From positions 3,038,001 to 3,102,000 of the forward strand of contig NZ_CP135052.1 in the NCBI RefSeq assembly GCF_029193595.2: 64,000 nucleotides of DNA, read 5' to 3'. The position numbers were made by a program, and so were the translations under genes. Positions 1 through 64,000 of this stretch are shown here, in pieces (position 1 is the first letter of the stretch; each line of letters begins with the position of its first letter). The DNA comes from Providencia hangzhouensis (GTDB taxonomy: Bacteria > Pseudomonadota > Gammaproteobacteria > Enterobacterales > Enterobacteriaceae). The notes under the pieces were generated by a model. That model was not told the DNA's origin. It made no database searches and saw only the letters and a list, made by a program, of their open reading frames with translations.

Positions 1-1019
1 GGTTTAATACAAAAGCTAGCGCCCTGCTCCGCCAGCAAACCTATGAAACAAAAGACCTCCGTTTGGTTTACCGCTCAGAACGCGCGCTACAATTAATCAT
101 TGATAAACTGGCTAAAACAACGTGGGAAAAACTGCCTAAAATTGAAAACTTGTTATGGTTCTTTCAAAATTTAGCCAAACAACTTGAAAAACAGGAAGAA
201 TATGCAAAACAGAATACATCCGAATCTGTCACGCTCCCGCCTTTAGTGTATATCCAACAACCTGCTAAACAGGTAGAGCAACCATCACCAACATTTATTT
301 TTGAACCCCCAGAGCCCGCATCAACATTAACAGTAACAACTAAAAAAATGAGCGCTACCCGTGGTTTTATATGGGGTTGTGTGCTCAGTAGTGCACTCTT
401 TTTAGTCAGTGGATTTAGCGCCTATCTTTATTTTAAACATGAAATGGAGGCTATAACATCCATTCCTGAAGGTGCTGTTGCCAAATGGTTATTTAAACCC
501 GAAATAAATACCTATGAATATCATTTAGCTTTGCTCGAAAAGCGTTCCCCTCTCGCTAACTTGAAACTGATCGAGAACATGCAAGAAAAAGCAAAATCTT
601 ATTGGCCTGCGGATGCTGATCAGGCTTACCTCAGCCGAAATTGGCAAAACCAATATGAGGCGCGTTTAGAAAATATGCCTATTAATGATAGTTGGTCTGA
701 AACAGCAATGTTGTTACAGCAACTTTCAAATAAAATTATTCAACAAGAAAAAAACCGAGGTAGTTTTACATTATCCTATTTAAAAACTGCCATCTATGAC
801 ATTCAAAAACAGCACAATAAAGTGGAGCCTATTGAAGAAAAGCTCCGTCAATTATCGCTACAAATTAAAAATGGGCAGCCGGTTCCCCCTGCCACACTCA
901 TCAATATTGATAATAAAATTAATGGATTATTAGCTCGTTACTATGAATTACAAAAACAAGCAGAGCAAAAAGGTTTAAAACCCAGCTCATATTCATCTTT
1001 TGGATTAAGTCATGAGTGA
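1..1019 (+). CDS. vasL: VasL-like T6SS accessory protein (5' end outside window)
   Basis: The reading frame is open back to the first bases of the window, so this is the C-terminal part of a longer protein; a TTG at 63 is not a convincing start. One hydrophobic membrane segment (GFIWGCVLSSALFLVSGF) follows a Pro-rich linker, and the C-terminal ~200 residues are soluble. The C-terminal stretch LSYLKTAIYDIQK...PIEEKLRQLS fits the VasL domain found in T6SS clusters, related to TssA-type proteins. It overlaps the next gene (tssF) by 8 bp, so the two are co-transcribed. VasL proteins are thought to be membrane-anchored and to help assemble or terminate the sheath; that role is family knowledge. 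Confidence 0.7.
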   Translation, partial: FNTKASALLRQQTYETKDLRLVYRSERALQLIIDKLAKTTWEKLPKIENLLWFFQNLAKQLEKQEEYAKQNTSESVTLPPLVYIQQPAKQVEQPSPTFIFEPPEPASTLTVTTKKMSATRGFIWGCVLSSALFLVSGFSAYLYFKHEMEAITSIPEGAVAKWLFKPEINTYEYHLALLEKRSPLANLKLIENMQEKAKSYWPADADQAYLSRNWQNQYEARLENMPINDSWSETAMLLQQLSNKIIQQEKNRGSFTLSYLKTAIYDIQKQHNKVEPIEEKLRQLSLQIKNGQPVPPATLINIDNKINGLLARYYELQKQAEQKGLKPSSYSSFGLSHE

Positions 1020-2748
1020 AATAAAATATATTAAAGAAAAGCAATACTTACAAAAGCTATACAGTGAATATGCAGATAAAAAGCCACATTTAGCTGACGT
1101 ATTAGATCCCCAAGATCCGCAGACAAGCTACCTATTAGAAGGGTTTGCTTTTTTATCTGCGCGTTTACAGGATAAAATTGACGATGCATTTCCTGAAATT
1201 ACATTGCCCCTACTGCAACGACTAGACTCCCAAGCTATAAAAGGGCTTCCAGCAACGACTATTGTACAAATTGACCAAAGTGAATTGCTTTCTTTTCCAG
1301 TAGAGATAAATAAAGACCATCTTGTCTTAGGTAATAATGGGGCTCGCTTTAGTTTTTGTCATGAATTCGTCGTAGCACCCTATAGCCTTCTCGCTAGAAA
1401 AGTGATTCAGCACCCAAATCGTTCTTGTATTTCACTTGAATTACAGTATCGAGGTGAAACTAAATTTCATTCAACAAGTTCACTTGATGTTTTTTTAGGA
1501 GCCAATAAAAAAACATCAGAAACCTTACTACTCGCATTTAGCCAATATTTTGAAAAAATTGAAGTCATCCATAATCATATTCGCTATGAGGGAGATCCCC
1601 TTAACTACGCTTTCGAGCCCAAAATCGGAAAACCCTATAAAATTTTCCCACAAGAAAATGCATCACTCAGCGCTCCACAGCAATTATTGGAAGGCCTTTA
1701 TTTACCTCATGTTCATCATTTTGTTGAGCTCAATATTCCCCAAGTTGTCACTGAGTTAGATTGGGAGCAAGAAAGGCGTTTTACAGTTAACATCTATTTC
1801 AATCAACAGCTTCCTTTGACACAAGAGGAATGTGAAAATAGCTTTTATTTAAACTGTGCTCCGGCAATGGATACCGAAGCACAACACACCTTGCTAATTG
1901 ATTTTAAAGAAAATAAATCAAGTTATTTGCTTCCTATCCCTAGCCATCACTACTTGGCTGACCTCTTTGAAATTCAACTTTCACTTGAGCCACATGAACA
2001 AGAGAGAGGCATATATTGTCATTTTTATCCTACGACAGAATTAACGGCATCTTCACGCCTTATGCCTCAATACCATAAAACCCTTTTTTACTCCTTAACG
2101 ATGGAGAAAAATATTACGGGGCATACTCTTTATTATTTAAACTTTTTTGATAATAAAGGCGCCCCTATGGTAACACCGCCCAGCTTACATTTTTCATGTG
2201 TTTATATAGGCTTTGAACGTAACCAAAAAAACGAAATTGGCTTATTAAACCAACACAGTGAAAAAATGCCTGACGGAATTAAAACAGGAAATATCACATT
2301 ATTGTCACCTTGCTATCCTCCCATCGTTAATAACCACCATTTTTGGCAATTATTATCCCATTACAGTGCTAATGCCTCAATGCTAATGTCATTAGAAAGC
2401 GTAAAACACTTAATTGCTGATTATATTCTCTATCGAGATACTGATAGGCAAGTGACACGAAGATGTGAGCGATTATTATCTGGGCTCATTGAGCTGAAAA
2501 CACATTTATATGATCATATCTTAAAAGGTAAACCCTACCGGTGCTTATCTTTATCTCTACTACTTGATAACGCTCAATATGAAAGCGAAGGTGAAGCCTT
2601 TGTATTTACCACTCACCTCTATCACTTTTTCCCATTTTGCCTATCCGCGAATATGTTATTAGAGATGTCGGTGACACTGAATAACGAGAAAAAAACAAGG
2701 TGGCATTTATCCCCATCCCCCCTAAAAGGACATAAGTCGATGATTTAA
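1012..2748 (+). CDS. tssF: Type VI secretion baseplate protein TssF (VasA/ImpG)
   Basis: Baseplate subunit of the T6SS, which forms the wedge with TssG and TssK in the cytoplasm under the membrane complex. The N-terminus has the family signature: LLEGFAFLSARLQDKIDDAFPE followed by a leucine-rich LPLLQRLDSQ block, where most family members read LLEGFAFLTAR...DDxFPELTxxLL. At 578 aa it is slightly short for the family but complete. The start ATG lies inside the end of the vasL-like gene (8-bp overlap). No further T6SS structural gene follows on this strand, so this is the 3' end of the structural operon; the rest lies left of the window. Confidence 0.85.
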   Translation: MSEIKYIKEKQYLQKLYSEYADKKPHLADVLDPQDPQTSYLLEGFAFLSARLQDKIDDAFPEITLPLLQRLDSQAIKGLPATTIVQIDQSELLSFPVEINKDHLVLGNNGARFSFCHEFVVAPYSLLARKVIQHPNRSCISLELQYRGETKFHSTSSLDVFLGANKKTSETLLLAFSQYFEKIEVIHNHIRYEGDPLNYAFEPKIGKPYKIFPQENASLSAPQQLLEGLYLPHVHHFVELNIPQVVTELDWEQERRFTVNIYFNQQLPLTQEECENSFYLNCAPAMDTEAQHTLLIDFKENKSSYLLPIPSHHYLADLFEIQLSLEPHEQERGIYCHFYPTTELTASSRLMPQYHKTLFYSLTMEKNITGHTLYYLNFFDNKGAPMVTPPSLHFSCVYIGFERNQKNEIGLLNQHSEKMPDGIKTGNITLLSPCYPPIVNNHHFWQLLSHYSANASMLMSLESVKHLIADYILYRDTDRQVTRRCERLLSGLIELKTHLYDHILKGKPYRCLSLSLLLDNAQYESEGEAFVFTTHLYHFFPFCLSANMLLEMSVTLNNEKKTRWHLSPSPLKGHKSMI

Positions 2749-3092
2749 CTATCTCTTAATGAGTAACTAATTAAAGTATCCCAAAGACTACCTCAATATA
2801 GTAAAGGGGAGCATAAAAAGTGTGGCGCAAAAACGCTTCAATTGCATCCCCACCCCATGAACCTATGAGGCAGCGTTGCCTGCTTTTAAAGTTTCAAGGT
2901 TGCAGTGACTCGCTGTTGTAACGGGCGAATAATCCTATCTCTGTTTAATGGCTAGAATTCATAAAACCCATCTCACTGCGGCGAAGGTATTCTTGCCCAA
3001 ACTCATTGTTCAGCTCGCAATCACAAGAACTCAGTCTATTATTTAATTTATATTATTTCAGTAAATATATCATAGAAAATAAGAATGATATT
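2749..3092. other. Intergenic region between convergent T6SS units
   Basis: This 344-bp gap separates tssF (+) from the effector operon (-), which converge here. It is not AT-rich throughout: 2815-3040 has a coding-like composition, and on the minus strand two short open stretches end at stops (for example ...EYLRRSEMGFMNSSH). They have no start and I cannot assign them. They may be debris of another immunity gene. I see no clear terminator hairpin. Confidence 0.4.
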
Positions 3093-3425
3093 TTAGATAA
3101 ACTTGATTACAGGTGTAATTATTTTCCTTAATTCTAATAAATAATCAATAGCATTTACTTTGTTAGATGCATTAAAATTTAATGTTTCTAGTTTTTGGAT
3201 AATGGGATCAAAGCAATAAATTTCATTTTCATTTAATCCCCCATATTTTTCAACTAAAGAAAAAAGACCATATTGATAACGACTCCAGCCTTCATTTACC
3301 CAACAATTAAGTAAGTTATCGGGTAAAATAGTTTTCCATCTCACAATATATTCAGGTGAAACATAACGAGAAGTTGTTGCTTCACCAAGACTATCGATTA
3401 TTGATGCGAAGTAAAGATCTCTCAT
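3093..3425 (-). CDS. GAD-like domain protein, internally deleted paralogue of the upstream gene
   Basis: 110 aa. Residues 1-57 align with the first ~57 residues of the 209-aa protein just upstream (shared MRD start, FGEAT/LGEAT, RFVS/RYVS, NEGWS, GLF). Residues 58-105 align with that protein's C-terminal part (KYGGLNENEIYCFDP versus KLGPLGDNEIFGFEP). The ~100 residues in between are absent, and the join falls at GLF, which occurs at both places in the longer protein. GAD-like/DUF1851 proteins often sit behind T6SS toxins, so this could be a duplicated immunity gene that was shortened. Last gene of the operon. Function is not established. Confidence 0.6.
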   Translation of the reverse strand: MRDLYFASIIDSLGEATTSRYVSPEYIVRWKTILPDNLLNCWVNEGWSRYQYGLFSLVEKYGGLNENEIYCFDPIIQKLETLNFNASNKVNAIDYLLELRKIITPVIKFI

Positions 3426-3443
3426 TATATTTTCTCTTTGAAT

Positions 3444-4073
3444 CTAAATATTAATTTCATTAATTTCTGGTTCAGCCAATTGGGCTAAAATAGACAAATG
3501 AATACGTGCATCGACTTTTTGGATATGTTTAATATCAAGTTCCCCACCTAAAATAATCGCAGGTTCAAAACCAAATATTTCATTATCACCAAGAGGCCCA
3601 AGTTTTTTTACCGCTTTTTCAAAAAGACCTTCTTTACTATGTCTATCTATCTTAAAAAATGCAAATAGAGTCTCTATACTAATGTTTAAACTTTTTTCAG
3701 TATGCTGTTTTTTCAATTCTTTAGTTTGTACAAATAGAGTATTAAATGCCGTATTAATAACTACACACTGGCCAGTTCTTTCACCGCATAAATAGATATT
3801 CCCAAATCCATTAATGGCAATCGCATGAAAACTATCAATTTCCTCTAAATAAGTGTTTTCCAACCACTCATCGACAATATCCTCATAGTCATCAGGATCT
3901 ACAATTGTAAATAATCCATTATAATAACTACTCCATCCTTCATTGTGCCAATAAGTTAAGAGTAATTCAGGTAACTTTCCTCGCCACTTATCGATTTCTT
4001 CCTCAGAAACAAAACGAGATATAGTGGCTTCTCCAAATTTTTCAACAAATAATTCAAAAGCTTCATCGCGCAT
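3444..4073 (-). CDS. GAD-like / DUF1851 domain protein (candidate T6SS immunity)
   Basis: 209 aa, acidic, soluble, without signal peptide. The N-terminus (FVEKFGEATISRFVSEEEIDKW... YWHNEGWS) matches the GAD-like domain, and the C-terminal half (DNEIFGFEPAIILGGE) matches the DUF1851 region that usually follows it. Good ribosome site (AAGGA) 8 bp before the ATG. Such proteins occur as immunity or accessory proteins next to PAAR/Rhs effectors; that role is inference from position. A shortened paralogue lies 18 bp downstream. Confidence 0.65.
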   Translation of the reverse strand: MRDEAFELFVEKFGEATISRFVSEEEIDKWRGKLPELLLTYWHNEGWSSYYNGLFTIVDPDDYEDIVDEWLENTYLEEIDSFHAIAINGFGNIYLCGERTGQCVVINTAFNTLFVQTKELKKQHTEKSLNISIETLFAFFKIDRHSKEGLFEKAVKKLGPLGDNEIFGFEPAIILGGELDIKHIQKVDARIHLSILAQLAEPEINEINI

Positions 4074-4167
4074 CTTATTTTCCTTTTCCTCGGCAGACTT
4101 CTAATTCTATCGTTACTTTTATTAAATTGTTTGATTTACAGTAAGGCAAGGTATCCTGATAACCATA

Positions 4168-4560
4168 TTAATACGGTGTTCTCTGTTGGAAATCAGGTGC
4201 ACTTAAATACTCTCTTACGCCAGGATCAAACTCAACATCCATCACTTTATCTGAGTTTAAGATACTTATGATGGCGTCTAGTCCTGGCCTAATGGGACCT
4301 AAAAAATGAATATTTTGTTTCTTTTGTATCAGTACCACCGGAATTACATCTAGATCAATTTCACTCACTAATTCAGGATATTCATCGATATCAATCCAAA
4401 TAAAACAATCATCAACAAATCTTTCAGACAAAAGTGTGAAAGTGTCTTTCCATGATTCACAATTATGGCACCAAGAAGCACAAAAGCTTATCACCAGTTT
4501 TTTTCCAAAGACTGATTGATAACGAATATTATCTTTATTTAAATCTGGATAATTAATCAC
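4168..4560 (-). CDS. Thioredoxin-like protein with CxxC motif
   Basis: 130 aa with a thioredoxin-fold N-terminus: a beta strand LVISFCASWCHNCESW carrying the WCxxC redox motif, then a predicted cis-Pro loop (VIPVVLIQ). No signal peptide, so it would act in the cytoplasm. It overlaps the gene before it by 8 bp, which indicates translational coupling within the effector operon. It could help fold cysteine-rich products of the same operon (the nuclease tip protein has many Cys), but that is inference. Confidence 0.7.
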   Translation of the reverse strand: MINYPDLNKDNIRYQSVFGKKLVISFCASWCHNCESWKDTFTLLSERFVDDCFIWIDIDEYPELVSEIDLDVIPVVLIQKKQNIHFLGPIRPGLDAIISILNSDKVMDVEFDPGVREYLSAPDFQQRTPY

Positions 4561-5842
4561 CTCTACTCCTTATATTTATTCGATTAAAGTAACAAATATT
4601 ATTGTATTTAATTTTATTACTCAGATGAAATAAGTGCCAATTTGCTATATGTCTTTCAAGCTGACAACCATTTTGAATAACCGCCTCACAATGAGAAATA
4701 GAAATAGTTTTACCTAAAAGTACTTTCCCTTTAAAATTCAGTGATAGTACTGTCCTTTTTACTGCTTCTTGATTAACTTGATTAACACTTGATGAAAGAA
4801 AACGAACTCGGCTATCAACCGCTAATTCGGCCTGTTCTACAGAGGCAAATGTCAATTCAGGTGAATTCACATCAATGCCTGTAATCAAACAAATACCTTT
4901 AAATGCTAAGCGCGATAATTCAGGGACATCAAGATAACCAATAAGATTTTGAAGATAAGCGGTATTACCGGAATTAGCATAATAAACAATCTTTAAGTAA
5001 TCAGGCAGTAATTGTATTTGTTCTGATAATACAACTCCATCAAGCATAGAAGATGTATAACCCATCAATCTAGCGATATTCTCTATTATTTGTGAATGAA
5101 TTAAACCTTTACTTCCTTTTAAGCTATTTTCATTTAAATACAACTGAATGAGTTGAATTAATGCGGAATAAATACGATTATAGTCATCTGAAAGCCAACT
5201 AATTGCCTCTATAGCGGCATATTTTATTGTAAGGTCTGTTTCATGATTAAAGAACTGCCATAGGTCTTCAGATACGCTATTTAGTCCCATATTTTTCGTA
5301 TAGTCACATAGCGCTATTTTGACCTCTTTTGATGGGGAACTTAAATACTGTAAAAACGTTTCGTATTGAATAACCTCAGCATCATATGCTTTTATTTTCA
5401 ATAGCGCGATATAAAACATAAATAAATCAATATCTTTAAGTATTGCTAATTGCGCATTTCTAGATGTGATTTCCACCCGAACTAGAGCATCTATAGCACC
5501 AATAAATGCATCAAAGCCTAATGTTTTTATCGTTCGCCAAAAATTATCAACGTCTTTCTCATTATCTAACTCATTAAAAAGCGAAGCATAAATAAAGGCA
5601 TCCTCATAACCTTTCCAACGTTTTAATGCGGACAATGCTTCATGTAAACCAAGCTGCCCGGCATGATATAAACCGTCAAGGTTCGCGTTTAATAGTGCAT
5701 TAAAGTGATTAAATCGCTCTACATTAATTAATGAAGAATAACGGCTTTCATGTAGCGTTTTATAATAAAACGTCGCATTATTCAGATGCTGCCGAATAAT
5801 CGGAGTTGGATTTAGAAAATCAATAGAGATTACTGTTGACAT
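4553..5842 (-). CDS. HEAT-repeat-like protein, TIGR02270-type (T6SS-associated)
   Basis: About 429 aa from the ATG of MSTVISIDF. An earlier in-frame ATG at 5911 would overlap the preceding gene by 44 bp, so I prefer 5842; neither has a strong ribosome site. The sequence is alpha-helical and repetitive, with an N-terminal block (AHLDGL-like: NANLDGLYHAGQLGLHEAL) that resembles the TIGR02270 family found in T6SS loci. No transmembrane segment or signal. It lies between a beta-propeller-like protein and a thioredoxin-like protein in the effector operon. Its role is unknown. Confidence 0.5.
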   Translation of the reverse strand: MSTVISIDFLNPTPIIRQHLNNATFYYKTLHESRYSSLINVERFNHFNALLNANLDGLYHAGQLGLHEALSALKRWKGYEDAFIYASLFNELDNEKDVDNFWRTIKTLGFDAFIGAIDALVRVEITSRNAQLAILKDIDLFMFYIALLKIKAYDAEVIQYETFLQYLSSPSKEVKIALCDYTKNMGLNSVSEDLWQFFNHETDLTIKYAAIEAISWLSDDYNRIYSALIQLIQLYLNENSLKGSKGLIHSQIIENIARLMGYTSSMLDGVVLSEQIQLLPDYLKIVYYANSGNTAYLQNLIGYLDVPELSRLAFKGICLITGIDVNSPELTFASVEQAELAVDSRVRFLSSSVNQVNQEAVKRTVLSLNFKGKVLLGKTISISHCEAVIQNGCQLERHIANWHLFHLSNKIKYNNICYFNRINIRSRGD

Positions 5843-5867
5843 ATTTTTATCTACTAAACATGTTTTA

Positions 5868-6830
5868 TTAACTATAAGGCCTAACAATCTTATGCCATAC
5901 CGTTCCATCATACAGGTCTACACTATAATCACCCGCTACCACTAAAATGCCGTCACGCACATCCATATGGCCAGACAGAAGAACAGATTCATCACCATCC
6001 ATCGGGCGTACCATTTCATTGCCGTCCCAACACTGTAAACGATAGTCATCACAAGCCCAGACTTTATCTTCAAACCAGCGCAGTTGATTCAGTAAAATCG
6101 TCGAGCCCCCGTGGTACAATTTTTCCCATTGGAATTGACGGCCACGCCATAGGCTGCCGCCTTCACCACCGATATACACATAACCATCTGGGGCGCACAG
6201 CACTGCGCTTAATTGTTCATTGGAGGGAAAGCCACAGGGGATCCATTGTTCACCATCATAGTGCCAGACATCCCCTTCACCGCCAACGGCATACATATCT
6301 TGCTCTGAAAAACCATCAAGATCCGTGAATCCCATATCGGTATCTGTTTCTCCACCTGGAATACCTTTTTGAAGTCGCACCCATTTACCAATGTCGACAC
6401 GTTTATAAATTTCACGTGCAGAGCCGACATAATAGGCATAACCTTCAATGCATTTGATATTTTTAGGATTTGCAAAATCACCTTCCATGACCTTTTCTAA
6501 GGGAAACTTAGAACCACTACCCATAGATTTTACAAACCCATCATCCCCTCTAGAAGCAAGCATCCCTTGTTCTTTTGGTTTGAAACAAACTCCCACTTTA
6601 GGACTATCAAACCCCTCAAATCTAATATAATCAATCGGGTCATCTGGTGTATCTAAATAAATACATAACAACTGTGAAGGTATTTCACTATTCCAGAGAT
6701 TTCTGGCTTTTTCATAGGGAACATCTTTGCGTAAGCAAAAATACACGATATTTTTATCTCGGATTGCACATCCAGTAAAAATATACCCTTTGATATATTT
6801 AGCCCAATGTTCTTTGGTAACATAACTCAT
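5868..6830 (-). CDS. Beta-propeller-like protein, candidate immunity to the GHH nuclease effector
   Basis: 320 aa, no signal peptide. From ~residue 100 it shows repeated aromatic/Gly blocks (GDVWHYDGEQWIPC, GGSLWRGRQFQWEKL, DDYRLQCWDGNEM, SVDLYDGTVWHKI) of ~40-50 residues, typical of propeller blades. The ATG overlaps the stop of the toxin gene (TAATG), so it is translationally coupled directly behind the effector, the usual place for the cognate immunity gene. Immunity function is inference from position; I cannot name the family. Confidence 0.55.
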   Translation of the reverse strand: MSYVTKEHWAKYIKGYIFTGCAIRDKNIVYFCLRKDVPYEKARNLWNSEIPSQLLCIYLDTPDDPIDYIRFEGFDSPKVGVCFKPKEQGMLASRGDDGFVKSMGSGSKFPLEKVMEGDFANPKNIKCIEGYAYYVGSAREIYKRVDIGKWVRLQKGIPGGETDTDMGFTDLDGFSEQDMYAVGGEGDVWHYDGEQWIPCGFPSNEQLSAVLCAPDGYVYIGGEGGSLWRGRQFQWEKLYHGGSTILLNQLRWFEDKVWACDDYRLQCWDGNEMVRPMDGDESVLLSGHMDVRDGILVVAGDYSVDLYDGTVWHKIVRPYS

Positions 6831-8413
6831 TATCTTTCTCTCTCTTTTTCAACTGTTATTGGATTACCTCGAGAGTCTTTGGCAGGCAATCGTGCATTCT
6901 TACACATCGGCAAGTAGTAGCCCTTAAGTTGTTCTCTTATGCAATGATTAGAACAGTTGGCATATGGAAATGTTTTTTTGTGGGAACGTACCGCCGCATC
7001 AATCGCCTGATCCATACTCAGTGTATTATTATCTAATTTATTATTTTTAACTAAGCGGCTAAGTTCATCATCCATCGCCGTATGAATACGCCCATGGCTT
7101 CCACCATGCCAAGAAGTTCCTTCGACACAAACAGTTGGGGCAATTGACGCATCATAATTTGGACAGGCGTCTTTTATCATATTGGAATAAATTAAATGAT
7201 GCCCCGTTTGCCCTTTGCAACACCCGCCGTTGTTGGCCGGCTCCGTTTTACTCCCTCTAGCCCCCTTAATGGCATTTTTTACAGAATAGGGCACTAAATT
7301 GCATTTTCTTGCCCGTGCGCATGCATTTAATGAGGCTAATATTTCTTGCGTGTCTTCGGCTAACTTTTGGGCTCTTTTTATTTGTTCTTCAGGTGACAGA
7401 TTTTTATAACTCTCCGCTTCTTTCATCAATTTCTTGATGTCTTCGGCTTTTTCGGATAACACTTTGATTTGCTCAAGCCCTTCTTCAGCCGCTGATTTAA
7501 TAGAACTAATCTCAAAGCCAGAATAAGCAAGGTCGCCCAATGTCCAAATGGCCATTGCCGCATTTCCCCACGCTGGAACAGCACTACCCACAGCTTGTTT
7601 TGCAACTGCTTTCGCCCCTACTTTCCCCAAGGCTTTCATTGCTGCATTTTCAGCCATGTCCGTTAGCTTACTTTTTAATGCATTAACGTAATCCAACTCA
7701 CTCTTTAATGTCTGTATCGACTCAGACATATCATCCATGTATTCTTTCGCCATTTCCTGCATTTCTTCAGGGGTATTTCCTGATACTTTTATTTCAAGCC
7801 CAGCACAATGGTCATCCGTCCAATGCCATTTTTTGCTGTTCTTTTTATTTTGTCGTTGCTTTTTTTTTGCTAAAGCTTTTCTGAGCTTGCTCTCTTTTTT
7901 GAGCGTTTGCTGTGTCTCTGAATTATCTTTATCCGGCTCACAACGTTTTTCAACTTGCGTATTTTCTTTATCACACGCTTTTAATCCCCCAAAAACACCG
8001 CGGGAAACATAAGGAAAAGTCGGTGTATTAGACGGAAAAGAACCATGGTTGTGTGTCATTAAATCTTGATGGCGGGCAACGCCATATCCTTCAAATTTCA
8101 CATTCAATGACCATGAACGGAAATAAGCCTTACCTTTGATTACTCCCGTCATCACCCCTTTAGCTAACCCATAAGTGGCAGGTTCATCGCCAGTACTAGT
8201 AGAAAAAAATGAACGATCTTCCTGGGCTACCATGGTATTTTGAATAAACACCGTTGCGGTGCCATTTGATAACGCATCCGCTTTTGACGTATTTGGATAA
8301 GGAACTACACTTGGCCCTGGAGACCAGCAAGGGTCTGGAAATGCGGCCGTTGATACGCCATCAGATGCCTTAGAGCATGCTTCTCGATCATTAACATAGA
8401 CACGTGTATCCAT
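6830..8413 (-). CDS. T6SS effector: PAAR-like (DUF4150) tip with C-terminal GHH/EndoVII-type nuclease
   Basis: 527 aa. Residues 1-130 are a DUF4150 PAAR-like domain that would cap VgrG. Residues ~165-210 are charged and Lys-rich; ~215-385 form a helical region with a hydrophobic Ala/Gly segment (AVGSAVPAWGNAAMAIWTLG). The C-terminal ~125 residues begin CCKGQTGHHLI (His405-His406) followed by APTVCVEG and HGRIHT, the signature of Tox-GHH2, an HNH/EndoVII-fold DNase toxin family, with many Cys likely to bind zinc. The ATG follows the previous stop with no gap. It would be delivered with VgrG and should be toxic unless neutralised by a downstream protein. Confidence 0.8.
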   Translation of the reverse strand: MDTRVYVNDREACSKASDGVSTAAFPDPCWSPGPSVVPYPNTSKADALSNGTATVFIQNTMVAQEDRSFFSTSTGDEPATYGLAKGVMTGVIKGKAYFRSWSLNVKFEGYGVARHQDLMTHNHGSFPSNTPTFPYVSRGVFGGLKACDKENTQVEKRCEPDKDNSETQQTLKKESKLRKALAKKKQRQNKKNSKKWHWTDDHCAGLEIKVSGNTPEEMQEMAKEYMDDMSESIQTLKSELDYVNALKSKLTDMAENAAMKALGKVGAKAVAKQAVGSAVPAWGNAAMAIWTLGDLAYSGFEISSIKSAAEEGLEQIKVLSEKAEDIKKLMKEAESYKNLSPEEQIKRAQKLAEDTQEILASLNACARARKCNLVPYSVKNAIKGARGSKTEPANNGGCCKGQTGHHLIYSNMIKDACPNYDASIAPTVCVEGTSWHGGSHGRIHTAMDDELSRLVKNNKLDNNTLSMDQAIDAAVRSHKKTFPYANCSNHCIREQLKGYYLPMCKNARLPAKDSRGNPITVEKERER

Positions 8414-9433
8414 CTATTTAACCTCTTGATATTGTAAAATAATCGCCGTTCTTTCCCCGCTATCTGCGCTAGATATCACCAATCCGCTATCTCCGGGTCC
8501 TTCTGGATGTTTCATCCATTCAAACAAGGTTGCCAACATCATCACACTGCTTGCTGCTCCTGTTTCACCTAGGCTTTTAGCAATTAAATAATGAGGATAA
8601 TGTGCAACTTTTTCTTTTAACGTACGAGTTGTTGCCAACGATATTTCTTTAAAATAAAAAGATTCGCCATTAGCGTCGCTAATGTGAAATTGAGTATCAC
8701 TTAATGAAAGATATGAGCCTTGGCAAGCATGCTCAATTGCCTCTGATAAACTTTTTACTCTTAAGGGTAATTTAGTTTGAAGAATATGTGCCGCTTCTAG
8801 CTGAGTATCAAAACCAAGAATATTTACATGACTGTGCCTATTGTCTGCTAGTGTCAAGACGACTGAGGCTGAACCTTCCCCAGGAATAAAACCATCTCTG
8901 TTTTCTGAGTGTAATAACCGATGTGTGTCCATATAATGGCGAATAGTTTCTGCGTTAAAATAGCTATCGCACCCAATTAGTAATGCCACGTCAGCTGTTT
9001 GAGTTGACAATATTTCCTGTACAAAAGGCAGGGCTTCACCGATCCCGGCTTTACCTCGGTTAAATGCTATCGAGTTAGTATGAAAAGGCTGTAAGACTGT
9101 CTCTGAAATCATCTTAAGCCATTGAGGGAACATTCCTGGCCTATCTTCTTCCGGTAATAATAAACACACTACAATGTGTTCTTTATCTACCGTGATGGTT
9201 TTTAGTGATTGCTCAATGACATCGTTAATTAAAGCAATAAATCGTGCAGGTCCCCATATTTGGCAGTCATATAACAGAGAGCCAATGATTGGGTGATTTA
9301 GTGTGTCTCGAAAATGAGTTTCCCGGAAATGGTCTAGCCCCGCTCGAATAGCCGCGGTAGCAGAAAATAGGTCCGTTCCCACAGGGGTACATAGTCCAGC
9401 AGAAATAATTGACAAATATGGTTTATCTTTCAT
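8414..9433 (-). CDS. Ketoacyl-synthase-like (thiolase-fold) protein of T6SS module, apparently inactive
   Basis: 339 aa. The overall pattern follows the thiolase/beta-ketoacyl-ACP synthase fold: LCTPVG at the N-terminus, VALLIGCDSY, RDGFIPGEGSASVVL, and AKSLGETGAASSVM near the end. The nucleophile segment reads FNRGKAGIGEAL where active enzymes have TACxSG, and the KxGHTxGAAG segment reads AKSLGETGAASS, so both the Cys and that His appear lost. Proteins of this type recur between DUF2169 and PAAR genes in T6SS clusters; a scaffold or chaperone role is plausible but unproven. One base separates it from the DUF2169 stop. Confidence 0.65.
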   Translation of the reverse strand: MKDKPYLSIISAGLCTPVGTDLFSATAAIRAGLDHFRETHFRDTLNHPIIGSLLYDCQIWGPARFIALINDVIEQSLKTITVDKEHIVVCLLLPEEDRPGMFPQWLKMISETVLQPFHTNSIAFNRGKAGIGEALPFVQEILSTQTADVALLIGCDSYFNAETIRHYMDTHRLLHSENRDGFIPGEGSASVVLTLADNRHSHVNILGFDTQLEAAHILQTKLPLRVKSLSEAIEHACQGSYLSLSDTQFHISDANGESFYFKEISLATTRTLKEKVAHYPHYLIAKSLGETGAASSVMMLATLFEWMKHPEGPGDSGLVISSADSGERTAIILQYQEVK

Positions 9434-9434
9434 C

Positions 9435-10487
9435 TTACCCCCGACATGTCGACACTGGTGCTTGGCGAGATACGTAACTATCTAATAATGGCCCTACAAG
9501 CACTTGTTCAACATCTTGAATAGTACGGATCTGATGATGACAACGCCAAATAACAGAGAAATAATTCTTTTCGGGTTCAAAATAGAGGGTATCTACCTTA
9601 GGTGTTAGCAATACTACCTCGCCATCACGCTGATATAATCGTACGGGGACATTATTTAACCTTGGAAGCTTGAAATGAATTTCTGGACGAGTCGGATGTA
9701 TATTGGTTAACGTAATCACTTCATTACCGACAGGAAAATCAATCTGTTGGTCATCTGGTACAGATTGGAAATAACATTCATCAAAATCATCCGGTAGAAA
9801 CGGTGCCGTTTCATTACGCCATTTATCATCGAAAGTTCCCGCGTATTTCACACGCTCCCCGTAATGGCGGGGTAATACTGAGAGGGCAATAGGCTTAACA
9901 TCATTATCAGGTGCATCGACTAGTTCTTTTGGGTTTTCTAATTGGGGCATCATCATCTCCCCATTCGGTTTTTCTAAAGAAAAATAACCTCTTCCTAATG
10001 GATTAATAGAGTGAGAGATCATCTCATCTTGGAAATGATACTGCCCACCAAAAGCAAAACCATAATGTAAAGGAACGGTTGTAAACGGAGTCACATCACC
10101 TGCCGTATAATGTTCAGTTCCCTGTTGCCACTGTCGGTAACCAATGACAGAGAGACTTTTTTTCATTTCACCGACCTGTACCGATACCATTAAATGCTGA
10201 GTCGGTTCGGCATTCGGTGCAAACGCGTTAGCATTAAAGATCACATCACACTTATGCTTTCTTAAGACAAAGTCAGCATCATAAAGAGGAACAGAAGTTC
10301 CCACTTCACCAGTATATGTATCCGTATAAGCCAGTGCTTTAGGAGGAATAATTGGACGTGCAAGTTGATTATCATCAGGTAAATGGTAGCTAGCTTTCAT
10401 CACCACAACCAGATATTCAAATCCCGCTTTATCAATCATCACTGTCGCTTTAGCCGTCGTATGTTTAGCGTTATTTATCAACTCCAT
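9435..10487 (-). CDS. DUF2169 T6SS adaptor protein
   Basis: About 350 aa from the ATG of MELINNAKH; an upstream in-frame TTG overlaps the previous gene and is less likely. The sequence carries the DUF2169 pattern: ...VVVMKASYHL..., DFVLRKHKCDVIFNANAFAP, FGGQYHF, NPLGRGYF. DUF2169 proteins are adaptors that load PAAR-type effectors onto VgrG. The gene lies between the DUF6484 gene and the KS-like gene, the usual order of such modules. No signal peptide. Confidence 0.8.
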   Translation of the reverse strand: MELINNAKHTTAKATVMIDKAGFEYLVVVMKASYHLPDDNQLARPIIPPKALAYTDTYTGEVGTSVPLYDADFVLRKHKCDVIFNANAFAPNAEPTQHLMVSVQVGEMKKSLSVIGYRQWQQGTEHYTAGDVTPFTTVPLHYGFAFGGQYHFQDEMISHSINPLGRGYFSLEKPNGEMMMPQLENPKELVDAPDNDVKPIALSVLPRHYGERVKYAGTFDDKWRNETAPFLPDDFDECYFQSVPDDQQIDFPVGNEVITLTNIHPTRPEIHFKLPRLNNVPVRLYQRDGEVVLLTPKVDTLYFEPEKNYFSVIWRCHHQIRTIQDVEQVLVGPLLDSYVSRQAPVSTCRG

Positions 10488-10501
10488 ATTCCTAGTCCCC
10501 T

Positions 10502-11032
10502 TCAATTAACTTGCACTGAACCGCCCTTAATACGGTTCGTTGCTGAAGCATAGTTATCAATATAAAGCGCTTTTATTTGCACAAAACCATCCGCAGTAAG
10601 AGTTAAACTCGACTCACCACACTGTAATGTAATAGATTCACTTGCTTGAATATGTAACTGCCCATGCTCTGGAGACGAAAACATCATGTTATTTAACGGA
10701 GTTTCTGGCAATATCATCGAATGATTGTTTTGTTGGATCAGCCCCATGATTAGTGGGTTCTGCTTATTACCATTGATAAATTGAATTGCACAAATTTTAC
10801 CTATGTCTGACTCCACTATCGGCGCTAAACTCAACGCTAAAATAGGTGTATCAATCTCATTTAATGCAATAAATACACTTTTCTCACTGTAGCTAACAAG
10901 CCGAGCTAATTGAATCGATGGAAGTCTTGCTTGCTCTTCAGCCAAAGAAAGAGGTTCTGTTTGTTCAATGATTTCATCTAGAAGTGATGGATCATTTGGT
11001 CGTATTTCATTGGTTATGGATAATTTTGTCAT
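10502..11032 (-). CDS. DUF6484-type T6SS accessory protein
   Basis: 176 aa. The middle resembles the OB-like DUF6484 domain (ILALSLAPIVESDIGKICAIQFINGNKQNPLIMGLIQ), and the C-terminus ends IDNYASATNRIKGGSVQVN, a hallmark of these VgrG-associated proteins. It starts 2 bp after vgrG and precedes the DUF2169 adaptor, so it is probably part of effector loading. Its biochemical role is unknown. Confidence 0.7.
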   Translation of the reverse strand: MTKLSITNEIRPNDPSLLDEIIEQTEPLSLAEEQARLPSIQLARLVSYSEKSVFIALNEIDTPILALSLAPIVESDIGKICAIQFINGNKQNPLIMGLIQQNNHSMILPETPLNNMMFSSPEHGQLHIQASESITLQCGESSLTLTADGFVQIKALYIDNYASATNRIKGGSVQVN

Positions 11033-11034
11033 GA

Positions 11035-13224
11035 CTAATTACCTAAAATAGTTTTAGCTTTAAATGTAATATCGCCATTAGCTTTAAGGAACTGATCACC
11101 TGACGTTTCAATAATAACTTCATGACCCTGAATACGAATATATCCGTCTTTATCCATTCGCAATATCGATTTTCCACACACTATTTCAAATGAATCGCCC
11201 GCAACATATTGGATATTTTCCTTGACTATCGACGTCTTATTCGCACCAACCCTTTGTTGATAATTTTCATTGACGTGCAATTTTTTACTTTCACCCACTT
11301 CTTCATCTTGGTTTAGGGTCACTTTGACCATTTGATTTTTTTCAACCACCTCTAAATGATCAGCCAACACATGCGTAGTCCGATTATTCAACACTTTGGT
11401 ATTCATATCCTTCTGGGCATGTATAAACACTTCCTGTTTGCCGTTTTCATCCTCAAAGCGCAGCTCGTTAAACCCTTCCCCTTTATGGGTTTTCGTCCGA
11501 AACGTGGTACGGGTTTTATTTTCAGGAAAACTGATTGGAGTCGCATTGCGACCATCATAAGTACAGCCCGTGATAATCGGCCTATCAATATCCCCATTGA
11601 GGTAACTAATCTGAACGACCGTTCCGATGCGTGGAACCGCAGAAAAACCATAGCCGCCGCCACTCCAGCCCATCGCAACACGCACCCAACACGAAGCACT
11701 ATGGTCAGGCTCTCCACGTCTGTCCCAGTGAAAATGGACTTTCACCGCACCATGTTCATTGACATAGATTTCTTCACCCGGAGGGCCCACGACAGTCGCA
11801 ACTTCATCACCATCCGCGGTGGGTTTATAACGATAAGGTGGCCGCCACTCTTGCGTACCAGGGATAAAAGAAACGCTGTTCGACAACTGAGTACCATCCC
11901 CTCCGCCATTGTCTGCCAGAGGTTGAACACCATGATGACTCACGCTAATAACTTGCCAACTGTCATTCATTGGGAGGTGAGGATGATTTGATAAGGTGAA
12001 GATTTTACCGGGCATCAGCGCAAAGCAGTTTGTTGTGGCACTACCCACCTTGCTCCCATTACGTAACTGTTCAAAACGAATTTGGGTGAGTGGTTTGCCC
12101 TCTTCATCTAATTGAAAGCGACCGTAACTTTCAAAGACGCTGTGTTGCCCACCCTTTTCCAATTTATTTTCATGTCTAAGCGGGTAGGAAGGACGAATGA
12201 AATTATTGTCTTTATGAATGGTTTCATCCACACACAGGTATTCACCGTACTGCCATGTCATGGCGGTACTGTCGCTGATATCCGTATCCGCTTGCGGGTT
12301 ATACATCAGGTTAATTCCCGCCGTCATCCCCATATGTTCGTCACTGTAAAACAATTGGTTTTCTTCAAACCAAAAGTTAATCCCTTCCTCAAAGGCGAGA
12401 CGACACCAAAAATCAAAGGCGGATTCTCGCTTTTGGGTGGTGTAAATACGTTTGGGATGTAAGTCATCACGGTAAAACTTGCAGTCCGACTTCACATGCG
12501 CTTCATCCAGCAAGGTTTTTAATATGGTCGGTACGTTTTGATTTTGAAAAATACGGCTATCTTGATTAAGGGTCATTACCCACATTTCTGGACGAATATC
12601 AAAGTGATACCACGTCTTTACGCCATCCGTATTCCCTTGAACCGCCCCGGCTAAAATGCCATTCACTTTACGGACTTGGACACCATCACGCTTGACGGTT
12701 AAAGAAGAGGCGACGCCAAGGTGTTTCTGAAAATCAATAAACGGTAAGGCACTAACAGCACTAATCGAAAGGGAAAATAACGAAGACAACCCTTCCGTTA
12801 AATTAAATTCGGTAACTTGAAAAGTTTCATCGGGTAGCCCAGCAATTGAGCATGTAAACACCAAGCCACTTTCCAGACTTCCCATGCCTAGTGCATCTAA
12901 CAATGCCCCGTGAGCGGCTTGTAATGCCTGACTTTCTGAAAAAGTTTGTCCACCACCAAGTTTTAATCCACCACCAAATCCACCGCCATGGATAAGCGGG
13001 TTATTGGCTACACTGTTCAATTGGGATGTCGCCTGAGTTGCCATAGATGCCGCTGTTGATACCAAAGCCCCCCCTTGCTGGGCTAATGCTGCCGCTTTTT
13101 GTACTTTACTGGACACCAACTCATTGACTTTAGATTGCACTTTATTTTTAACTTGATTTACCGCTTCATCTTTGACAATAGAAACGGGGTCAATGGTGGT
13201 TTTTTTGGGGTCTTTGCTAAACAT
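11035..13224 (-). CDS. tssI: T6SS spike protein VgrG (TssI)
   Basis: About 729 aa from the ATG of MFSKDPKK, which has a GGAG site 7 bp upstream; an earlier in-frame ATG at 13242 is less likely. Residues ~110-490 form the gp27-like module (LVFTCSIAGLPDETFQVTEF...), then the gp5-like OB domain (GEEIYVNEHGAVKVHFHWDRRGEPDHSASCWVRV) and a beta-helix needle ending GHEVIIETSGDQFLKANGDITFKAKTILGN. There is no extra C-terminal effector domain. Unusual: ~105 N-terminal residues rich in Ala, Gln, Val and Ser come before the gp27 module. Follows hcp by 84 bp. Confidence 0.92.
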   Translation of the reverse strand: MFSKDPKKTTIDPVSIVKDEAVNQVKNKVQSKVNELVSSKVQKAAALAQQGGALVSTAASMATQATSQLNSVANNPLIHGGGFGGGLKLGGGQTFSESQALQAAHGALLDALGMGSLESGLVFTCSIAGLPDETFQVTEFNLTEGLSSLFSLSISAVSALPFIDFQKHLGVASSLTVKRDGVQVRKVNGILAGAVQGNTDGVKTWYHFDIRPEMWVMTLNQDSRIFQNQNVPTILKTLLDEAHVKSDCKFYRDDLHPKRIYTTQKRESAFDFWCRLAFEEGINFWFEENQLFYSDEHMGMTAGINLMYNPQADTDISDSTAMTWQYGEYLCVDETIHKDNNFIRPSYPLRHENKLEKGGQHSVFESYGRFQLDEEGKPLTQIRFEQLRNGSKVGSATTNCFALMPGKIFTLSNHPHLPMNDSWQVISVSHHGVQPLADNGGGDGTQLSNSVSFIPGTQEWRPPYRYKPTADGDEVATVVGPPGEEIYVNEHGAVKVHFHWDRRGEPDHSASCWVRVAMGWSGGGYGFSAVPRIGTVVQISYLNGDIDRPIITGCTYDGRNATPISFPENKTRTTFRTKTHKGEGFNELRFEDENGKQEVFIHAQKDMNTKVLNNRTTHVLADHLEVVEKNQMVKVTLNQDEEVGESKKLHVNENYQQRVGANKTSIVKENIQYVAGDSFEIVCGKSILRMDKDGYIRIQGHEVIIETSGDQFLKANGDITFKAKTILGN

Positions 13225-13308
13225 CACTAGTCTCCATGACAAAATGGATAAGAAGCGGGGAACGAAATAAAAGCGATGACGAGCCCAAAAGAGCCCGTCA
13301 AAAAGGTA

Positions 13309-13827
13309 TTACGCTTCGAGCGGTGCGCGCCAGTCATCAGCACCCGATGTGCCTGCAACCGTGTGCTCCCAGTCCACTTTGCGGTAAGACAGAGAGACTT
13401 CGATTAACTGCGTGAAATCGGCTTTTGCCGGGTCTTGGCAGTGTGGCATTTGGCAGTCAATATTGACGATAGTCGCATCGGTTAACGTGGTGGTGAAGAA
13501 ATGCTCTTGTTTACCTTCAACTGAGGTGCGGTACCATTTTAGTTCCACTTTCGGCAGCATTTCGCCAGAGGCTAAGGCGTTATACAGCAGTGGAACCGCT
13601 TTATTTAACGCCACGGTGAAACGGAACGGCTTGTGCGCACGTTGGCCTGAAGGCTGGCCGGATTGCGGGTCTGTCGGTACAGTCACAACGTGAGAAAATT
13701 CTTGCACCAGCATTTGGTCTTCATGACCTTGTACATAGATGTTACCCACAGAATCCGCAGTAAATGCACCGGCAGTGATGTTGCCTTGGGTTTTTCCTTC
13801 AATGGAAATATAGCATGGAGTTGGCAT
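13309..13827 (-). CDS. hcp: T6SS tube protein Hcp (TssD)
   Basis: 172 aa from the ATG of MPTPCYISIEG, the normal start of enterobacterial Hcp and preceded by AAGGAT 6 bp away; a longer frame from 13854 is not needed. Sequence is typical of the Hcp1 family (TAGAFTADSVGNIYVQGHEDQMLVQ..., KPFRFTVALNKAVPLLYNALASGE), and hexamers of this protein form the tube pushed out by the sheath. First gene of the minus-strand effector operon. Its codon choice looks stronger (more G/C-ending) than its neighbours, as expected for an abundant protein. Confidence 0.93.
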   Translation of the reverse strand: MPTPCYISIEGKTQGNITAGAFTADSVGNIYVQGHEDQMLVQEFSHVVTVPTDPQSGQPSGQRAHKPFRFTVALNKAVPLLYNALASGEMLPKVELKWYRTSVEGKQEHFFTTTLTDATIVNIDCQMPHCQDPAKADFTQLIEVSLSYRKVDWEHTVAGTSGADDWRAPLEA

Positions 13828-14441
13828 AGCGATATCCTTTATCAAGAATGACAAATTGAGTTAAGTAAATATAATTAACTGTTAATTTCCGTCATCTCAG
13901 CCAGTGCGCACGGTAAGATTTGAGTTAAGGATAATAAAAGCTTATGGATAGACTGTAAACCTAGCGGCCTTTTTGTATCTCCCTAGGATAAGTGACTTAG
14001 CGTAAACTGGTTGAAATATCGCTATATAATTTCAGAAAAACACTAAAAATGAATCATAACCGAATTATCATCGAACAAAAAATAGACCAAACTGCGATAA
14101 GCCCAGTAAGTTCTAATGTACATAGAAATAAACTATGTAACCAAATATTTCAATCGAAAAAGTAATTACAACAAATTGATTTTATTAAAATAGTTCCACA
14201 ATCACCATACAAGTCTTGTAAGTTTAATTTTTCCTCCTTATTTTAATAGTGTATTAATCTGCACATATCTATTTTCTTGGTGGATAAATTCATATAAAAT
14301 CAAACTAATTTCATTTAGCTCTGATAGAATCATTTTTTCATAGCGATAATAATTACATCATCTGTATCGTGTACGTATATTAGTTACGGTCAAGGCGTAC
14401 AAGTCCAATAATAAATAACTAGACTGTACTTTGAGTATCTA
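13828..14441. other. Non-coding region upstream of hcp with a short gene remnant
   Basis: 614 bp, AT-rich, with no convincing ORF. It must contain the promoter for the hcp-vgrG effector operon (minus strand), but I cannot place it with confidence. At ~14375-14411 the + strand reads ...YISYGQGVQVQ-stop, which resembles a second remnant at ~15080-15110 (CISYGQGIPLIG). These look like two decayed copies of the same gene end. Confidence 0.4.
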
Positions 14442-15017
14442 TCATGGTTTATGGTTATCAATCTGTTCCATAACAAACTGATATAATTTATCAAACTCGC
14501 CATCAGCTAAAACCCTCGCAGGGATAACAGTGCCTTCACCATCAGAAGCAAAAATAAACAGATACTCTTCCCTGATATAACATTCTTCTATATTTTGCCA
14601 AAATACCCTGACTAAGGTGCCCCTCGTCATATTGTCTATGTATTTCCTGTTAATTTTAACTTTGACTAGAGAATCAGGATCGCTATGTTCTTTTTCTTCA
14701 TTTCTATATAAGTAATGCATTTCTATTCGAAAGGTTATATACAAGCATGCTAACGAGCTGACTAAGCCACAAAAAGAAAAAAGACCTAAGTTTTTTAAGC
14801 CAGAAAAACCATCTACAACTGAATAAGCCTTATACCCAATCATCAATAAGGCGATCCCCGATACAATCGATGCTATAGCTAATAAATTCCATAGATTAGT
14901 AAATAATCTGTATGGCATTTTTTCCTTATCTACAGTAACTGGCATTTGAATGAGTTTTCGTATTTTCTCTGCTTCCAATCTTGATGGTGAAAATTGAATT
15001 TGATAACGGCTTTTCAT
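14442..15017 (-). CDS. YcxB-like membrane protein
   Basis: 191 aa from the ATG of MKSRYQIQF (AAGGA upstream; the preceding TTG is not needed). Two hydrophobic segments lie close together (~residues 46-66 and 77-97: LLAIASIVSGIALLMIGY, LGLFSFCGLVSSLACLYITF). A cytoplasmic C-terminal domain then reads LVKVKINRKYIDNMTRG...NIEECYIREEYLFIF...IPARVL, which fits the YcxB-like family. Proteins of this family sit near polymorphic toxins in many genomes, so an orphan immunity role is possible. No direct evidence for function. Confidence 0.55.
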   Translation of the reverse strand: MKSRYQIQFSPSRLEAEKIRKLIQMPVTVDKEKMPYRLFTNLWNLLAIASIVSGIALLMIGYKAYSVVDGFSGLKNLGLFSFCGLVSSLACLYITFRIEMHYLYRNEEKEHSDPDSLVKVKINRKYIDNMTRGTLVRVFWQNIEECYIREEYLFIFASDGEGTVIPARVLADGEFDKLYQFVMEQIDNHKP

Positions 15018-15079
15018 CAACTTTAATTCCTTAATTTATCATGAAGAATGAATACCAGAGTTGACTATACCTCTCTTCG

Positions 15080-15180
15080 TATTCATGCATTAGCTATGGT
15101 CAAGGTATTCCGTTAATCGGTAAGTCCGGTGGCTGTCTTTCTGAAACCGAAGAAGCCGAAGTGGAATATTTTGATAGGTG
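15080..15180 (+). pseudogene. 3' remnant of an unidentified + strand gene
   Basis: The + strand frame reads CISYGQGIPLIGKSGGC then LSETEEAEVEYFDR and a TGA at 15178-15180. It has no start codon, and a stop lies in frame just upstream (~15063). It is followed 8 bp later by a strong hairpin and T-run, as a real gene end would be. A partial second copy (YISYGQG) lies at ~14375. I cannot name the parent gene; a lost T6SS toxin C-terminus is a guess. Confidence 0.35.
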
Positions 15181-15187
15181 ATCAAAA

Positions 15188-15219
15188 TGAGCCAACTTGA
15201 GTAGTTGGCTCATTTGTTT
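15188..15219 (+). terminator. Rho-independent terminator
   Basis: Ten-bp perfect stem TGAGCCAACT / AGTTGGCTCA (15188-15197 and 15203-15212), 5-nt loop, followed by TTTGTTTTTATT on the + strand. It lies just behind the + strand gene remnant ending at 15180 and just past the end of the minus-strand gene at 15223, so it may serve both. Confidence 0.7.
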
Positions 15220-15222
15220 TTA

Positions 15223-15687
15223 TTACTTTGCTGATACTGACTGAAAATAATCTTTAACTCTAGAGGATTTAAAAAGAATATAAGTCAAGAAAATCATTAT
15301 GATTGGTAATAATAATACACCTATAACACCGCCTGTTTTCTCTGCCATGCTTGAAAACCCATTTCCTTCGAGTGCGTTATTAATCCCTTTAAATGCAGAA
15401 AAAATTGACATTAGCGTTATGATTGACCATAGAATTTTCAATAAAGCTGCTCCAATTTTTTTCTTCATTAAAACTAAAACCACAGTTAAAACTTCTACTG
15501 TCGGTAATACAAGTTGATACAATGTCAACCCAATAATTAAGAACGCCCCATCAGAGCTACTCCAGACATCAACTGATGAACTTAATCTCAACATGCTAGA
15601 AACGTAAAAAAAAGCGCCAGTTATATGTATAAGCATGAAAAGGGAAAAAACAATTAATATAACCCATAGAGAAGCGGGCATTTTCAT
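15223..15687 (-). CDS. Small four-helix membrane protein, unknown
   Basis: 154 aa from the ATG of MKMPASLW, chosen because AGGAGG lies 5 bp upstream. Four hydrophobic segments: WVILIVFSLFMLIHITGAFF, AFLIIGLTLYQLVLPTVEVL, ILWSIITLMSIFSAF and GVIGVLLLPIIMIFLTYIL. No family recognised. The start codon and part of the ribosome site lie inside a perfect 10-bp inverted repeat. It stands alone upstream of the YcxB-like gene with 205 bp between them; both may be cassettes of orphan immunity type (inference). Confidence 0.5.
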   Translation of the reverse strand: MKMPASLWVILIVFSLFMLIHITGAFFYVSSMLRLSSSVDVWSSSDGAFLIIGLTLYQLVLPTVEVLTVVLVLMKKKIGAALLKILWSIITLMSIFSAFKGINNALEGNGFSSMAEKTGGVIGVLLLPIIMIFLTYILFKSSRVKDYFQSVSAK

Positions 15688-15716
15688 AACGACCTCCTGT
15701 GTCAAAGGTCGTTATG
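15685..15716 (-). promoter_or_regulatory. Perfect inverted repeat enclosing a start codon
   Basis: CATAACGACC at 15685-15694 pairs perfectly with GGTCGTTATG at 15707-15716, with 12 bp between. On the minus-strand transcript the arm near the gene contains the ATG and the spacer contains most of AGGAGG. As RNA it could mask the start; as DNA it could be an operator. Confidence 0.5.
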
Positions 15717-15986
15717 TTAATTTAACTTAAGTCAAGTGTCATTGTTTTGTTCAATGTCGCTTCTTGCATATTTTTATGCCTATTGATACTCAACGATTTT
15801 TCAAATATATATCACTGACACGAAACCCAATAATTAAAATTAATATCAATCAGTTAAATTAAATCCATGACACCCCTGTCATTTCCCTTCATTTTTCTCT
15901 CGAAAAAAAGCCAAATAGCCGGACATAACCTGCCTGGTGAGGTTGTTATCGTGGTGTTCTCTTTTTCAAGCTAGGGAATAACACTG

Positions 15987-16106
15987 ATGGCAACTTACCG
16001 ATTAGATACCGATTTAGCGTTTTTACGTGAATGCAGTAATGAAAAACTGGGCTTGCTTGTGTCTGTACTGACTCATGACAGTATTGATTCACCGTTCATT
16101 GTCTAA
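15987..16106 (+). pseudogene. Truncated yaaW-type gene (DUF3944 N-terminus)
   Basis: From ATG 15987 the frame reads MATYRLDTDLAFLRECSNEK, then LGLLVSVLTHD, the conserved N-terminus of the YaaW/DUF3944 family (normally over 200 aa). After residue ~31 the match ends and a stop comes at codon 40. The following ~75 bp are of unknown origin and lead into the truncated integrase, so the gene was cut at the edge of a deletion or insertion. Confidence 0.7.
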
Positions 16107-16181
16107 TACACGCCACCAGAGCAGCGTCCCTCGCTGTTCGGGGCTTTTATGTCCTCACACAAGCTATTGTGAAACGGCGTT

Positions 16182-16359
16182 TAACGGTTGGATAAATTCC
16201 AATAGCTAAAAGTTTCTCTTTACCATCGATTCGGTATATTAACCGCCAATATTTTCCGTCATTAGTTTGAACCGATAGATACAGCCCACCACCATCAGAT
16301 AGTTTTTAGTCTTTTTCTTTAGGCTTACTGGAATCAATTTGCTTAACGGTTAGCTTCAT
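16182..16359 (-). pseudogene. 5' fragment of a P4-type integrase with a nonsense codon
   Basis: 178 bp nearly identical to the first 60 codons of the intact integrase at 38189-39400 and collinear without indels. Codon 18 is TAA (16306-16308) where the intact gene has TAC (Tyr18). Homology stops after PTV at 16182. The upstream (int-promoter) side is also duplicated, through to 16554. It is the int-end of an older element that used the same tRNA site. Confidence 0.9.
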
Positions 16360-16554
16360 TTGGGGGTACTCAAATCATGGGGTATAAATGTACCCCATAT
16401 GTACCACCTGAAGGGGGGTAGTTTTCAATAGACGATAGTAGACGTTGGAATAATGGGATTTAGTTGGAATGCTTGTTTGCTTGTTTGTTTGTATAACTTA
16501 AGGGGATTGGAAGACTTTAGAAAATGTTGCTAGAAGTGAAGATGGCGGAGGAGG
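16360..16554. repeat. Second copy of the int-tRNA junction (distal attachment site)
   Basis: This stretch repeats the DNA between the intact integrase and tRNA-Ser (39401-39576), with small indels. It ends with 16530-16554, identical to 39552-39576, which includes the last 12 nt of the tRNA (TGGCGGAGGAGG). After 16554 the two copies diverge. This marks the far boundary of the satellite and its likely core site. Confidence 0.85.
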
Positions 16555-16616
16555 GAACCACACATAGCAATCAATACATTGATAATAAATAATTATTTAA
16601 ATTCTAAATTTATAGA

Positions 16617-16635
16617 TACCCCCAAATGTACCCCC
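16617..16635. repeat. Candidate integrase arm sites, distal end
   Basis: TACCCCC occurs twice, 12 bp apart (16617 and 16629), 60-80 bp inside the distal core site. The same word recurs in the int-proximal region (39402-39462) and its duplicate (16360-16425). This is the arrangement expected of integrase arm-type sites; inference. Confidence 0.4.
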
Positions 16636-16919
16636 TAATATTTTTGTCATACCTGTTTTGAGGTGATTTTTAATCTCAATGTTAGCCCTACACTTTCTAG
16701 TAACATCATTGCATAAATATCAACAATGGCAATTTTATTGCAGATAATGAAACACCAACCAGAAATAACCCTGCCCGTATTTTTACTGCCTCCGTTTCAA
16801 ACGGAACAATAGCAACCGAAAAATATTTTTATAGGTTGCTATCTTTAAGGCATGTGGTCAATTAGAGAATAGAGAGAAAGATACGCCAACAAATGAGAAT
16901 TGATTGTTTTTAATACTAT
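16636..16919. other. Non-coding end of satellite with inverted repeats
   Basis: No ORF seen. It contains the palindrome CCGTTTCAAACGG (16792-16804) followed by a 9-bp inverted repeat ATAGCAACC / GGTTGCTAT (16809-16817, 16834-16842). The second could end transcription of the GIY-YIG gene, but it lacks a T-run on the minus strand. Confidence 0.4.
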
Positions 16920-17741
16920 TTAGTTCAGGTTATATCCAGTAATGCGAGAAGCTAATATTTCTTTCCAATATGATTCCCTTTCATATACATCTTCTTCACT
17001 AGAATTAATATCTAGAACTTCAAGTATTGCAAATTTTATATCATTTAATCTTTCTTCATTTGTAATGTTAAACTCTTCTTTCAGCCCCTTATTGCCTCCA
17101 TGACCATTATCATAATATTGACACCAGCGCCCCCAAATCCCACTTTGCCCATCAGCTTTACCAACATACAAACGCCCCGTCTTGGTATCAGTTAAGACAT
17201 AAATACCTTTCACAGATTTTAAAGCAAATTTCCAAGAACTTAAGTCATTTTCAATTATCTTACCTAGTTCGTTTCGCGTTAGGTTGATTGTCTTATAACT
17301 TTGAAATTTCTTAAATCCTATTTTTTGCGGTGTTATCTCATGTATGGCTAAATCTTCTGATAACGTTTTTGCTTCAGGATAAGAATTTCTAGCCTTATAT
17401 GCCGAATAAACATATAAACGCCCTTCATACTCACTTGTGGGGCTGACTTTCACCAAGTTATATTTATACTTTGTTTTTCCATTCTTTTCGTATGAATTAC
17501 ATCCATCGCTAATATACAAACCAGCAAAAAGCCACCTTCCAGAACGTCCAGCTTGTATAAGGGATATAACAAATTTACGTTCAAAATTTTTTCTCGCTTG
17601 GTATGACTGCCATTCGTCAAACTTAGATTCTCTATATTGATCTAAAGGGTTTTCTTTGCCATTCCATCTAGCTAAATGAACCTTTGTTTTACTTACTTCA
17701 AATTCAGGGTATAGCAGTTTTACATACTGAAATAATTGCAT
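16920..17741 (-). CDS. GIY-YIG nuclease family protein
   Basis: 273 aa. The C-terminal ~95 residues are a GIY-YIG nuclease domain: GIYVLTDTKTGRLYVGKADG, conserved Arg in IWGRWCQYYDNG, Glu in YERESYWKEIL, Asn in TGYNLN. The N-terminal ~170 residues are not recognised and may bind DNA or a partner. AAGG ribosome site before the ATG. First gene at the distal edge of the satellite, where P4-like elements commonly carry defence or cargo genes; a defence role is inference. Confidence 0.75.
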   Translation of the reverse strand: MQLFQYVKLLYPEFEVSKTKVHLARWNGKENPLDQYRESKFDEWQSYQARKNFERKFVISLIQAGRSGRWLFAGLYISDGCNSYEKNGKTKYKYNLVKVSPTSEYEGRLYVYSAYKARNSYPEAKTLSEDLAIHEITPQKIGFKKFQSYKTINLTRNELGKIIENDLSSWKFALKSVKGIYVLTDTKTGRLYVGKADGQSGIWGRWCQYYDNGHGGNKGLKEEFNITNEERLNDIKFAILEVLDINSSEEDVYERESYWKEILASRITGYNLN

Positions 17742-17835
17742 ATTATAACCTTATATCTAGTTACGAGATTAGCAACTTACTTTATACAAGAAAGTGATTT
17801 GTTAATATTTATAAAACGCAATATCTAGTATTGTT

Positions 17836-18042
17836 CTATAATTTAGACCATACATCCCATTGATAATGCTCTATATCAATATTGCTGTCTTTTGTAGCTA
17901 CTCCATTTTGCATCAGTGGGGGATTTTCTTTAATGCTTTTTAATGACTCTCCTTTATCTAGCCTTTCCCATATCTGAAATCTCGCCGATTTTCTTACCGT
18001 AGGGGATTTAATGCTCCCTCTAATCACTCCAGTTTTAAACAT
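17836..18042 (-). CDS. Small hypothetical protein
   Basis: 68 aa, basic N-terminal half (GVIRGSIKSPTVRKSARFQIWERLDKGES), no membrane segment. A GGAG ribosome site lies 6 bp before the ATG, which supports real translation. It follows the OB-fold gene by 28 bp in the same direction and probably shares its transcript. No family recognised. Confidence 0.45.
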   Translation of the reverse strand: MFKTGVIRGSIKSPTVRKSARFQIWERLDKGESLKSIKENPPLMQNGVATKDSNIDIEHYQWDVWSKL

Positions 18043-18070
18043 ATTTTCTCCAAAAGTAACCAGTACAAAC

Positions 18071-18358
18071 CTAATAATTAACTATCTGCGCCCCTGTTAG
18101 CTGATAACCATTAAACCATTCATAGCGGCCTGTAGCCGTGACTTTGTTTCCTTTCTGGCAGGTCATTAGCTCCAGCGCGTTAATATCGAATGCTACTATC
18201 TTTAATGGGTACGGGCTACGCTTGTCACTCTCAGCCTGAATAGTCATTATGGCCATTACTTTACCTGTAGCTGTTTTAACTCGCTCAGGGGCTTTTATTA
18301 CCGTTCCTGACGTGGTGATCCTGATTGATTTTGCTTTTCTCATTTCTGGTTTATTCAT
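18071..18358 (-). CDS. OB-fold protein, single-strand-binding or PriB-like
   Basis: 95 aa. It shows the strand pattern of a small OB fold: SIRITTSGTVIKAPERVKTATGKVMAIMTIQAE ... YPLKIVAFDINALELMTCQKGNKVTATGRYEWFNGYQLTGAQIV. This resembles short SSB/PriB-type proteins of mobile elements. It would bind single-stranded DNA during satellite replication (inference). Its upstream region has a 19-bp tandem repeat at 18371-18407. Confidence 0.55.
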   Translation of the reverse strand: MNKPEMRKAKSIRITTSGTVIKAPERVKTATGKVMAIMTIQAESDKRSPYPLKIVAFDINALELMTCQKGNKVTATGRYEWFNGYQLTGAQIVNY

Positions 18359-18370
18359 CTTGATACCATC

Positions 18371-18407
18371 AAAATATAAGCTAGTGGTTAAAATATAATG
18401 CTAGTGG
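18371..18407. repeat. 19-bp tandem repeat upstream of the OB-fold gene
   Basis: Two copies of AAAATATAA(T)GCTAGTGG start at 18371 and 18390. They lie 13-50 bp upstream of the OB-fold gene start, over its presumed promoter (TATATT on the minus strand), so they could be a regulator's operator pair. Confidence 0.5.
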
Positions 18408-19022
18408 GACTCAGGAAGATCGGATAATAATCCTAATTTCTAGGGTTGATCTAAACGTTAATTTATCCATGATGATACGGGATAATCCCGTATGTATCTA
18501 TAAGCTATTGATTATGCTTAATTCCGTTAAATCGACGGAATCAAAATATAATTGATTGATAACGCTTAATTCTGTCACAAAACCAGATTAACGCTCATTG
18601 GTCATCGTTTCAGTGACCAATGGTAAGAGGTGGCAATGCATTGTTTTCATTACTAACGGTTAAATTGACCGCCTGAAACCTTGTAGTAACCTTAGTGTTA
18701 GTTTCCATTTCCTAAAGTGCGTTTTCACTGGAAACCATTGTGGAAACCTCACCGTAATCTCACCGTTATCGGCTTAATCCTCCCCGTAACATCCCCGTTT
18801 AACCTTACCGTAACCTTACCGTTCAATCACATTATACGGGCCGTAATAGGACCGTTATTTTAGCTTTAGTCATTCATGTTCAGAGTAGATAACCTATTGA
18901 TTTACTAAGTAACGCATATTTGCGTCACGGTAACTTATTAGCATCTACAGATTGCAACAAAATATCATTTAATGAATATGGGCGACTAATCACCCATATT
19001 GCCAATGAGGTATCAAGCAAAC
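18408..19022. other. Non-coding region rich in palindromes and phased repeats
   Basis: No gene seen. Elements: 19-bp palindrome 18475-18493 (ATACGGGAT-A-ATCCCGTAT); ATTCCGT/ACGGAAT 18521-18541; 20-bp direct repeat with 4 mismatches at 18507 and 18555; CATTGGTCA/TGACCAATG 18596-18622; AACCTT twice at 11 bp (18677, 18688); GGAAACC twice at 12 bp (18730, 18742); the CCGTAA units (18752-18856); ACGCA-tatt-TGCGT (18912-18925); AATATGGG/CCCATATT (18975-19000). The function is unknown. Confidence 0.7.
18752..18856. repeat. Four CCGTAA-N5-CCGTT units
   Basis: CCGTAA starts at 18752, 18784, 18808 and 18841. In every case CCGTT starts exactly 11 bp later (18763, 18795, 18819, 18852). The bases before each CCGT are nearly shared within a unit but differ between units (CTCA/CTCA, CCC/TCC, CTTA/CTTA, GGG/GGA). 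Units are 24-33 bp apart. This looks like paired protein-binding sites on one helix face. Confidence 0.75.
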
Positions 19023-19595
19023 CTATTTATTTTTACTTTTTTTCCAAATTATAAAATGAATAATCCCTAAACCACCGTGACCATAAATATAAATCTCAAT
19101 TAAAATTGTGAGTGATTTATGAATACTTCTAGCCTCTAAAGCAAGTGGTGACTGCTGTAACCATAGAATAAACCATGCAATACCAGACAAAATAACAATT
19201 GATAAAGCACCTAACCCTAACCCTTGAACTGTCGCGGCAAGCCCTTTAGGTGAGCTGTCTGGTAGCTTTTTAGCTAAAAGAGAGTTTATATCTTCTTTGA
19301 TTTGCTTAAAGTCCCCCCAGAGATAGGGATAAAAATATCTAAACCCTCGCTGGTTAAAACATAACACGACTAAAAAGAACGTTAAGAAAAAAAGCACAAA
19401 ACCTGAAACGATATGAATCCAAGTGAATAAATAAGTCTCGTCAAAAAACGGAACAACTACTGACTTAGTTCCCGTCATCCAATTACTCACAATGATTTGT
19501 GATATTACCAAAAGTAGAATTAACGCATGTAAAATTCTTATTTTTTTAGTCTGATAAAGCCCAAAAAAATCCCAAATCGATTTTAATATGCTCAC
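19023..19595 (-). CDS. Cytochrome b561-like membrane protein
   Basis: 190 aa, GTG start preceded by AAGGTG. Four membrane helices: ILHALILLLVISQIIVS, TWIHIVSGFVLFFLTFFLVV, LGLGALSIVILSGIAWFILW and IHKSLTILIEIYIYGHGGLGIIHF. His residues in helices 1, 2 and 4 (RILH, WIH, GHGG..H) and the IHK loop fit the di-haem b561 / bacterial cytochrome b family. It would move electrons in the inner membrane. An isolated gene inside the satellite's structured non-coding region, so it is cargo. Confidence 0.6.
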   Translation of the reverse strand: MSILKSIWDFFGLYQTKKIRILHALILLLVISQIIVSNWMTGTKSVVVPFFDETYLFTWIHIVSGFVLFFLTFFLVVLCFNQRGFRYFYPYLWGDFKQIKEDINSLLAKKLPDSSPKGLAATVQGLGLGALSIVILSGIAWFILWLQQSPLALEARSIHKSLTILIEIYIYGHGGLGIIHFIIWKKSKNK

Positions 19596-20004
19596 AATGC
19601 TTCACCTTTTTTATAATATTTCTCACAGACACAATTTAATAGCTTATAACACTCTTGTTTATGGCTTTAAGTCCTAAGCGTAGAATATTTTATATGAAAT
19701 ATAGTTCACATCTACCAATTAATTACGACCATCCTTTTAAGATGATTACATTTATCGTTATGAGATGTTTTTATTATCAGTATGAAATTAATATTCAGAG
19801 GACAAAATTGTCCTGTGGGTATCGCAATGCTTATTTGCATTGTGGTTACTTTTGGTGGTTACCAAAGTGGTTACTTTTATCTCATGGCCATGATTAGAAT
19901 ATTGCCAGCCAGTGACGAGCCTCCAATTTCAGAGCCTCATGACTCCTTAATCTCAAGGAGTCCTATTTAACCGCCTTAAGTACCCTTGATATCAAGGCAA
20001 CCTA
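19596..20004. other. Non-coding or weakly coding region with dyads and phased repeats
   Basis: Holds AGGACAA-aa-TTGTCCT (19799-19814), CAATGC/GCATTG (19825-19842), GTGGTTAC three times at 13- and 12-bp steps (19842, 19855, 19867), GAGCCTC twice (19917, 19932), GACTCCTT/AAGGAGTC (19941-19962) and the palindrome CCTTGATATCAAGG (19984-19997). A 62-codon + strand frame at 19782-19970 has one hydrophobic stretch but no ribosome site, so I do not call it a gene. Confidence 0.5.
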
Positions 20005-20192
20005 TTATCGTTTTGGTGCTGGCTTAGTCCATTGGTAGGTTGGTGCTGTCATTCTCCGTCTGTGACGCTCTTTAGCCTGTATTGTCTGTGCTACACCTGT
20101 TCTAATGGCTAACCTATCGCGTCCGTTGAGTGATTGCCCTGCTGGTGAGCTAACTCCATCATAACAGCTTCTATTGCTTCACGTTGTAACAT
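20005..20192 (-). pseudogene. Small frameshifted ORF
   Basis: An ATG at 20192 with GAGG upstream opens MLQREAIEAVMMELAHQ, but that frame stops after 27 codons. A shift near codon 15 continues as SSPAGQSLNGRDRLAIRTG and on to ERHRRRMTAPTYQWTKPAPKR and a stop at 20005-20007. Together they would make a ~62-residue basic protein of the kind common in P4-like elements. Either a frameshifted pseudogene or two unrelated frames. Confidence 0.35.
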
Positions 20193-20934
20193 GGCTTTAC
20201 CTCAAAGGTGTTGTGATTATCGCTATACCTTGATTGTGCTGAATTGGAACAATCAAAGCCCATCATTCCACTAGCATAAAACATGCTGTTTTGCTGCGTA
20301 CCATTCTGCGTACTTTCCCACAACATCATGATTTTATTTGATTATAACGAAATGCGAGAATTAAACGCATACCTACTGCGTACCTATTTAATTTTGGACG
20401 GACTTATAAATTTGTTTGGCGTGATGACAAGTTTTGACAAGTTTTCGACCACAACAATTAACAACATTTACTTTGTTCTCATGTCTGGTTTTGTCAGGTT
20501 CTGATGTCAACAATTATCAACATTCAGCGGATAGAGTATCCAGTAAAATATAGCCTTTTCGGTGGATACCAAAACGGATACCTTACAATCACTATAACAA
20601 CACCATAGTACCACCGTGGTTTATATTAGTACCATTTCGGTACGTTATTACCGTGATTCTTTTTGATGCCAAAATAGCTATACCGTGTTTTTATAGGTTA
20701 GCTGTACTGGCTAATATTTAGCTACTATGGCTAAAGGCACTAATTTGTGGTTTTGATATGAGAGCTTCATTTCAAGCCGTCCTCAGCACCAAGGGTAGCA
20801 TTTCAACTGTCACCCTTTCCGACTATGGCCATAATCACAATCGTTAACCCTCCTCAATTTTGAGGGCACTGTTTCTATTGATAAATACAGGTTCAAAAAT
20901 GAGCTGATTGATTCTATTGGTAAAATTAGACTGT

Positions 20935-20948
20935 GCTCAAATTTGAGC
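20935..20948. repeat. 14-bp palindrome with CTCAAATTTGAG core
   Basis: GCTCAAATTTGAGC is a perfect palindrome. Its 12-bp core occurs again as a perfect palindrome at 35440-35451 in the same satellite (ACTCAAATTTGAGT, 35439-35452). Two exact 12-bp palindromes in 23 kb suggest a shared operator. Confidence 0.5.
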
Positions 20949-21073
20949 TTTGCCATGTATTCAGCTAGTTACAAGGCGCAATAATACGCTTTGCTTGTTT
21001 TACAGTAAGTTACTCTAACTTTAAGTTATAGAATTAATCATTAAATCCACCAGCAATTTTACATTTTCTAATC

Positions 21074-21092
21074 TGTATAACAGTGTTATACA
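21074..21092. promoter_or_regulatory. Dyad operator upstream of RHH gene
   Basis: TGTATAACagtGTTATACA is an 8+3+8 perfect inverted repeat 44 bp before the ATG of the RHH gene. A TATAAT box follows at ~21097-21102, so the dyad overlaps the promoter's -35 region. This is the expected layout for autoregulation. Confidence 0.6.
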
Positions 21093-21135
21093 CTGATATA
21101 ATAAGCACTCAATGAATTAATAACGGACTATTATC

Positions 21136-21558
21136 ATGAGTAAATCTAATCTTATTGCCTTTCGTTTACCTGCTGAACTGCAAGCACTGTTTAATGATGC
21201 TGTATCGAACTCTGGTACTGATAAAACAGCGTGGATAGTCTCAGCTATCAAAGAGAAGCTAAACCGCCCAGACAGTAATCCTGACGCTCGTATGCTATCG
21301 CTAGTAGAACGCCTAGAATCGTCTGTAGCGTCTTTAATTGCTGGTAAGGCAGATATCCCACCGTATACCTATAATGAGTCTGCTGTCGTTTCTGTGGTTA
21401 ATTTGGTGCTATCAGAGGGCATAGATAACGGGCGGATTATCGCAGAACGAATTAACGAGGCTGGATATCAAACTAAAGGCGGTAAAGCGTGGGATAAGGA
21501 TATTTATTCAGCGTGGAAGCGTCACAAAGATATTGCAGGTAAGCTAAATTCAATTTAA
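21136..21558 (+). CDS. RHH-type DNA-binding protein with recombinase-like C-terminal motif
   Basis: 140 aa. The N-terminus (LIAFRLPAELQALFNDAV...DKTAWIVSAIKEKL) fits a ribbon-helix-helix domain. The C-terminus (IIAERINEAGYQTKGGKAWDKDIYSAWKRH) resembles the small helical motif next to serine recombinases that reads 'IA..LN..G..T..G..W'. One of only two + strand genes in the satellite. A dyad overlaps its promoter. Likely a repressor; its targets may be among the paired sites to its left (inference). Confidence 0.6.
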   Translation: MSKSNLIAFRLPAELQALFNDAVSNSGTDKTAWIVSAIKEKLNRPDSNPDARMLSLVERLESSVASLIAGKADIPPYTYNESAVVSVVNLVLSEGIDNGRIIAERINEAGYQTKGGKAWDKDIYSAWKRHKDIAGKLNSI

Positions 21559-21736
21559 TCATCCTTACCTAAGAATCATAATTAGGTGGCTCAGAGAGTT
21601 TAGCTAACTAGTGCTCTTGTTTAGTACGAAATAAAATGACGTGGTAAAGCAAAGAAAAATCAGATGCAAGGTAAGGAAGGCACTTAAACGCTAACTTCCT
21701 TGCACACTGTTTGTGACTATAAAATTTCAAAAGACT

Positions 21737-22033
21737 TCAAAACTTAAGCTCTTCTATATCCTTATATAGAGTTATATCAGAATTATTACCGAGAAGATGA
21801 TCCCTTATCATTACAGTTATTTCATAAGTATTTTTAATAGCAATAGCCGCTCTATGGTGATTTAAATTAATAGTTAATTGCTTCTGAGTTGGGACTGGGA
21901 AACCAGGACGAGCAGATAAGCGTTTATTAGTCATCGAATCAATAACAGAAATAGTACCGTCTATAGCAGAATAAAATTGCTCTTTAGATAAACCATTGTA
22001 ATAGACAACAAATTCATAAGAAGGATTGGACAT
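21737..22033 (-). CDS. Hypothetical protein
   Basis: 98 aa, soluble, no recognised family (MSNPSYEFVVYYNGLSKEQF...). The ribosome site is weak (AGGT 9 bp upstream). It lies alone between the RHH gene and the UDG-like gene, in the cargo part of the satellite. Function unknown. Confidence 0.4.
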   Translation of the reverse strand: MSNPSYEFVVYYNGLSKEQFYSAIDGTISVIDSMTNKRLSARPGFPVPTQKQLTINLNHHRAAIAIKNTYEITVMIRDHLLGNNSDITLYKDIEELKF

Positions 22034-22382
22034 AGAAGATACCTATACTGTCATAATACCAGAAATAAAATAGAGCCGTTGTTAATGAAACTCTTTATAA
22101 TATAATCTGTCCATCACTAAAATGCTAATCATCACCGTACAGAATATAGAGTTCCCAGTATGTACAAAAATTTGTGTTATCGACCCTTGCTAATATTTGT
22201 GCATTTCTTTTATTTATTTCGTTTTGCAGAGTGCTCTAGTATTCACTAGTAGTTCATGCTCAAAAAAGAGGTGGCACTGCCTGAAATACGTTAGCAAATG
22301 TTAGCATCTGAACGTTATCAAATGTTATCATTCGACCAGTAATAATCTTAGGATTTCTTAAGATTTTGGCATTAGAAAAACG
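22034..22382. other. Non-coding region with phased doublets
   Basis: 349 bp without a gene. The left part is AT-rich and unremarkable. 22236-22366 holds CTAGTA twice at 10 bp (22236, 22246); GTTAGCA twice at 10 bp (22290, 22300); GTTATCA twice at 10 bp (22314, 22324); and CTTAGGATTT then CTTAAGATTT (22347, 22357). Confidence 0.65.
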
Positions 22383-22931
22383 TTAAGAATTACTTGCGCG
22401 TTTAGCATCACCCATTGCTTTCTTAATTGCTGGTATTGCGTCTTCATAATTAAAATAGCCGCTAGATGGATGATACAAATAGGCTACTTTAACATTATCA
22501 TTTAACGCAGGACCCCATTCACCTAACATAGAGCCTAACACTATAACTACATCGGGTTTCAATGATTCTACAACGGCTAAAAACGGTTTTTCTGCTGCTT
22601 CCCACATTTCAGCTGTTGGCCTAATTCGCCCTGACTCTCCAACAATACCCTGTACATAATTGTAGAAAGCTACATGTTCCCAAAAATTAGAACGTGTATC
22701 TTCTGATAGTTCATCTTCACTATATAGCCCTAATACAGCTTTAGTAATTTTAGTAAAAAACGCATTGGGATGATCTTGGGCGTTATGTTTTACAACATGT
22801 TGAGTCCAATCACTATCTGGCTCATCATCATTTTCAGCGTAATGAGACTCACCAAGTATGAGTATTTTTATACCAAACATACTATTTTCGTAATTAGCAC
22901 CAACCCAAGGATAGAAATTTACATTTTCCAT
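22383..22931 (-). CDS. Uracil-DNA-glycosylase-like fold protein, unknown
   Basis: 182 aa from ATG 22931 (an in-frame GTG at 22943 is possible). Features: IKILILGESHYAEND near the N-terminus, FWEHVAFYNYVQG in the middle and LKPDVVIVLGSMLGEWGP then VAYLYHPSSGYF near the C-terminus. This layout (G-E-S/H motif, xPDVVIxLG, HPSS) matches the UDG-like superfamily, though the substrate is unknown. Stand-alone relatives occur in mobile elements. Possible defence or DNA-repair cargo. Confidence 0.5.
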   Translation of the reverse strand: MENVNFYPWVGANYENSMFGIKILILGESHYAENDDEPDSDWTQHVVKHNAQDHPNAFFTKITKAVLGLYSEDELSEDTRSNFWEHVAFYNYVQGIVGESGRIRPTAEMWEAAEKPFLAVVESLKPDVVIVLGSMLGEWGPALNDNVKVAYLYHPSSGYFNYEDAIPAIKKAMGDAKRASNS

Positions 22932-22992
22932 TTTATTTATCACCCTAAAATCAAATAATTCTATCTACATTAGCACTCTCTACGATGTACAT

Positions 22993-23062
22993 AAATCATC
23001 ATTCCTAACGTGCCCGAAAATCATCATTCTTAGCGTGTCACTAAATCGTCAAAGGTTTATAG
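22993..23062. repeat. Three 25-bp-spaced iterons
   Basis: AAATCATCATTCYTARCGTG occurs at 22993 and 23018, and a diverged copy (AAATCGTCAAAG...) at 23043, exactly 25 bp apart. Two further copies of the AAATCATCAAAG half lie at 23089 and 23313, at the 3' ends of two genes. They are candidate binding sites for the RHH protein encoded beside them. Confidence 0.65.
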
Positions 23063-23064
23063 TC

Positions 23065-23106
23065 TCGCACGCGCACGTACTGTTGCATAAATCATCAAAG
23101 TTCACG
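23065..23106. repeat. ~40-bp direct repeat flanking the RHH gene (copy A)
   Basis: Copy A here and copy B at 23294-23334 share CGCGYACGTACTG-like sequence, then AAATCATCAAAGTTMACGCT. The repeats cover the stop codons of the RHH gene and the gp10-like gene respectively, so the RHH gene sits as a cassette between two copies. Confidence 0.65.
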
Positions 23107-23286
23107 CTGTAGCTTCTCAATGATTGCTTGCCTCACAAACTCCGCACGATTGCCCCTCGTCACTCTATCGGCTCTAATGTGAATATCTACCATATCAATC
23201 ACTGACTGCTCACACGTCACGATTAGGCGCGTTGTCGGCACATCATTAAAATAACGGTTGGTTTTCTTTTTGATTGTTTTCTGCAT
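23095..23286 (-). CDS. Small RHH-type regulator
   Basis: 63 aa: basic N-terminus, beta strand TTRLIVTCEQ, then two helices (SVIDMVDIHIRADR and NRAEFVRQAIIEKL), the pattern of ribbon-helix-helix DNA-binding proteins. It is the last gene of the tape-measure operon, 39 bp after the gp10-like gene. It is flanked by ~40-bp repeats, and 25-bp iterons follow its end. Confidence 0.6.
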   Translation of the reverse strand: MQKTIKKKTNRYFNDVPTTRLIVTCEQSVIDMVDIHIRADRVTRGNRAEFVRQAIIEKLQREL

Positions 23287-23324
23287 ATTTCCCCTCGCGC
23301 GTACTGGTATCTAAATCATCAAAG

Positions 23325-23690
23325 TTAACGCTTCAATTCTTCCTGAATATACTTAGCTAAATTGGGTAACGTTTCCTCTACACCTTTTTTCAGGAACTCT
23401 TTTTTAGCCGTTGGGCGTTTAAACTTCTGCTTAACTTTCGGGTCATGCACATACGCGGCATAGCTGGCGGAGTAACCAATACGCCCCGTTACTCGTGTGC
23501 CATTAACGGTGACTGTTCGAAACTGGCTGTTAATCAATGTTGAGGTATCGATAGGCGTATAGACTGCGGCCTGTGCTCCAGCATCGATAAGAAACCGCTG
23601 CATAGCTAAAGACACTCTTTGCTGAACATGGCTAACATAGCGGTCAAAACCACGGCTTCCACCTTTCTTAACAACTTTCATTTTTATCAT
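23325..23690 (-). CDS. HK97-gp10-like phage protein (tail/neck component)
   Basis: 121 aa. The core YTPIDTSTLINSQFRTVTVNGTRVTGRIGYSASYAAYVHD is characteristic of the HK97 gp10 family, which in phages helps complete the tail or the head-tail joint. It follows the tape measure gene in the same direction. In complete phages this gene lies upstream of the tube genes, so its position here is unusual. No other neck, tube or capsid gene is present. Confidence 0.7.
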   Translation of the reverse strand: MIKMKVVKKGGSRGFDRYVSHVQQRVSLAMQRFLIDAGAQAAVYTPIDTSTLINSQFRTVTVNGTRVTGRIGYSASYAAYVHDPKVKQKFKRPTAKKEFLKKGVEETLPNLAKYIQEELKR

Positions 23691-23737
23691 TGCGGTACTC
23701 CAATAAAACTAAAGGGCAGAAATCTGCCCCATTAAAA

Positions 23738-26700
23738 TTAAAAGCTGCCTCTTGCCTTTCTGCCTAACCCATAAGCATGACGTAAAGCATCATCTAATTT
23801 CCCACCGTTCATCACTTCATGAATAATTTCATCAAGCGTGATCGTGTTTGTCCTTGGGTCATATTTTGGCTGTCCAAATTCAACCTGAGCACTCGCAACG
23901 GTGTTATTCACATTGATAACAACATTAGGCACGCCACCGCCCCCAATATCACGATTAGGAATAACCTTGCCGCCTTCTCCTGGTAAAAGGTAATTTCTCC
24001 CTGCGGCTTGAAATATTTCAGGCTTACCACCTTCACCAAATCGATACATTTTATTCGCATCGACCGCGCCACCGTTATAACGTCCACCACCAAAGCCAAT
24101 CATTGACATCGACGTAGCTTTTCCTGCGGCCTGTGCGGTTGTATAGGCTGATAATCCCGTTCCTGATGCTGCTCCACCTGTTGCGATAGATGCCGCTATT
24201 GCTGCAGGTGTCCATGCTGCTAATGCTGCCGCGCCTCCTGCTGTCGCTGCCGCTGCGTTCGCTGCCTGTGAAGCAACGCCAATTGTTTTAGTCAAGATGA
24301 AGTTTTTAAGCATCTCCACGCCAACCTGAGCAATGGAATTTACGACACTGTTTAGCATCGTATTGCCTAACGAGCGCAACGCCTCTGACGCATCCATTGA
24401 GCCAGTAATTAACCCTGTCAGGACGTTTGAAGCATTACCCGCCAGAGAATCAACCGCTGAAGCCAACATCTCATAGCCTAAGTTTTGCTGTCTCATTAGC
24501 TCCCATTGTGCCGCTAATTGCTGCTGTTGATACTCTTTCTCTGCTGCGGTTCTGAGTAGCTGGTATTGCGCATCGGTTGCCGCTTTGGATGCGGTGAACT
24601 GGTCATGGCTAATCTGTTGTTTTGCATAGGCTTCATTGAGTATTTGTAGCTCTTGCGCCTTGTATTCTTTCATCATGGCTAACTTCTGAGTATGCTCATT
24701 AGCTAATGCCTGAATCGGGTCAAATTTAGCGCGATTTTCCTCAACGTAATTCACTGAGGCATTAATTTTGATATCGGTCATTCCCTGATTAAATGACACC
24801 ATTGCCTCACGCCCCATACGCTCAAAATCTTCCTTGTTGATGAAGTCCTCATCTAACAAACGTTTGAGGGTTTTCACTTCCTCACCAAAGGTATGCGCCA
24901 GTTTTAATTCTGGGGTGATTTCCTGAGCCGCAATAAAATCATTCACGCGCTGATTGAGGTCAAACAGTTCCGCAGCCTCTTTCGAAATAGCCGCTTTTTG
25001 TTTCTCTGTTGCCTGTGCCCCTAGTCGCTGAACAGCTTCATAGATTGCCATTTCACGATTAACATCGGCTACGCCACTTTCCAGTAATCCATAACGTTTT
25101 TTCAACGTAGCTAACTGCTCACTCTGGCGTTTTATCGCTTCATTCGCTTGGTTGGCGGCTTTAGCGGATTTATTGCCTTTTGATTTACTGCTTAGTGCGG
25201 CTTCTTGGGCTTCACGTAATTTGCGTATGGCTTCAATGGCTTTCGGGAGTTCGGCATTGTAGGCGGCAGAACCTTGTTTTAATCCCATTTGCATCAGAAG
25301 TAACGAGGAGTTGTATTCATCCAGTGCCGGCTTACCGTCGTTCATGCCAATCGTGAGGGCTTTGGTGCGCTGCTCAATCTCAGTGAGAGAGTTAGCAAGG
25401 TTCAAGCTGACTGTTTTATCAAACTCATCCGTTAACTCTTGGATTTTCTGTTTAAATATTTCAGAGTCTTTCACAAAGCCGTCAGCAATTAACGCCTTTT
25501 CTAGCTCTTTGATAGCCTGTTCTTTCTTAACGGCTGCCTCGCTGCCTAATTCCAGTGATCGGGCTACTTGTTGGTTAGCATCAATCACGCCTTTAGCTTG
25601 GCGTTGGTAAATTAAATCGGCTCTGGTCAGTTCGTCTGTTTGTTGCGCTCTAACCTTAGCAATATCAGCGGCTTTTCTTTGCGATACCGTCCAGCGTCGA
25701 ATGTTTTGCTCACCTTCTGAAATAAGTAGCTCATACTGCTGCTGTTTCTTTGTGAGTTTTTCAATTTCCTTAACGAAATCATCTAACGAGTATGATGGGC
25801 TAACTTCTCCATCTTGCTTTTTAAGATCCTGAATTCCTTTTTCAATTCTGCCAAGTTCTTCTCTATGATTTCGTAGCTTTTCGTTTACAGCTTCAAGACT
25901 TTTTTTCTGTCCATCTAGCTCTGTGGTTGTTTCCGCTATCTTCTCGCCTAAGCGGTTAGCGACAACACGAGCCTGTTTTGCTGACAGTTCGTCAATTTTA
26001 TCAATCCACTGATCTACCCTGTCGTTAAACTCTTTAGTGGCGGTGTCATCGTTCATGGCGTTATATAATGCGTAAACACCTGCGGCAGCTAAAAAGAATA
26101 CGCCAGTAGGGCCACCTAATAACCCAACCGCGCCCCGTAACCCTTGCATAGCCATAGACTGAGTTTTAGCGGCTTGGGCTGCGCGGTTATTGGCTGCGGT
26201 CACTGCGTCCGTTGTGGTCGCTAGTGTGGCTTTCGCTTTTTGCTCTAATGCTAATGCCGCATTTAATTTATGGGTTGCGTTGGCTTCAACTTCTTTCGCT
26301 TTAGCGACTTGAGCCTCAACACGCGCAATTTCTTTCCCTGTTGTGGCTAAATGCGTTTTGATTTTGGTTTCTGTGGCGTGTAGGGCGTTGCTGGCTTTGG
26401 TGACGCGTTGTAGATTTTCCTCACTCGCTGCCATTTGATAGGTTATTTCGGCATCCTTGAGCTGTACCGCCTGTCGTGCCCTCAGTGACTCTAAATCACG
26501 TTGCTTGGCATCATTAGCCGCTTCTAGTGAATAAACGTGCTCTAACGCTGCCTGAGCCGCTTTTAACTCGGCTTGTGCGGATACTGTCAGATTTCTAGCG
26601 TTAATGACTTCTTGGGAGGCTGCGGCTTGTAATGCCTGTGCTTTCATTTGAATAGCGCGAGTATGTGAAACCTCGGCTTGTGTGGCGTTAATCGCCCCTT

Positions 26701-27082
26701 GAGTATGTTGTAAGAGTGAAGAGGTCGCACTGCCAATATTAGAAATATACCCCGCACCTAATAACCCAGAGACATTACTAATTACACCTGTAAAACGCGC
26801 ATTCGCGCTAGTTGCTCTGTCTGTAGCGGCTGTCGCTGCGCCAATTTGCCCCGTTAACTCGCTCATTTGACGTGATAATCGGTTAATTTCAGGCATTTTT
26901 AACGCACTGGAAACGGCCATTGCTGTTTTATCAAAACGGTAAAAGGCTTTCGACGTATCATCAGCCTGTTTACCCATTTCAGCCATTTTCCGCTTTGTTT
27001 CTCTAATCGCTTTATTCGCTTCAAGCAAGCTCTCAGTCTCACCATGTATGTCTATTGTATAACCTTCACCGTGATACGTCAT
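23738..27082 (-). CDS. Phage tail tape measure protein
   Basis: 1114 aa, full length for a long-tailed (siphovirus-type) tape measure. Long alpha-helical coiled-coil stretches rich in Ala/Gln/Lys fill most of it; a hydrophobic segment lies at ~315-345 (GLLGGPTGVFFLAAAGVYALY) and another at ~935-985, and the C-terminus (GGRYNGGAVDANKMYRFGEGGKPEIF...LLPGEGGKV) has the usual conserved form. It controls tail length in phages. No frameshift is seen. A satellite with its own intact tape measure but no tail tube genes might replace or compete with the helper's protein (inference). Confidence 0.85.
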   Translation of the reverse strand: MTYHGEGYTIDIHGETESLLEANKAIRETKRKMAEMGKQADDTSKAFYRFDKTAMAVSSALKMPEINRLSRQMSELTGQIGAATAATDRATSANARFTGVISNVSGLLGAGYISNIGSATSSLLQHTQGAINATQAEVSHTRAIQMKAQALQAAASQEVINARNLTVSAQAELKAAQAALEHVYSLEAANDAKQRDLESLRARQAVQLKDAEITYQMAASEENLQRVTKASNALHATETKIKTHLATTGKEIARVEAQVAKAKEVEANATHKLNAALALEQKAKATLATTTDAVTAANNRAAQAAKTQSMAMQGLRGAVGLLGGPTGVFFLAAAGVYALYNAMNDDTATKEFNDRVDQWIDKIDELSAKQARVVANRLGEKIAETTTELDGQKKSLEAVNEKLRNHREELGRIEKGIQDLKKQDGEVSPSYSLDDFVKEIEKLTKKQQQYELLISEGEQNIRRWTVSQRKAADIAKVRAQQTDELTRADLIYQRQAKGVIDANQQVARSLELGSEAAVKKEQAIKELEKALIADGFVKDSEIFKQKIQELTDEFDKTVSLNLANSLTEIEQRTKALTIGMNDGKPALDEYNSSLLLMQMGLKQGSAAYNAELPKAIEAIRKLREAQEAALSSKSKGNKSAKAANQANEAIKRQSEQLATLKKRYGLLESGVADVNREMAIYEAVQRLGAQATEKQKAAISKEAAELFDLNQRVNDFIAAQEITPELKLAHTFGEEVKTLKRLLDEDFINKEDFERMGREAMVSFNQGMTDIKINASVNYVEENRAKFDPIQALANEHTQKLAMMKEYKAQELQILNEAYAKQQISHDQFTASKAATDAQYQLLRTAAEKEYQQQQLAAQWELMRQQNLGYEMLASAVDSLAGNASNVLTGLITGSMDASEALRSLGNTMLNSVVNSIAQVGVEMLKNFILTKTIGVASQAANAAAATAGGAAALAAWTPAAIAASIATGGAASGTGLSAYTTAQAAGKATSMSMIGFGGGRYNGGAVDANKMYRFGEGGKPEIFQAAGRNYLLPGEGGKVIPNRDIGGGGVPNVVINVNNTVASAQVEFGQPKYDPRTNTITLDEIIHEVMNGGKLDDALRHAYGLGRKARGSF

Positions 27083-27097
27083 AATTGTTCCCTCTAA

Positions 27098-27436
27098 TTA
27101 ATGCACGGCTGATAAGCCACTGACATTACCGTCACGTAATGCAAAACGTGTCATTTCGCCAATCACGTAAATACACTGATCTGTGATGGAGTATGGCTTA
27201 GTGAATACATTCAAATACGGGAGCAATAAATCACAGGCCTTACTCTCAACGTCGAACGACTCACCGCGAGACTTAACGATCGATACCGCATTATCAAATA
27301 GCCCTGCCGCCAGCAATTCAGGGATCACCTCGCCTGTAATGCCGTTATAAGTCACTAATGTTGTTCCCGTTTCCGCTTTTAGCCCATCAACATAAATCTG
27401 GGCTATGGTACTTGCTAACTGCTGTAACTTTTCCAT
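27098..27436 (-). CDS. Hypothetical protein upstream of tape measure (tail-chaperone position)
   Basis: 112 aa, mostly helical, no recognised family (MEKLQQLASTIAQIYVDGLKAETG...). It lies directly before the tape measure gene, where phages have tail assembly chaperones, but the sequence does not clearly match one. Its ATG overlaps the stop of the preceding gene (TAATG), so translation is coupled. Confidence 0.5.
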   Translation of the reverse strand: MEKLQQLASTIAQIYVDGLKAETGTTLVTYNGITGEVIPELLAAGLFDNAVSIVKSRGESFDVESKACDLLLPYLNVFTKPYSITDQCIYVIGEMTRFALRDGNVSGLSAVH

Positions 27437-27609
27437 TAGAACCCCTCACGCTGTAAGGCATCACTTAATAGCCCTTGAATCAATTGGCTAATAGGCGCTC
27501 GTTGAATGAAAACATCTTTTTCACCCTGTTTTTCTTTAAATTTTTTAACGCGATCTACTATGTTGCTTTCAATTGACACTGCTTTGAAGGTTCTTTTTGG
27601 CTTATCCAT
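27436..27609 (-). CDS. 57-aa basic protein, possible RHH regulator
   Basis: The frame from ATG 27609 reads MDKPKRTFKAVSIESNIVDR, then VKKFKEKQGEKDVF and on to SQLIQGLLSDALQREGF, stop at 27436-27438. A strand (TFKAVSIES) followed by two helices suggests a small RHH-type protein. It is the first gene of the tape-measure operon and overlaps the next gene by one base. An autoregulator is plausible. Confidence 0.55.
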   Translation of the reverse strand: MDKPKRTFKAVSIESNIVDRVKKFKEKQGEKDVFIQRAPISQLIQGLLSDALQREGF

Positions 27610-27743
27610 GATTATTTATCCACCCTGTTGTTATATACACTACAATTATAATCTAGAGCAAAAAATAAACAATAACATATTGCTATAAATAATTATGAAT
27701 ATAGAAATATTTTCTACTTATATTGATTTTTATGAAATTAAGA

Positions 27744-27769
27744 CAACAAAAAACCGACTCAAGGTCGGC
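27744..27769 (-). terminator. Terminator behind the lipoprotein gene
   Basis: CCGAC/GTCGG stem (27754-27758, 27764-27768) with a 5-nt loop. On the minus strand it is followed by a run of six T. It ends transcription of the lipoprotein gene before the tape-measure operon begins. Confidence 0.75.
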
Positions 27770-27789
27770 TTTTATTATAGGTAAGAGTT

Positions 27790-28299
27790 CTAGTTTTTGG
27801 GTTTTAGATAATTGGTAAGAATAGCTAATTTTTTATCTTTATTTCTTATCCCAACAGATACAGATGCTTTATAACCGTTATTATCATATTCTGCGGATAT
27901 ATCACTACATCCAATTTTATCTAAACAATCAAAGAAATTATTTTCATCATCAACTCTGGCTGTCTCAGCAGTAGGCTCACCATATATCAACTTTAAGTTA
28001 TTAGTGACTTTAGTAAACTTATCAATCACATCTTTTTTATCGGTTCTTTCCAGTTCCTCAGAATGTAAGATTTGCACCAGTCCAGCATCAGGTGCAAATA
28101 TTAAAAATGTAATTCCATCAGTGTTATCTGGCGTATTTTCTAACGTACAAGTAGCTAAACTACATCCTTCACCATCTAAGTTTAACTTTTGGATATCCTC
28201 CACCAACTGCCCCCACTTAAAGCCGTAAGGTGCTGGTGGACTGTTATCACATCCCGATAGAAACAAAGCCAATAGAGCCGTTATCATGATTTTTTTCAT
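27790..28299 (-). CDS. Putative lipoprotein
   Basis: 169 aa. N-terminal signal MKKIMITALLALFLSGC with a lipobox LSGC (Cys17), followed by DNSPP, so it is predicted to be a lipid-anchored envelope protein; Asp at +2 would favour the inner membrane. The mature part has paired Cys (GEGCSLATC; FFDCLDKIGC). AGGG ribosome site. It resembles 'moron' cargo genes that alter the host envelope. Function unknown. Confidence 0.65.
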   Translation of the reverse strand: MKKIMITALLALFLSGCDNSPPAPYGFKWGQLVEDIQKLNLDGEGCSLATCTLENTPDNTDGITFLIFAPDAGLVQILHSEELERTDKKDVIDKFTKVTNNLKLIYGEPTAETARVDDENNFFDCLDKIGCSDISAEYDNNGYKASVSVGIRNKDKKLAILTNYLKPKN

Positions 28300-28385
28300 T
28301 TGGTGATCCCTTTAGTTGATAAGGCCAATTATACATAACCGCCTCGGCTTATGCTTTGGCGGCATTTTTCATAATAATTAAATAT

Positions 28386-28982
28386 CTATTTTGTTTTAAA
28401 TAAAGATAGGACATTGCCAAGTAGAGACGCAAAAAAATCGAACCCTAATGGTATTGCGGCTATTGAAGAATTAGCAGCACCAAAAGAACCAGACGATAAA
28501 CTCATATCTTTCATCTTTTCTCTCAACTCACTAATATCGCTAATATCATTTTCTTTCATAATGTTATCAAAATCATTCATTGCCATGTTGTAGGCTTTTC
28601 GTTTGATTCCAGCATTAACTGGTAATTTATATCTCAACTCTCTTTCAGCTATATGTGGATATACTTTATCTCCAAATTCAGCTAAAAGTGTCCCTCCAAT
28701 TTGAGCGCCTCTCTCTATCTTGCATGTGGTAAATAGTGTTGTTATGACCGCGACAATTTCACACAAAGTCTCTTTGTCTTGTTTATTCGATGAGTTAATA
28801 GCTAAAAAAATCTCTTCACTTTCACTTCGTTTACTTACCTTGCCTAAGTTAACTTGAAGAAAATCCATAACACTTTTCCCATTTTCCTCAAATTTACCTC
28901 TTAATACCTCATCGTTCGCTAAGTTTGTGATTATTCGTTCAAACAACTTTAACCCCAACGCACCAAAAGCCATATTAACCAT
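28386..28982 (-). CDS. Hypothetical protein
   Basis: 198 aa, GGAG ribosome site 5 bp before the ATG. Mostly helical, with a hydrophobic C-terminal segment (IAAIPLGFDFFASLLGNVLSLF) that could insert in a membrane. No family recognised. It has its own promoter region downstream of the ProQ-like gene and is followed 86 bp later by the lipoprotein gene, so the two may form one cargo unit. Confidence 0.45.
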   Translation of the reverse strand: MVNMAFGALGLKLFERIITNLANDEVLRGKFEENGKSVMDFLQVNLGKVSKRSESEEIFLAINSSNKQDKETLCEIVAVITTLFTTCKIERGAQIGGTLLAEFGDKVYPHIAERELRYKLPVNAGIKRKAYNMAMNDFDNIMKENDISDISELREKMKDMSLSSGSFGAANSSIAAIPLGFDFFASLLGNVLSLFKTK

Positions 28983-29058
28983 ATAAACTCCATTTATGTA
29001 ATTTCAATCTATTAGATGCATACTGACATGAGTGTAACTTAATTCAAATTTTAACCTA

Positions 29059-29457
29059 TTATTTATTGCTCCATTCCGCCAGCGTTTTCTCTGCTATGGC
29101 TTGCTGTTCTGGCGTGATTTCTCCGTTAGGTTGCCCGTACATATCAAACCGATTGCCACCCAAGATAAGAGCTTTTAAATATACCTTACGATTGATATAA
29201 GCGTGTAGCCCTTGTTTTATTTGCCCCTCTGGGATATCCAGCCCTCTATCTTTAGCCTCAGCAATCATAGCTTCCTTGATGCCAATCATTAGCGGCTTGG
29301 CTTCTGGCTCACTGAATAGCGTCCAATGCTTCGCTATACGGTCGATGCGGTGTTGTTTCTTCTTCGCGTGAACATCTGCCTTATTTTTCTTCTTCGGTTG
29401 CTGTGGGGCTTCCTGTGGCGTTTTACGCATTAGCGTTAATGTTGCTCTCTGATCCAT
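29059..29457 (-). CDS. ProQ/FinO-family RNA-binding protein
   Basis: 132 aa. Residues ~40-125 show the ProQ/FinO fold pattern: PLMIGIKEAMIAEAKDRGL, then LHAYINRKVYLKALILGGNRFDMYGQPNGEITPEQ. FinO-domain proteins bind structured small RNAs and 3' ends of transcripts. The N-terminus is Lys-rich (PKKKNKADVHAKKKQ), as in plasmid FinO-type proteins. It starts 2 bp after a 56-codon gene. In a P4-like element it might act on the immunity RNA or on helper transcripts (inference). Confidence 0.75.
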   Translation of the reverse strand: MDQRATLTLMRKTPQEAPQQPKKKNKADVHAKKKQHRIDRIAKHWTLFSEPEAKPLMIGIKEAMIAEAKDRGLDIPEGQIKQGLHAYINRKVYLKALILGGNRFDMYGQPNGEITPEQQAIAEKTLAEWSNK

Positions 29458-29459
29458 GA

Positions 29460-29630
29460 TTACAGCCTCTCTGATATTGTCGATTCTAAGCGTTCTAGTT
29501 CAGTGGCTACACTTCGCAGCTCTCGAATAAGCAAAAAAGCGATTGCCTCCTCGCTGCTGAGGCCTTCGGCTTTCAAGCCAGCCAGTGAAGTAATGTAATT
29601 TTGTTTCGCTATTTCCGATTGATTTGTCAT
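29460..29630 (-). CDS. 56-aa hypothetical protein upstream of proQ-like gene
   Basis: From ATG 29630: MTNQSEIAKQNYITSLAGLK, then AEGLSSEEAIAFLLIRELRS and VATELERLESTISERL, stop 29460-29462. An acidic, two-helix protein with no recognised family. Two bases separate it from the ProQ-like gene, so they are co-translated. Too short for usual gene callers. Confidence 0.5.
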   Translation of the reverse strand: MTNQSEIAKQNYITSLAGLKAEGLSSEEAIAFLLIRELRSVATELERLESTISERL

Positions 29631-29685
29631 TTTTTATGCTCTTAATTATTTTTCGTTGCAAGGTGTGAAAAGTTTTATGAGCTAA

Positions 29686-29893
29686 CTGTTCATGTGTTCA
29701 TAAAAAGTTATTTTCCATATATAACAATTAATTAAGCATGAACACTTCAATGAACACCTATGAAGACTTATGTAGAGTCTACATATCAACAATGAACACT
29801 CATGAACACTTAATGAATACTTAAATTTCAAGTGTTCATAAATTACTTATTGATATTTATACCTATTTTTCACTTATGAACACTATGAACAGT
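29686..29893. other. Candidate replication origin: ATGAACACT iterons
   Basis: ATGAACACT or close variants occur at 29738, 29750, 29792, 29802, 29813, 29876 and 29885 on the + strand, and as AGTGTTCAT at ~29694 and 29831 on the other, in an AT-rich gap. Steps of 9-12 bp within groups keep them in phase. The cluster lies right behind the primase-helicase gene. P4 alpha protein binds similar 10-bp iterons (GGTGAACAG type) at P4 ori and crr, so this is the best origin candidate. Confidence 0.65.
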
Positions 29894-29917
29894 TTTACTT
29901 AAAACTTTACTTTTACG

Positions 29918-32320
29918 TTATTTTGTCGGTACTCGTGGTAGCCAGTCCTCGGCTTCCAATTCGTTTAATTCGAGGTTTGTTCTGACCCCCTGAGTAAAGC
30001 GATCTTTAATGTATTTTTTTCCTAACTCTTTGAGCGCACCATCGATAGAACGCCCAAAGGTTGTGAGTGTTAATGGGTTCCTGTTGCCGTTCCCTTGCAT
30101 ATAGGCCATATACGCATGATAAAGATACTTTCTCGGTGCAGGTGGTGAGATATTCGCATTCCCCATAAACATGCCTTCAACCCTTTCGAGTGCGACAAGA
30201 TAGGCGCAAAAATCAATCAATGAGTCAGTTTCACGTTTCACATCAACCGCCTCACCAGAGCCTCTTTGTTCAATCAGTAATTTGTTGGCCGTCTCAGGGT
30301 TTGGAAACTCGCGCAGCAAGTCACGGATAATGACAGGAATTTCCGCCTGTATCTTTTCTGGCAGGTTCTTATCTTTTTTATCCTCACTCACCGTTTCATT
30401 GAAATGAAAAATAACCCGTCGACGCCCAACGCCATTACTACGCTCAGTAAATTGCATGGGTCTATTACCCGTCATGAATACAACGGATTTCATCACCATA
30501 GAAAATTGCTTTTCGTATTTGGGATCAATACCAACTGGATCACCACCCGTAATCGCCTTTAACCCTGCTCCATCCCCAACATATTTAGGCTGGTCAGGGA
30601 GTAAAATCAGTTTCTTACCCACAAATTGCGCTCGGCCTCTCGCGTCGTCCAGGGCCTTTAAATCACCGCTTGATGTGTTGTGTTTCCCTGCTAACAACTC
30701 AGCGATATGTGCGAATACGCTTTTACCACTGCCGCCTACGCCTGTTGCCTCGATAAACAATTGCCAGTCATGACGATTAGCGAAAACCATATACAATCCA
30801 GCCTTGATACGTCTTGCTTTTGCCTCATCTCCTCCCGATACATGAGATAACCATGCGGTAAAGTTTGGCGCGTTATCTTTCAGGTTTTCACCTGCTGCTG
30901 GTTCGGTATAGGTGATCCCATTTTGATGTAATAACCAATCGTTAGCGTTGTGAGGTCTAAATTCATGGGTTTTCGTGTTCAATACGCCATTAGTGAAACC
31001 GATTAAATCAATGTCAGACTCGCCCATGGGTTCAGCAATGACTTTCAATACATCAATGACACCAGTGATCCGTCTCATACTAAAGTGGGTTTCATTCTCA
31101 ATAAAAAAGTCAGCCATTTCGCGAGAAAGCTCACTATCTTTAATTGGCTCCCACATCACCCCGCTATAGGTGTATACCGTCAATGACTCTGTGTTAACGG
31201 CTAATTGTCCGTATCGCTCAATCAGCAACATAGCCAATTGATTCGGAGCTAATTTGGCAATATCGGTATCAGTATCAATACCGCGCTTTTTCTTTTTAGC
31301 CTTAGTGGTATTAATGATGACTGTGTTTGCTTCCTGCATGGCGTTAATCCCCTCATTAAATGCCTGTCTTGATGCCTCAATGCCGTGTGATAGGCGGTAA
31401 TCATCCCAATCAGCTTTATCCTCGGTAGGAGGTAAAACCGTAATACCATTGACTGCCTTAGCTGCCTTTTCTGCCGCCAGCTTTCCTGTGTTTGATTGGT
31501 CGGGTTTAACATCGTTATCCCCTGCAATGATAATTTGGCTCTCTGGGTACTTTGTCCGCATCACCTTAGCCACATGGGTTAAGTTACCCGCATCAATTGC
31601 CGCTACGGTGTGCGCTTCTGGTTGGATTAACTGGCATGTCATGGCGGTTGCCAATCCCTCAGCGATAATCACCGTAGAAACGTTTACAGGCTCATTAATG
31701 GGGTAATAGCTGCCATTCTTCGCACTATCGAGTAATAGCCGTTTCTCGCCATTAGGTTTAATGGTCTGTGCGGCTGTGATTGTGCCGTCAGCGTCCATCA
31801 ATGGAATAATTAGCGATCCATCGGCTAACAGGGTCACGGTGGTACTATCAAATCCTTTCGCCTTGAGATACTCAGATTTGCCCTGTTTAGCATTGGCAAT
31901 AGTGCGGCTGTATCGCGCTGTAAAGCGTTTATGCTTCTCTATCTGCTCGTTAGCTTGGTTCTGGGCTTGCTGTGCTTTCAATGCGTCCTGTTGCGCTTTT
32001 ACCTCATGGCTACGGTAGGCTGGTGGATTATCTGAACGGGTATCAATTCCAATCATGCCAGCCACTTCATACGCTGCCTCAGTCACGCTGCCACCCAGAA
32101 CACGCTGAACTAAGTCCAACCCATCCCCCGAGCCGCACTGACTACAAATAAACGTGCCGTTGCCGCCTTTGTCGTCAAATCTAAAACGGTCTTTACCGCC
32201 ACAATGAGGGCAAGCGGTGTGCGTGTTTAGGGGCACTTCTGCCCCAAGGTTAGATAATATGTTTTGCCATTGGCCATTCGCTTTCAGCTTCACATCACGG
32301 ATAACATCAATCGGTTTCAT
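29918..32320 (-). CDS. P4 alpha-type primase-helicase
   Basis: About 800 aa from the ATG of MKPIDVIRDV, which has AGGAGG 8 bp upstream; a start at 32362 has no such support. Zinc-finger primase (C37-C40-C59-C62), Toprim-like block (VIIAEGLATAMT... IIAGDND), then an SF3/D5-type helicase with Walker A GVGGSGKS near residue 525, and a C-terminal region that in P4 binds origin iterons. It would initiate and unwind satellite replication. Overlaps the preceding gene by 14 bp. P4 alpha is 777 aa, so length fits. Confidence 0.88.
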   Translation of the reverse strand: MKPIDVIRDVKLKANGQWQNILSNLGAEVPLNTHTACPHCGGKDRFRFDDKGGNGTFICSQCGSGDGLDLVQRVLGGSVTEAAYEVAGMIGIDTRSDNPPAYRSHEVKAQQDALKAQQAQNQANEQIEKHKRFTARYSRTIANAKQGKSEYLKAKGFDSTTVTLLADGSLIIPLMDADGTITAAQTIKPNGEKRLLLDSAKNGSYYPINEPVNVSTVIIAEGLATAMTCQLIQPEAHTVAAIDAGNLTHVAKVMRTKYPESQIIIAGDNDVKPDQSNTGKLAAEKAAKAVNGITVLPPTEDKADWDDYRLSHGIEASRQAFNEGINAMQEANTVIINTTKAKKKKRGIDTDTDIAKLAPNQLAMLLIERYGQLAVNTESLTVYTYSGVMWEPIKDSELSREMADFFIENETHFSMRRITGVIDVLKVIAEPMGESDIDLIGFTNGVLNTKTHEFRPHNANDWLLHQNGITYTEPAAGENLKDNAPNFTAWLSHVSGGDEAKARRIKAGLYMVFANRHDWQLFIEATGVGGSGKSVFAHIAELLAGKHNTSSGDLKALDDARGRAQFVGKKLILLPDQPKYVGDGAGLKAITGGDPVGIDPKYEKQFSMVMKSVVFMTGNRPMQFTERSNGVGRRRVIFHFNETVSEDKKDKNLPEKIQAEIPVIIRDLLREFPNPETANKLLIEQRGSGEAVDVKRETDSLIDFCAYLVALERVEGMFMGNANISPPAPRKYLYHAYMAYMQGNGNRNPLTLTTFGRSIDGALKELGKKYIKDRFTQGVRTNLELNELEAEDWLPRVPTK

Positions 32321-32681
32321 CGTCTGCGCCTCCTGCTGGTTCAGCCATTTCATGAGACACACTTAAAATAGACTGATATAACGCTTCACCCTCCAGAGTA
32401 AGACGCCCACAATCTACCGCTTTGGTTAATGCTTCCAGTGCGGCCGTTTCGTATTCTTCAAACTGGTCTATTAACGGCTCAATAAAACAAACCTCAGTTA
32501 AAAAACAAAGGTACTCAATCGGTGAAATTTGTTGCTTGTTAGTACGGCCTTGGCATGTTTCCGTGTAGGTGTAACATTCCTCAAAGTCATTAGGGCGGCT
32601 TTTAAATACAGCAAAAGCAAAGGCTTTCAGCGCATCATCAAGCGAGTTCGCTTTGGTCTTGAATGGAATAATGTTGCTCAT
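32307..32681 (-). CDS. Hypothetical protein before primase
   Basis: 124 aa, acidic (ends AGGADDETD), helical, no recognised family. It follows the preceding small gene immediately (stop at 32682) and overlaps the primase start by 14 bp, so it belongs to the same operon. Likely a satellite-specific accessory of unknown role. Confidence 0.5.
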   Translation of the reverse strand: MSNIIPFKTKANSLDDALKAFAFAVFKSRPNDFEECYTYTETCQGRTNKQQISPIEYLCFLTEVCFIEPLIDQFEEYETAALEALTKAVDCGRLTLEGEALYQSILSVSHEMAEPAGGADDETD

Positions 32682-32876
32682 TTATTTACCTCCTACCGCT
32701 TCGTTCATTTCATCCCTAATCGAATAAACAACAATCAACACCGCCCAGATCATGTTTCTGGTTTCGCCACACTCTTCAGCTTCCAGCCACGTAGAAAGTA
32801 AAGTAATTAGCATTAATACTTTTGCTTTGTGCGGCTCTAGTAACATTTCCACTTCGCGTTTCTGTTCCTGATTCAT
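32682..32876 (-). CDS. Small helical protein
   Basis: 64 aa from the ATG of MNQEQKREV, which overlaps the preceding stop (TGATG). Amphipathic helices (KVLMLITLLSTWLEAEE, MIWAVLIVVYSIRDEM). No recognised family. Similar in size and helical pattern to the other tiny proteins of this operon. Confidence 0.5.
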   Translation of the reverse strand: MNQEQKREVEMLLEPHKAKVLMLITLLSTWLEAEECGETRNMIWAVLIVVYSIRDEMNEAVGGK

Positions 32877-33049
32877 CACTTCACCTCACGCACATAGTTA
32901 ATTAGGATATCGGTTAAACCGTCACGTTGCGCTTCTCGCATCACTTGCGATTGTGCGTCTTTCTGGGTGGCAGATATCACACGCTTGCTAATACCTAGCG
33001 TTAACCCTTTCGGTGTTGTGCCATACCCTGCGATTTGAAACGTTCTCAT
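32876..33049 (-). CDS. 57-aa hypothetical protein
   Basis: From ATG 33049: MRTFQIAGYGTTPKGLTLGI, then SKRVISATQKDAQSQV and ILINYVREVK, stop at 32876-32878. It overlaps the ORF6N gene by 4 bp (ATGA) and the next gene by 1 bp, so it lies in a coupled chain and is very probably translated. No family recognised. Confidence 0.6.
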   Translation of the reverse strand: MRTFQIAGYGTTPKGLTLGISKRVISATQKDAQSQVMREAQRDGLTDILINYVREVK

Positions 33050-33627
33050 GAGCGATAATCCCCCATATCCTGAATGTGTAGCTGTGAGGCTTGCTCAATG
33101 GCAATTACCATTGGTTTAAGTGCTTTTTTCTCCTTACGACGTAGGTTCATGGCATAACTACCGCGCCTACCGTGACCTTGATAAGAGTCAGCTTCTAAAC
33201 GGCTAATCAAGTTCTGAGCCTCACCAATTGGCATGGCTTCAAGTTCCGCCAGCGTGGGTATTTGAATGTGTTTAATTTCGGGAAACTCAGAGAATCGGAA
33301 ATAACTGTTAACCATTGAACGCTGAACCTGCCACGACAAATCATCGGTAAATGGCTTAACCAACATGAGATAACCAGATTCAGCCAATACCATTATTTCA
33401 GGCGTGTACTTGGTGATATTTTCATCAAGGTGTGGACGTAATACGTCCTGACCTAACAAAAAGTAATCAACTCCATCAATGAAATGGCGTTTATGCTTGG
33501 TGAATGTACGCCTTGCTGTACCTTTCGGGCGTTGGTGTACCTCGTCAATCATGGCAAAGGTGACTACTCGCTTACCTTGATACATGAATGGGCTTAAGCT
33601 GGTGGCATTGATAGTGACTTGTCTCAT
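33046..33627 (-). CDS. ORF6N-domain protein
   Basis: 193 aa. The N-terminal ~100 residues (MIDEVHQRPKGTARRTFTKHKRHFIDGVDYFLL... VLAESGYLMLVKPFTDDLSWQVQRSMVNSYF) match the ORF6N/KilA-N-associated DNA-binding domain common in phages and satellites. The C-terminal half is basic and helical. It may act as a regulator or antirepressor. Linked to both neighbours by ATGA overlaps. Confidence 0.75.
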   Translation of the reverse strand: MRQVTINATSLSPFMYQGKRVVTFAMIDEVHQRPKGTARRTFTKHKRHFIDGVDYFLLGQDVLRPHLDENITKYTPEIMVLAESGYLMLVKPFTDDLSWQVQRSMVNSYFRFSEFPEIKHIQIPTLAELEAMPIGEAQNLISRLEADSYQGHGRRGSYAMNLRRKEKKALKPMVIAIEQASQLHIQDMGDYRS

Positions 33628-33833
33628 TTCAGCACCTCCGCAAGCCTAGTGATTTCTTTCCCTTGAGCACATACAAGGCGATTAACTGCTCTCAGTAGAA
33701 AATGTGTATCTGTATCAGCCTCATTCTCTACAGCCGTTAACAGTGGGATTAACAACGCTTGGAGTTCTTCGTTGATATGCTCGACTTCTTCCAATGTAGA
33801 TAAGTGACCAACTTTTAATTTAATTGTTTTCAT
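33624..33833 (-). CDS. Small helical protein of the satellite operon
   Basis: 69 aa from the ATG of MKTIKLKVGH, with GGAGG upstream. Helical and acidic (LEEVEHINEELQALLIPLLTAVENE...LVCAQGKEITRLAEVL). It overlaps the preceding gene by 4 bp. The pattern resembles the neighbouring 59-, 65- and 86-aa proteins, so they may be diverged paralogues. Confidence 0.55.
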   Translation of the reverse strand: MKTIKLKVGHLSTLEEVEHINEELQALLIPLLTAVENEADTDTHFLLRAVNRLVCAQGKEITRLAEVLK

Positions 33834-34009
33834 TTGGTCGCCTCCTCGAGGGATTCGCATATTTCTGCGTTGAAGTCATACGCAATAGAAACGAGGTCGA
33901 TTAACTCACGCGAACAATCGCTACTCACTTGCTCCAAGATAACGGCAAGCAATGAATTGTTTTGCTGTGCCTTATATGCGGCTCTGTCTAATGGAATAGG
34001 CTTGCTCAT
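33830..34009 (-). CDS. 59-aa small helical protein
   Basis: From ATG 34009: MSKPIPLDRAAYKAQQNNSL, then LAVILEQVSSDCSRELIDLV and SIAYDFNAEICESLEEATK, stop at 33830-33832. ATGA overlaps with both neighbours. No recognised family. Its 'L..L......EL..L...AYD.NAEIC..LEE' pattern parallels the 65-aa protein upstream. Confidence 0.6.
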   Translation of the reverse strand: MSKPIPLDRAAYKAQQNNSLLAVILEQVSSDCSRELIDLVSIAYDFNAEICESLEEATK

Positions 34010-34203
34010 GAGTTCGCCTCCAGTACCACAATTTCCTCTTGAAGAAATGCGCAGACGTCACCGGATAACTTCGCCATAAGAGAAGCTAAAGTAGATATTT
34101 CACTGCTTTGTAACTGGTGCGGGTGCGATTCAATGAGTAGATTAATTAACTCAACCTGATGAGCTTTTTCAGCCGCTTGGTGAATAGTGATATCTGCGCT
34201 CAT
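34006..34203 (-). CDS. 65-aa small helical protein
   Basis: MSADITIHQAAEKAHQVEL, then LLIESHPHQLQSSEISTLAS and LMAKLSGDVCAFLQEE. Helical, acidic at the end, no family recognised. ATGA overlap with genes on both sides. Confidence 0.55.
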   Translation of the reverse strand: MSADITIHQAAEKAHQVELINLLIESHPHQLQSSEISTLASLMAKLSGDVCAFLQEEIVVLEANS

Positions 34204-34460
34204 ACTTCCCCCTCTAATTTTGCGTCTACGGCTTCTGCGTCACTAATACGGTTAATAGCTTCCAACCAGTAATAGAGTTCTTGTTTTTTTGGATCATCAA
34301 TCTGAGGGAATACCTCACAAAGAATATGAGCCATACCTTTTCGAACCCTAAGTAAACGGTCACGGCTGCGTTCTTCTGAGTGTAAAGGGGTGTTATTGCC
34401 TAACATGTCCGTTATTTCAGCTTGAATACGCTGATAGTTATCAGGATATAAACGACTCAT
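34200..34460 (-). CDS. 86-aa small helical protein
   Basis: MSRLYPDNYQRIQAEITDML, then basic ERSRDRLLRVRKGMAHILCEVF and acidic C-terminus. No family recognised. It overlaps the downstream gene by 4 bp and starts 2 bp after the upstream stop, so it lies in the coupled chain. Confidence 0.55.
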   Translation of the reverse strand: MSRLYPDNYQRIQAEITDMLGNNTPLHSEERSRDRLLRVRKGMAHILCEVFPQIDDPKKQELYYWLEAINRISDAEAVDAKLEGEV

Positions 34461-34462
34461 AA

Positions 34463-34636
34463 TTAAGCCCTCCCTGCATAGGTGTATTCGTTGCTGAACT
34501 GGCTTAATGGAACAATGACAGGACTATCAAAGCCGTCTCGCTGAAAGGTCACACGGTTGAATTGAACCGATAGAACTTTGACGGTTTCGCCATTATTTTT
34601 GTGAGTGTAGAAATCATTAGATTGAGGGTTACGCAT
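34463..34636 (-). CDS. DUF4222-like small protein
   Basis: 57 aa from the ATG of MRNPQSNDFY (GGAGGT upstream). The pattern VKVLSVQFNRVTFQRDGFDSPVIVPLSQFSNEYTYA resembles DUF4222 proteins of lambdoid phages and P4-like elements. It overlaps the Ash/Icd-like gene's end by 8 bp. Role unknown. Confidence 0.55.
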   Translation of the reverse strand: MRNPQSNDFYTHKNNGETVKVLSVQFNRVTFQRDGFDSPVIVPLSQFSNEYTYAGRA

Positions 34637-35750
34637 GATGTTTACCTCCAATAGCAGGTAAGCGACCAGCGAATATCAGCATGTAATCACGTACAAGCAT
34701 CAGTCTTGCACTGTTCTCGTTCGGTGCTGTAACAGCAATACGGCAAGGTTTAGCGGTGTAATCGCTACGGTTTAACGCGAGGAATAACCATCTGTACGAT
34801 TGGTTAGGGGTGAGACTAGTCCGCCCTGTGACGGGTGTGTTATGCTTACTCATAGTTACCTCGATAGCTTCGTTATCGGTGGTGATTAGATGCCCCGTTA
34901 GTGTTCCACCACTGCGGGGCATTGTTTTTATATAACACTTACCTTTATACTGGTTCGCACCATATACATATAAACTATCATAGTGGTTCGAACCAATGCA
35001 AGATGAAAAAGACAAAAAACCATACGACCGTGCAAACAGCACAAGAAGAACAATCCGATTTGATGATGATTTGCTCAAACAAATAGACTCAGTTATTGGT
35101 AATGAGCCATTTAGTTCATGGGTTAAGACAGCCTGTCGTAACGAGCTGGAAAGATTAGGTGTTAAGCCTAAAAACTGATATTTGCCATACCAGAGAAGTA
35201 AGCTAATATTAATATTCTCACTTGCTCGGTATTTAATATCGACGTTTCCAAGGGTAGCCGATTGGCTGCCCTTTTTTATGGACTCCAAAAACTCAATTAT
35301 TTTGCCTTTTATGGACTCGCAAAACTCAATTTCTTCATTTTTTGAGATGAACGAATTCAAATAGCGGGATTTCCCGACTTTAGAAAGGTGAGAAAAATCA
35401 CCTTTAGCAAATGGTGTAAATTCTCCACGTTTTGAGTGACTCAAATTTGAGTAGCGCAAAATATCAGCGGATTTATAACCTGAGAAATATTCCCCAGATT
35501 GATTTCCCGTAAATTTTGGTGGTTGATTGGCGTAAATTTTCGCTGATACATCGGCTAAAGTTTTAGCCAGTTGCTGAGCAAATGATTTTGCCGAGCACTG
35601 AGCCAAAATATTGACCGAGTAACCAGACGAAAGTTTGTCTGATTGATTGCCAGTAATACCGTAGTTTAAAGCTACAGTATTATTAAGGGTGTAAGTTGAA
35701 CTTACGTTATTACCTGCCAGTAGGGAATCATTCACTTGGTAGGCAATCAT
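34629..35750 (-). CDS. Ash/Icd-like satellite protein (cell-division inhibitor-like C-terminus)
   Basis: 373 aa from the ATG of MIAYQVNDSL, which overlaps the antirepressor stop (ATGA). The C-terminal ~60 residues (YRWLFLALNRSDYTAKPCRIAVTAPNENSARLMLVRDYMLIFAGRLPA) match the Icd-like family of P4-type elements, linked to host cell-division inhibition. The N-terminal part (NNTVALNYGITGNQS... AKSFAQQLAKTLADVSAKIYA) is of Ash type. A 33-bp tandem repeat (35274, 35307) repeats 11 residues (IEFxESIKxGx) in frame. A + strand RHH gene lies antisense within it, so one of the two may be only partly used. Confidence 0.55.
   Translation of the reverse strand: MIAYQVNDSLLAGNNVSSTYTLNNTVALNYGITGNQSDKLSSGYSVNILAQCSAKSFAQQLAKTLADVSAKIYANQPPKFTGNQSGEYFSGYKSADILRYSNLSHSKRGEFTPFAKGDFSHLSKVGKSRYLNSFISKNEEIEFCESIKGKIIEFLESIKKGSQSATLGNVDIKYRASENINISLLLWYGKYQFLGLTPNLSSSLRQAVLTHELNGSLPITESICLSKSSSNRIVLLVLFARSYGFLSFSSCIGSNHYDSLYVYGANQYKGKCYIKTMPRSGGTLTGHLITTDNEAIEVTMSKHNTPVTGRTSLTPNQSYRWLFLALNRSDYTAKPCRIAVTAPNENSARLMLVRDYMLIFAGRLPAIGGKHHA
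34951..34995. promoter_or_regulatory. Two TGGTTCG(A/C)ACCA operator sites
   Basis: TGGTTCGCACCA (34951-34962) and the perfect palindrome TGGTTCGAACCA (34984-34995) are 33 bp apart. The second ends at the base before the ATG of the RHH gene. Two identical dyads around the start are typical autorepression operators. Confidence 0.65.
34996..35178 (+). CDS. RHH regulator, YlcI/YnfO-like
   Basis: 60 aa. MQDEKDKKPYDRANSTRRTI then RFDDDLLKQIDSVIGNEPFSSWVKTACRNELERLG: a ribbon-helix-helix core of the YlcI/YnfO type. It has no ribosome site: the ATG directly follows an operator palindrome, so a leaderless message is possible. A terminator follows at 35252-35277. It is antisense to the Ash/Icd-like gene. 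Confidence 0.65.
   Translation: MQDEKDKKPYDRANSTRRTIRFDDDLLKQIDSVIGNEPFSSWVKTACRNELERLGVKPKN
35252..35277 (+). terminator. Rho-independent terminator behind RHH gene
   Basis: Stem GGGTAGCC / GGCTGCCC (35252-35259, 35264-35271; one G-T pair), 4-nt loop, then six T. It points rightwards and closes the + strand RHH transcription unit, supporting that this unit is real. Confidence 0.7.
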
Positions 35751-36562
35751 TGCTCCACCTCTACACGTTGTGCTAACCATTTCTGAGACAAGCCGATTAA
35801 CTTGTCTTTGCGTGCGTGATAGTCCATGCCTAGCTCAATTAACGTTGTATTGGTCTGCTCAAGGTATGAAAGATGCTCTAATTGTGTTTCGCTCATAGCA
35901 TCACGAGGATTGCCAATAATACCGTTCTGTTTCGCCCATGCCTTAGCCGTAAGCCCACCTAATACAATACGGTTCAGCATGTTTGACTCAGTCGTGTAAT
36001 GGTGTGGTAGTGTGTTTTTACCTTGCTCCATGCGTGCCAGCTCTAACGCTGAACACATCGGCTTAAAGTAACTAGCCACTTTGAGGCGTGATTTAAGTTG
36101 ATGGCGTAATTGCTTGGTGATAGTTGGCGCGACTTTGTGTAGTGCTTCCTCACACTTGATAAAGTATTGACGGATTAAGCGGCCTTGTTCGGTACGCTCA
36201 ACCATTGCTAATTCTTTAGCTGTATTTGTGGTAATCCAGTAATCAGACTCAGGGCGACCAACTTTATTAATTTCCACCCGTTCGGGTGTTAATTGGTCAT
36301 TAATTGAACCATCACAATTAAAGTAATCAGTATTTTCTATAAATGTATATTGAGCCGTTCTGGATTTAAACCAGCTTGAAAATACACGTCCAACTCCTAA
36401 CGCTTCATGTAATGAACGAGCACTAACTACGCTAGAAGATAATCCGCCTACTTTAATATGTGAAATAGGTAATAATTCAGCAAAAGATAATTCCTTAATA
36501 TCGCTAGAGTGGTTTTCAGGGTGAGCGAATCCCTGACCCATTACGGTCATTTTATTTTTCAT
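35747..36562 (-). CDS. AntA/AntB-type antirepressor
   Basis: 271 aa. Residues ~44-145 carry the AntA/AntB domain (SARSLHEALGVGRVFSSWFKSRTAQYTFIENTDYF...YWITTNTAKELAMVERTEQGRLIRQYFIKCEEAL). The C-terminal half is basic and helical. Such proteins inactivate phage repressors or regulate element induction. It comes 15 bp after the winged-helix-like gene and overlaps the Ash/Icd-like gene by 4 bp. Confidence 0.8.
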   Translation of the reverse strand: MKNKMTVMGQGFAHPENHSSDIKELSFAELLPISHIKVGGLSSSVVSARSLHEALGVGRVFSSWFKSRTAQYTFIENTDYFNCDGSINDQLTPERVEINKVGRPESDYWITTNTAKELAMVERTEQGRLIRQYFIKCEEALHKVAPTITKQLRHQLKSRLKVASYFKPMCSALELARMEQGKNTLPHHYTTESNMLNRIVLGGLTAKAWAKQNGIIGNPRDAMSETQLEHLSYLEQTNTTLIELGMDYHARKDKLIGLSQKWLAQRVEVEQ

Positions 36563-36577
36563 ATTGTTATTTCCTTA

Positions 36578-36970
36578 TTATTCGGTAGGGTACTTCGACA
36601 AAATTAATTCAGATTGTGATTTCGATATACCTTCATATCCGCCAGCATTGGCGCGTTGGTTGATGAGGTTAATTACCTTTTGCGCGTCTTTCTGACTGCG
36701 AATGCGATAACGGTAATGTGATCCAATGCCGTCTGGGTTCGGTTCGTCAGTACGCTCTAAATTAATATCCAGCTTTCTTTCAAGTTCTGAAAAATAATTA
36801 CGACCTGATGATAAGCGACAATATTTTAAAATATCGTTTTCGGTAGAACCGTTATAAGCAGATAAAAAATATTTCCATGCTTTGATTTTTTTCGGTGAGT
36901 TCTTTGATAGAATAGATGCTGTCGCGTTATCCTGAGAAGCCACCTGTAGCGGGTGGTTTTTCTTTTGCAT
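36578..36970 (-). CDS. Putative DNA-binding phage protein
   Basis: 130 aa, basic, with a helix-turn-helix-like middle (AWKYFLSAYNGSTENDILKYCRLSSGRNYFSELERKLDI) and a basic segment (HYRYRIRSQKDAQKVINLI). The ATG overlaps the AlpA stop (TAATG). No named family, but such winged-helix proteins are common behind AlpA in satellites. Confidence 0.5.
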   Translation of the reverse strand: MQKKNHPLQVASQDNATASILSKNSPKKIKAWKYFLSAYNGSTENDILKYCRLSSGRNYFSELERKLDINLERTDEPNPDGIGSHYRYRIRSQKDAQKVINLINQRANAGGYEGISKSQSELILSKYPTE

Positions 36971-37167
36971 TAAGCCACCTCTCCAGTACGTGATTCAGCA
37001 ATCTTATTTGCAATCCATTCATCTACTTCAGATTCAACGAAAGCAACAGAGCGAGTACCTATTTTTACTTGCTGTGGAAAGTCATTTTCTTTAATTAATC
37101 TATAAATCCATGCCTTGCTGTAACCTGTGCGTCGCAAAACCTCTGAAAGCCTAATCAGATTATTCAT
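36970..37167 (-). CDS. alpA: AlpA-family transcriptional regulator
   Basis: 65 aa from the ATG of MNNLIRLSEV (AAGGA 8 bp upstream); a longer frame from 37242 has no support. LSEVLRRTGYSKAWIYRLIKENDFPQQVKIGTRSVAFVESEVDEWIANKI is the AlpA/MerR-like wHTH signature. AlpA proteins activate late or excision genes in P4-like elements. First gene of the long leftward operon. Confidence 0.85.
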   Translation of the reverse strand: MNNLIRLSEVLRRTGYSKAWIYRLIKENDFPQQVKIGTRSVAFVESEVDEWIANKIAESRTGEVA

Positions 37168-37948
37168 AGAATTTTCCTTAATGTGATATGAAAAGACATG
37201 CGAAAACGCCCTATACATAAATGTATAAGGTAGATAACGCATATTATGGTTTATATTTTAGGGTGTTTTAGGGTAGCAACCATATTGTTTAATACGAAAT
37301 ATTATCAACAATAAGTTAACTTTGCGCACACGATGCATGTGCTATGTATGATTATAAAAGAGCGGAACTACAACTACACTCCACAAAGGCGGAGACTTAA
37401 ATTTCAAAGAACAATTTACTAATTTGAATAGTTACAATTATATTATTCAAGTTAGCTGATTGCCATTAACGACCTGAACTACATACATTTAGTAAACAGC
37501 GAAAAATAATTAAGTTATTTACTAAAAGCTCCCGTTTGCAAGGAGCGCAGGTCATTTTTTAAAGAACAAGTAGCTATCCGTACAAATTTTGCTACAAATA
37601 TTATTTATGTTGAGAAGTCATCAACATGCTAATGAGGTTATCATTAGCCCCCTCAAGACAGCCTAAGGGGAAAATCCATATTTTAAAGAGCTGACAATCT
37701 GATATAAAGACTATCAATAAAACTTAAATGCTCTGAGAAGCTCCTCTGAGCGGCTTCACGTTCAGTACAAGCAGGATGTTTACTACATTCTTTAGTTGAA
37801 AATATACACCTATGGCGTCTTAGAATGTTTAAACTGCCCTGAGAAGTTGCTCTGGGCATAACCTTGTATGTAAAAGAGCGGCGCACTTTTTCAGCGCAGA
37901 GATGTTAAAGAACCAAGTCCACAATGATCTACTGCGGTACTACTAGGT
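37168..37948 (-). ncRNA. Long leader with boxA-like motifs and covarying hairpins (candidate P4-type immunity RNA)
   Basis: No good gene in ~780 bp between the promoter and alpA. On the minus strand, boxA-like sequences occur at 37903-37914 (GGTTCTTTAACA), 37680-37695 (AGCTCTTTAAAA), 37555-37570 (TTGTTCTTTAAAAA) and 37402-37414 (TTGTTCTTTGAAA), with weaker ones at 37871-37881 and 37353-37364. Two hairpins at 37730-37751 and 37836-37857 share a structure with compensating stem changes. P4 controls its equivalent operon by an RNA (CI) made from the leader, so similar control is likely here (inference). Confidence 0.55.
37730..37751. ncRNA. Structured hairpin, copy 1
   Basis: GCTC-T-GAG stem, AAGCTC loop, CTC-T-GAGC stem. 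Copy 2 at 37836-37857 has GCCC-T-GAG, AAGTTG, CTC-T-GGGC. The second base pair of the outer stem changes from T-A to C-G on both sides while the mismatch and GAG/CTC stem stay the same. Confidence 0.55.
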
Positions 37949-37976
37949 ATATTATACTGTAATAATAAACAGTCAA
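37949..37976 (-). promoter_or_regulatory. Candidate promoter for the alpA-primase operon
   Basis: On the minus strand TTGACT (37971-37976) is followed 16 bp later by TAATAT (37949-37954); TATAAT (37951-37956) overlaps it at 14 bp. It lies ~35 bp upstream of the first boxA-like motif. Confidence 0.5.
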
Positions 37977-38143
37977 GCTTAAGAAACGAGCAAAGTTTAT
38001 CACCGCAATTTCATGTGGTCTATTGACGTCTACTATAGTGTACTTTCATTAGATATTAAGATTTATCCTACTAGGATTAAGCCTGAGGAAATTTACAGGT
38101 TTAAAAACAAATCACCCACTAGTGGTTATTTTAGACACAAAAA

Positions 38144-38167
38144 AACCAGACCTTTTATTGTCTGGTT
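38144..38167 (-). terminator. Integrase terminator
   Basis: Stem AACCAGAC / GTCTGGTT (38144-38151, 38160-38167), 8-nt loop, followed on the minus strand by TTTTTTTG. It lies 22 bp past the integrase stop. Confidence 0.85.
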
Positions 38168-38188
38168 ATGTATGTGGCTGCTGGCGGA

Positions 38189-39400
38189 TTAAGCACGTTT
38201 AAAATTGCCGTGGACAACATTATCCCCGTTCTCTAATGCCCCCATGTAATCAGCGTACCATTGAAGCATTTCTCTACGGCCATCAATATACTGAGCATGG
38301 TTATACGTTCCACGGATAGAGTTTTTATCAACGTGCGCTAACTGTGTCTCAATCCATGCAGTGTTATAGCCTTGTTCGTGTAGGATGGTGCTCATTGTGT
38401 GCCTGAATCCGTGACCTGTGGCTCTACCACTGTAGCCCATGCGCCTAATCATCGTATTCAGTGCCATATCTGATATGTGCTTTCTATAATCGATGCGGCT
38501 AGGAAATATATATTGATAGCTGCCACTGATTGGATGTATCTGTTTCAGTAAATCAATAACCTGCTCTGATAGTGGCACAATATGCGGTCGGCACATTTTC
38601 ATTTTTTCAGCTGGTATTTCCCATACCCCAGTATCAAAGTTAATTTCTGACCATTCCGCCTTTCTCAATTCGCCTGGTCGAACTCCAGTTAATATAAGCA
38701 CCCTTAATGCCACTCTTACAATCTGGCTTCCCATGTACTTATCTATAGAAGAAAGAAACTCTGGTAATTCACTAACTGAAAGATGGGCGTAGTGCTCACG
38801 CTTATGTGGTACAAAGGCACTGGCTAAATCTGGCGCAGGGTTATACTCTGCCCTACCAGTAATAATGGCGTACTTCCACACCTCACTGCAACGTTGACGC
38901 ACTTTCTTTAGCTTCTCGGTTGCTCCGCGCTTTTCCATAATAGAGAGTACTTCGAGTAGTTCCATGGGTTTGATTTCAGCAATCGGGCGATTACCTATAT
39001 AAGGAAAAACGTCTTTCTCAAATGCGTCCATCATGTCATCACGATAACCAACAGACCAGCGATCCTTTCTTCCCTCATACCATTCAAGGGCAATATTTTT
39101 AAAGGTGTTTACACTGTCAATCTTTGAGGCTTGCTTTTGTTCTTTGCGTTGTTGGTTTGGGTCAATTCCATCCGCCAGCAATCTCTTTGCATCATCACGC
39201 TTTCTTCTGGCATCAGCTAGTGTAACGGTTGGATAAATTCCAATAGCTAAAAGTTTCTCTTTGCCATCAATTCGGTATTTTAACCGCCAATACTTTCCGC
39301 CATTAGTTTTAACCAATAGATACAGTCCACCACCATCAGATAGTTTGTAGTCTTTTTCTTTAGGCTTACTGGAATCAATTTGTTTAACTGTTAGCTTCAT
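38189..39400 (-). CDS. int: P4-type tyrosine integrase
   Basis: 403 aa. N-terminal arm-binding DUF4102 domain (MKLTVKQIDSSKPKEKDYKL...GGLYLLVK...WRLKYR); catalytic domain with Arg241 (GVRPGELR), H330-x-x-R333 (HGFRH) and nucleophile Tyr366 (TYNHAQ). It would integrate and excise the satellite at tRNA-Ser. It lies 164 bp from the tRNA 3' end and reads away from it, as usual for P4-like elements. Intact, in contrast to the N-terminal fragment at 16182-16359. Confidence 0.92.
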   Translation of the reverse strand: MKLTVKQIDSSKPKEKDYKLSDGGGLYLLVKTNGGKYWRLKYRIDGKEKLLAIGIYPTVTLADARRKRDDAKRLLADGIDPNQQRKEQKQASKIDSVNTFKNIALEWYEGRKDRWSVGYRDDMMDAFEKDVFPYIGNRPIAEIKPMELLEVLSIMEKRGATEKLKKVRQRCSEVWKYAIITGRAEYNPAPDLASAFVPHKREHYAHLSVSELPEFLSSIDKYMGSQIVRVALRVLILTGVRPGELRKAEWSEINFDTGVWEIPAEKMKMCRPHIVPLSEQVIDLLKQIHPISGSYQYIFPSRIDYRKHISDMALNTMIRRMGYSGRATGHGFRHTMSTILHEQGYNTAWIETQLAHVDKNSIRGTYNHAQYIDGRREMLQWYADYMGALENGDNVVHGNFKRA

Positions 39401-39401
39401 T

Positions 39402-39487
39402 TGGGGGTACTCAAATCATGAGGTATAAATATACCCCCATATGTACCACCTAAAGGGGGTAGTTTTCAATAGACGTTAGTAGACGTT
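39402..39487. repeat. Candidate integrase arm sites near tRNA end
   Basis: GGGGGTA (39402), TACCCCC (39432), TACCACC (39444) and GGGGGTA (39456), then TAGACGTT twice at 10 bp (39470, 39480). The same words recur in the duplicate junction (16360-16425) and at the distal end (16617-16635). Confidence 0.45.
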
Positions 39488-39551
39488 GGAATAATGGGAT
39501 TTATTTAGAATGCTTGATTTACTTGGGATTAGAAGACTTTGGAAGACGTTA

Positions 39552-39576
39552 CTAGAAGTGAAGATGGCGGAGGAGG
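39552..39576. repeat. Attachment site at tRNA-Ser end
   Basis: 25 bp identical to 16530-16554. The last 12 bases are the tRNA-Ser 3' end (39565-39576). Insertion at this point keeps the tRNA complete. Confidence 0.85.
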
Positions 39577-39652
39577 AGAGATTCGAACTCTCGGATGGTT
39601 TCCCATCGGCGGTTTTCAAGACCGCTGCCTTCAGCCGCTCGGCCACCCCTCC
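39565..39652 (-). tRNA. serT: tRNA-Ser(UGA)
   Basis: 88 nt with encoded CCA. Acceptor stem GGAGGGG pairs with the 3' end; D-arm GGCCGAGCGGCTGAAGGC; anticodon loop CTTGAAA gives anticodon UGA; long variable arm as in class II serine tRNAs; T-loop GTTCGAATC. In E. coli serT also lies near tusE/yccA. It is the target of two successive integrations. Confidence 0.95.
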
Positions 39653-39834
39653 GCAATGACGTGCACTATAAACATCCTCTCATTGGATGTAAACCCCTAA
39701 TTTGATCATTCGCTTTAAAAATATACGCCTTTCATACTGTTGGGTGAAAATATCGACATTCTAACGACTTTACTTGGGTTATATCTCGATTTTTGCTAAA
39801 TTTACGTTCTAATTTTATTTGGGTTGAAAAGAGT

Positions 39835-40164
39835 ATGTTGGTTTTTAATAATCAAGAGATAGAAACAGACGCGCAAGGTTACCTGCTTGATAGCCAACAA
39901 TGGAGCGAAGAATTAATTCCTTTGCTAGCGCAGCAAGAAGATATTGAAATTACCAATGAACACCTAGAGATTATCCGTTTCGTCAGGAACTTCTATTTGG
40001 AATTTAATACCTCACCTGCTATTCGCATGTTGGTTAAAGCAGTTTCTCAACAATTTGGCGAAGAAAAAGGCAATAGCCGCTATCTATACCGGCTATTTCC
40101 AAAAGGGCCAGCTAAGCAAGCCACTAAACTTGCTGGCCTGCCAAAACCGGTGAAATGTATTTAA
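39835..40164 (+). CDS. tusE: Sulfur carrier protein TusE
   Basis: 109 aa from the ATG of [10 protein letters not shown]; a longer frame from 39793 lacks support. Typical DsrC/TusE protein: [27 protein letters not shown] and the conserved penultimate Cys (PVKCI). It accepts persulfide from TusBCD and passes it to MnmA for 2-thiouridine in tRNA. First core gene after tRNA-Ser. Confidence 0.93.
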
Positions 40165-40171
40165 TTTTTCA

Positions 40172-40450
40172 CTAATAGCGGACACTAAAGTCCGCTATTG
40201 GCTCGGTCTTCCAGTTTTCTGTGAAAAAATGGTCTACTTTTGCTCCCGGTGGTCCCCCAGCTTTTAGCCACTCATCAACAAATTCAATATCTTGCTCTGT
40301 TCCGTAAACGGCTAGCTTAACACTGCCATCATCTCGGTTACACACAAAACCTTTTATGCCGTTCTGATTAGCCCAATGATAGGTTTGGTAACGAAACCCA
40401 ACCCCTTGAACACGACCATAAATATAAAAATATCGACCTGATGCAGTCAT
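40172..40450 (-). CDS. acyP: Acylphosphatase
   Basis: 92 aa. Signature GRVQGVGFRYQTYHWANQNGIKGFVCNRDDGSVKLAVYGTE contains the catalytic Arg and Asn of acylphosphatases, which hydrolyse carboxyl-phosphate bonds. It converges with tusE, as in E. coli. rlmI, which follows in E. coli, is absent here. Confidence 0.95.
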   Translation of the reverse strand: MTASGRYFYIYGRVQGVGFRYQTYHWANQNGIKGFVCNRDDGSVKLAVYGTEQDIEFVDEWLKAGGPPGAKVDHFFTENWKTEPIADFSVRY

Positions 40451-40605
40451 GTGAGCCTCCGTTGTCAGAGCATAATGTATTGATACCTTCTTTTTAACAG
40501 TTGTTTTTTATTCATTGAACAGATAATCTGCTAAATGAGGCACTGCTTTTCATAGTTGCGTATAAAGACAGTGTATTGCGTTATTAATAATTGTCCATAT
40601 ATTAG

Positions 40606-40632
40606 CTTGAAAACGCGTAGCACTGCCCATAT
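40606..40632 (+). promoter_or_regulatory. Sigma-32 type heat-shock promoter of hspQ
   Basis: CTTGAAA (40606-40612), a 13-bp spacer and CCCATAT (40626-40632) match the sigma-32 consensus exactly in the key positions. It lies 39 bp before the hspQ start. Confidence 0.8.
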
Positions 40633-40670
40633 ATAGTTTGAAGTATAAGCAAGGCTTTTAGGAGGTCGCT

Positions 40671-40991
40671 ATGATGATCACCAGTAAATATGGAATCGGG
40701 CAACAAGTTAGGCACAAACTTCTCGGCTACTTAGGCGTCGTTGTAGATGTTGACGCTGAGTATTCGCTCGAACAACCACATGATGATGATATTGCCGCTA
40801 ACAGCACACTACGCGATCTACCTTGGTATCATGTTGTTATGGAAGATGACAATGGGGATGCAGTTCATACATATTTGGCTGAAGCTCAAATTACTTATGA
40901 AACCGTAGAAGACCATCCAGAACAACCATCAATGGATGAACTAGCGGAATCCATAAGGTCTCAGTTGCAAGCTCCTCGCCTTCGCAACTAA
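40671..40991 (+). CDS. hspQ: Heat shock protein HspQ
   Basis: 106 aa: [31 protein letters not shown]...[22 protein letters not shown], typical HspQ. It is a specificity-enhancing factor for Lon protease and affects DnaA degradation. AGGAGG 5 bp before the first ATG (a second ATG follows directly). Preceded by a sigma-32 promoter and followed by a strong terminator. Confidence 0.95.
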
Positions 40992-41028
40992 CCTTCAAAT
41001 ATCTATATTGTTATTTATGAACGCAACC

Positions 41029-41059
41029 GTAAAGCAGCTCACTAGCTGCTTTACTTTTT
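41029..41059 (+). terminator. hspQ terminator
   Basis: Eleven-bp perfect stem GTAAAGCAGCT / AGCTGCTTTAC (41029-41039, 41044-41054), 4-nt loop, then TTTTT. Confidence 0.9.
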
Positions 41060-41074
41060 AACGCTAGAAATACT

Positions 41075-41488
41075 TTATTTTTCAAGACCTAAAGCGGGTA
41101 TTTCTTGTTTTGGGCATTTATCCATAACAAACTGTAAACCAGCCTGCAAAGCGATTTGCTGTGCTTCTTCGCTAATCACTCCTTTTTGTAACCACAAAAC
41201 TTTAGCTTTAATTTCCACGGCTTCTCTGGCCACTCCTACCGCAGCTTCTGCATTACGAAACACATCGACCATATCAATAGGCCCTGGTATATCACTAAGC
41301 TTTTCGTATACTAGCTGCCCTAACAAAGTTTGACCTGCCAATTTAGGGCTGACAGGAATAACGGTATAGCCTTGATGTAAAAGATATTCCATGACTTCAT
41401 AACTCGGCCTATTTGCCTTATCACTCGCTCCCACTAAAGCGATTGTCCGGACACGCTTTAAAATTTCAGCAATTTCTTGATCTCTCAT
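41075..41488 (-). CDS. yccU: CoA-binding protein YccU
   Basis: 137 aa from the ATG of MRDQEIAEIL (GGGAG 8 bp upstream; an in-frame TTG at 41503 is not needed). Rossmann-type CoA-binding domain: TIALVGASDKANRPSYEVMEYLLHQGY... VDVFRN...WLQKGV...CPKQEI. Exact function unknown. Converges with hspQ as in E. coli. Confidence 0.9.
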   Translation of the reverse strand: MRDQEIAEILKRVRTIALVGASDKANRPSYEVMEYLLHQGYTVIPVSPKLAGQTLLGQLVYEKLSDIPGPIDMVDVFRNAEAAVGVAREAVEIKAKVLWLQKGVISEEAQQIALQAGLQFVMDKCPKQEIPALGLEK

Positions 41489-41602
41489 CAAAATATCTCC
41501 CAAAACCTATAAACTATTCATTAGCATTATGATATATGTTGTATATCTTTGCTCATTCAATTTTTAAAGATGTCTATCTCGCATCTTATTTAAGGGAACA
41601 TC

Positions 41603-42061
41603 ATGGAATCAACTACCCGTAAAATTACAGCCTCAAAAAATATTGCTTTGGTTGCCCATGACCACTGTAAACCTTCATTATTATCTTGGACTAAGAAAAA
41701 TAATGAACGGCTTCAAGCTCACAATTTATACGCAACAGGAACTACAGGCAATTTAATCCACCAGCACACTGGGTTGCCTGTTACGAGTATGCTAAGTGGC
41801 CCAATGGGGGGAGACCAACAAATAGGCTCAATGATTGCGGAGCAAAAAATTGACCTATTAATTTTCTTCTGGGACCCTCTTAATGCTGTGCCTCATGACC
41901 CAGATGTTAAAGCACTACTACGTTTAGCCACCGTTTGGAATATTCCTGTCGCAACCAACTCTGCAACCGCAGATTTTTTAATCACCTCACCCTATTTTGA
42001 TAATACGATAGACGTCGTTATTCCTGATTACGAAAGCTATTTAACCAAACGAACTAACTAA
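41603..42061 (+). CDS. mgsA: Methylglyoxal synthase
   Basis: 152 aa. [49 protein letters not shown] and IFFWDPL are the family blocks, with the catalytic Asp residues in GGDQQ and FFWDPL. It converts dihydroxyacetone phosphate to methylglyoxal, a bypass of lower glycolysis. AGGGA ribosome site. yccT, upstream in E. coli, is missing. Confidence 0.95.
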
Positions 42062-42117
42062 TTCTATCTCTATTAAGCGCCAGAGTATTCTGGCACTTAA
42101 TAGATCATAATATAGCT

Positions 42118-44169
42118 TTAAGGTTTCTTTTGTTTTGGAACGCCCAATTGCTTGAGTTCATCGACAAATTCTGACGGTTTTTCTGGGTGATAAAGCAACC
42201 AAACTTGCTGCTTAGCCCGTGTTAATGCGACATATAGCAAACGCCTTTCTTCTGCATGGTCAAAATCTTCGGGCTTAGGCAATAATGCTTGCTCAATAAC
42301 TGATTCGCGCGCAGGCGCAGGGAAACCATCCTTTCCGCTATTCAGACCACAAATTATCACATGATCTGCTTGCTGCCCTTTTGATGCATGAATAGTCATA
42401 AACTGAATATTTAATTTTGGCCAACGAGTTTTGGCTTTATCTAAAATATTAGGTTTTAAATAATGGTAGCGGGCTAGTACTAATATCGTTTCATCATCAA
42501 GGACATAACCACTCATTTTATCCAATAAGCGTTCCAAGGCATCTTCATAAAGAAGAATAACAGATTTTTTATTCCCTTTAGTTAAACTATTCAATGGCTT
42601 ATCTAACTGCATAGGGTTTTGTAAAATAAACTGATTTGCAACCTCACCAATGCGTTGGTTAAAACGATAAGTCGTGTCTAAAGCGCAAAGTTCCCCAATA
42701 CCAAAGTTATGTTCAAACGATGTCGTTAAGTCTAATTCTGCACCACTAAACCGGTAAATGGCTTGCCAATCATCTCCAACCGCAAATAATGTGGTTTGCT
42801 TATTCTGCTGACGTAGTGCTTGCAGTAACTTCGCCCTGAGAGGTGAAATATCTTGAAACTCATCAACTAAAATATGTTTCCATGGGCTAATAAAACGTCC
42901 TTTTTCTAAAATATTAATGGCTTGATGAATTAATCCAGAAAAATCAATTGCACCTTCATCTTTCAAAGCGCTTTTCCATACTTTCAATAGCGGCGCCATT
43001 AAACGAATACGTTTTTGAAAAAGATCTCTTATTTCTTCCGACGTATTATCAATCATGTCCTTCTGGCTACCGCCATGCATACGCATTAAACTTAGCCAAC
43101 GGTCTAAACGGGCAGTGACTTTAGTGCTAATTTTTTCGTCTTTCCAGAATTCACCGTCTGGAATTTCCCATTGCAACTCTTCAGAAAGCCATTCTCGCCA
43201 TCCTTTTGCCTGCGCTTTCTTTGCTGAACATTGTTCTCGCCATTCGTTTAATAACAGTGTTTGTCGTTTTTGAGTGTCTGTTTCTAACTCGCTAATCACT
43301 GGCGATTTTTTGCTACCTTCACGAATGATATGTAGAGCAAGCGCATGGAAAGTTTTAGCTTCAATATCTTGTTGTAAACGTAAATGAATACGCTCATTCA
43401 TTTCATCTGCAGCTTTACGGCCAAAAGCCAACAAAAGAATTTGTTCTGGTTTTGCCAAACCTCGCAAGATTAGCCAACCCGCTCTTGCAACTAGGACTGA
43501 TGTTTTACCACTTCCAGCCCCCGCCAGTACTAATACATTATCCTCACCATTAATCACAGATAAGGACTGTGAATAATTGAGTGGTGATGTTTCTACTTGC
43601 TGGAAAAAATCGTGATAACGAACTAATACAGACTCACACCAGTGATCGTTAATTTGTTTTCGGCATTCTTGACCGCTATTCAGCCAATTCAGACATTCGT
43701 GATATTGTGCTGCACAATTTTCATATAATGAAATGCGCACCAAAGGCATAGGCAGAGACGAAAAGTTTTGTGATATTTTATCTTTTATTTCAGATAGATG
43801 ACGTAATGTTAGCCACCTGTCTTGTTGTGTCAATTGTTCAATCGAATTAACTAATTCAGTCAATACACTAGCACTGACTTGACTCATTTCAGTGCTCCAT
43901 TGTTGCCATTTTTCATTCAAATAATGGTAAAAGCGCTGAGTTTGCTTCCATTCAGTACCATGTAAACGAACAACTTGTTCATTCACAATTTCAAATTCTA
44001 ACTCCCCCCAAACAATCCCTCTCTTACAACGAAGATCGATAAGTTCATTAAATGGGATAAGATATTGGTGGTTTTCACCACTCACTTCAATACCTGCGTT
44101 GAGTAAGCGAACCCGATTGTAGGGATGCTGAGCCAGACGCTGTCCAATCTGTGTTGATTTCAGTTCCAT
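42118..44169 (-). CDS. helD: DNA helicase IV
   Basis: 683 aa from the ATG of MELKSTQIGQ (the E. coli start); an upstream frame to 44247 is not supported. UvrD-type SF1 helicase: Walker A LAGAGSGKTSVLVARAGW, DEFQDISP, GDDWQAIYRFSGA, and MTIHASKGQQADHVI near the C-terminus. It unwinds DNA 3' to 5' and acts with RecF-type repair. Diverges from yccS; yccF, which in E. coli lies between them, is absent. Confidence 0.95.
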   Translation of the reverse strand: MELKSTQIGQRLAQHPYNRVRLLNAGIEVSGENHQYLIPFNELIDLRCKRGIVWGELEFEIVNEQVVRLHGTEWKQTQRFYHYLNEKWQQWSTEMSQVSASVLTELVNSIEQLTQQDRWLTLRHLSEIKDKISQNFSSLPMPLVRISLYENCAAQYHECLNWLNSGQECRKQINDHWCESVLVRYHDFFQQVETSPLNYSQSLSVINGEDNVLVLAGAGSGKTSVLVARAGWLILRGLAKPEQILLLAFGRKAADEMNERIHLRLQQDIEAKTFHALALHIIREGSKKSPVISELETDTQKRQTLLLNEWREQCSAKKAQAKGWREWLSEELQWEIPDGEFWKDEKISTKVTARLDRWLSLMRMHGGSQKDMIDNTSEEIRDLFQKRIRLMAPLLKVWKSALKDEGAIDFSGLIHQAINILEKGRFISPWKHILVDEFQDISPLRAKLLQALRQQNKQTTLFAVGDDWQAIYRFSGAELDLTTSFEHNFGIGELCALDTTYRFNQRIGEVANQFILQNPMQLDKPLNSLTKGNKKSVILLYEDALERLLDKMSGYVLDDETILVLARYHYLKPNILDKAKTRWPKLNIQFMTIHASKGQQADHVIICGLNSGKDGFPAPARESVIEQALLPKPEDFDHAEERRLLYVALTRAKQQVWLLYHPEKPSEFVDELKQLGVPKQKKP

Positions 44170-44292
44170 ACGTCCTGCACCTGAGAAAATCAATGACAAA
44201 AATACGGTTGGCTTGATTCCAAACGGTTTTTTATTCCTTGCAAACAAGCTATCCTATATAGATTAGGGCTTGTCTTACCTTTGAGGTACTTT

Positions 44293-46443
44293 GTGTTAAC
44301 ACTGCTTACCAGTTATCGTCGTGTGCTATATAACAGCCATTTTTTATATTATATCCGAATATTTATAGCCCTGACAGGCGCAACCTTAGTGCCGTGGTTG
44401 TTAAACCAAGAGCCTAAAATCACCATCCCACTGACATTGGGTGTGGTTGCTGCAGCACTAACTGACTTAGATGATAGGCTAACTGGCAGAATAAAAAATT
44501 TAATTATTACACTTTTTTGTTTTTTTATTGCATCAGTTTCTATTGAACTACTTTTTCCCTATCCTTTATTTTTCTTTTTTGGCCTCGCATTTTCTACCTG
44601 TGGCTTTATTCTTCTTGGCGCTTTAGGGCAGCGATACGCAACCATCGCATTTGGTGCGCTGTTAATTGCCATTTATACCATGCTCGGCGTACCCATTTTT
44701 GATACTTGGTACCAACAACCCACATTATTACTCACAGGGGCAATTTGGTATAATATTTTAACCTTGATTGGGCATATCTTATTTCCTGTTAGGCCATTAC
44801 AAGATGCAATTACCCAATGCTATCAGCAACTTTCAGCTTATCTAGATGCAAAAGCCAACTTATTTGACCCTGACTTAGAAGATGACTACCAACGCTCAGT
44901 TTATGATTTAGCATTAGTAAACAGTCATTTGGTCAGTACCATGAACCAAGCAAAAATTGCATTACTGAGTCGGTTAAAAGGAGACCGGGGGCAAAAAGGT
45001 ACCCGAAATTCGCTACAATACTATTTTGTTGCCCAAGATATTCACGAACGAGCGAGTTCGTCTCATATTCAATATCAACAACTTAGCCGTACTTTACGTC
45101 ATTGTGATATTTTATTTCGTTTCCAACGCCTATTAACTATGCAAGCGAGAGCCTGCCAGCAAGTTGCTCAATCTGTTTTATGGCGTAAACAATACCAACA
45201 TAACCCTCGTTTTGAGCGTACTTTCACTTACATTGAAAAATCGCTACAGCTACTAAAACAGCAATCGCCTGAGCTTCATGAAATTAAGGCCCTATATAAC
45301 TTACTTAAAAACTTAAAAGGAATTGACGTCCAACTGAAAGGCCTAAGCCTTGAGCAGAGTTCATGGCAGCAAAATAATAAGCAAATAGAACAGTTATCTG
45401 ACGAATCGTTATCAGGTATTAGTGATATTATTTCGCGAGTTAAGCACCATTTAACACCAAAATCCTCTTTATTTCGCCATGCAGTAAGAATGTCAATTCT
45501 CCTTTGTACTGGCTATATCATCATACAACTATTTGATATGGAAAGAGGATATTGGATATTACTCACGAGTTTATTTGTATGCCAACCAAACTACAGTGCC
45601 ACTAAACGGCGCTTAGCCCTTCGCATAATAGGAACTATCGTTGGTATTCTTATTGGCTTACCTTTGCTGAATTTAATCCCTTCAATGGAAGGGCAACTTA
45701 CGCTAATCGTTATTTCTGGTTTACTGTTTTTTATGTTTCGCAGTAGTCAATATGCCCAAGCAACATTATTTATCACACTTCTCGTTTTGTTTTGTTTTAA
45801 CCTACTGGGCGAGGGGTTTGATGTTGCACTTCCACGGATCATTGACACATTAATTGGTTGTTTTATTGCATTACTTGCAGTGAGTTTTATTTGGCCAGAC
45901 TGGAAATTCCGCCAACTTCCCCAAGTCATTCAAAAAACTATGGACAGCAACTGTCGCTATTTAGATGCTATTTTACAACAATACTACCAAGGTAAAGACA
46001 ACCGCCTTGAGTACCGAATTGCACGTAGAGATGCACATAATAATGATGCAGAGTTCGCTTCTATTGTGTCCAATATGGCTTCTGACCCTAAGTCTTATCG
46101 AATTACCCAAGAACAGGCTTTTCGCCTACTCTGCTTAAACCATACCTTACTCAGTTATATTTCTGCATTAGGTGCACATCGTGAAAAAATGCAAAATGAA
46201 GGTAACCTTTCATTACTCAACGACGCAATTTGCTATGTTGAATCGTCGTTACAAATCACCACCATTGACCCACTAGTTATTGATAAAAAATCAGATGAGC
46301 TTCGCCATAGTTTATTAAACCGAATAGATAACATTTCAACTAGTGATGACGAAAAAACGTTACTTATCATGGAACAAACTAAGTTATTACTCGAATTAAT
46401 CCCTGAGATAAAACAGATAATTCGAACCATTAGTGCATCATAA
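44293..46443 (+). CDS. yccS: Inner-membrane FUSC-family protein YccS
   Basis: 716 aa from GTG 44293, chosen because GAGGT lies 5 bp upstream and the alignment with E. coli YccS begins there. Two groups of membrane helices (residues ~20-160 and ~400-530) each followed by a soluble domain, with FUSC motifs (PLTLGVVAAALTDLDDRL; RHAVRMSILLCTGY; GYWILLTSLFVCQPN). Possibly an efflux or aromatic acid exporter-like protein; substrate unknown. Confidence 0.93.
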   Translation: MLTLLTSYRRVLYNSHFLYYIRIFIALTGATLVPWLLNQEPKITIPLTLGVVAAALTDLDDRLTGRIKNLIITLFCFFIASVSIELLFPYPLFFFFGLAFSTCGFILLGALGQRYATIAFGALLIAIYTMLGVPIFDTWYQQPTLLLTGAIWYNILTLIGHILFPVRPLQDAITQCYQQLSAYLDAKANLFDPDLEDDYQRSVYDLALVNSHLVSTMNQAKIALLSRLKGDRGQKGTRNSLQYYFVAQDIHERASSSHIQYQQLSRTLRHCDILFRFQRLLTMQARACQQVAQSVLWRKQYQHNPRFERTFTYIEKSLQLLKQQSPELHEIKALYNLLKNLKGIDVQLKGLSLEQSSWQQNNKQIEQLSDESLSGISDIISRVKHHLTPKSSLFRHAVRMSILLCTGYIIIQLFDMERGYWILLTSLFVCQPNYSATKRRLALRIIGTIVGILIGLPLLNLIPSMEGQLTLIVISGLLFFMFRSSQYAQATLFITLLVLFCFNLLGEGFDVALPRIIDTLIGCFIALLAVSFIWPDWKFRQLPQVIQKTMDSNCRYLDAILQQYYQGKDNRLEYRIARRDAHNNDAEFASIVSNMASDPKSYRITQEQAFRLLCLNHTLLSYISALGAHREKMQNEGNLSLLNDAICYVESSLQITTIDPLVIDKKSDELRHSLLNRIDNISTSDDEKTLLIMEQTKLLLELIPEIKQIIRTISAS

Positions 46444-46541
46444 ATATACCGATGAGCGGGTATTAAAACTCTAAATACCCGCCCATTTCATATCGCGTAA
46501 TGTAATATTAATTCTAATAATAACAGTCGCTTTCCGCAGGT

Positions 46542-47156
46542 TTAGGCTGACGTCAACTCAAAACTATTATACCAAGCAATTAACTCTTGTTTGATATCCT
46601 TGGGTAAAACAGCACTATGACACCCTTCTATTGCAGCAGCTAAGCCAATGAGTAACTTAATACTTGGGTTATTCCTACCATGTTTTTTTAGCTTCATAAA
46701 ACAAGCCTTTGCCCCCATCATACGCAGCTCATCAACATGCGATACCCCGATTTTCCCTAGTGCGCGCTCAACCGACATATTCATATTAGGCAAATCTTTT
46801 ATACGCATAGTCATTGATTGCTTTTGTTTTAATTCCTCGATAGCTGAACGGTACGCCAACTCAATATATTGGAGAAACAAGGACTCGTCATGCCAAACTT
46901 GTTCCGAAAGTAGATAGTAGCGCATTTCTAATGGAATGCCTTTTTTACTATAAACTAACCGATTAAACCCTAACGCTTCAAAGTGACTTCTTGCCACTAA
47001 GCAGCCACGCAAATAAAAACAACCATCGAGTACCAACCCTACAATGGCATCATCGACTAATAGACAAAATCCACCAAAATGATTTTTACGTTTTAGCTCG
47101 CCAAACTGACTTAACAAACGAGATAAATAAAAAATTTTTTCTTCTTCTAACAACAT
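46542..47156 (-). CDS. tfoX: Competence regulator Sxy/TfoX
   Basis: 204 aa from the ATG of MLLEEEKIFY (AAGGAG 7 bp upstream). N-terminal TfoX domain (SQFGELKRKNHFGGFCLLVDDAIVGLVLDGCFYLRG) and C-terminal domain with KDLPNMNMSVERALGKIGVSHVDELRMMGAKACFMKLKK. It redirects CRP to competence (CRP-S) promoters. Diverges from sulA as in E. coli. Confidence 0.95.
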   Translation of the reverse strand: MLLEEEKIFYLSRLLSQFGELKRKNHFGGFCLLVDDAIVGLVLDGCFYLRGCLVARSHFEALGFNRLVYSKKGIPLEMRYYLLSEQVWHDESLFLQYIELAYRSAIEELKQKQSMTMRIKDLPNMNMSVERALGKIGVSHVDELRMMGAKACFMKLKKHGRNNPSIKLLIGLAAAIEGCHSAVLPKDIKQELIAWYNSFELTSA

Positions 47157-47352
47157 TACCAAACTCCTTTTTGGGTATGCTCAATTTTCATCCTTGAGAA
47201 AAATAATTTTATAACTTCTTTTTTTACAGATAATTACGCATAACTAATTTTGAGAGCTTCCATAAAAAATGCCAAGAAGAATGCAGAAAAAAACAACAAA
47301 GTTGCGAAGCGCTTTGAAAAAATAGTCTTGATATTGGATGGATATACAGTTA

Positions 47353-47368
47353 CTGTATGTTCATACAG
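47353..47368 (+). promoter_or_regulatory. LexA box (SOS operator)
   Basis: CTGTATGTTCATACAG, a perfect 16-bp palindrome matching CTG-N10-CAG, 19 bp before the sulA start. It shows SOS control of sulA. Confidence 0.93.
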
Positions 47369-47387
47369 CATTGTAACGAGGTAAATT

Positions 47388-47909
47388 ATGAGCATCTATT
47401 CTTGGAACAACTCAACAGAACATTCTCTTAATAATTACGCACAATCAATCCCTGCGACAGGGCTTACTAACAGCTCTATGCAACAAGGTATGGTGAGCGA
47501 GCTTGTTTACGATGAAAAACACCCTATTATGGATTACATTTTGTTGCCAATGCTTCGCCAGTTTGGGGTTCAATCACGCTGGTTGCTCTGGTTAAGCCCT
47601 AATAAGAAACTCAGTAAGCATTGGTTAGAACAATCAGGAATACCAACTCATAAAGTTATGCAATTAAACCATATGGAAGATATCACTACGATTGGCGCCA
47701 TGGAAAAAGCACTAAGAAGTGGTAATTACAGTGTGGTTTTAGGGTGGCTACCTGAAATAAGCGAGCAAGATTTTGTTCGCTTGCAATACGCAGCTCAAGA
47801 AGGCCGTTCTATCGGTTTAATTATGCGCCCACAGAAAACGTTTAATATGATTAATACACTAGCAGGACAGCCAAACCACTTAAAAATTCATTCAAATCAT
47901 TACCACTAG
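47388..47909 (+). CDS. sulA: SOS cell division inhibitor SulA
   Basis: 173 aa. The central block (PMLRQFGVQSRWLLWLSPNKKLSKHWLEQSGIPTHKVMQLN) and NYSVVLGWLPEISEQDFVRLQYAAQEGRSIGLIMRP are typical of SulA, which binds FtsZ and stops division after DNA damage. Normally degraded by Lon. GAGG ribosome site; LexA box immediately upstream. Confidence 0.95.
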   Translation: MSIYSWNNSTEHSLNNYAQSIPATGLTNSSMQQGMVSELVYDEKHPIMDYILLPMLRQFGVQSRWLLWLSPNKKLSKHWLEQSGIPTHKVMQLNHMEDITTIGAMEKALRSGNYSVVLGWLPEISEQDFVRLQYAAQEGRSIGLIMRPQKTFNMINTLAGQPNHLKIHSNHYH

Positions 47910-48264
47910 CCAAGATTAAGAATTTTCTTACTAAATTTAACCTTTAGAAATATTTTCCTCTAAAGTTAAATTAAATGTATTGTAGATCAATCAGATAGAT
48001 AAAAAATAATCATTACAGAAAATATACATATCTCTCTGATTTATACACTAAAAAAATACTTTTTTTAACGATTATTGCTCACTCTACTTGTATCTTTTTA
48101 AGTTCGTTGTAGACTTTAGCTTGTTCGGCTTATGGCATTATTTTTTTACTTTTATTATTTTTTTGTAGATAATGTCTGCGAAACCTAGCAAGTAAATTAA
48201 ACCAATGGCATATAATAAGGCTCAGCGAAGCCAAGCCAATATTGGATGATAACGAGGCGTAAAA
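47910..48264. other. Intergenic region sulA-ompA with ompA leader
   Basis: 355 bp, AT-rich, no ORF of note. It must hold the ompA promoter and the long 5' leader usual for ompA (stabilising stem and MicA target in E. coli). GAGG (48250) precedes the ompA ATG. I could not place the promoter with confidence. Confidence 0.5.
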
Positions 48265-49356
48265 ATGAAAAAAACAGCTATCGCAGTAGCAGTGGCAGTA
48301 GCAGCTTTTGCAACCGTTGCACAAGCAGCTCCAAAAGATAACACTTGGTATACCGGTGCTAAATTAGGTTGGTCTCACTATGAAGACACTAGCCTGAATC
48401 CAGCAAAAACTGGTACAGACTATGCAGGTTGGGGCACTGTTGGTAACAGCACTGACCGTGACACAATCGGTGCAGGTGCCTACGCTGGTTACCAATATAA
48501 CCAATACTTAGGCTTCGAGCTTGGCTATGATTGGTTCGGTAAAATGAAATACAAAGGCGCTGGTAACAGCGGTGACCTGAAATCTATGGGTGTTTCATTA
48601 ACTACCAAATTAAGCTATCCAATCATGGATGACTTAGATGTTTACACTCGTTTAGGTGGTATGGTTTACCGTACAGAAGCTAAAGCTCACCAAAATGGCC
48701 AACGTTTCAAAGAAACTGACACTGGCGTTGCACCTGTATACGCATTAGGTCTTGAGTATGCAATCACTCCAGAGTGGGCTACTCGTTTAGACTACCAATG
48801 GGTTAGCAACTTAGGTGATAAAGACAACATCGGTACTCGTCCAGACAACGGCATGCTGAGCGTTGGTGTTGCATACCGTTTCGGTCAAGCTGATGCTCCA
48901 GTTGTTGCTCCAGCTCCAGTTGTTGAGCCAGCAGCTCCAGTTGTTGAAAACAAACGTTTCACACTGCGTTCAGACGTTCTGTTTAACTTCAACAAAGCAT
49001 CTCTGAAACCAGAAGGTCAGCAAGCTCTGAATGAACTGTACAACGAACTGAGCAGCATCGACCCAACTCAAGGTCGCGTACTGGTAGTTGGTTTCACTGA
49101 CCGTATCGGTTCACAAAACTACAACCTGCCACTGTCACAGAAACGTGCTCAGTCAGTAGTTGACTACTTAGTATCTAAAGGCGTTCCAGCTAGCGCAATC
49201 GCTGCAGAAGGCCGTGGTAAAGAAGATCCAGTAACTGGTAACAAATGTGACAACGTTAAAGGCCGTGCAGCTCTGATCGAGTGTTTAGCGCCAGATCGTC
49301 GCGTTGAAATCGAAATCCAAGGTACAACTGAAGTTGTAACTCAGCCAGGTGCTTAA
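48265..49356 (+). CDS. ompA: Outer membrane protein A
   Basis: 363 aa. Signal peptide of 21 residues (cleavage after VAQA), eight-stranded barrel (to GVAYRF), a Pro/Ala/Val hinge ([15 protein letters not shown]), then a peptidoglycan-binding OmpA-like domain ([13 protein letters not shown]... [25 protein letters not shown]) with the conserved Cys pair (NKCDN...IECLA). Strongly biased codon use, as for a highly expressed gene. Confidence 0.97.
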
Positions 49357-49392
49357 TTCTTAGCCCTAGTTTGAATTTCGAACTGAAATACA

Positions 49393-49420
49393 AAAACCCC
49401 AATTAATATTGGGGTTTTTT
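49393..49420 (+). terminator. ompA terminator
   Basis: Stem AAAACCCCAAT / ATTGGGGTTTT around 49393-49417, followed by a T-run. Confidence 0.85.
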
Positions 49421-49527
49421 ATTACTAAAAATAATAGACACGATACAAAAATTCATTTTTAAAATTAAACTTCCCGCAGTCATGTCATATAGCTTGAATT
49501 ACCAGCACGGATCCTCACAGATCTTCT

Positions 49528-49995
49528 TTAATTATCTTTTTCCTTTGGTGTTCCAAGGATCGCTTGCAAATCTTGTTTTAATGAGCTCATTTGGCTTTCA
49601 TATTTATCTTTGTGTTCCGCATCTTCAATCAACTGAATAATAGTTTCAGACAACGTTTTATTACGCTTCACAGCAAGATTAGACAAACGCTGCCATACTG
49701 AAAAATTTAAATCTATTGATTTCTTACGTGTATGTGGATGCTCGGCATTGAAATGACGCTTACGCCTCGCCCGAATACTCTGTTTCATTCGGTTATCAAG
49801 CTCTGGATTCATATGCTGAGTGATCCACTTTAGTACATCAACCGGTCTATTTTCCATTTTTAGCAGCAAGTCTATGGCTTCTTTTTCTGCGCTTCTTTCT
49901 ATATAGCGGGTAATTGCTTCGCCACCTCTTGCTTTATTGACGAGGTATTCCCATTTCCAGCCACATTCAAGATTTTCAAGCTGCTGATATTTCAT
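49528..49995 (-). CDS. matP: Macrodomain Ter protein MatP
   Basis: 155 aa: [21 protein letters not shown]...[15 protein letters not shown], then the ribbon-helix-helix region ([39 protein letters not shown]). It binds matS sites and organises the Ter macrodomain with ZapB. Converges with ompA as in E. coli. Confidence 0.95.
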
Positions 49996-50168
49996 AATTT
50001 TTCCTGAAGAAAATTGAACCTATTTTTATATTAGCAAGATTATAAACAAAATACTCATGCAGATATTCGATTTAGTGGAATATTCACTTTTTCAATAAAG
50101 AAGGTAAGCCTACCTTGTAAAAATAGTGTACAATCCGCCCCTATCTGTTAACAAATTAATAAAACTGC

Positions 50169-50345
50169 ATGTCCACATTTGAATACATACTCGTCATCTA
50201 TGGGATTGGCGGTGTATGCGCAATGCTATTTACCCTACTCGTAACAAAAGATCCAAACTTTTTTATGCGCCTACTGAGCGCCATACTTATTGGCTTAACT
50301 TGGCCAATGACACTACCCATTGTATTTATGTTTTCGTTATTCTAG
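50169..50345 (+). CDS. GhoT/OrtT-family membrane toxin, orphan
   Basis: 58 aa. MSTFEYILVIYGIGGVCAML, then FTLLVTKDPNFFMRLLSAIL and IGLTWPMTLPIVFMFSLF. The C-terminal block RLLSAxLxGxTWPMxxPxxxxFSLF is diagnostic of GhoT and OrtT, small inner-membrane toxins that collapse membrane potential. Two hydrophobic segments. No GhoS-like antitoxin gene is next to it, so it is closer to the orphan OrtT. It lies between the divergent matP and lonH; E. coli has no such gene here. Confidence 0.8.
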   Translation: MSTFEYILVIYGIGGVCAMLFTLLVTKDPNFFMRLLSAILIGLTWPMTLPIVFMFSLF

Positions 50346-50553
50346 TCGATAATTCAACAATTATTGCTGCAAGATTGCCTATCAAAGGCTAATATAACAA
50401 GCTTGCCCATTGGGTAATGAATTAGCCTGAAATTTGTTTATAAAACAAACAATGCTATTTAGCAAATTTATTAAATAAACCTTTTTCAGGCATATACGCC
50501 CAGCTTACTGGCAGGCATTTTATTTATAACTCTATTAATAGCAGATAATTATA

Positions 50554-52290
50554 GTGATCAGTCAAGAACTAACATGGCAAGGCCTAATTCCTAACTTATC
50601 GTCATTTCAGACGAAATTTGTATCTTCAGAAACGTTGACCCCTGCAATTTTATCAGACATTCAGCCTAGGCTATCTGATGGCATACAACATTTTGTTGAT
50701 GAATTTGCCCAAACGCGCTTTATGTTTATCAAGTCTGATGAAAGTGAGACATATCTTAGCCTTTATGCTAATGCAATTACCCCATTACTGGCAGAGATAA
50801 ATACTATTGATGGTGACTATCAATTATCTGAAGATAACCGCGTTTTCCAGTGGGAAAATGGTGTTACAAGCCGTTTTTCTTCTCGTGATAAAATCGCTTA
50901 CCGTAATTGGATAGAACCCGAACAATTATTTGGCTATGTTACCCCTTCCTTGAATTTAGTCCCAGGCTTACTTCACCAAATCAATGGTGGCATATTAGTT
51001 ATCGCTGCTAGCACATTAATTAATCAACCTTTAATGTGGGCTCGCCTAAAAAATATGGTTAACCGTCAACAGCTTGAATGGCTACCTTATTCGGATAATC
51101 AACCTTTACCCATTGAAATTGAGCCACAGCCTTTAGAACTTAAAGTCATAATTGTTGGTGACCGACTCGCTCTAGAAGAATTTGAATTTACATCACCAGA
51201 GCTATTTAGCTGCGCTATTTATGGCGAATATGAGCCTGTTATGTTCTTCGAAGATGAAGAACAATTGACCTTATGGATGCGTTATATTAAATCCATTATT
51301 GATTCAAATAAATTACCGAATATTTCCCCTGATGGGTGGCTTCCTTTTATCCAACAAGCTGTACGTTACTGTGAGGATAAATTTAATCTTCCTCTTGATA
51401 ATCTTTGGTTAGTTCGCTCCCTTGTAGATGCCAGCCATTACCATGTCAACCATTTGCTCACTCAAGAGTCATTTAATCAAGCTAACGAAAATCGCCAATG
51501 GCGCCATAGTTTCCTAGCAGAACGTACTCAAGATGATATTTTGCAAGAACAGATCTTTGTTAAAACCGAAGGCGAAGTTATCGGCCAAGTTAATGGTTTA
51601 TCTGTTTTGCAATACCCAGGGCACCCTGACGCTATTGGTGAGCCTTCTCGGATCACCTGTGTCGCACATTTAGGTGATGGCGAATTCACTGACGTAGAAC
51701 GCAAAGCAGAGCTAGGTGGTAATATCCATGCCAAAGGCATGATGATCATGCAGGCCTATTTAAATTACGAGCTTAAATTAGAGCAACCTCAACCTTTCTC
51801 AGCCTCTATCGTCTTTGAGCAATCTTATGGTGAAGTTGATGGTGATAGCGCATCACTCGCAGAGCTGTGCGCTTTAATTAGTGCATTAGCACTACAGCCT
51901 ATTGACCAGCAAATTGCTATCACTGGTGCGGTTGACCAATTTGGCTATGTCCAACCTATTGGTGGGGTGAATGAGAAAATTGAAGGTTTCTTTGATATCT
52001 GTGAAAAACGCGGGTTAACTGGCAACCAAGGTGTCATCATCCCAATGGCAAATGTCCGCCATTTATGCACCAAATCTGCTGTCGTTGAAGCCGTAAAAGA
52101 AGGCCAATTCCATATTTGGCCTGTTGAACATGTCGCCCAAGCCATTACTTTACTCACTAAACAACCTTACTTTGAACAACAAGCTGAAGAGGAAAATGTA
52201 CACCTGTTAGCTTTAATTCAAGAACGCATTAATCAAGCAAATTCACCGGATAAGGCTAGACTTCCTTGGTTCTTAAAATGGATGAGTTAA
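50554..52290 (+). CDS. lonH: Lon-like protease LonH (YcbZ)
   Basis: 578 aa, GTG start. C-terminal Lon-type protease domain with catalytic Ser near residue 433 (GDSASLAELCALISALA) and Lys near 473 (GGVNEKIEGFF). The N-terminal AAA-like region has no normal Walker motif. Matches E. coli YcbZ throughout. Function poorly known; peptide or protein degradation. Confidence 0.93.
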   Translation: MISQELTWQGLIPNLSSFQTKFVSSETLTPAILSDIQPRLSDGIQHFVDEFAQTRFMFIKSDESETYLSLYANAITPLLAEINTIDGDYQLSEDNRVFQWENGVTSRFSSRDKIAYRNWIEPEQLFGYVTPSLNLVPGLLHQINGGILVIAASTLINQPLMWARLKNMVNRQQLEWLPYSDNQPLPIEIEPQPLELKVIIVGDRLALEEFEFTSPELFSCAIYGEYEPVMFFEDEEQLTLWMRYIKSIIDSNKLPNISPDGWLPFIQQAVRYCEDKFNLPLDNLWLVRSLVDASHYHVNHLLTQESFNQANENRQWRHSFLAERTQDDILQEQIFVKTEGEVIGQVNGLSVLQYPGHPDAIGEPSRITCVAHLGDGEFTDVERKAELGGNIHAKGMMIMQAYLNYELKLEQPQPFSASIVFEQSYGEVDGDSASLAELCALISALALQPIDQQIAITGAVDQFGYVQPIGGVNEKIEGFFDICEKRGLTGNQGVIIPMANVRHLCTKSAVVEAVKEGQFHIWPVEHVAQAITLLTKQPYFEQQAEEENVHLLALIQERINQANSPDKARLPWFLKWMS

Positions 52291-52328
52291 GTAAAGATTG
52301 CGTAAAAAATAGCAGATCGGAGTTGTTC

Positions 52329-52346
52329 AGCGTACAAGTGTAAGCT
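52329..52346 (+). promoter_or_regulatory. FabR-type operator upstream of fabA
   Basis: AGCGTACAAGTGTAAGCT lies 41 bp before the fabA start and closely follows the dyad recognised by FabR (AGCGTACA-N2-TGTACGCT type), the repressor of unsaturated fatty acid synthesis. Confidence 0.7.
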
Positions 52347-52386
52347 ATCCTGTACCCCTACACATAATAAAGGCTATCTTAAGAAC

Positions 52387-52905
52387 ATGGTTGATAAACG
52401 CGGATCCTACACAAAAGATGATTTAATTGCTTCTGGTAAAGGCGAATTATTTGGAGAAAATGGTCCTCCACTGCCATCAGGAAACATGTTGATGATGGAT
52501 CGCATCGTCAGTATGACTGAAGATGGTGGCACATTTAATAAAGGTTATGTGGAAGCTGAACTGGATATTAATCCAGACCTTTGGTTCTTTGGCTGCCACT
52601 TTACAAACGACCCTGTCATGCCTGGCTGTTTAGGCCTAGATGCAATGTGGCAGTTAGTTGGCTTCTATCTTGGCTGGCTTGGCGGTGAAGGAAAAGGACG
52701 TGCTTTAGGCGTTGGCGAAGTTAAATTTACAGGCCAAGTCCTCCCTACTGCGAAGAAAGTCACTTACCGCATCAGCTTTAAACGCGTGATCAACCGTAAG
52801 CTGATCATGGGGTTAGCAGACGGTGAAGTCTTAGTTGATGGTAAATTAATTTATACTGCAACAGACTTAAAAGTGGGTCTTTTTAAAGACACGAGCGCAT
52901 TCTAA
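52387..52905 (+). CDS. fabA: 3-hydroxydecanoyl-ACP dehydratase/isomerase
   Basis: 172 aa. Hot-dog fold with catalytic His ([15 protein letters not shown]) and Asp (LGLDAMWQL). It introduces the cis double bond in unsaturated fatty acid synthesis. Highly conserved throughout, same length as E. coli FabA. A FabR-type dyad precedes it and a 9-bp hairpin (52919-52940) follows. Confidence 0.97.
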
Positions 52906-53034
52906 GCTTTGAAATGCAAACCTCCGCAATGGCGGAGGTTCTTAAATTGATTGATATCTTTAACTTAAAAACCCGAAAATACTCAAATAAACGAGTACAG
53001 GCTATTTAACCTAAAAGATTAAAAGAATGTGGGG

Positions 53035-53205
53035 TTACACTACCGCTATGGTTCGATCCTCCATCGCCTTTCGCCAACCACCTAGCCAATGCGACCGAGC
53101 ATCTACTGCTTGATATGGGCATAGTTCTTTAGAGCGCCCTGCTAAACCTGCTTGATAACCTCTTGATAAAGCTCTTTCTAAACGGTCTCGCTTCTGTCTT
53201 TTCAT
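53035..53205 (-). CDS. rmf: Ribosome modulation factor
   Basis: 56 aa: MKRQKRDRLERALSRGYQAG, then LAGRSKELCPYQAVDARSHW and LGGWRKAMEDRTIAVV, stop 53035-53037. Nearly identical in pattern to E. coli RMF, which dimerises 70S ribosomes to 100S in stationary phase. Convergent with fabA, as in E. coli. Confidence 0.95.
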   Translation of the reverse strand: MKRQKRDRLERALSRGYQAGLAGRSKELCPYQAVDARSHWLGGWRKAMEDRTIAVV

Positions 53206-53555
53206 GCCTTACTTCCCTCATCATTTAAATGGAAAAGAAAACAGCACCTACTATTTTTTAATAGGTACACTATAGAAATAGCGCCCGTTGATAAAAAAAT
53301 CAAGTAAAGATTTTCATATATTTGTCATAAATAGCATAAATGTGACTTGTATGTGGCAATTAATATAATCTATTGATTTTAATCATAAATAAAAATATCC
53401 TTTTATTTATCATCATATTAGATAACAAAAGAATTTATCATTCACTAATATATAAATTAAAAAGATATCTATATTTAATAAAAATAATAATGCACCTAAA
53501 ATATATAAACTATATATATTAAAGGTGCATTTAATATAAAATACTTAGGTAATAA
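53206..53555. other. AT-rich intergenic region between rmf and pqiC
   Basis: 350 bp, very AT-rich, no ORF. It carries the rmf promoter (minus strand). Apart from A/T runs I see no repeats like those in the satellite. Confidence 0.5.
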
Positions 53556-54110
53556 CTAGTATTTACCTATCTCTTTCGCAATACTCTCAGCCACTTGCTG
53601 CCAGCCCATCGATAACGTACGGACCAACTCCGGGTAACCATCTTCATTTTGATCTAATTGCACATCAAAATTACGGCGGATCACGTTGTTATTATGAGAG
53701 TAAGTCCAAAAGCCTTGAACTAATACTTTACCGTCATACCGCCCATTAAAGGCCGTTAAAGTGATATCGAGCGTATCCGGCGAGTTCTGTAATGGCTGCA
53801 AAGAAACTAGTTTTTCAGGTAATGCCGCAGATAATTCTCTCACCATCGACTGCCCAAGCTGTTGTTCTAATGGGCTAGCCCATAAGTGTGTACTCGCATT
53901 GGTATAACTGACATCTGTCGTTTGGTAAGTAATACCATTTGACGTCAATACATCCGATAACATGATGCGCTGTAACCATACTTGGCCTTTATCCATCACC
54001 TCTGCAGATTGTGTCTGAGGAGTTTTCATTGGCAATTGATAGTACTTTTTCTCAGGAGTACTACTACAAGCCGCCAATAATAAAACAAATATCGATAATA
54101 AATATCTCAT
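53556..54110 (-). CDS. pqiC: Lipoprotein PqiC
   Basis: 184 aa. Signal with lipobox LLAACSS (Cys15), then an ABC-transporter-associated lipoprotein fold (KYYQLPM, WLQRIMLSDVLTSNGITYQT). PqiC docks PqiB to the outer membrane in a lipid transport bridge. Its ATG overlaps the pqiB stop by one base (TAATG). Confidence 0.93.
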   Translation of the reverse strand: MRYLLSIFVLLLAACSSTPEKKYYQLPMKTPQTQSAEVMDKGQVWLQRIMLSDVLTSNGITYQTTDVSYTNASTHLWASPLEQQLGQSMVRELSAALPEKLVSLQPLQNSPDTLDITLTAFNGRYDGKVLVQGFWTYSHNNNVIRRNFDVQLDQNEDGYPELVRTLSMGWQQVAESIAKEIGKY

Positions 54111-55759
54111 TATTTTTTCACTCCTTTAGGCTCAACATCCTTCGTTGGCTCAGCTTCAAAAACTAATGCGTTACTCTTATTATTTAAAGTACGTAAAAGT
54201 GGCTGAACTTCTCTCAATACTTGGTCTAAACGCTGCATGTTATCCACCATTTTATTATAGGCTGGTGAACCAGGTTGGAAACCTTGCATTGCACGGTTCA
54301 TTTCTTGCAGTGTTTTTTGCAAGTCATGAGGTAAATTTTGGAACTCTTTACTCGCCATCACTTTGTTGAGCTGTGCCAACATGGCATTAGCTTCTTTAAC
54401 AACTTTCTGCCCTTCTGCCAATGTTTGTGTGGTTTGATTAAGCATTGGTTCAATTGGCATATTGTTAATTTTATCCAACACTGCAATGACTTTTTGTTGA
54501 ATTTGCGCTAACCCTGCACTGGTTGTCGGGATAATTTTATAGCCAGCAACTACAGTTGGGCCTTTATAAGGCTCTGCATTTTGCACAAAATCCAAATCAA
54601 CAAATAATGCGCCAGTTAGCAAGTTTCCTGATTTTAATGATGCCCTTAAGCCATCTTTCAAGGCTAAATTTAATTCATTTTTCAAATTAAAATTCTTACC
54701 GACATCTTTAGAGAAACGCTCTGGCTCAATGTGAATCAAAACCGGAATTCTAAAGTCATTATCCAGTGATTGGTCTAAACCTTCCGTATAAAAAGGCACT
54801 TGTGCAACGGTACCTAAACGAATACCACGGAACTCTACTGGCGCTCCGGGTTGCAGGCCTCGCACTGAGTCTGAGAAAAACAAAACAAAATCTTGATACT
54901 GCGTATACAAGGAATTTTGAATACTACTTTGGTTATCAAAGAGTTGGAATTCAGTATTTTCCTTCACATTTGCACCTGGAACCCACCCTGTTGGAACATC
55001 AAAACTCACACCACCGGTCAGTAATGTGGCTATTGAGCCCATTTCAACGTGAACACCTTGGGATGACATATCAAAAGCAATACCGCTGTCTTTCCAGAAA
55101 CGTACATTTGAACTAATCAATTTATCATAAGGCGCATTGATAAATAATTGGTAGCGCATATCACGCTTGTCCATATCAAAGTCACTGGTTTCAACAGAAC
55201 CAACTCGGTAACCACGGAATAATACTGGGTCACCTGGGTTTAGTTGCCCTGCCTTATCGCTCACCAATACAACACGAATTCCCTTAGCATCTGGTGATGC
55301 AAGAGGCGGAGTATCCAATAAGGTGAACTCGAAATGTTCTTTTGCCGCTAACCCCGGTTGAAGCTCAATGTAAGCACCTGAAAGTAATGTGCCAAGCCCA
55401 GTGACGCCATCACGCCCAATTGTCGGTTTTACAATCCAAAACGCGGAATCGGTACGCAACAATTCTTTCATTTCATTATTCAAGCGCGCTTTAATAATCA
55501 CTCGACTAAAGTTGTCATCAAGTGTCACGCTTTCTACAACGCCAATATCAACGCTGCGACTTTTAATTTTCGTTTTACCCGCTTCTATTCCTTCAGCATT
55601 GTAAGTGATTAATGTCACTTCAGGGCCTTGGTTGCTAAAGTGGTAAAATAAAACCCAAGCACCAAGCAAGAGCGTCACTATTGGGATCACCCATACAGGC
55701 GACCAACTTTTTAGCTTGCTAATTTTGGCATTGGCCTGCGGTGTTTCTTTTTCAGTCAC
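54110..55759 (-). CDS. pqiB: MCE protein PqiB
   Basis: 549 aa. One N-terminal membrane helix (WVIPIVTLLLGAWVLFYHF), three MCE domains (each starting like GIEAGKTKIKSRSVDIG..., GQLNPGDPVLFRGYRVG..., RGLQPGAPVEFRGIRLG...), then a long C-terminal helix that forms the needle spanning the periplasm. GTG start, overlapping pqiA by 4 bp. Confidence 0.95.
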   Translation of the reverse strand: MTEKETPQANAKISKLKSWSPVWVIPIVTLLLGAWVLFYHFSNQGPEVTLITYNAEGIEAGKTKIKSRSVDIGVVESVTLDDNFSRVIIKARLNNEMKELLRTDSAFWIVKPTIGRDGVTGLGTLLSGAYIELQPGLAAKEHFEFTLLDTPPLASPDAKGIRVVLVSDKAGQLNPGDPVLFRGYRVGSVETSDFDMDKRDMRYQLFINAPYDKLISSNVRFWKDSGIAFDMSSQGVHVEMGSIATLLTGGVSFDVPTGWVPGANVKENTEFQLFDNQSSIQNSLYTQYQDFVLFFSDSVRGLQPGAPVEFRGIRLGTVAQVPFYTEGLDQSLDNDFRIPVLIHIEPERFSKDVGKNFNLKNELNLALKDGLRASLKSGNLLTGALFVDLDFVQNAEPYKGPTVVAGYKIIPTTSAGLAQIQQKVIAVLDKINNMPIEPMLNQTTQTLAEGQKVVKEANAMLAQLNKVMASKEFQNLPHDLQKTLQEMNRAMQGFQPGSPAYNKMVDNMQRLDQVLREVQPLLRTLNNKSNALVFEAEPTKDVEPKGVKK

Positions 55760-57030
55760 CCGATGACTCCTTCTTGTTCAACAGTATTTACTGCATTTTT
55801 TCTTTCACAGCGATCCCAAGTTAATCTAGGGTCAAAGGTCATCGCTGCAAACATTGTGAGAATAACAACCACACCAAAGAAAATAATCCCCATCGCAGGG
55901 ACAATATTCATCAACTGCCCCATTTGAACCAAAGAGGCTAAAATAGTGATAACAAATACATCTATCATTGACCAACGACCAACATATTCCACCAACTCAT
56001 AAATAAAATGCATACGATGTGGGTCACGATTACCGTACCCCTTGGAATCTAGGCAAAGCCATGCAATTCCTATCATTTTCAATGTAGGCACCATGATACT
56101 GGCCACAAAAATCACCATGGCAACAGGATATGACCCGTCTTCCCACAACAAAATGACTCCGTCAATAATGGTCGAGTTTAATGCGGTTCCCAACGTATTT
56201 GTGGTCATCATTGGTAGTACGTTAGCAGGGATATACAACATAATTGATGTCACTAAAAGTGCCAAAGTCCATTGTAAACTTTGGTTTTTCCGTACACTAC
56301 CATGGGAGTGACAACGTGGGCATTTTGATTGTTCGGCAGGTAAAATCGCCGTACACACAAGACATAAACGTACATCTTGTTTAATACCCGTCTGGCCCAC
56401 GATTAACGGCTTATCTAATTTCGGAGCCGCTTCAATTCGGTTCCATAGCCAGTGACGATCTAAGCATTGAAAAGCCCTTACTTGCAGCATGCAGTACGCG
56501 CAATAAGGTAAAAAGCTTAACCCGATGCCAATATCGCCGTAAGCTATCAATTTAACAAAACTGACTAAGACCCCCGCTAGAAAGATCTCAGCCATACACC
56601 ACGCTTTCATTTGGAACAGTATACGGGTGATCACCACTTTAATACCTTTAGGAATATGAACTTGCAACCCTAAAAGGATAATGGTGACCATACAAAATGC
56701 AGGAATAATCAATGAAAAGAATAGAAAAAATAGTGCCAGACCGCTATAACGCGTGGTTGCTATAATTTCAATGATTTGGAATAGTGAAATTTCATTTTCA
56801 ATCCCTGCGGCGCCCATCTTAACAAAAGGGAACAAGCAGGCAACAAACAGCATAATTAATGCACTGAATGCATATGCTGCCGGCTGCTTATACGGATATC
56901 GCCACTTTGAGACCAATGTGGTTTCGCAGCGTGGACACGTTGCCTTGCTCCCTTGTTCCAACTCAGGAACTGCAACCAACATGTCACACTGAGGACAAAG
57001 CACATGTTCATGAGACGCATGGTTGCACAA
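55756..57030 (-). CDS. pqiA: Inner-membrane protein PqiA
   Basis: 424 aa. TTG start (MCNHASHEHVLCPQCDM), with GGAG 10 bp upstream; matches the E. coli N-terminus. Two halves, each with a zinc-ribbon (CPQCDM...CPRCE; CLVCTAILPAEQSKCPRC) and four membrane helices. Works with PqiB and PqiC in lipid transport between membranes. 30 bp after uup. Confidence 0.95.
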   Translation of the reverse strand: MCNHASHEHVLCPQCDMLVAVPELEQGSKATCPRCETTLVSKWRYPYKQPAAYAFSALIMLFVACLFPFVKMGAAGIENEISLFQIIEIIATTRYSGLALFFLFFSLIIPAFCMVTIILLGLQVHIPKGIKVVITRILFQMKAWCMAEIFLAGVLVSFVKLIAYGDIGIGLSFLPYCAYCMLQVRAFQCLDRHWLWNRIEAAPKLDKPLIVGQTGIKQDVRLCLVCTAILPAEQSKCPRCHSHGSVRKNQSLQWTLALLVTSIMLYIPANVLPMMTTNTLGTALNSTIIDGVILLWEDGSYPVAMVIFVASIMVPTLKMIGIAWLCLDSKGYGNRDPHRMHFIYELVEYVGRWSMIDVFVITILASLVQMGQLMNIVPAMGIIFFGVVVILTMFAAMTFDPRLTWDRCERKNAVNTVEQEGVIG

Positions 57031-57060
57031 AGTGTATTTGCTCCTTTAATTAAAACGTAA

Positions 57061-58968
57061 TTAGCCGTTCTTCAGCAATTCAAGCTCTTGCCAACGGTCA
57101 AATGCTTGCTCTAGTTCAGCTTCTTTTGCTGCTAGCTGACTCAGCGTTTTTTCTGTTACATCATGTGGTTGATTGAAAAAATCGGCATCACCAACTTGAG
57201 TTTGCAATGTTTCAATTTCACTTTCAAGTTGTTCCAATTTTGCTGGCAATTGTTCCAATTCACGTAATAAATTATAACTGAGCTTATTTGACCGTTTTAC
57301 CGCTTCTTTCGGCTTCGTTGGTTTATCTTGGCCAGTCACTTTACCTGTTTGTTCTGATTTCAAACTCACGGTTTGTGCTTTTTGTTGTTGAGCATCATAA
57401 TACCCACCAGCAAAACGGTTAATGACCCCATTACCTTCGAAGATCCAACATTCTGTCACACTGTTATCAACAAACTCTCGGTCATGGCTAACCAACAAAA
57501 CCGTTCCTTGGTAACCATCAACTAGCTCTTCGAGTAACTCTAAAGTTTCGACATCAAGGTCGTTAGTCGGTTCATCGAGGATCAATAAGTTACTTGGTTT
57601 TAGGAATAAACGCGCAAGCAACAAGCGGTTACGCTCACCACCAGAAAGCGCCCTAACAGGAGTCATCGCACGTTTTGGTGGAAACATAAAGTCTTGTAAG
57701 TAGCCTAAAACATGGCGTGGCTTGCCATTGACCATGACTTCTTGTTTGCCTTCCGCCAAGTTATCCATCACGGTTTTATCTGGGTCCAATGCCGCACGGT
57801 GCTGGTCGAAATAAGCAACTTCCAACTTAGTCCCACAATGAACTCGTCCGCTATCTGCTTGTAAATCTCCTAGCATTAAGCGCAATAATGTTGTTTTACC
57901 ACAACCGTTTGGCCCAACTAGCGCGATTTTATCGCCACGTAATACTTGAGCTGAAAAATCTTTTACCAGTACTTTATTATCAATCTGGTAATTCACATTT
58001 TCCATTTCGAACACAATTTTGCCAGAACGGGCTGCTTCACCCACTTGCATTTTCGCTGTGCCCATCACTTCACGACGCTCTGAACGCTCTACGCGTAGCG
58101 CTTTCAGCGCACGAACACGACCTTCGTTACGAGTACGTCGCGCTTTAATACCTTGGCGGATCCACGTCTCTTCTTGGGCTAATTTACGGTCGAATTCTGC
58201 ATTTTGCATCTCTTCAACACGCAATGCTTCTTCTTTATTCACCAAGTAGTCATCATAATTACCCGGCCAAGAAGACAGCTGCCCACGGTCTAAATCAATA
58301 ATACGTGTTGCCATATTACGGATAAACGAACGGTCATGGGAGATAAATACGATGCTGCCTTGGAAATCTTTTAGGAAGTTTTCCAGCCAAAGAATTGTTT
58401 CTATATCTAAGTGGTTGGTTGGCTCATCTAAAAATAGTACTCTTGGGTTACTCACTAACGCACGGCCCAAAGCGGCTTTACGAAGCCAACCGCCTGATAG
58501 TGAAGACAGTTCTGCATCCGCAGGTAAACCGAGTTTTTTCAGCACATCACTGATACGAGAGTCCAGCAACCATAAATTACGATTATCTAACACCTCTTGT
58601 AATTCAGCTAATTTATTTAGATTCTTTTCACTCGGGTCGGTTTCGACCTCTTTTGCAACATGGTGATAATCTTTGAGGTACTGAGCCTGTTCTGCAACAC
58701 CTTCAGCCACAAAATCAAAAATAGTGCCTTCAATATTACGCGGTGGGTCTTGCTGCAAGCGTGCAACAACTAAATCTTGCTCATAAACCAATTGGCCATC
58801 ATCTAACGGCTGTTCTTTCGTTAACACACGCATTAACGTTGATTTACCCGCACCATTGCGACCAACCAAACATACACGTTCGTTATCTTCGATATGAATT
58901 TCGGTATTATCCAGTAATGGGGCATCACTAAACGAAAGGTATGCACCCGACAAATTAATTAAAGCCAT
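57061..58968 (-). CDS. uup: ABC-F ATPase Uup
   Basis: 635 aa. Two ABC domains with Walker A GRNGAGKST and GPNGCGKTT, signatures LSGGWLRKA and LSGGERNRL, a linker between, and a C-terminal coiled coil (ELEQLPAKLEQLESEIETLQ). ABC-F proteins act on the ribosome; Uup also limits transposon precise excision. 11 bp behind rlmL, so in one operon. Confidence 0.96.
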   Translation of the reverse strand: MALINLSGAYLSFSDAPLLDNTEIHIEDNERVCLVGRNGAGKSTLMRVLTKEQPLDDGQLVYEQDLVVARLQQDPPRNIEGTIFDFVAEGVAEQAQYLKDYHHVAKEVETDPSEKNLNKLAELQEVLDNRNLWLLDSRISDVLKKLGLPADAELSSLSGGWLRKAALGRALVSNPRVLFLDEPTNHLDIETILWLENFLKDFQGSIVFISHDRSFIRNMATRIIDLDRGQLSSWPGNYDDYLVNKEEALRVEEMQNAEFDRKLAQEETWIRQGIKARRTRNEGRVRALKALRVERSERREVMGTAKMQVGEAARSGKIVFEMENVNYQIDNKVLVKDFSAQVLRGDKIALVGPNGCGKTTLLRLMLGDLQADSGRVHCGTKLEVAYFDQHRAALDPDKTVMDNLAEGKQEVMVNGKPRHVLGYLQDFMFPPKRAMTPVRALSGGERNRLLLARLFLKPSNLLILDEPTNDLDVETLELLEELVDGYQGTVLLVSHDREFVDNSVTECWIFEGNGVINRFAGGYYDAQQQKAQTVSLKSEQTGKVTGQDKPTKPKEAVKRSNKLSYNLLRELEQLPAKLEQLESEIETLQTQVGDADFFNQPHDVTEKTLSQLAAKEAELEQAFDRWQELELLKNG

Positions 58969-58979
58969 TGATTCTATCC

Positions 58980-61088
58980 TTACTCTGCGTGGCTAATTAG
59001 CCAGCAGTTATGTATTTGGCGGTTACGAGCAAAATCTTCTGACAGTGTTTTCGCTGTGATTTCTTGTGCTTGTAATCCTAATTCTTTAATTGCTTCAAGA
59101 TCCATTTTAAAACCGCGTTTGTTATTAGAAAACATTACGGTTCCACCACGGCGTAATAACCGCTTTAGGTGGGTAATCAATTGGATATGATCTCGTTGTA
59201 CGTCAAACGTACCATCCATGCGTTTTGAATTTGAAAATGTTGGGGGATCAATAAAGATCAAATCAAATTGTTCCCGGCTATTCGCCAGCCAACTCAAGCA
59301 ATCCGCTTGAATTAAACGATGTTGGCGACCTGTTAGCCCATTCGCTTGTAGGTTTTTCTCAGCCCACTCAAGATAAGTGCGTGACATATCTACGGAAGTG
59401 GTGCTTTTCGCGCCGCCAAGCCCTGCATGCACAGTGGCAGTGCCGGTGTAACAGAACAAGTTTAAGAAATCGGCATCTTTACTCATCTGGCCTAACATTT
59501 TACGGGCAATACGATGGTCAAGAAATAACCCTGTATCCAGATAGTCCGTCAAATTCACCAACATTTTCGCATTGTATTCTTGCACTAAAAAGAAATCGTC
59601 TTTTTGCGCTAATTTCTCATACTGCTGCTTGCCTTTTTGGCGCTGGCGCGTTTTTAACACTAGCTGATTCGATGTCAGTTCTAATACATTCATTGTTGCA
59701 GTGATCACATCAAATAGGCGTTGACGAGCTTTGCGTTCATCAACGGTTTTCGGTGGCGCGTATTCTTGGATCACCACTTTATCGCCATAAATATCAACCG
59801 CAACATTGTATTCAGGTAAATCAGCATCATAAACACGGTAACTATCAATGCCTTGTTGTTTTGCCCATTTACTTAATTTCTTGATATTTTTACGTAAACG
59901 ATTTGCAAAATCAGGTGAAATTTCCGCTATCGTTTCTGATGGCGTAGCCGCTAGCTGGTAGTTTTTCTGGACACAATCTAAAGGACCATTCTTAGCTTTA
60001 AATTCACGCTCTGAACGCAGTTGCAAACAGCTGAGTAACTCAGGAGAAGCACTAAAAATCGATAAACGCCAACCAGGGAAGCGTGCCTTCACGATCCGCC
60101 CTAACTGGCTATGTAGCGCAATTAAAGCAGGCTCACTTTCTAAACGCTCCCCATAAGGGGGATTGCTAATAATCGTGCCTAACGCATCGGCCTTAACTGG
60201 GTTTTCCAATGCAGCGGCATCACCTTGCTTAAAGGTGATTAAATCTTGTAACCCTGCACGGCGCGCGTTCGCACGAGCCATTTCCAGTACGCGCTTATCG
60301 ATATCAAAACCATAAAAACGCGATGTCGTTTCTTTCAAACCTTGGCGGAAACGCACTTGCGCTTCCGTGGTTAGTTCACGCCAAAGTTCCGCGTTAAATT
60401 TCGACCATGCATAAAAGCCCCAATGCGTACGGTGTAACCCGGGGGCTTTATCTGTTGCCATCATTGCGGCTTCAATTAACAAGGTTCCTGAACCGCACAT
60501 TGGGTCGACCAAGGGTGTTCCTTGCTGCCAACCTGAACGGTTGATAATTGCTGCCGCCAGAGTCTCTTTTAAGGGCGCTTGACCTGCCAAATCACGGTAG
60601 CCACGAATATGTAATGAATCACCACTTAAATCGAGTGCTACACTGGCTTTTTCTTTATTAAGGTAGACGTTGATGCGGATATCCGCTTGCTGGCGAGCGA
60701 CATCAGGACGTTGGTCTAGCTTGCGTACGAAGCTGTCTACGATAGCATCTTTCACTTTCAATGCACCGTATTGGCTGTTGCTAATTTCTTCGTTAGTCCC
60801 TGTAAAATGAACAACAAAGGTATCATTGACGGAGAAAATCTCACTCCAGTCGATTGCTTGTACACCGAGGTACAAATCTAAGTCACTGTAGACGTCAAAA
60901 TCATTCAGTGGCAATAAAATACGCGATGCCAGCCGACTCCACAGTAGGCTTTGGTACATCACACGTTCGTCGGCCTGAAAATAGACACCCCCTTGGGCCA
61001 CTTTGCATTGGCTAGCGCCAAGCGATTCTAATTCCGTTTTCAGTAGTTCTTCAAGGCCGCGAGCTGTGCTGGCAAACAGAGAATTCAT
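58980..61088 (-). CDS. rlmL: 23S rRNA m2G2445/m7G2069 methyltransferase RlmKL
   Basis: 702 aa from the ATG of [16 protein letters not shown], the E. coli start; an upstream frame to 61127 is not needed. THUMP domain, first methyltransferase ([26 protein letters not shown]) and second ([15 protein letters not shown] as [22 protein letters not shown]). Fused bifunctional enzyme as in E. coli. Confidence 0.96.
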
Positions 61089-61186
61089 AGTATTTATTAC
61101 CAATTTGGATGAAAAATTGTTGCGCATTATAGCTAATCTTATGCAGTTGTCATAAAGTTGCTACGCACAATTATAAGGATTAAAAA

Positions 61187-62302
61187 ATGATAACGCTTTC
61201 GCGCCTTTACACACACCCAGTTAAATCTATGCGAGGAGTTCGTTTATCCCACGCCTTCGCTGATATTAGCGGTTTGACTTTTGATCGTAATTTTATGGTA
61301 ACCACGCTGGAAGGTAAATTTATTACGGCGAGAAAATATCCACAAATGTTACTTTTTACACCGGTAATGCTCAATAATGGTCTTCACTTGCGAGCACCAA
61401 ATGGCGAAAGTGCGACGGTATTGTATCAGGACTTTGATGATAAGCAGAGCCCTACTGAAGTTTGGGGCAATCATTTTCATGCACTTATTGCACCTGAAGC
61501 GATAAATAGCTGGTTAAGTACCTTTTTTGACGAACCGGTACAACTACGCTGGCTAAGCCCGCAGCTTTCTCGTCGCGTCAAAGAACACCAAGATGTACCG
61601 ATGTCTTTTGCTGACGGCTACCCTTTCTTACTGATCAACGAAGCTTCTGTCCAAGAACTGCAACGCCGTTGCCCTGCCAGTATTAAATTAGAACAGTTTC
61701 GTGGCAACTTAATTATTACAGGCGCCAAGCCTTTTGAAGAAGATACATGGAAAACCATTCAAATTGGTGATGTCATCTTTACATTAGATAGGCCATGTAG
61801 CCGATGCATTTTAACTACTGTTAGCCCAGAGAAAGGGATCAAACATCCCCACAGTGAGCCACTTGCGACATTACAAACCTTCCGTTCAGATGAAACAGGG
61901 GATGTCGATTTTGGCCAAAATGTGATTATTAAAAATACCGGTGTTATTCGTGTTGGCGATACTCTGACGGTATTAGAAACTAAACCAGCAAAACAGTATT
62001 TAGTTCAAGAGCGGGAAAGTGACCTAGCAGCTAATAGTTTAAATACTCAAGCCAATAAGGTCAGTTTAGTTTTTGAAGAAACAGAATATACCGGTGATAA
62101 CCAAAATGTGATCCTGGAGCAATTAGAATCCAATGGTTTAACTATCCCTTATTCATGTCGAGCTGGCATCTGTGGTCGCTGTAAAATTAAGCTTATTTCT
62201 GGGGAGGTCACCCCGTTAAAACAAAGCGCCATTAAAGAAAACGGTTATATACTCGCCTGTAGTTGTATCCCGAAAACATCCGTTAAATTAGCGTTTAATT
62301 AA
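61187..62302 (+). CDS. ycbX: MOSC-domain 2Fe-2S protein YcbX
   Basis: 371 aa. N-terminal MOSC beta-barrel ([11 protein letters not shown]), MOSC domain (RFRGNLI as [19 protein letters not shown] with the Mo-binding Cys), then a plant-type ferredoxin domain (CRAGICGRC...C). Acts in detoxifying N-hydroxylated bases with molybdenum cofactor. AAGGA ribosome site. Confidence 0.94.
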
Positions 62303-62426
62303 GCGTTGATTTTGCTTTTTAACACCATCAAAGTTTCAATTCTACGATGGTGTTAAACGCTCAAAACTAGATTAATTAGCAAAAAAACTTTTGTTTCACT
62401 ATTCTTTTTTGATCTCTAGCGATCAT

Positions 62427-62972
62427 TTAAATAGCATTACCGTATAATTGACGTTTCACTTTAGATGAATATTCAAGCATGCGATCGTTCATGATCTTAA
62501 TTGGATCGCAAAATCGTAAAGTTCGATCGGGTAATTCTAAAATTGGTTCCGCTAATAAACATAAACTCGCAGAAGGGCCAGCCTCAGCAATAATAAATGT
62601 GGAATAATGGTTCGTATTTTCTAAACACACTTGAATTATTTGCCCCTGCTTAGGCTCATTAATATAGTGAAATGAAGAAAAGTACCAACTCTTTGGCATC
62701 TGTGGCTTTAAAAAACGAAAAGCAACTAAACTATTTAAGACTAATTCAGCTCTTTCTTCTTGAGTAATATTTAGCCTTTTAGCCTGCTCATCAAATAAAT
62801 AATATTCACCTGCATCTTCGATACTAAAAGGCATCTCATTACGAGCAAAAACCGTTAGCATCTTAGCAGGAAAACATGAGCGAAATATCATGCCGTTGGC
62901 GAGATCTAACATCACCCTATTATGGTCATGATCAAAATACCAACGCCAATGATCATCAGGTTTAATATTCAT
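62427..62972 (-). CDS. zapC: Cell division protein ZapC
   Basis: 181 aa: MNIKPDDHWRWYFDHDHNRV, LDLANGMIFRSCFPAKML, SIEDAGEYYLFDE. Matches E. coli YcbW/ZapC, which bundles FtsZ protofilaments at the Z ring. Convergent with ycbX, as in E. coli. Confidence 0.94.
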   Translation of the reverse strand: MNIKPDDHWRWYFDHDHNRVMLDLANGMIFRSCFPAKMLTVFARNEMPFSIEDAGEYYLFDEQAKRLNITQEERAELVLNSLVAFRFLKPQMPKSWYFSSFHYINEPKQGQIIQVCLENTNHYSTFIIAEAGPSASLCLLAEPILELPDRTLRFCDPIKIMNDRMLEYSSKVKRQLYGNAI

Positions 62973-63243
62973 AAACGACCCTTTAGCGATTTACCGGTAA
63001 ATAAAGTAGAAATGATCTCTATAATGATCCTTTCTAAATTTACTCTAAGGCTATTTTTATATGCTAAAAATTGGATCTGCTAAATAAGAAGATGCGTTAG
63101 AAATAACTGGATAATATTGTTATCTAAATAGCAAATCTACTGAAAATTGAGTTCAACTTGATACAAAAATAGCCACTATTAGCAATATAGTTTAAAAGGG
63201 GGAATAAATAAACCCCCTTGATACGTAAATTTACAATTTATTA
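62973..63243. other. Intergenic region between pyrD and zapC
   Basis: 271 bp, AT-rich. zapC promoter presumably here (minus strand). A purine-rich GGGGG/CCCCC pair near 63197-63218 (AAAAGGGGG ... CCCCCTTGA) could form a short hairpin behind pyrD. Nothing else seen. Confidence 0.45.
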
Positions 63244-64000
63244 CTAGATATGATTAACAATATCTTTAATTAATTTTGGCCCATGATAAATAAAACCAGA
63301 ATAAATTTGAATTAAAGAGGCACCCGCTTCCATTTTTTCACGCGCCGCGGTAAGGGAATCAATTCCACCTACTCCAATTATTGGCAGCTTTCCATTTAAC
63401 TCACGTGAAATAATCTTAATAACTTGTGTACTTTTTAATTGCACAGGACGGCCACTTAACCCACCAGCCTCATTACAATGATTTATCCCTTGAACCAAAG
63501 AACGATCTAGCGTGGTATTCGTTGCAATAACGCCATCAATATTATGCCTAACTAGGCTATCTGAAACTTGGATAATTTCCTCTTCAGATAAATCAGGCGC
63601 AACCTTTACAGCGACAGGTACATATTTTTGGTGCTGTAATTGTAATTCCAGTTGTTTTGCTTTTATACTACTTAATAAATCATCTAGTGCTTCGCCATAT
63701 TGTAATGTACGCAAGCCTGGCGTATTTGGTGAGGAAATATTAATAGCAATATAACCTGCATGAGCATAGACCTTATCCATGCAAATTAAATAGTCATCTT
63801 TACCTTGTTCAACAGGTGTATCTTTATTTTTACCAATATTGATACCAATGACTCCGCCGTAATTCGATTTTTTAACATTCTCAACAAGGTTATCGACACC
63901 TTTATTATTAAAACCCATCCGGTTAATTAAACCTTCTGCTTCTACAAGTCGAAATAACCGCGGTTTGTCATTACCAGACTGTGGACGAGGAGTTACCGTA
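63244..64000 (-). CDS. pyrD: Dihydroorotate dehydrogenase (quinone), 5' end outside window
   Basis: The frame is open to the window edge ([18 protein letters not shown] precedes [12 protein letters not shown]), so the N-terminus is missing. Class 2 DHODH motifs: [62 protein letters not shown]. It oxidises dihydroorotate to orotate at the inner membrane in pyrimidine synthesis. Confidence 0.96.

Follow-up and report, generated by a model that had tools for sequence, protein, structure and literature searches.

Across its non-coding DNA, the P4-like satellite in the 64,000-nucleotide stretch of Providencia hangzhouensis analysed here (the window) carries a row of short direct repeats, or doublets, that are real and far above chance. 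Overall, the row is quite likely a bank of mimics of helper-phage pac sites. Eight of its doublet types equal doublets within phage terS genes in letters, step and orientation, and the excess of doublets in terS goes beyond what the protein explains. We infer from these sequences that TerS proteins would bind the doublets, which would be used as packaging starts and would give the satellite a wider range of helpers. As to the parts of this reading, the doublets are very probably terS-type packaging signals, and the array probably acts as a bank that widens the range of helper phages.

The original prediction had quoted 13 pairs of repeated words, and all of them were found where it placed them. 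We counted pairs in 2731 bp of non-coding DNA (18359-19022, 19596-21135, 21559-21736 and 22034-22382) and used 1000 dinucleotide shuffles as control. Maximal exact pairs 6 bp or longer numbered 6, 5, 4 and 1 at steps 10, 11, 12 and 13, with none at step 9 or 14 and 0-3 at every other step from 3 to 40. For minimum lengths of 6, 7 and 8 bp, steps 10-13 together gave 16, 11 and 7 pairs, against shuffle means of 3.12, 0.86 and 0.24 and shuffle maxima of 9, 5 and 3, and the predicted excess over shuffled DNA was thus borne out. The control steps (5-8 and 14-17) gave 3, 2 and 0 pairs at these lengths versus 6.3, 1.7 and 0.5 in the shuffles. The matched runs are mostly 7-9 bp and usually shorter than the step; CTAGTA, AACCTT, TACCTA and ACAACA are 6 bp only, and each by itself could be chance. 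Pairs of at least 7 bp had a density of 4.03 per kb in array DNA, 2.32 per kb in the element's other gaps (3.0 kb) and 0.77 per kb in host gaps (3.9 kb). The doublets, said to be missing from the host gaps, are therefore scarcer there but not wholly absent, since TRF reports a period-11 repeat at 53145 in one of them.

The array stands on both sides of a gene for an RHH-like protein of 140 aa (21136-21558, + strand), a marker of this satellite family. Its product has no Pfam or PHROG match, and the gene was present at 33 loci, all labelled as Enterobacterales genera but one (a MAG labelled Paceibacterota). A cytochrome b561-like cargo gene (19023-19595, - strand; Pfam Ni_hydr_CYTB, 2.7e-14) is inserted within the array, and this stretch is missing from several relatives. 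No terminase was found in the satellite: phrog_1206 had no match in the window's genome, and phrog_51 had one, at C1:2180506, outside the element.

Each unit is here assigned to the strand from which a matching terS gene would be read, and the eight window types with a terS counterpart all have one polarity (- strand); these counterparts are helically spaced direct repeats within or next to phage terS. Putative pac mimics for phrog_1206-type TerS are TGGAAACC twice at step 12 (18729-18748), which equals EVSTKVST codons on the opposite strand, GTGGTTAC three times at steps 13+12 (19842-19874; VTTSVTS) and CTGCGTAC twice at step 12 (20294-20313; VRxQVRx). The TGGAAACC doublet also occurs in terS of Pseudomonas phage Cruim01 and of a Providencia prophage (L793), and at 106 sites inside TerS-like ORFs of the loci compared, all in opposite orientation and many near-identical. 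The full 8-mer GTGGTTAC was not found in terS among the loci compared; its 7-mer TGGTTAC shows the 13+12 triple spacing, with unrelated spacers, in the terS genes L702, L704 and L705. The CTGCGTAC doublet is present in a Providencia prophage terS (L792; TGCGTAC in L789-L791) and at 29 sites in TerS-like ORFs of the loci compared, all opposite. At step 11, TAACCTTACCGT twice (18800-18822; NGKVTVR) is a putative pac mimic for phrog_51/1595-type TerS, for which the CTTACCGT doublet was found at 41 sites in TerS-like ORFs of the loci compared, all opposite, as well as in terS of pneumococcal phage IPP24. The exact pair TCCCCGT (step 11, 18781-18798) is of the NGxVTG class, with the counterpart ACGGGGAGG at nt 136 of one terS (L594).

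Candidate mimics for phrog_51-type TerS stand at step 10. TGACAAGTTTT twice (20425-20445; NLSKLV/NLSKPV) is matched at 23/23 bases in Lactococcus PLg-TB25 terS and with 92% identity over 26 bases in Listeria A118 terS. TGTCTGGTT / TGTCAGGTT (20482-20500; NLTKPD), with a counterpart in Morganella IME1369_01 terS, is a hybrid of two matched units that stand apart in relatives. The TGTC[AT]GGTT doublet lies in TerS-like ORFs of the loci compared at 97 opposite-strand sites versus 1 on the same strand, and the half-sites of TG-TC[A/T]GGTT fit the weak preference of the SF6 TerS domain for [T/G][T/C][A/T]GGTT (PMC4737164). CTTARGATTT twice (22347-22366; ILRNPKI) matches inside terS of Fusobacterium phage phiPaco, in the same orientation as the other units.

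The other units have no strand assigned. Among the loci compared, no terS counterpart was found for AACCTT (step 11, 18677-18693), an exact but weak doublet with an 8-bp form, AACCTTAG twice, in three relatives (L022, L023 and L035); for the exact pair GCRTACCTA (step 11, 20367-20386; TGCGTACCTA twice in L024); for TCAACA (step 10, 20507-20522), which is TGTCAACA twice in six relatives; or for GGATACC (step 12, 20564-20582), of the phrog_1206 class by spacing and letters and present in 7 of 12 Providencia intervals, window included. The same holds for the exact step-10 pairs GTTAGCA (22290-22306) and GTTATCA (22314-22330), neighbours 24 bp apart with an identical single-base change in both copies. 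CTCACCGT twice (step 11, 18748-18766) would read NGEITVR on the - strand; the exact doublet had one site, and none in terS, among the loci compared, and its packaging-type identity is assigned by class. ACAACAATTA / ACAACATTTA (step 10, 20451-20470) is a weak doublet.

Scans of phage genomes also led to terS. A 491-bp array piece searched against an annotated phage collection gave weak short matches in 17 records; in 8 of these (6 phages; for PSTCR7lys and PLg-TB25 the TerS call came from PHROGs) the match fell in a TerS gene, versus 0 of 8 for a reversed-sequence control of equal length (1 of the 8 without annotation). In IMG/VR, the 3' end of an opposite-strand TerL lay at most 3 kb downstream of four doublet patterns at 94/122, 26/57, 45/159 and 21/120 sites, versus 1, 0, 0 and 0 sites for a same-strand TerL; the TerL panel found none at 99/120 CTGCGTAC sites and 114/159 TGGAAACC sites. 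Some IMG/VR doublet sites fall within proteins unlike terS, and the same strand held the longest ORF over CTGCGTAC sites more often than the other (69 vs 49). Within TerS-like ORFs of the loci compared, 292 doublet sites were opposite and 1 was on the same strand, many of them near-identical or picked by pattern.

We further focused on terS genes gathered by protein similarity with doublet-bearing queries (best 80 of 167, 54, and best 80 of 583) and then thinned, and took the expectation from a reshuffle of synonymous codons. The genes share ancestry, of which the reshuffle takes no account, and with kinship so left in, doublets were present in 17/63 genes at step 11 (0.4 expected), 24/62 at step 10 (1.2 expected), 32/38 at step 12 (6.9 expected), 6 at step 13 (0.2 expected) and 24 at step 15 (3.9 expected). 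Other steps also exceeded expectation, namely step 12 in phrog_51-like genes (6 vs 2.5) and step 7 in phrog_1206 (8 vs 0.3). The step-11 runs all fall at nt 135-149 of terS, in about six letter versions, and those at step 10 are confined to nt 113-121, in about five; the phrog_1206 set has mostly one version. Each terS family has one place for the doublet, and the letters vary between phages and agree within a gene. Because the excess beyond the reshuffle (kinship left in) sits at a fixed place per family, the doublet is taken as a signal in DNA, written into terS, rather than a by-product of the protein. Triples occur as well: GGTTTCCA at 15+12 in terS, and TGGCAACC at 12+15 both in arrays of relatives and in PSTCR7lys terS. 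The terS of 80alpha has no more than a 6-bp pair at step 10 (nt 119).

The pattern recurs across related satellites, with units present in some and absent in others. Taken over 32 of the 33 loci, the 2.5 kb upstream of the RHH gene (1.95 kb in L058) contained 92 doublets 8 bp or longer at steps 10-13; shuffled sequence gave 4.9, and eight control steps gave 20. The 12 Providencia intervals yielded 36 step-and-letter entries, some of them overlapping variants and a few probably due to chance. At 20287-20296 (overlapping ends of alignment blocks; no strand assigned), four relatives (L022, L023, L029 and L031) have an extra unit, TGGCAACC three times at steps 12+15, that is absent in the window. 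Similar arrays were found in other Enterobacterales, in Pseudomonas phiAH14b, whose units we read as mixed in orientation, and in two Streptococcus satellites.

Prophages and satellites of unproven relation did share doublets. In 24 Providencia genomes, 7/7 phrog_1206 terS genes carry doublets of TGCGTAC, TGGAAACC or GGCAACC, all of which also stand in Providencia arrays as types; the whole repeat was found in these arrays for 5/7, and all but its outermost bases for L791 and L793. Providencia phrog_51 prophage terS shared no array doublet except one 7-bp pair in L811, and the other phrog_51 terS genes that share array doublets in these genomes are satellite-borne. Moreover, ACCTTACCGT twice is common to the terS of pneumococcal phage IPP24 and pneumococcal satellites. 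The helper phiAH14a and its satellite phiAH14b, which has a large array, had no terS doublet in common (different TerS type), and the candidate TerS gene of phiAH14a lacked any pair of 6 bp or more at steps 8-17.

A mechanism may be proposed as follows. Inside terS, phages would carry two or three direct repeats of 7-9 bp, set one helical turn apart, and the helix-turn-helix ring of TerS would read them, so that TerL packages the phage DNA by the headful mode. In its non-coding DNA, the satellite would carry a series of such signals for different TerS specificities, and any compatible helper replicating in the same cell might then load satellite concatemers. The suggestion that the array is aimed at helper regulators came close in taking helper DNA-binding proteins as the target, but the proteins indicated are terminase small subunits.

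An unlikely explanation, though one that draws on the same sequence evidence, is that the array is a titration decoy, which binds helper TerS and withholds it from helper DNA instead of starting the satellite's own packaging. Satellites are known to interfere with helper packaging, as Ppi binds phage TerS (PMC12597102). Decoys need no single polarity, yet the eight window types share one, an argument weakened outside Providencia by the mixed phiAH14b orientation, and one copy per type would be a small sink. It is very unlikely that the doublets serve RHH, AlpA or CII-like regulators of the satellite or a helper as paired operators, as had been proposed for RHH/AlpA-type repressors: a spacing of 9-13 bp between direct repeats suits many regulators, and in nine loci outside Providencia the RHH gene is preceded, at about 60 bp, by a TGTCTTAC doublet, but the shared sites sit in terS coding sequence and apparently not at promoters, the types outnumber the regulators named in the satellite, and the terS counterparts point to packaging signals instead. 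Leftover terS fragments, whose doublets would merely mirror TerS motif codons (NLTKP, NGKxTxR, EVSTKVST), are hardly probable either. The doublets do coincide with these codons, and some related Providencia satellites carry intact terS (L813, L821 and L822); however, the protein does not explain the doublet under synonymous reshuffle, matches to named terS genes span about 20-46 bp and not the whole gene, many different types stand in series, and multiplied copies (TGTCAACA three times in L023, four GTGGTTA in L041) are not codon-like. Functionless scars of primer slippage or templated duplication, a further earlier suggestion, have a negligible probability: copy number does slip among relatives (2, 3 or 4), but the runs are usually shorter than the step, the excess is confined to steps 10-13, and letters and spacing are identical to those of terS doublets in phages from several phyla, where equal-step doublets are under DNA-level constraint.

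Taking the bank of pac mimics as the preferred reading, we find it fairly likely that phage satellites in several phyla maintain a shifting series of terminase-recognition doublets, up to about 15 of them, which match different terS types by letters and spacing and are gained and lost as small units, that conserved TerS motifs (those named above) are partly dictated by the packaging doublet, and that helper range is readable from DNA. If the doublet is a terS-embedded pac signal, pac sites would be predictable from terS sequence, satellite helper ranges could be read from arrays, TerS motif evolution would have a DNA-level explanation, and satellite DNA could be packed into particles of whichever compatible phage arrives.

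Full-text searches, judged by titles and abstract openings and covering few subscription journals and no preprints, found no literature on such arrays. The satellite phiAH14b, reported to be packaged in helper capsids and proposed to form headful trimers (PMC4936722), has, like the window satellite, a dense doublet array, which the consulted passages of that paper do not mention. The P4 packaging site is a single cos, matched to P2. Like P4 satellites, the window element has an integrase, an AlpA-like regulator and an alpha-type primase; unlike P4, it has a doublet row. The scans covered 22 different window proteins (19 by PHROGs, 10 by Pfam), and none of these was named psu, sid or delta. In P4, cos is located between int and psu (PMC8628076). 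As in SaPI/PICI, a satellite packaging signal would divert helper packaging (PMC12597102 for SaPI/PICI; proposed here), and some Providencia relatives have terS; unlike in SaPI/PICI, searches of the window's genome with phrog_1206 and phrog_51 turned up no terS within the element, and its signals would mimic the TerS sites of several helpers. In SPP1, pac overlaps that portion of gene 1 which codes for the DNA-binding domain of TerS, and both pacL and pacR are bound by gp1 (PMC6316719); the terS counterparts likewise overlie the stretch encoding this domain, and the step-10 half-site resembles the heptamer preferred by the SF6 TerS domain, whose binding in isolation is not driven by the SPP1 box repeats (PMC4737164). 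Unlike SPP1/SF6 pac, the satellite has many different sites serially, in non-coding DNA and without the gene. Finally, although the satellite case concerns phage packaging rather than conjugation, it resembles mobilizable plasmids with several oriT, such as pEC156, in which multiple transfer starts widen the helper range (PMC11389934).

Every doublet (short direct repeat with two copies about one helical turn apart) quoted in the original prediction is present where it was placed. A scan of 2731 bp of non-coding DNA in the window finds 16 exact pairs 6 bp or longer at steps (copy-to-copy distances) of 10–13 bp, against 3.1 in dinucleotide shuffles (maximum 9 in 1000), and 7 of 8 bp or longer against 0.24. 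The doublets therefore stand well above shuffled sequence at these steps, as had been anticipated, and control steps show no excess of pairs. Chromosomal gaps had been thought to lack such pairs; the host gaps in the window are indeed poorer, at one fifth of the density, but they are not empty. One doublet in the window is a mismatched hybrid, TGTCTGGTT/TGTCAGGTT. Low-complexity runs were excluded from several pair tallies, including those upstream of the RHH gene and those for Streptococcus and phiAH14b.

The P4-like satellite that carries this array of differing doublets spans about 16.18 to 39.58 kb and contains an integrase gene, an AlpA-like gene, anti-repressors, a primase gene and a tape-measure gene. 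It is flanked by direct repeats of about 0.37 kb (16179–16554 and 39220–39576, 90–94% identity) that adjoin tRNA-Ser. The repeat contains a 5' portion of the integrase gene and so points to tandem accretion at the tRNA-Ser site. The region 23738–27082 codes for a long tail tape-measure protein and for one of neck type; among the satellite proteins scanned none was named as capsid, portal or terminase. A cytochrome b561-like cargo gene (19023–19595) sits inside the array and is missing in several relatives. Tandem ATGAACACTC-type iterons lie beside the primase gene (29750–29824), which we take to be perhaps a replication origin or a crr of the P4 type; TGAACCAAC repeats adjoin a primase-type gene of an E. 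coli plasmid element (L086). Differing hairpin-like palindromes stand between the doublets at 18359–21135 (for example 18597–18621, 18975–19000 and 20852–20865) and may be further signals of other types. The non-coding segment 18474–18685, also with palindromes, is common to Providencia phage PSTCR7lys (L083 6992–7145; 119 bp at 89%), where it lies upstream of a KilA-N-like gene; regulatory and packaging roles, a cos mimic among them, were considered for it.

The 4.4-kb query matches somewhere in 22 of 24 genomes of the genus, counting that of the window itself; on our reading of the alignment rows, 19 match beyond the cytochrome-gene block and block ends recur. Twelve intervals, running from an SSB-like gene (Pfam score below the cut-off) to the RHH gene, yield 36 step-and-letter entries when runs of 7 bp or more are counted, with overlapping variants among them. 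The copies agree within a doublet, but units and relatives differ jointly, as in TGTCAGGTT x2 versus TGTCTGGTT x2; CTTACCGT, CTCACCGT, CTTGCCGT and CTCGCCCT vary in the same way among relatives. Three classes of doublet are prominent: step 10 and TGTCNNGTT-like, step 11 and NNNCCGT-like, and step 12 and TGNNNACC-like, to which a third copy at 13 or 15 is sometimes added. The RHH gene (21136..21558, + strand), which has the array on both sides, marks 33 loci, and all except one carry Enterobacterales genus labels. The stretches upstream of it in 32 of these (L080 was left out) contain 92 doublets 8 bp or longer at steps 10–13, where shuffles give 4.9; eight control steps give 20. Three or more doublets occur in 15 of the 32 loci. 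Separately, a step-10 TGTCTTAC doublet lies about 60 bp upstream of the RHH gene, near 5940, in nine non-Providencia loci (L064, L065, L070, L072–L076 and L079). It could be the gene's own operator or another packaging doublet.

Pieces of the array were then compared with annotated phages, and terS genes (terminase small subunit) without a name in their records were identified by PHROGs. In one search, weak matches fell in terS in 8 of 17 records, the phages being Lactobacillus phig1e, Enterococcus EG-TP1, Listeria A118, Lactococcus PLg-TB25, Morganella IME1369_01 and Providencia PSTCR7lys. A second search gave terS in 4 of 27 records (Pseudomonas Cruim01, two Synechococcus phages and Streptococcus IPP24); another 19 records matched in unannotated stretches of Streptococcus satellites or of a satellite-sized element. 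A reversed array piece, used as control, gave no annotated terS in 8 records. In the regions retrieved around these phage matches the doublet strand is opposite to terS. PSTNGR2lys was dropped as a terS match and not counted, its ORF being an anti-repressor. Other pieces gave less: the 22.23–22.38 kb piece fell in terS in 1 of 29 records, and a short GGATACC/TGTCAACA search returned two records, neither of them terS. With GTGGTTAC, among 30 of 50 records listed, the two strong matches lie outside annotated terS (one in an unannotated record, the other in non-coding DNA of phiAH14b), and the others have E of about 10.

Among the IMG/VR sites listed, an opposite-strand TerL (large subunit) lies within 3 kb downstream at 94 of 122 TGTCAGGTTTTGTCAGGTT sites (same strand, 1), 26 of 57 for CTTACCGT x2, 45 of 159 for TGGAAACC x2 and 21 of 120 for CTGCGTAC x2 (same strand, 0 in each), although these counts, like the polarity counts below, are not independent, as several loci were picked by pattern. 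The panel of TerL proteins was small, and many contigs stop short, which bears on the sites without TerL; some of those are clearly within unrelated proteins or other satellites. TGGAAACC at step 15 was meant as a wrong-spacing control but could not serve as one, many terS sites having a third copy at that step.

Codons of conserved TerS motifs fall where the doublets lie, so that the doublets could be a by-product of the protein; to test this, synonymous codons were reshuffled. The terS genes were gathered by protein (the best 80 of 167, 54, and the best 80 of 583 relatives); after removal of near-identical or very short genes, 63/80 phrog_51-like, 38/54 phrog_1206 and 62/80 IME1369-like genes were kept, phrog_51 and phrog_1206 being PHROGs TerS families. 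At step 11, runs of 8 bp or more are present in 17 of the 63 phrog_51-like genes (0.4 expected); every one lies at nt 135–149, with letters such as ACGGTAAGG, CGCTAAGG, ACGGCAAG, ACGGGGAGG and AGGGCGAG. In the IME1369-like set the figure at step 10 is 24 of 62 (1.2 expected), all at nt 113–121, with AAAACCTG, AACCTAAT, AAACCTGAA, TGTTGAGG and TGATGACA. The phrog_1206 set, mostly one letter version (GGTTTCCA, GGTAACCA, GGTTCGCA and GTACGCA occur), gives 32 of 38 at step 12 (6.9 expected), 6 at step 13 (0.2) and 24 at step 15 (3.9). Kinship among the genes is ignored in these statistics, and the argument is made because one place holds several letter versions. Most other steps equal expectation; exceptions are step-7 runs of at least 8 bp in 8 of 38 phrog_1206 genes (L655–L708; 0.3 expected) and step 12 in the phrog_51-like set (6 versus 2.5). 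The excess of doublets in terS goes beyond what the protein explains. Therefore terS carries, at a fixed place, a paired DNA word whose copies drift together, just as they do in the satellites.

Letter for letter, eight types of the window are identical to terS doublets (TGGAAACC, TCCCCGT, CTTACCGT, TGGTTAC, CTGCGTAC, TGACAAGTTTT, TGTCWGGTT and CTTARGATTT), and relatives add TGGCAACC, CTTGCCGT, GGACCGT and CTCGCCCT; seven other window forms have no terS counterpart among the collected loci. Polarity relative to terS is opposite in 292 cases and the same in 1, the loci not being independent; the window, L001–L082 and L084–L086 were left out of the counterpart and polarity tally. The TGGTTAC triplet, with steps 13+12, is found in the window and in three terS genes (L702, L704 and L705) with unrelated spacers. 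Providencia prophages also match: across 24 genomes, all seven phrog_1206 terS genes carry a TGCGTAC, TGGAAACC or GGCAACC doublet, types found in Providencia arrays, and the whole repeat is present in an array for five, L791 and L793 matching save the outermost bases. Prophage terS genes of phrog_51 in Providencia have no array doublet in common except one 7-bp pair. The window's own genome has no phrog_1206 match, and in its single phrog_51 terS no doublet reaches 7 bp, so that no resident helper was identified. Downstream of the RHH gene, the related satellites L813, L821 and L822 (of genomes G009, G002 and G023) carry an intact terS gene (130 aa), which contains a CTTGCCGT doublet.

Outside Enterobacterales, the Streptococcus satellites Javan313 and Javan737 each have six step-11 doublets in about 0.3 kb of unannotated DNA, and a third, Javan449, has a weaker array. 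The ACCTTACCGT x2 of Streptococcus satellites is also the doublet found in terS of pneumococcal phage IPP24. A Javan737 array piece, among 60 of 121 records listed, matched no annotated terS; its own kin dominate, many weak matches are not terS, and in Streptococcus phage Javan326 a 36-bp match, marked 'none', falls within a terS frame longer than annotated. In Pseudomonas phiAH14b, which is reported to be a satellite of phiAH14a, about 1.3 kb holds 15 pairs 8 bp or longer at steps 9–13; some of the pairs fall inside small annotated ORFs. The main negative result is that the candidate TerS of phiAH14a is of another type, with no doublet in common with phiAH14b.

We infer that TerS binds the doublets, and with this packaging and a range of helpers. 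The doublets could instead titrate helper TerS. On sequence grounds we favour their use as putative packaging start sites, because the array doublets with a terS counterpart keep one polarity and full spacing; on the side of titration, polarity is mixed in phiAH14b by our own reading of the pairs, and that of GTTAGCA/GTTATCA in the window is unsettled. OmpR/PhoB-type, CII-type and integrase arm-site readings were weighed as candidates and dropped after the terS matches appeared.

In phage SPP1, according to the published account, gp1 binds pacL and pacR, and the headful packaging signal pac overlaps the segment of gene 1 coding for the DNA-binding domain of TerS (PMC6316719). For SF6, the excerpted text reports a weak preference of the isolated TerS domain for [T/G][T/C][A/T]GGTT (PMC4737164). 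A ring of DNA-binding domains would read repeats one turn apart, which would fit the constant step. The heptamer preferred by the SF6 TerS domain fits the step-10 half-site of the array, although the SF6 paper gives box repeats little importance (PMC4737164). We therefore read the array as probable packaging-signal mimics for several helpers.
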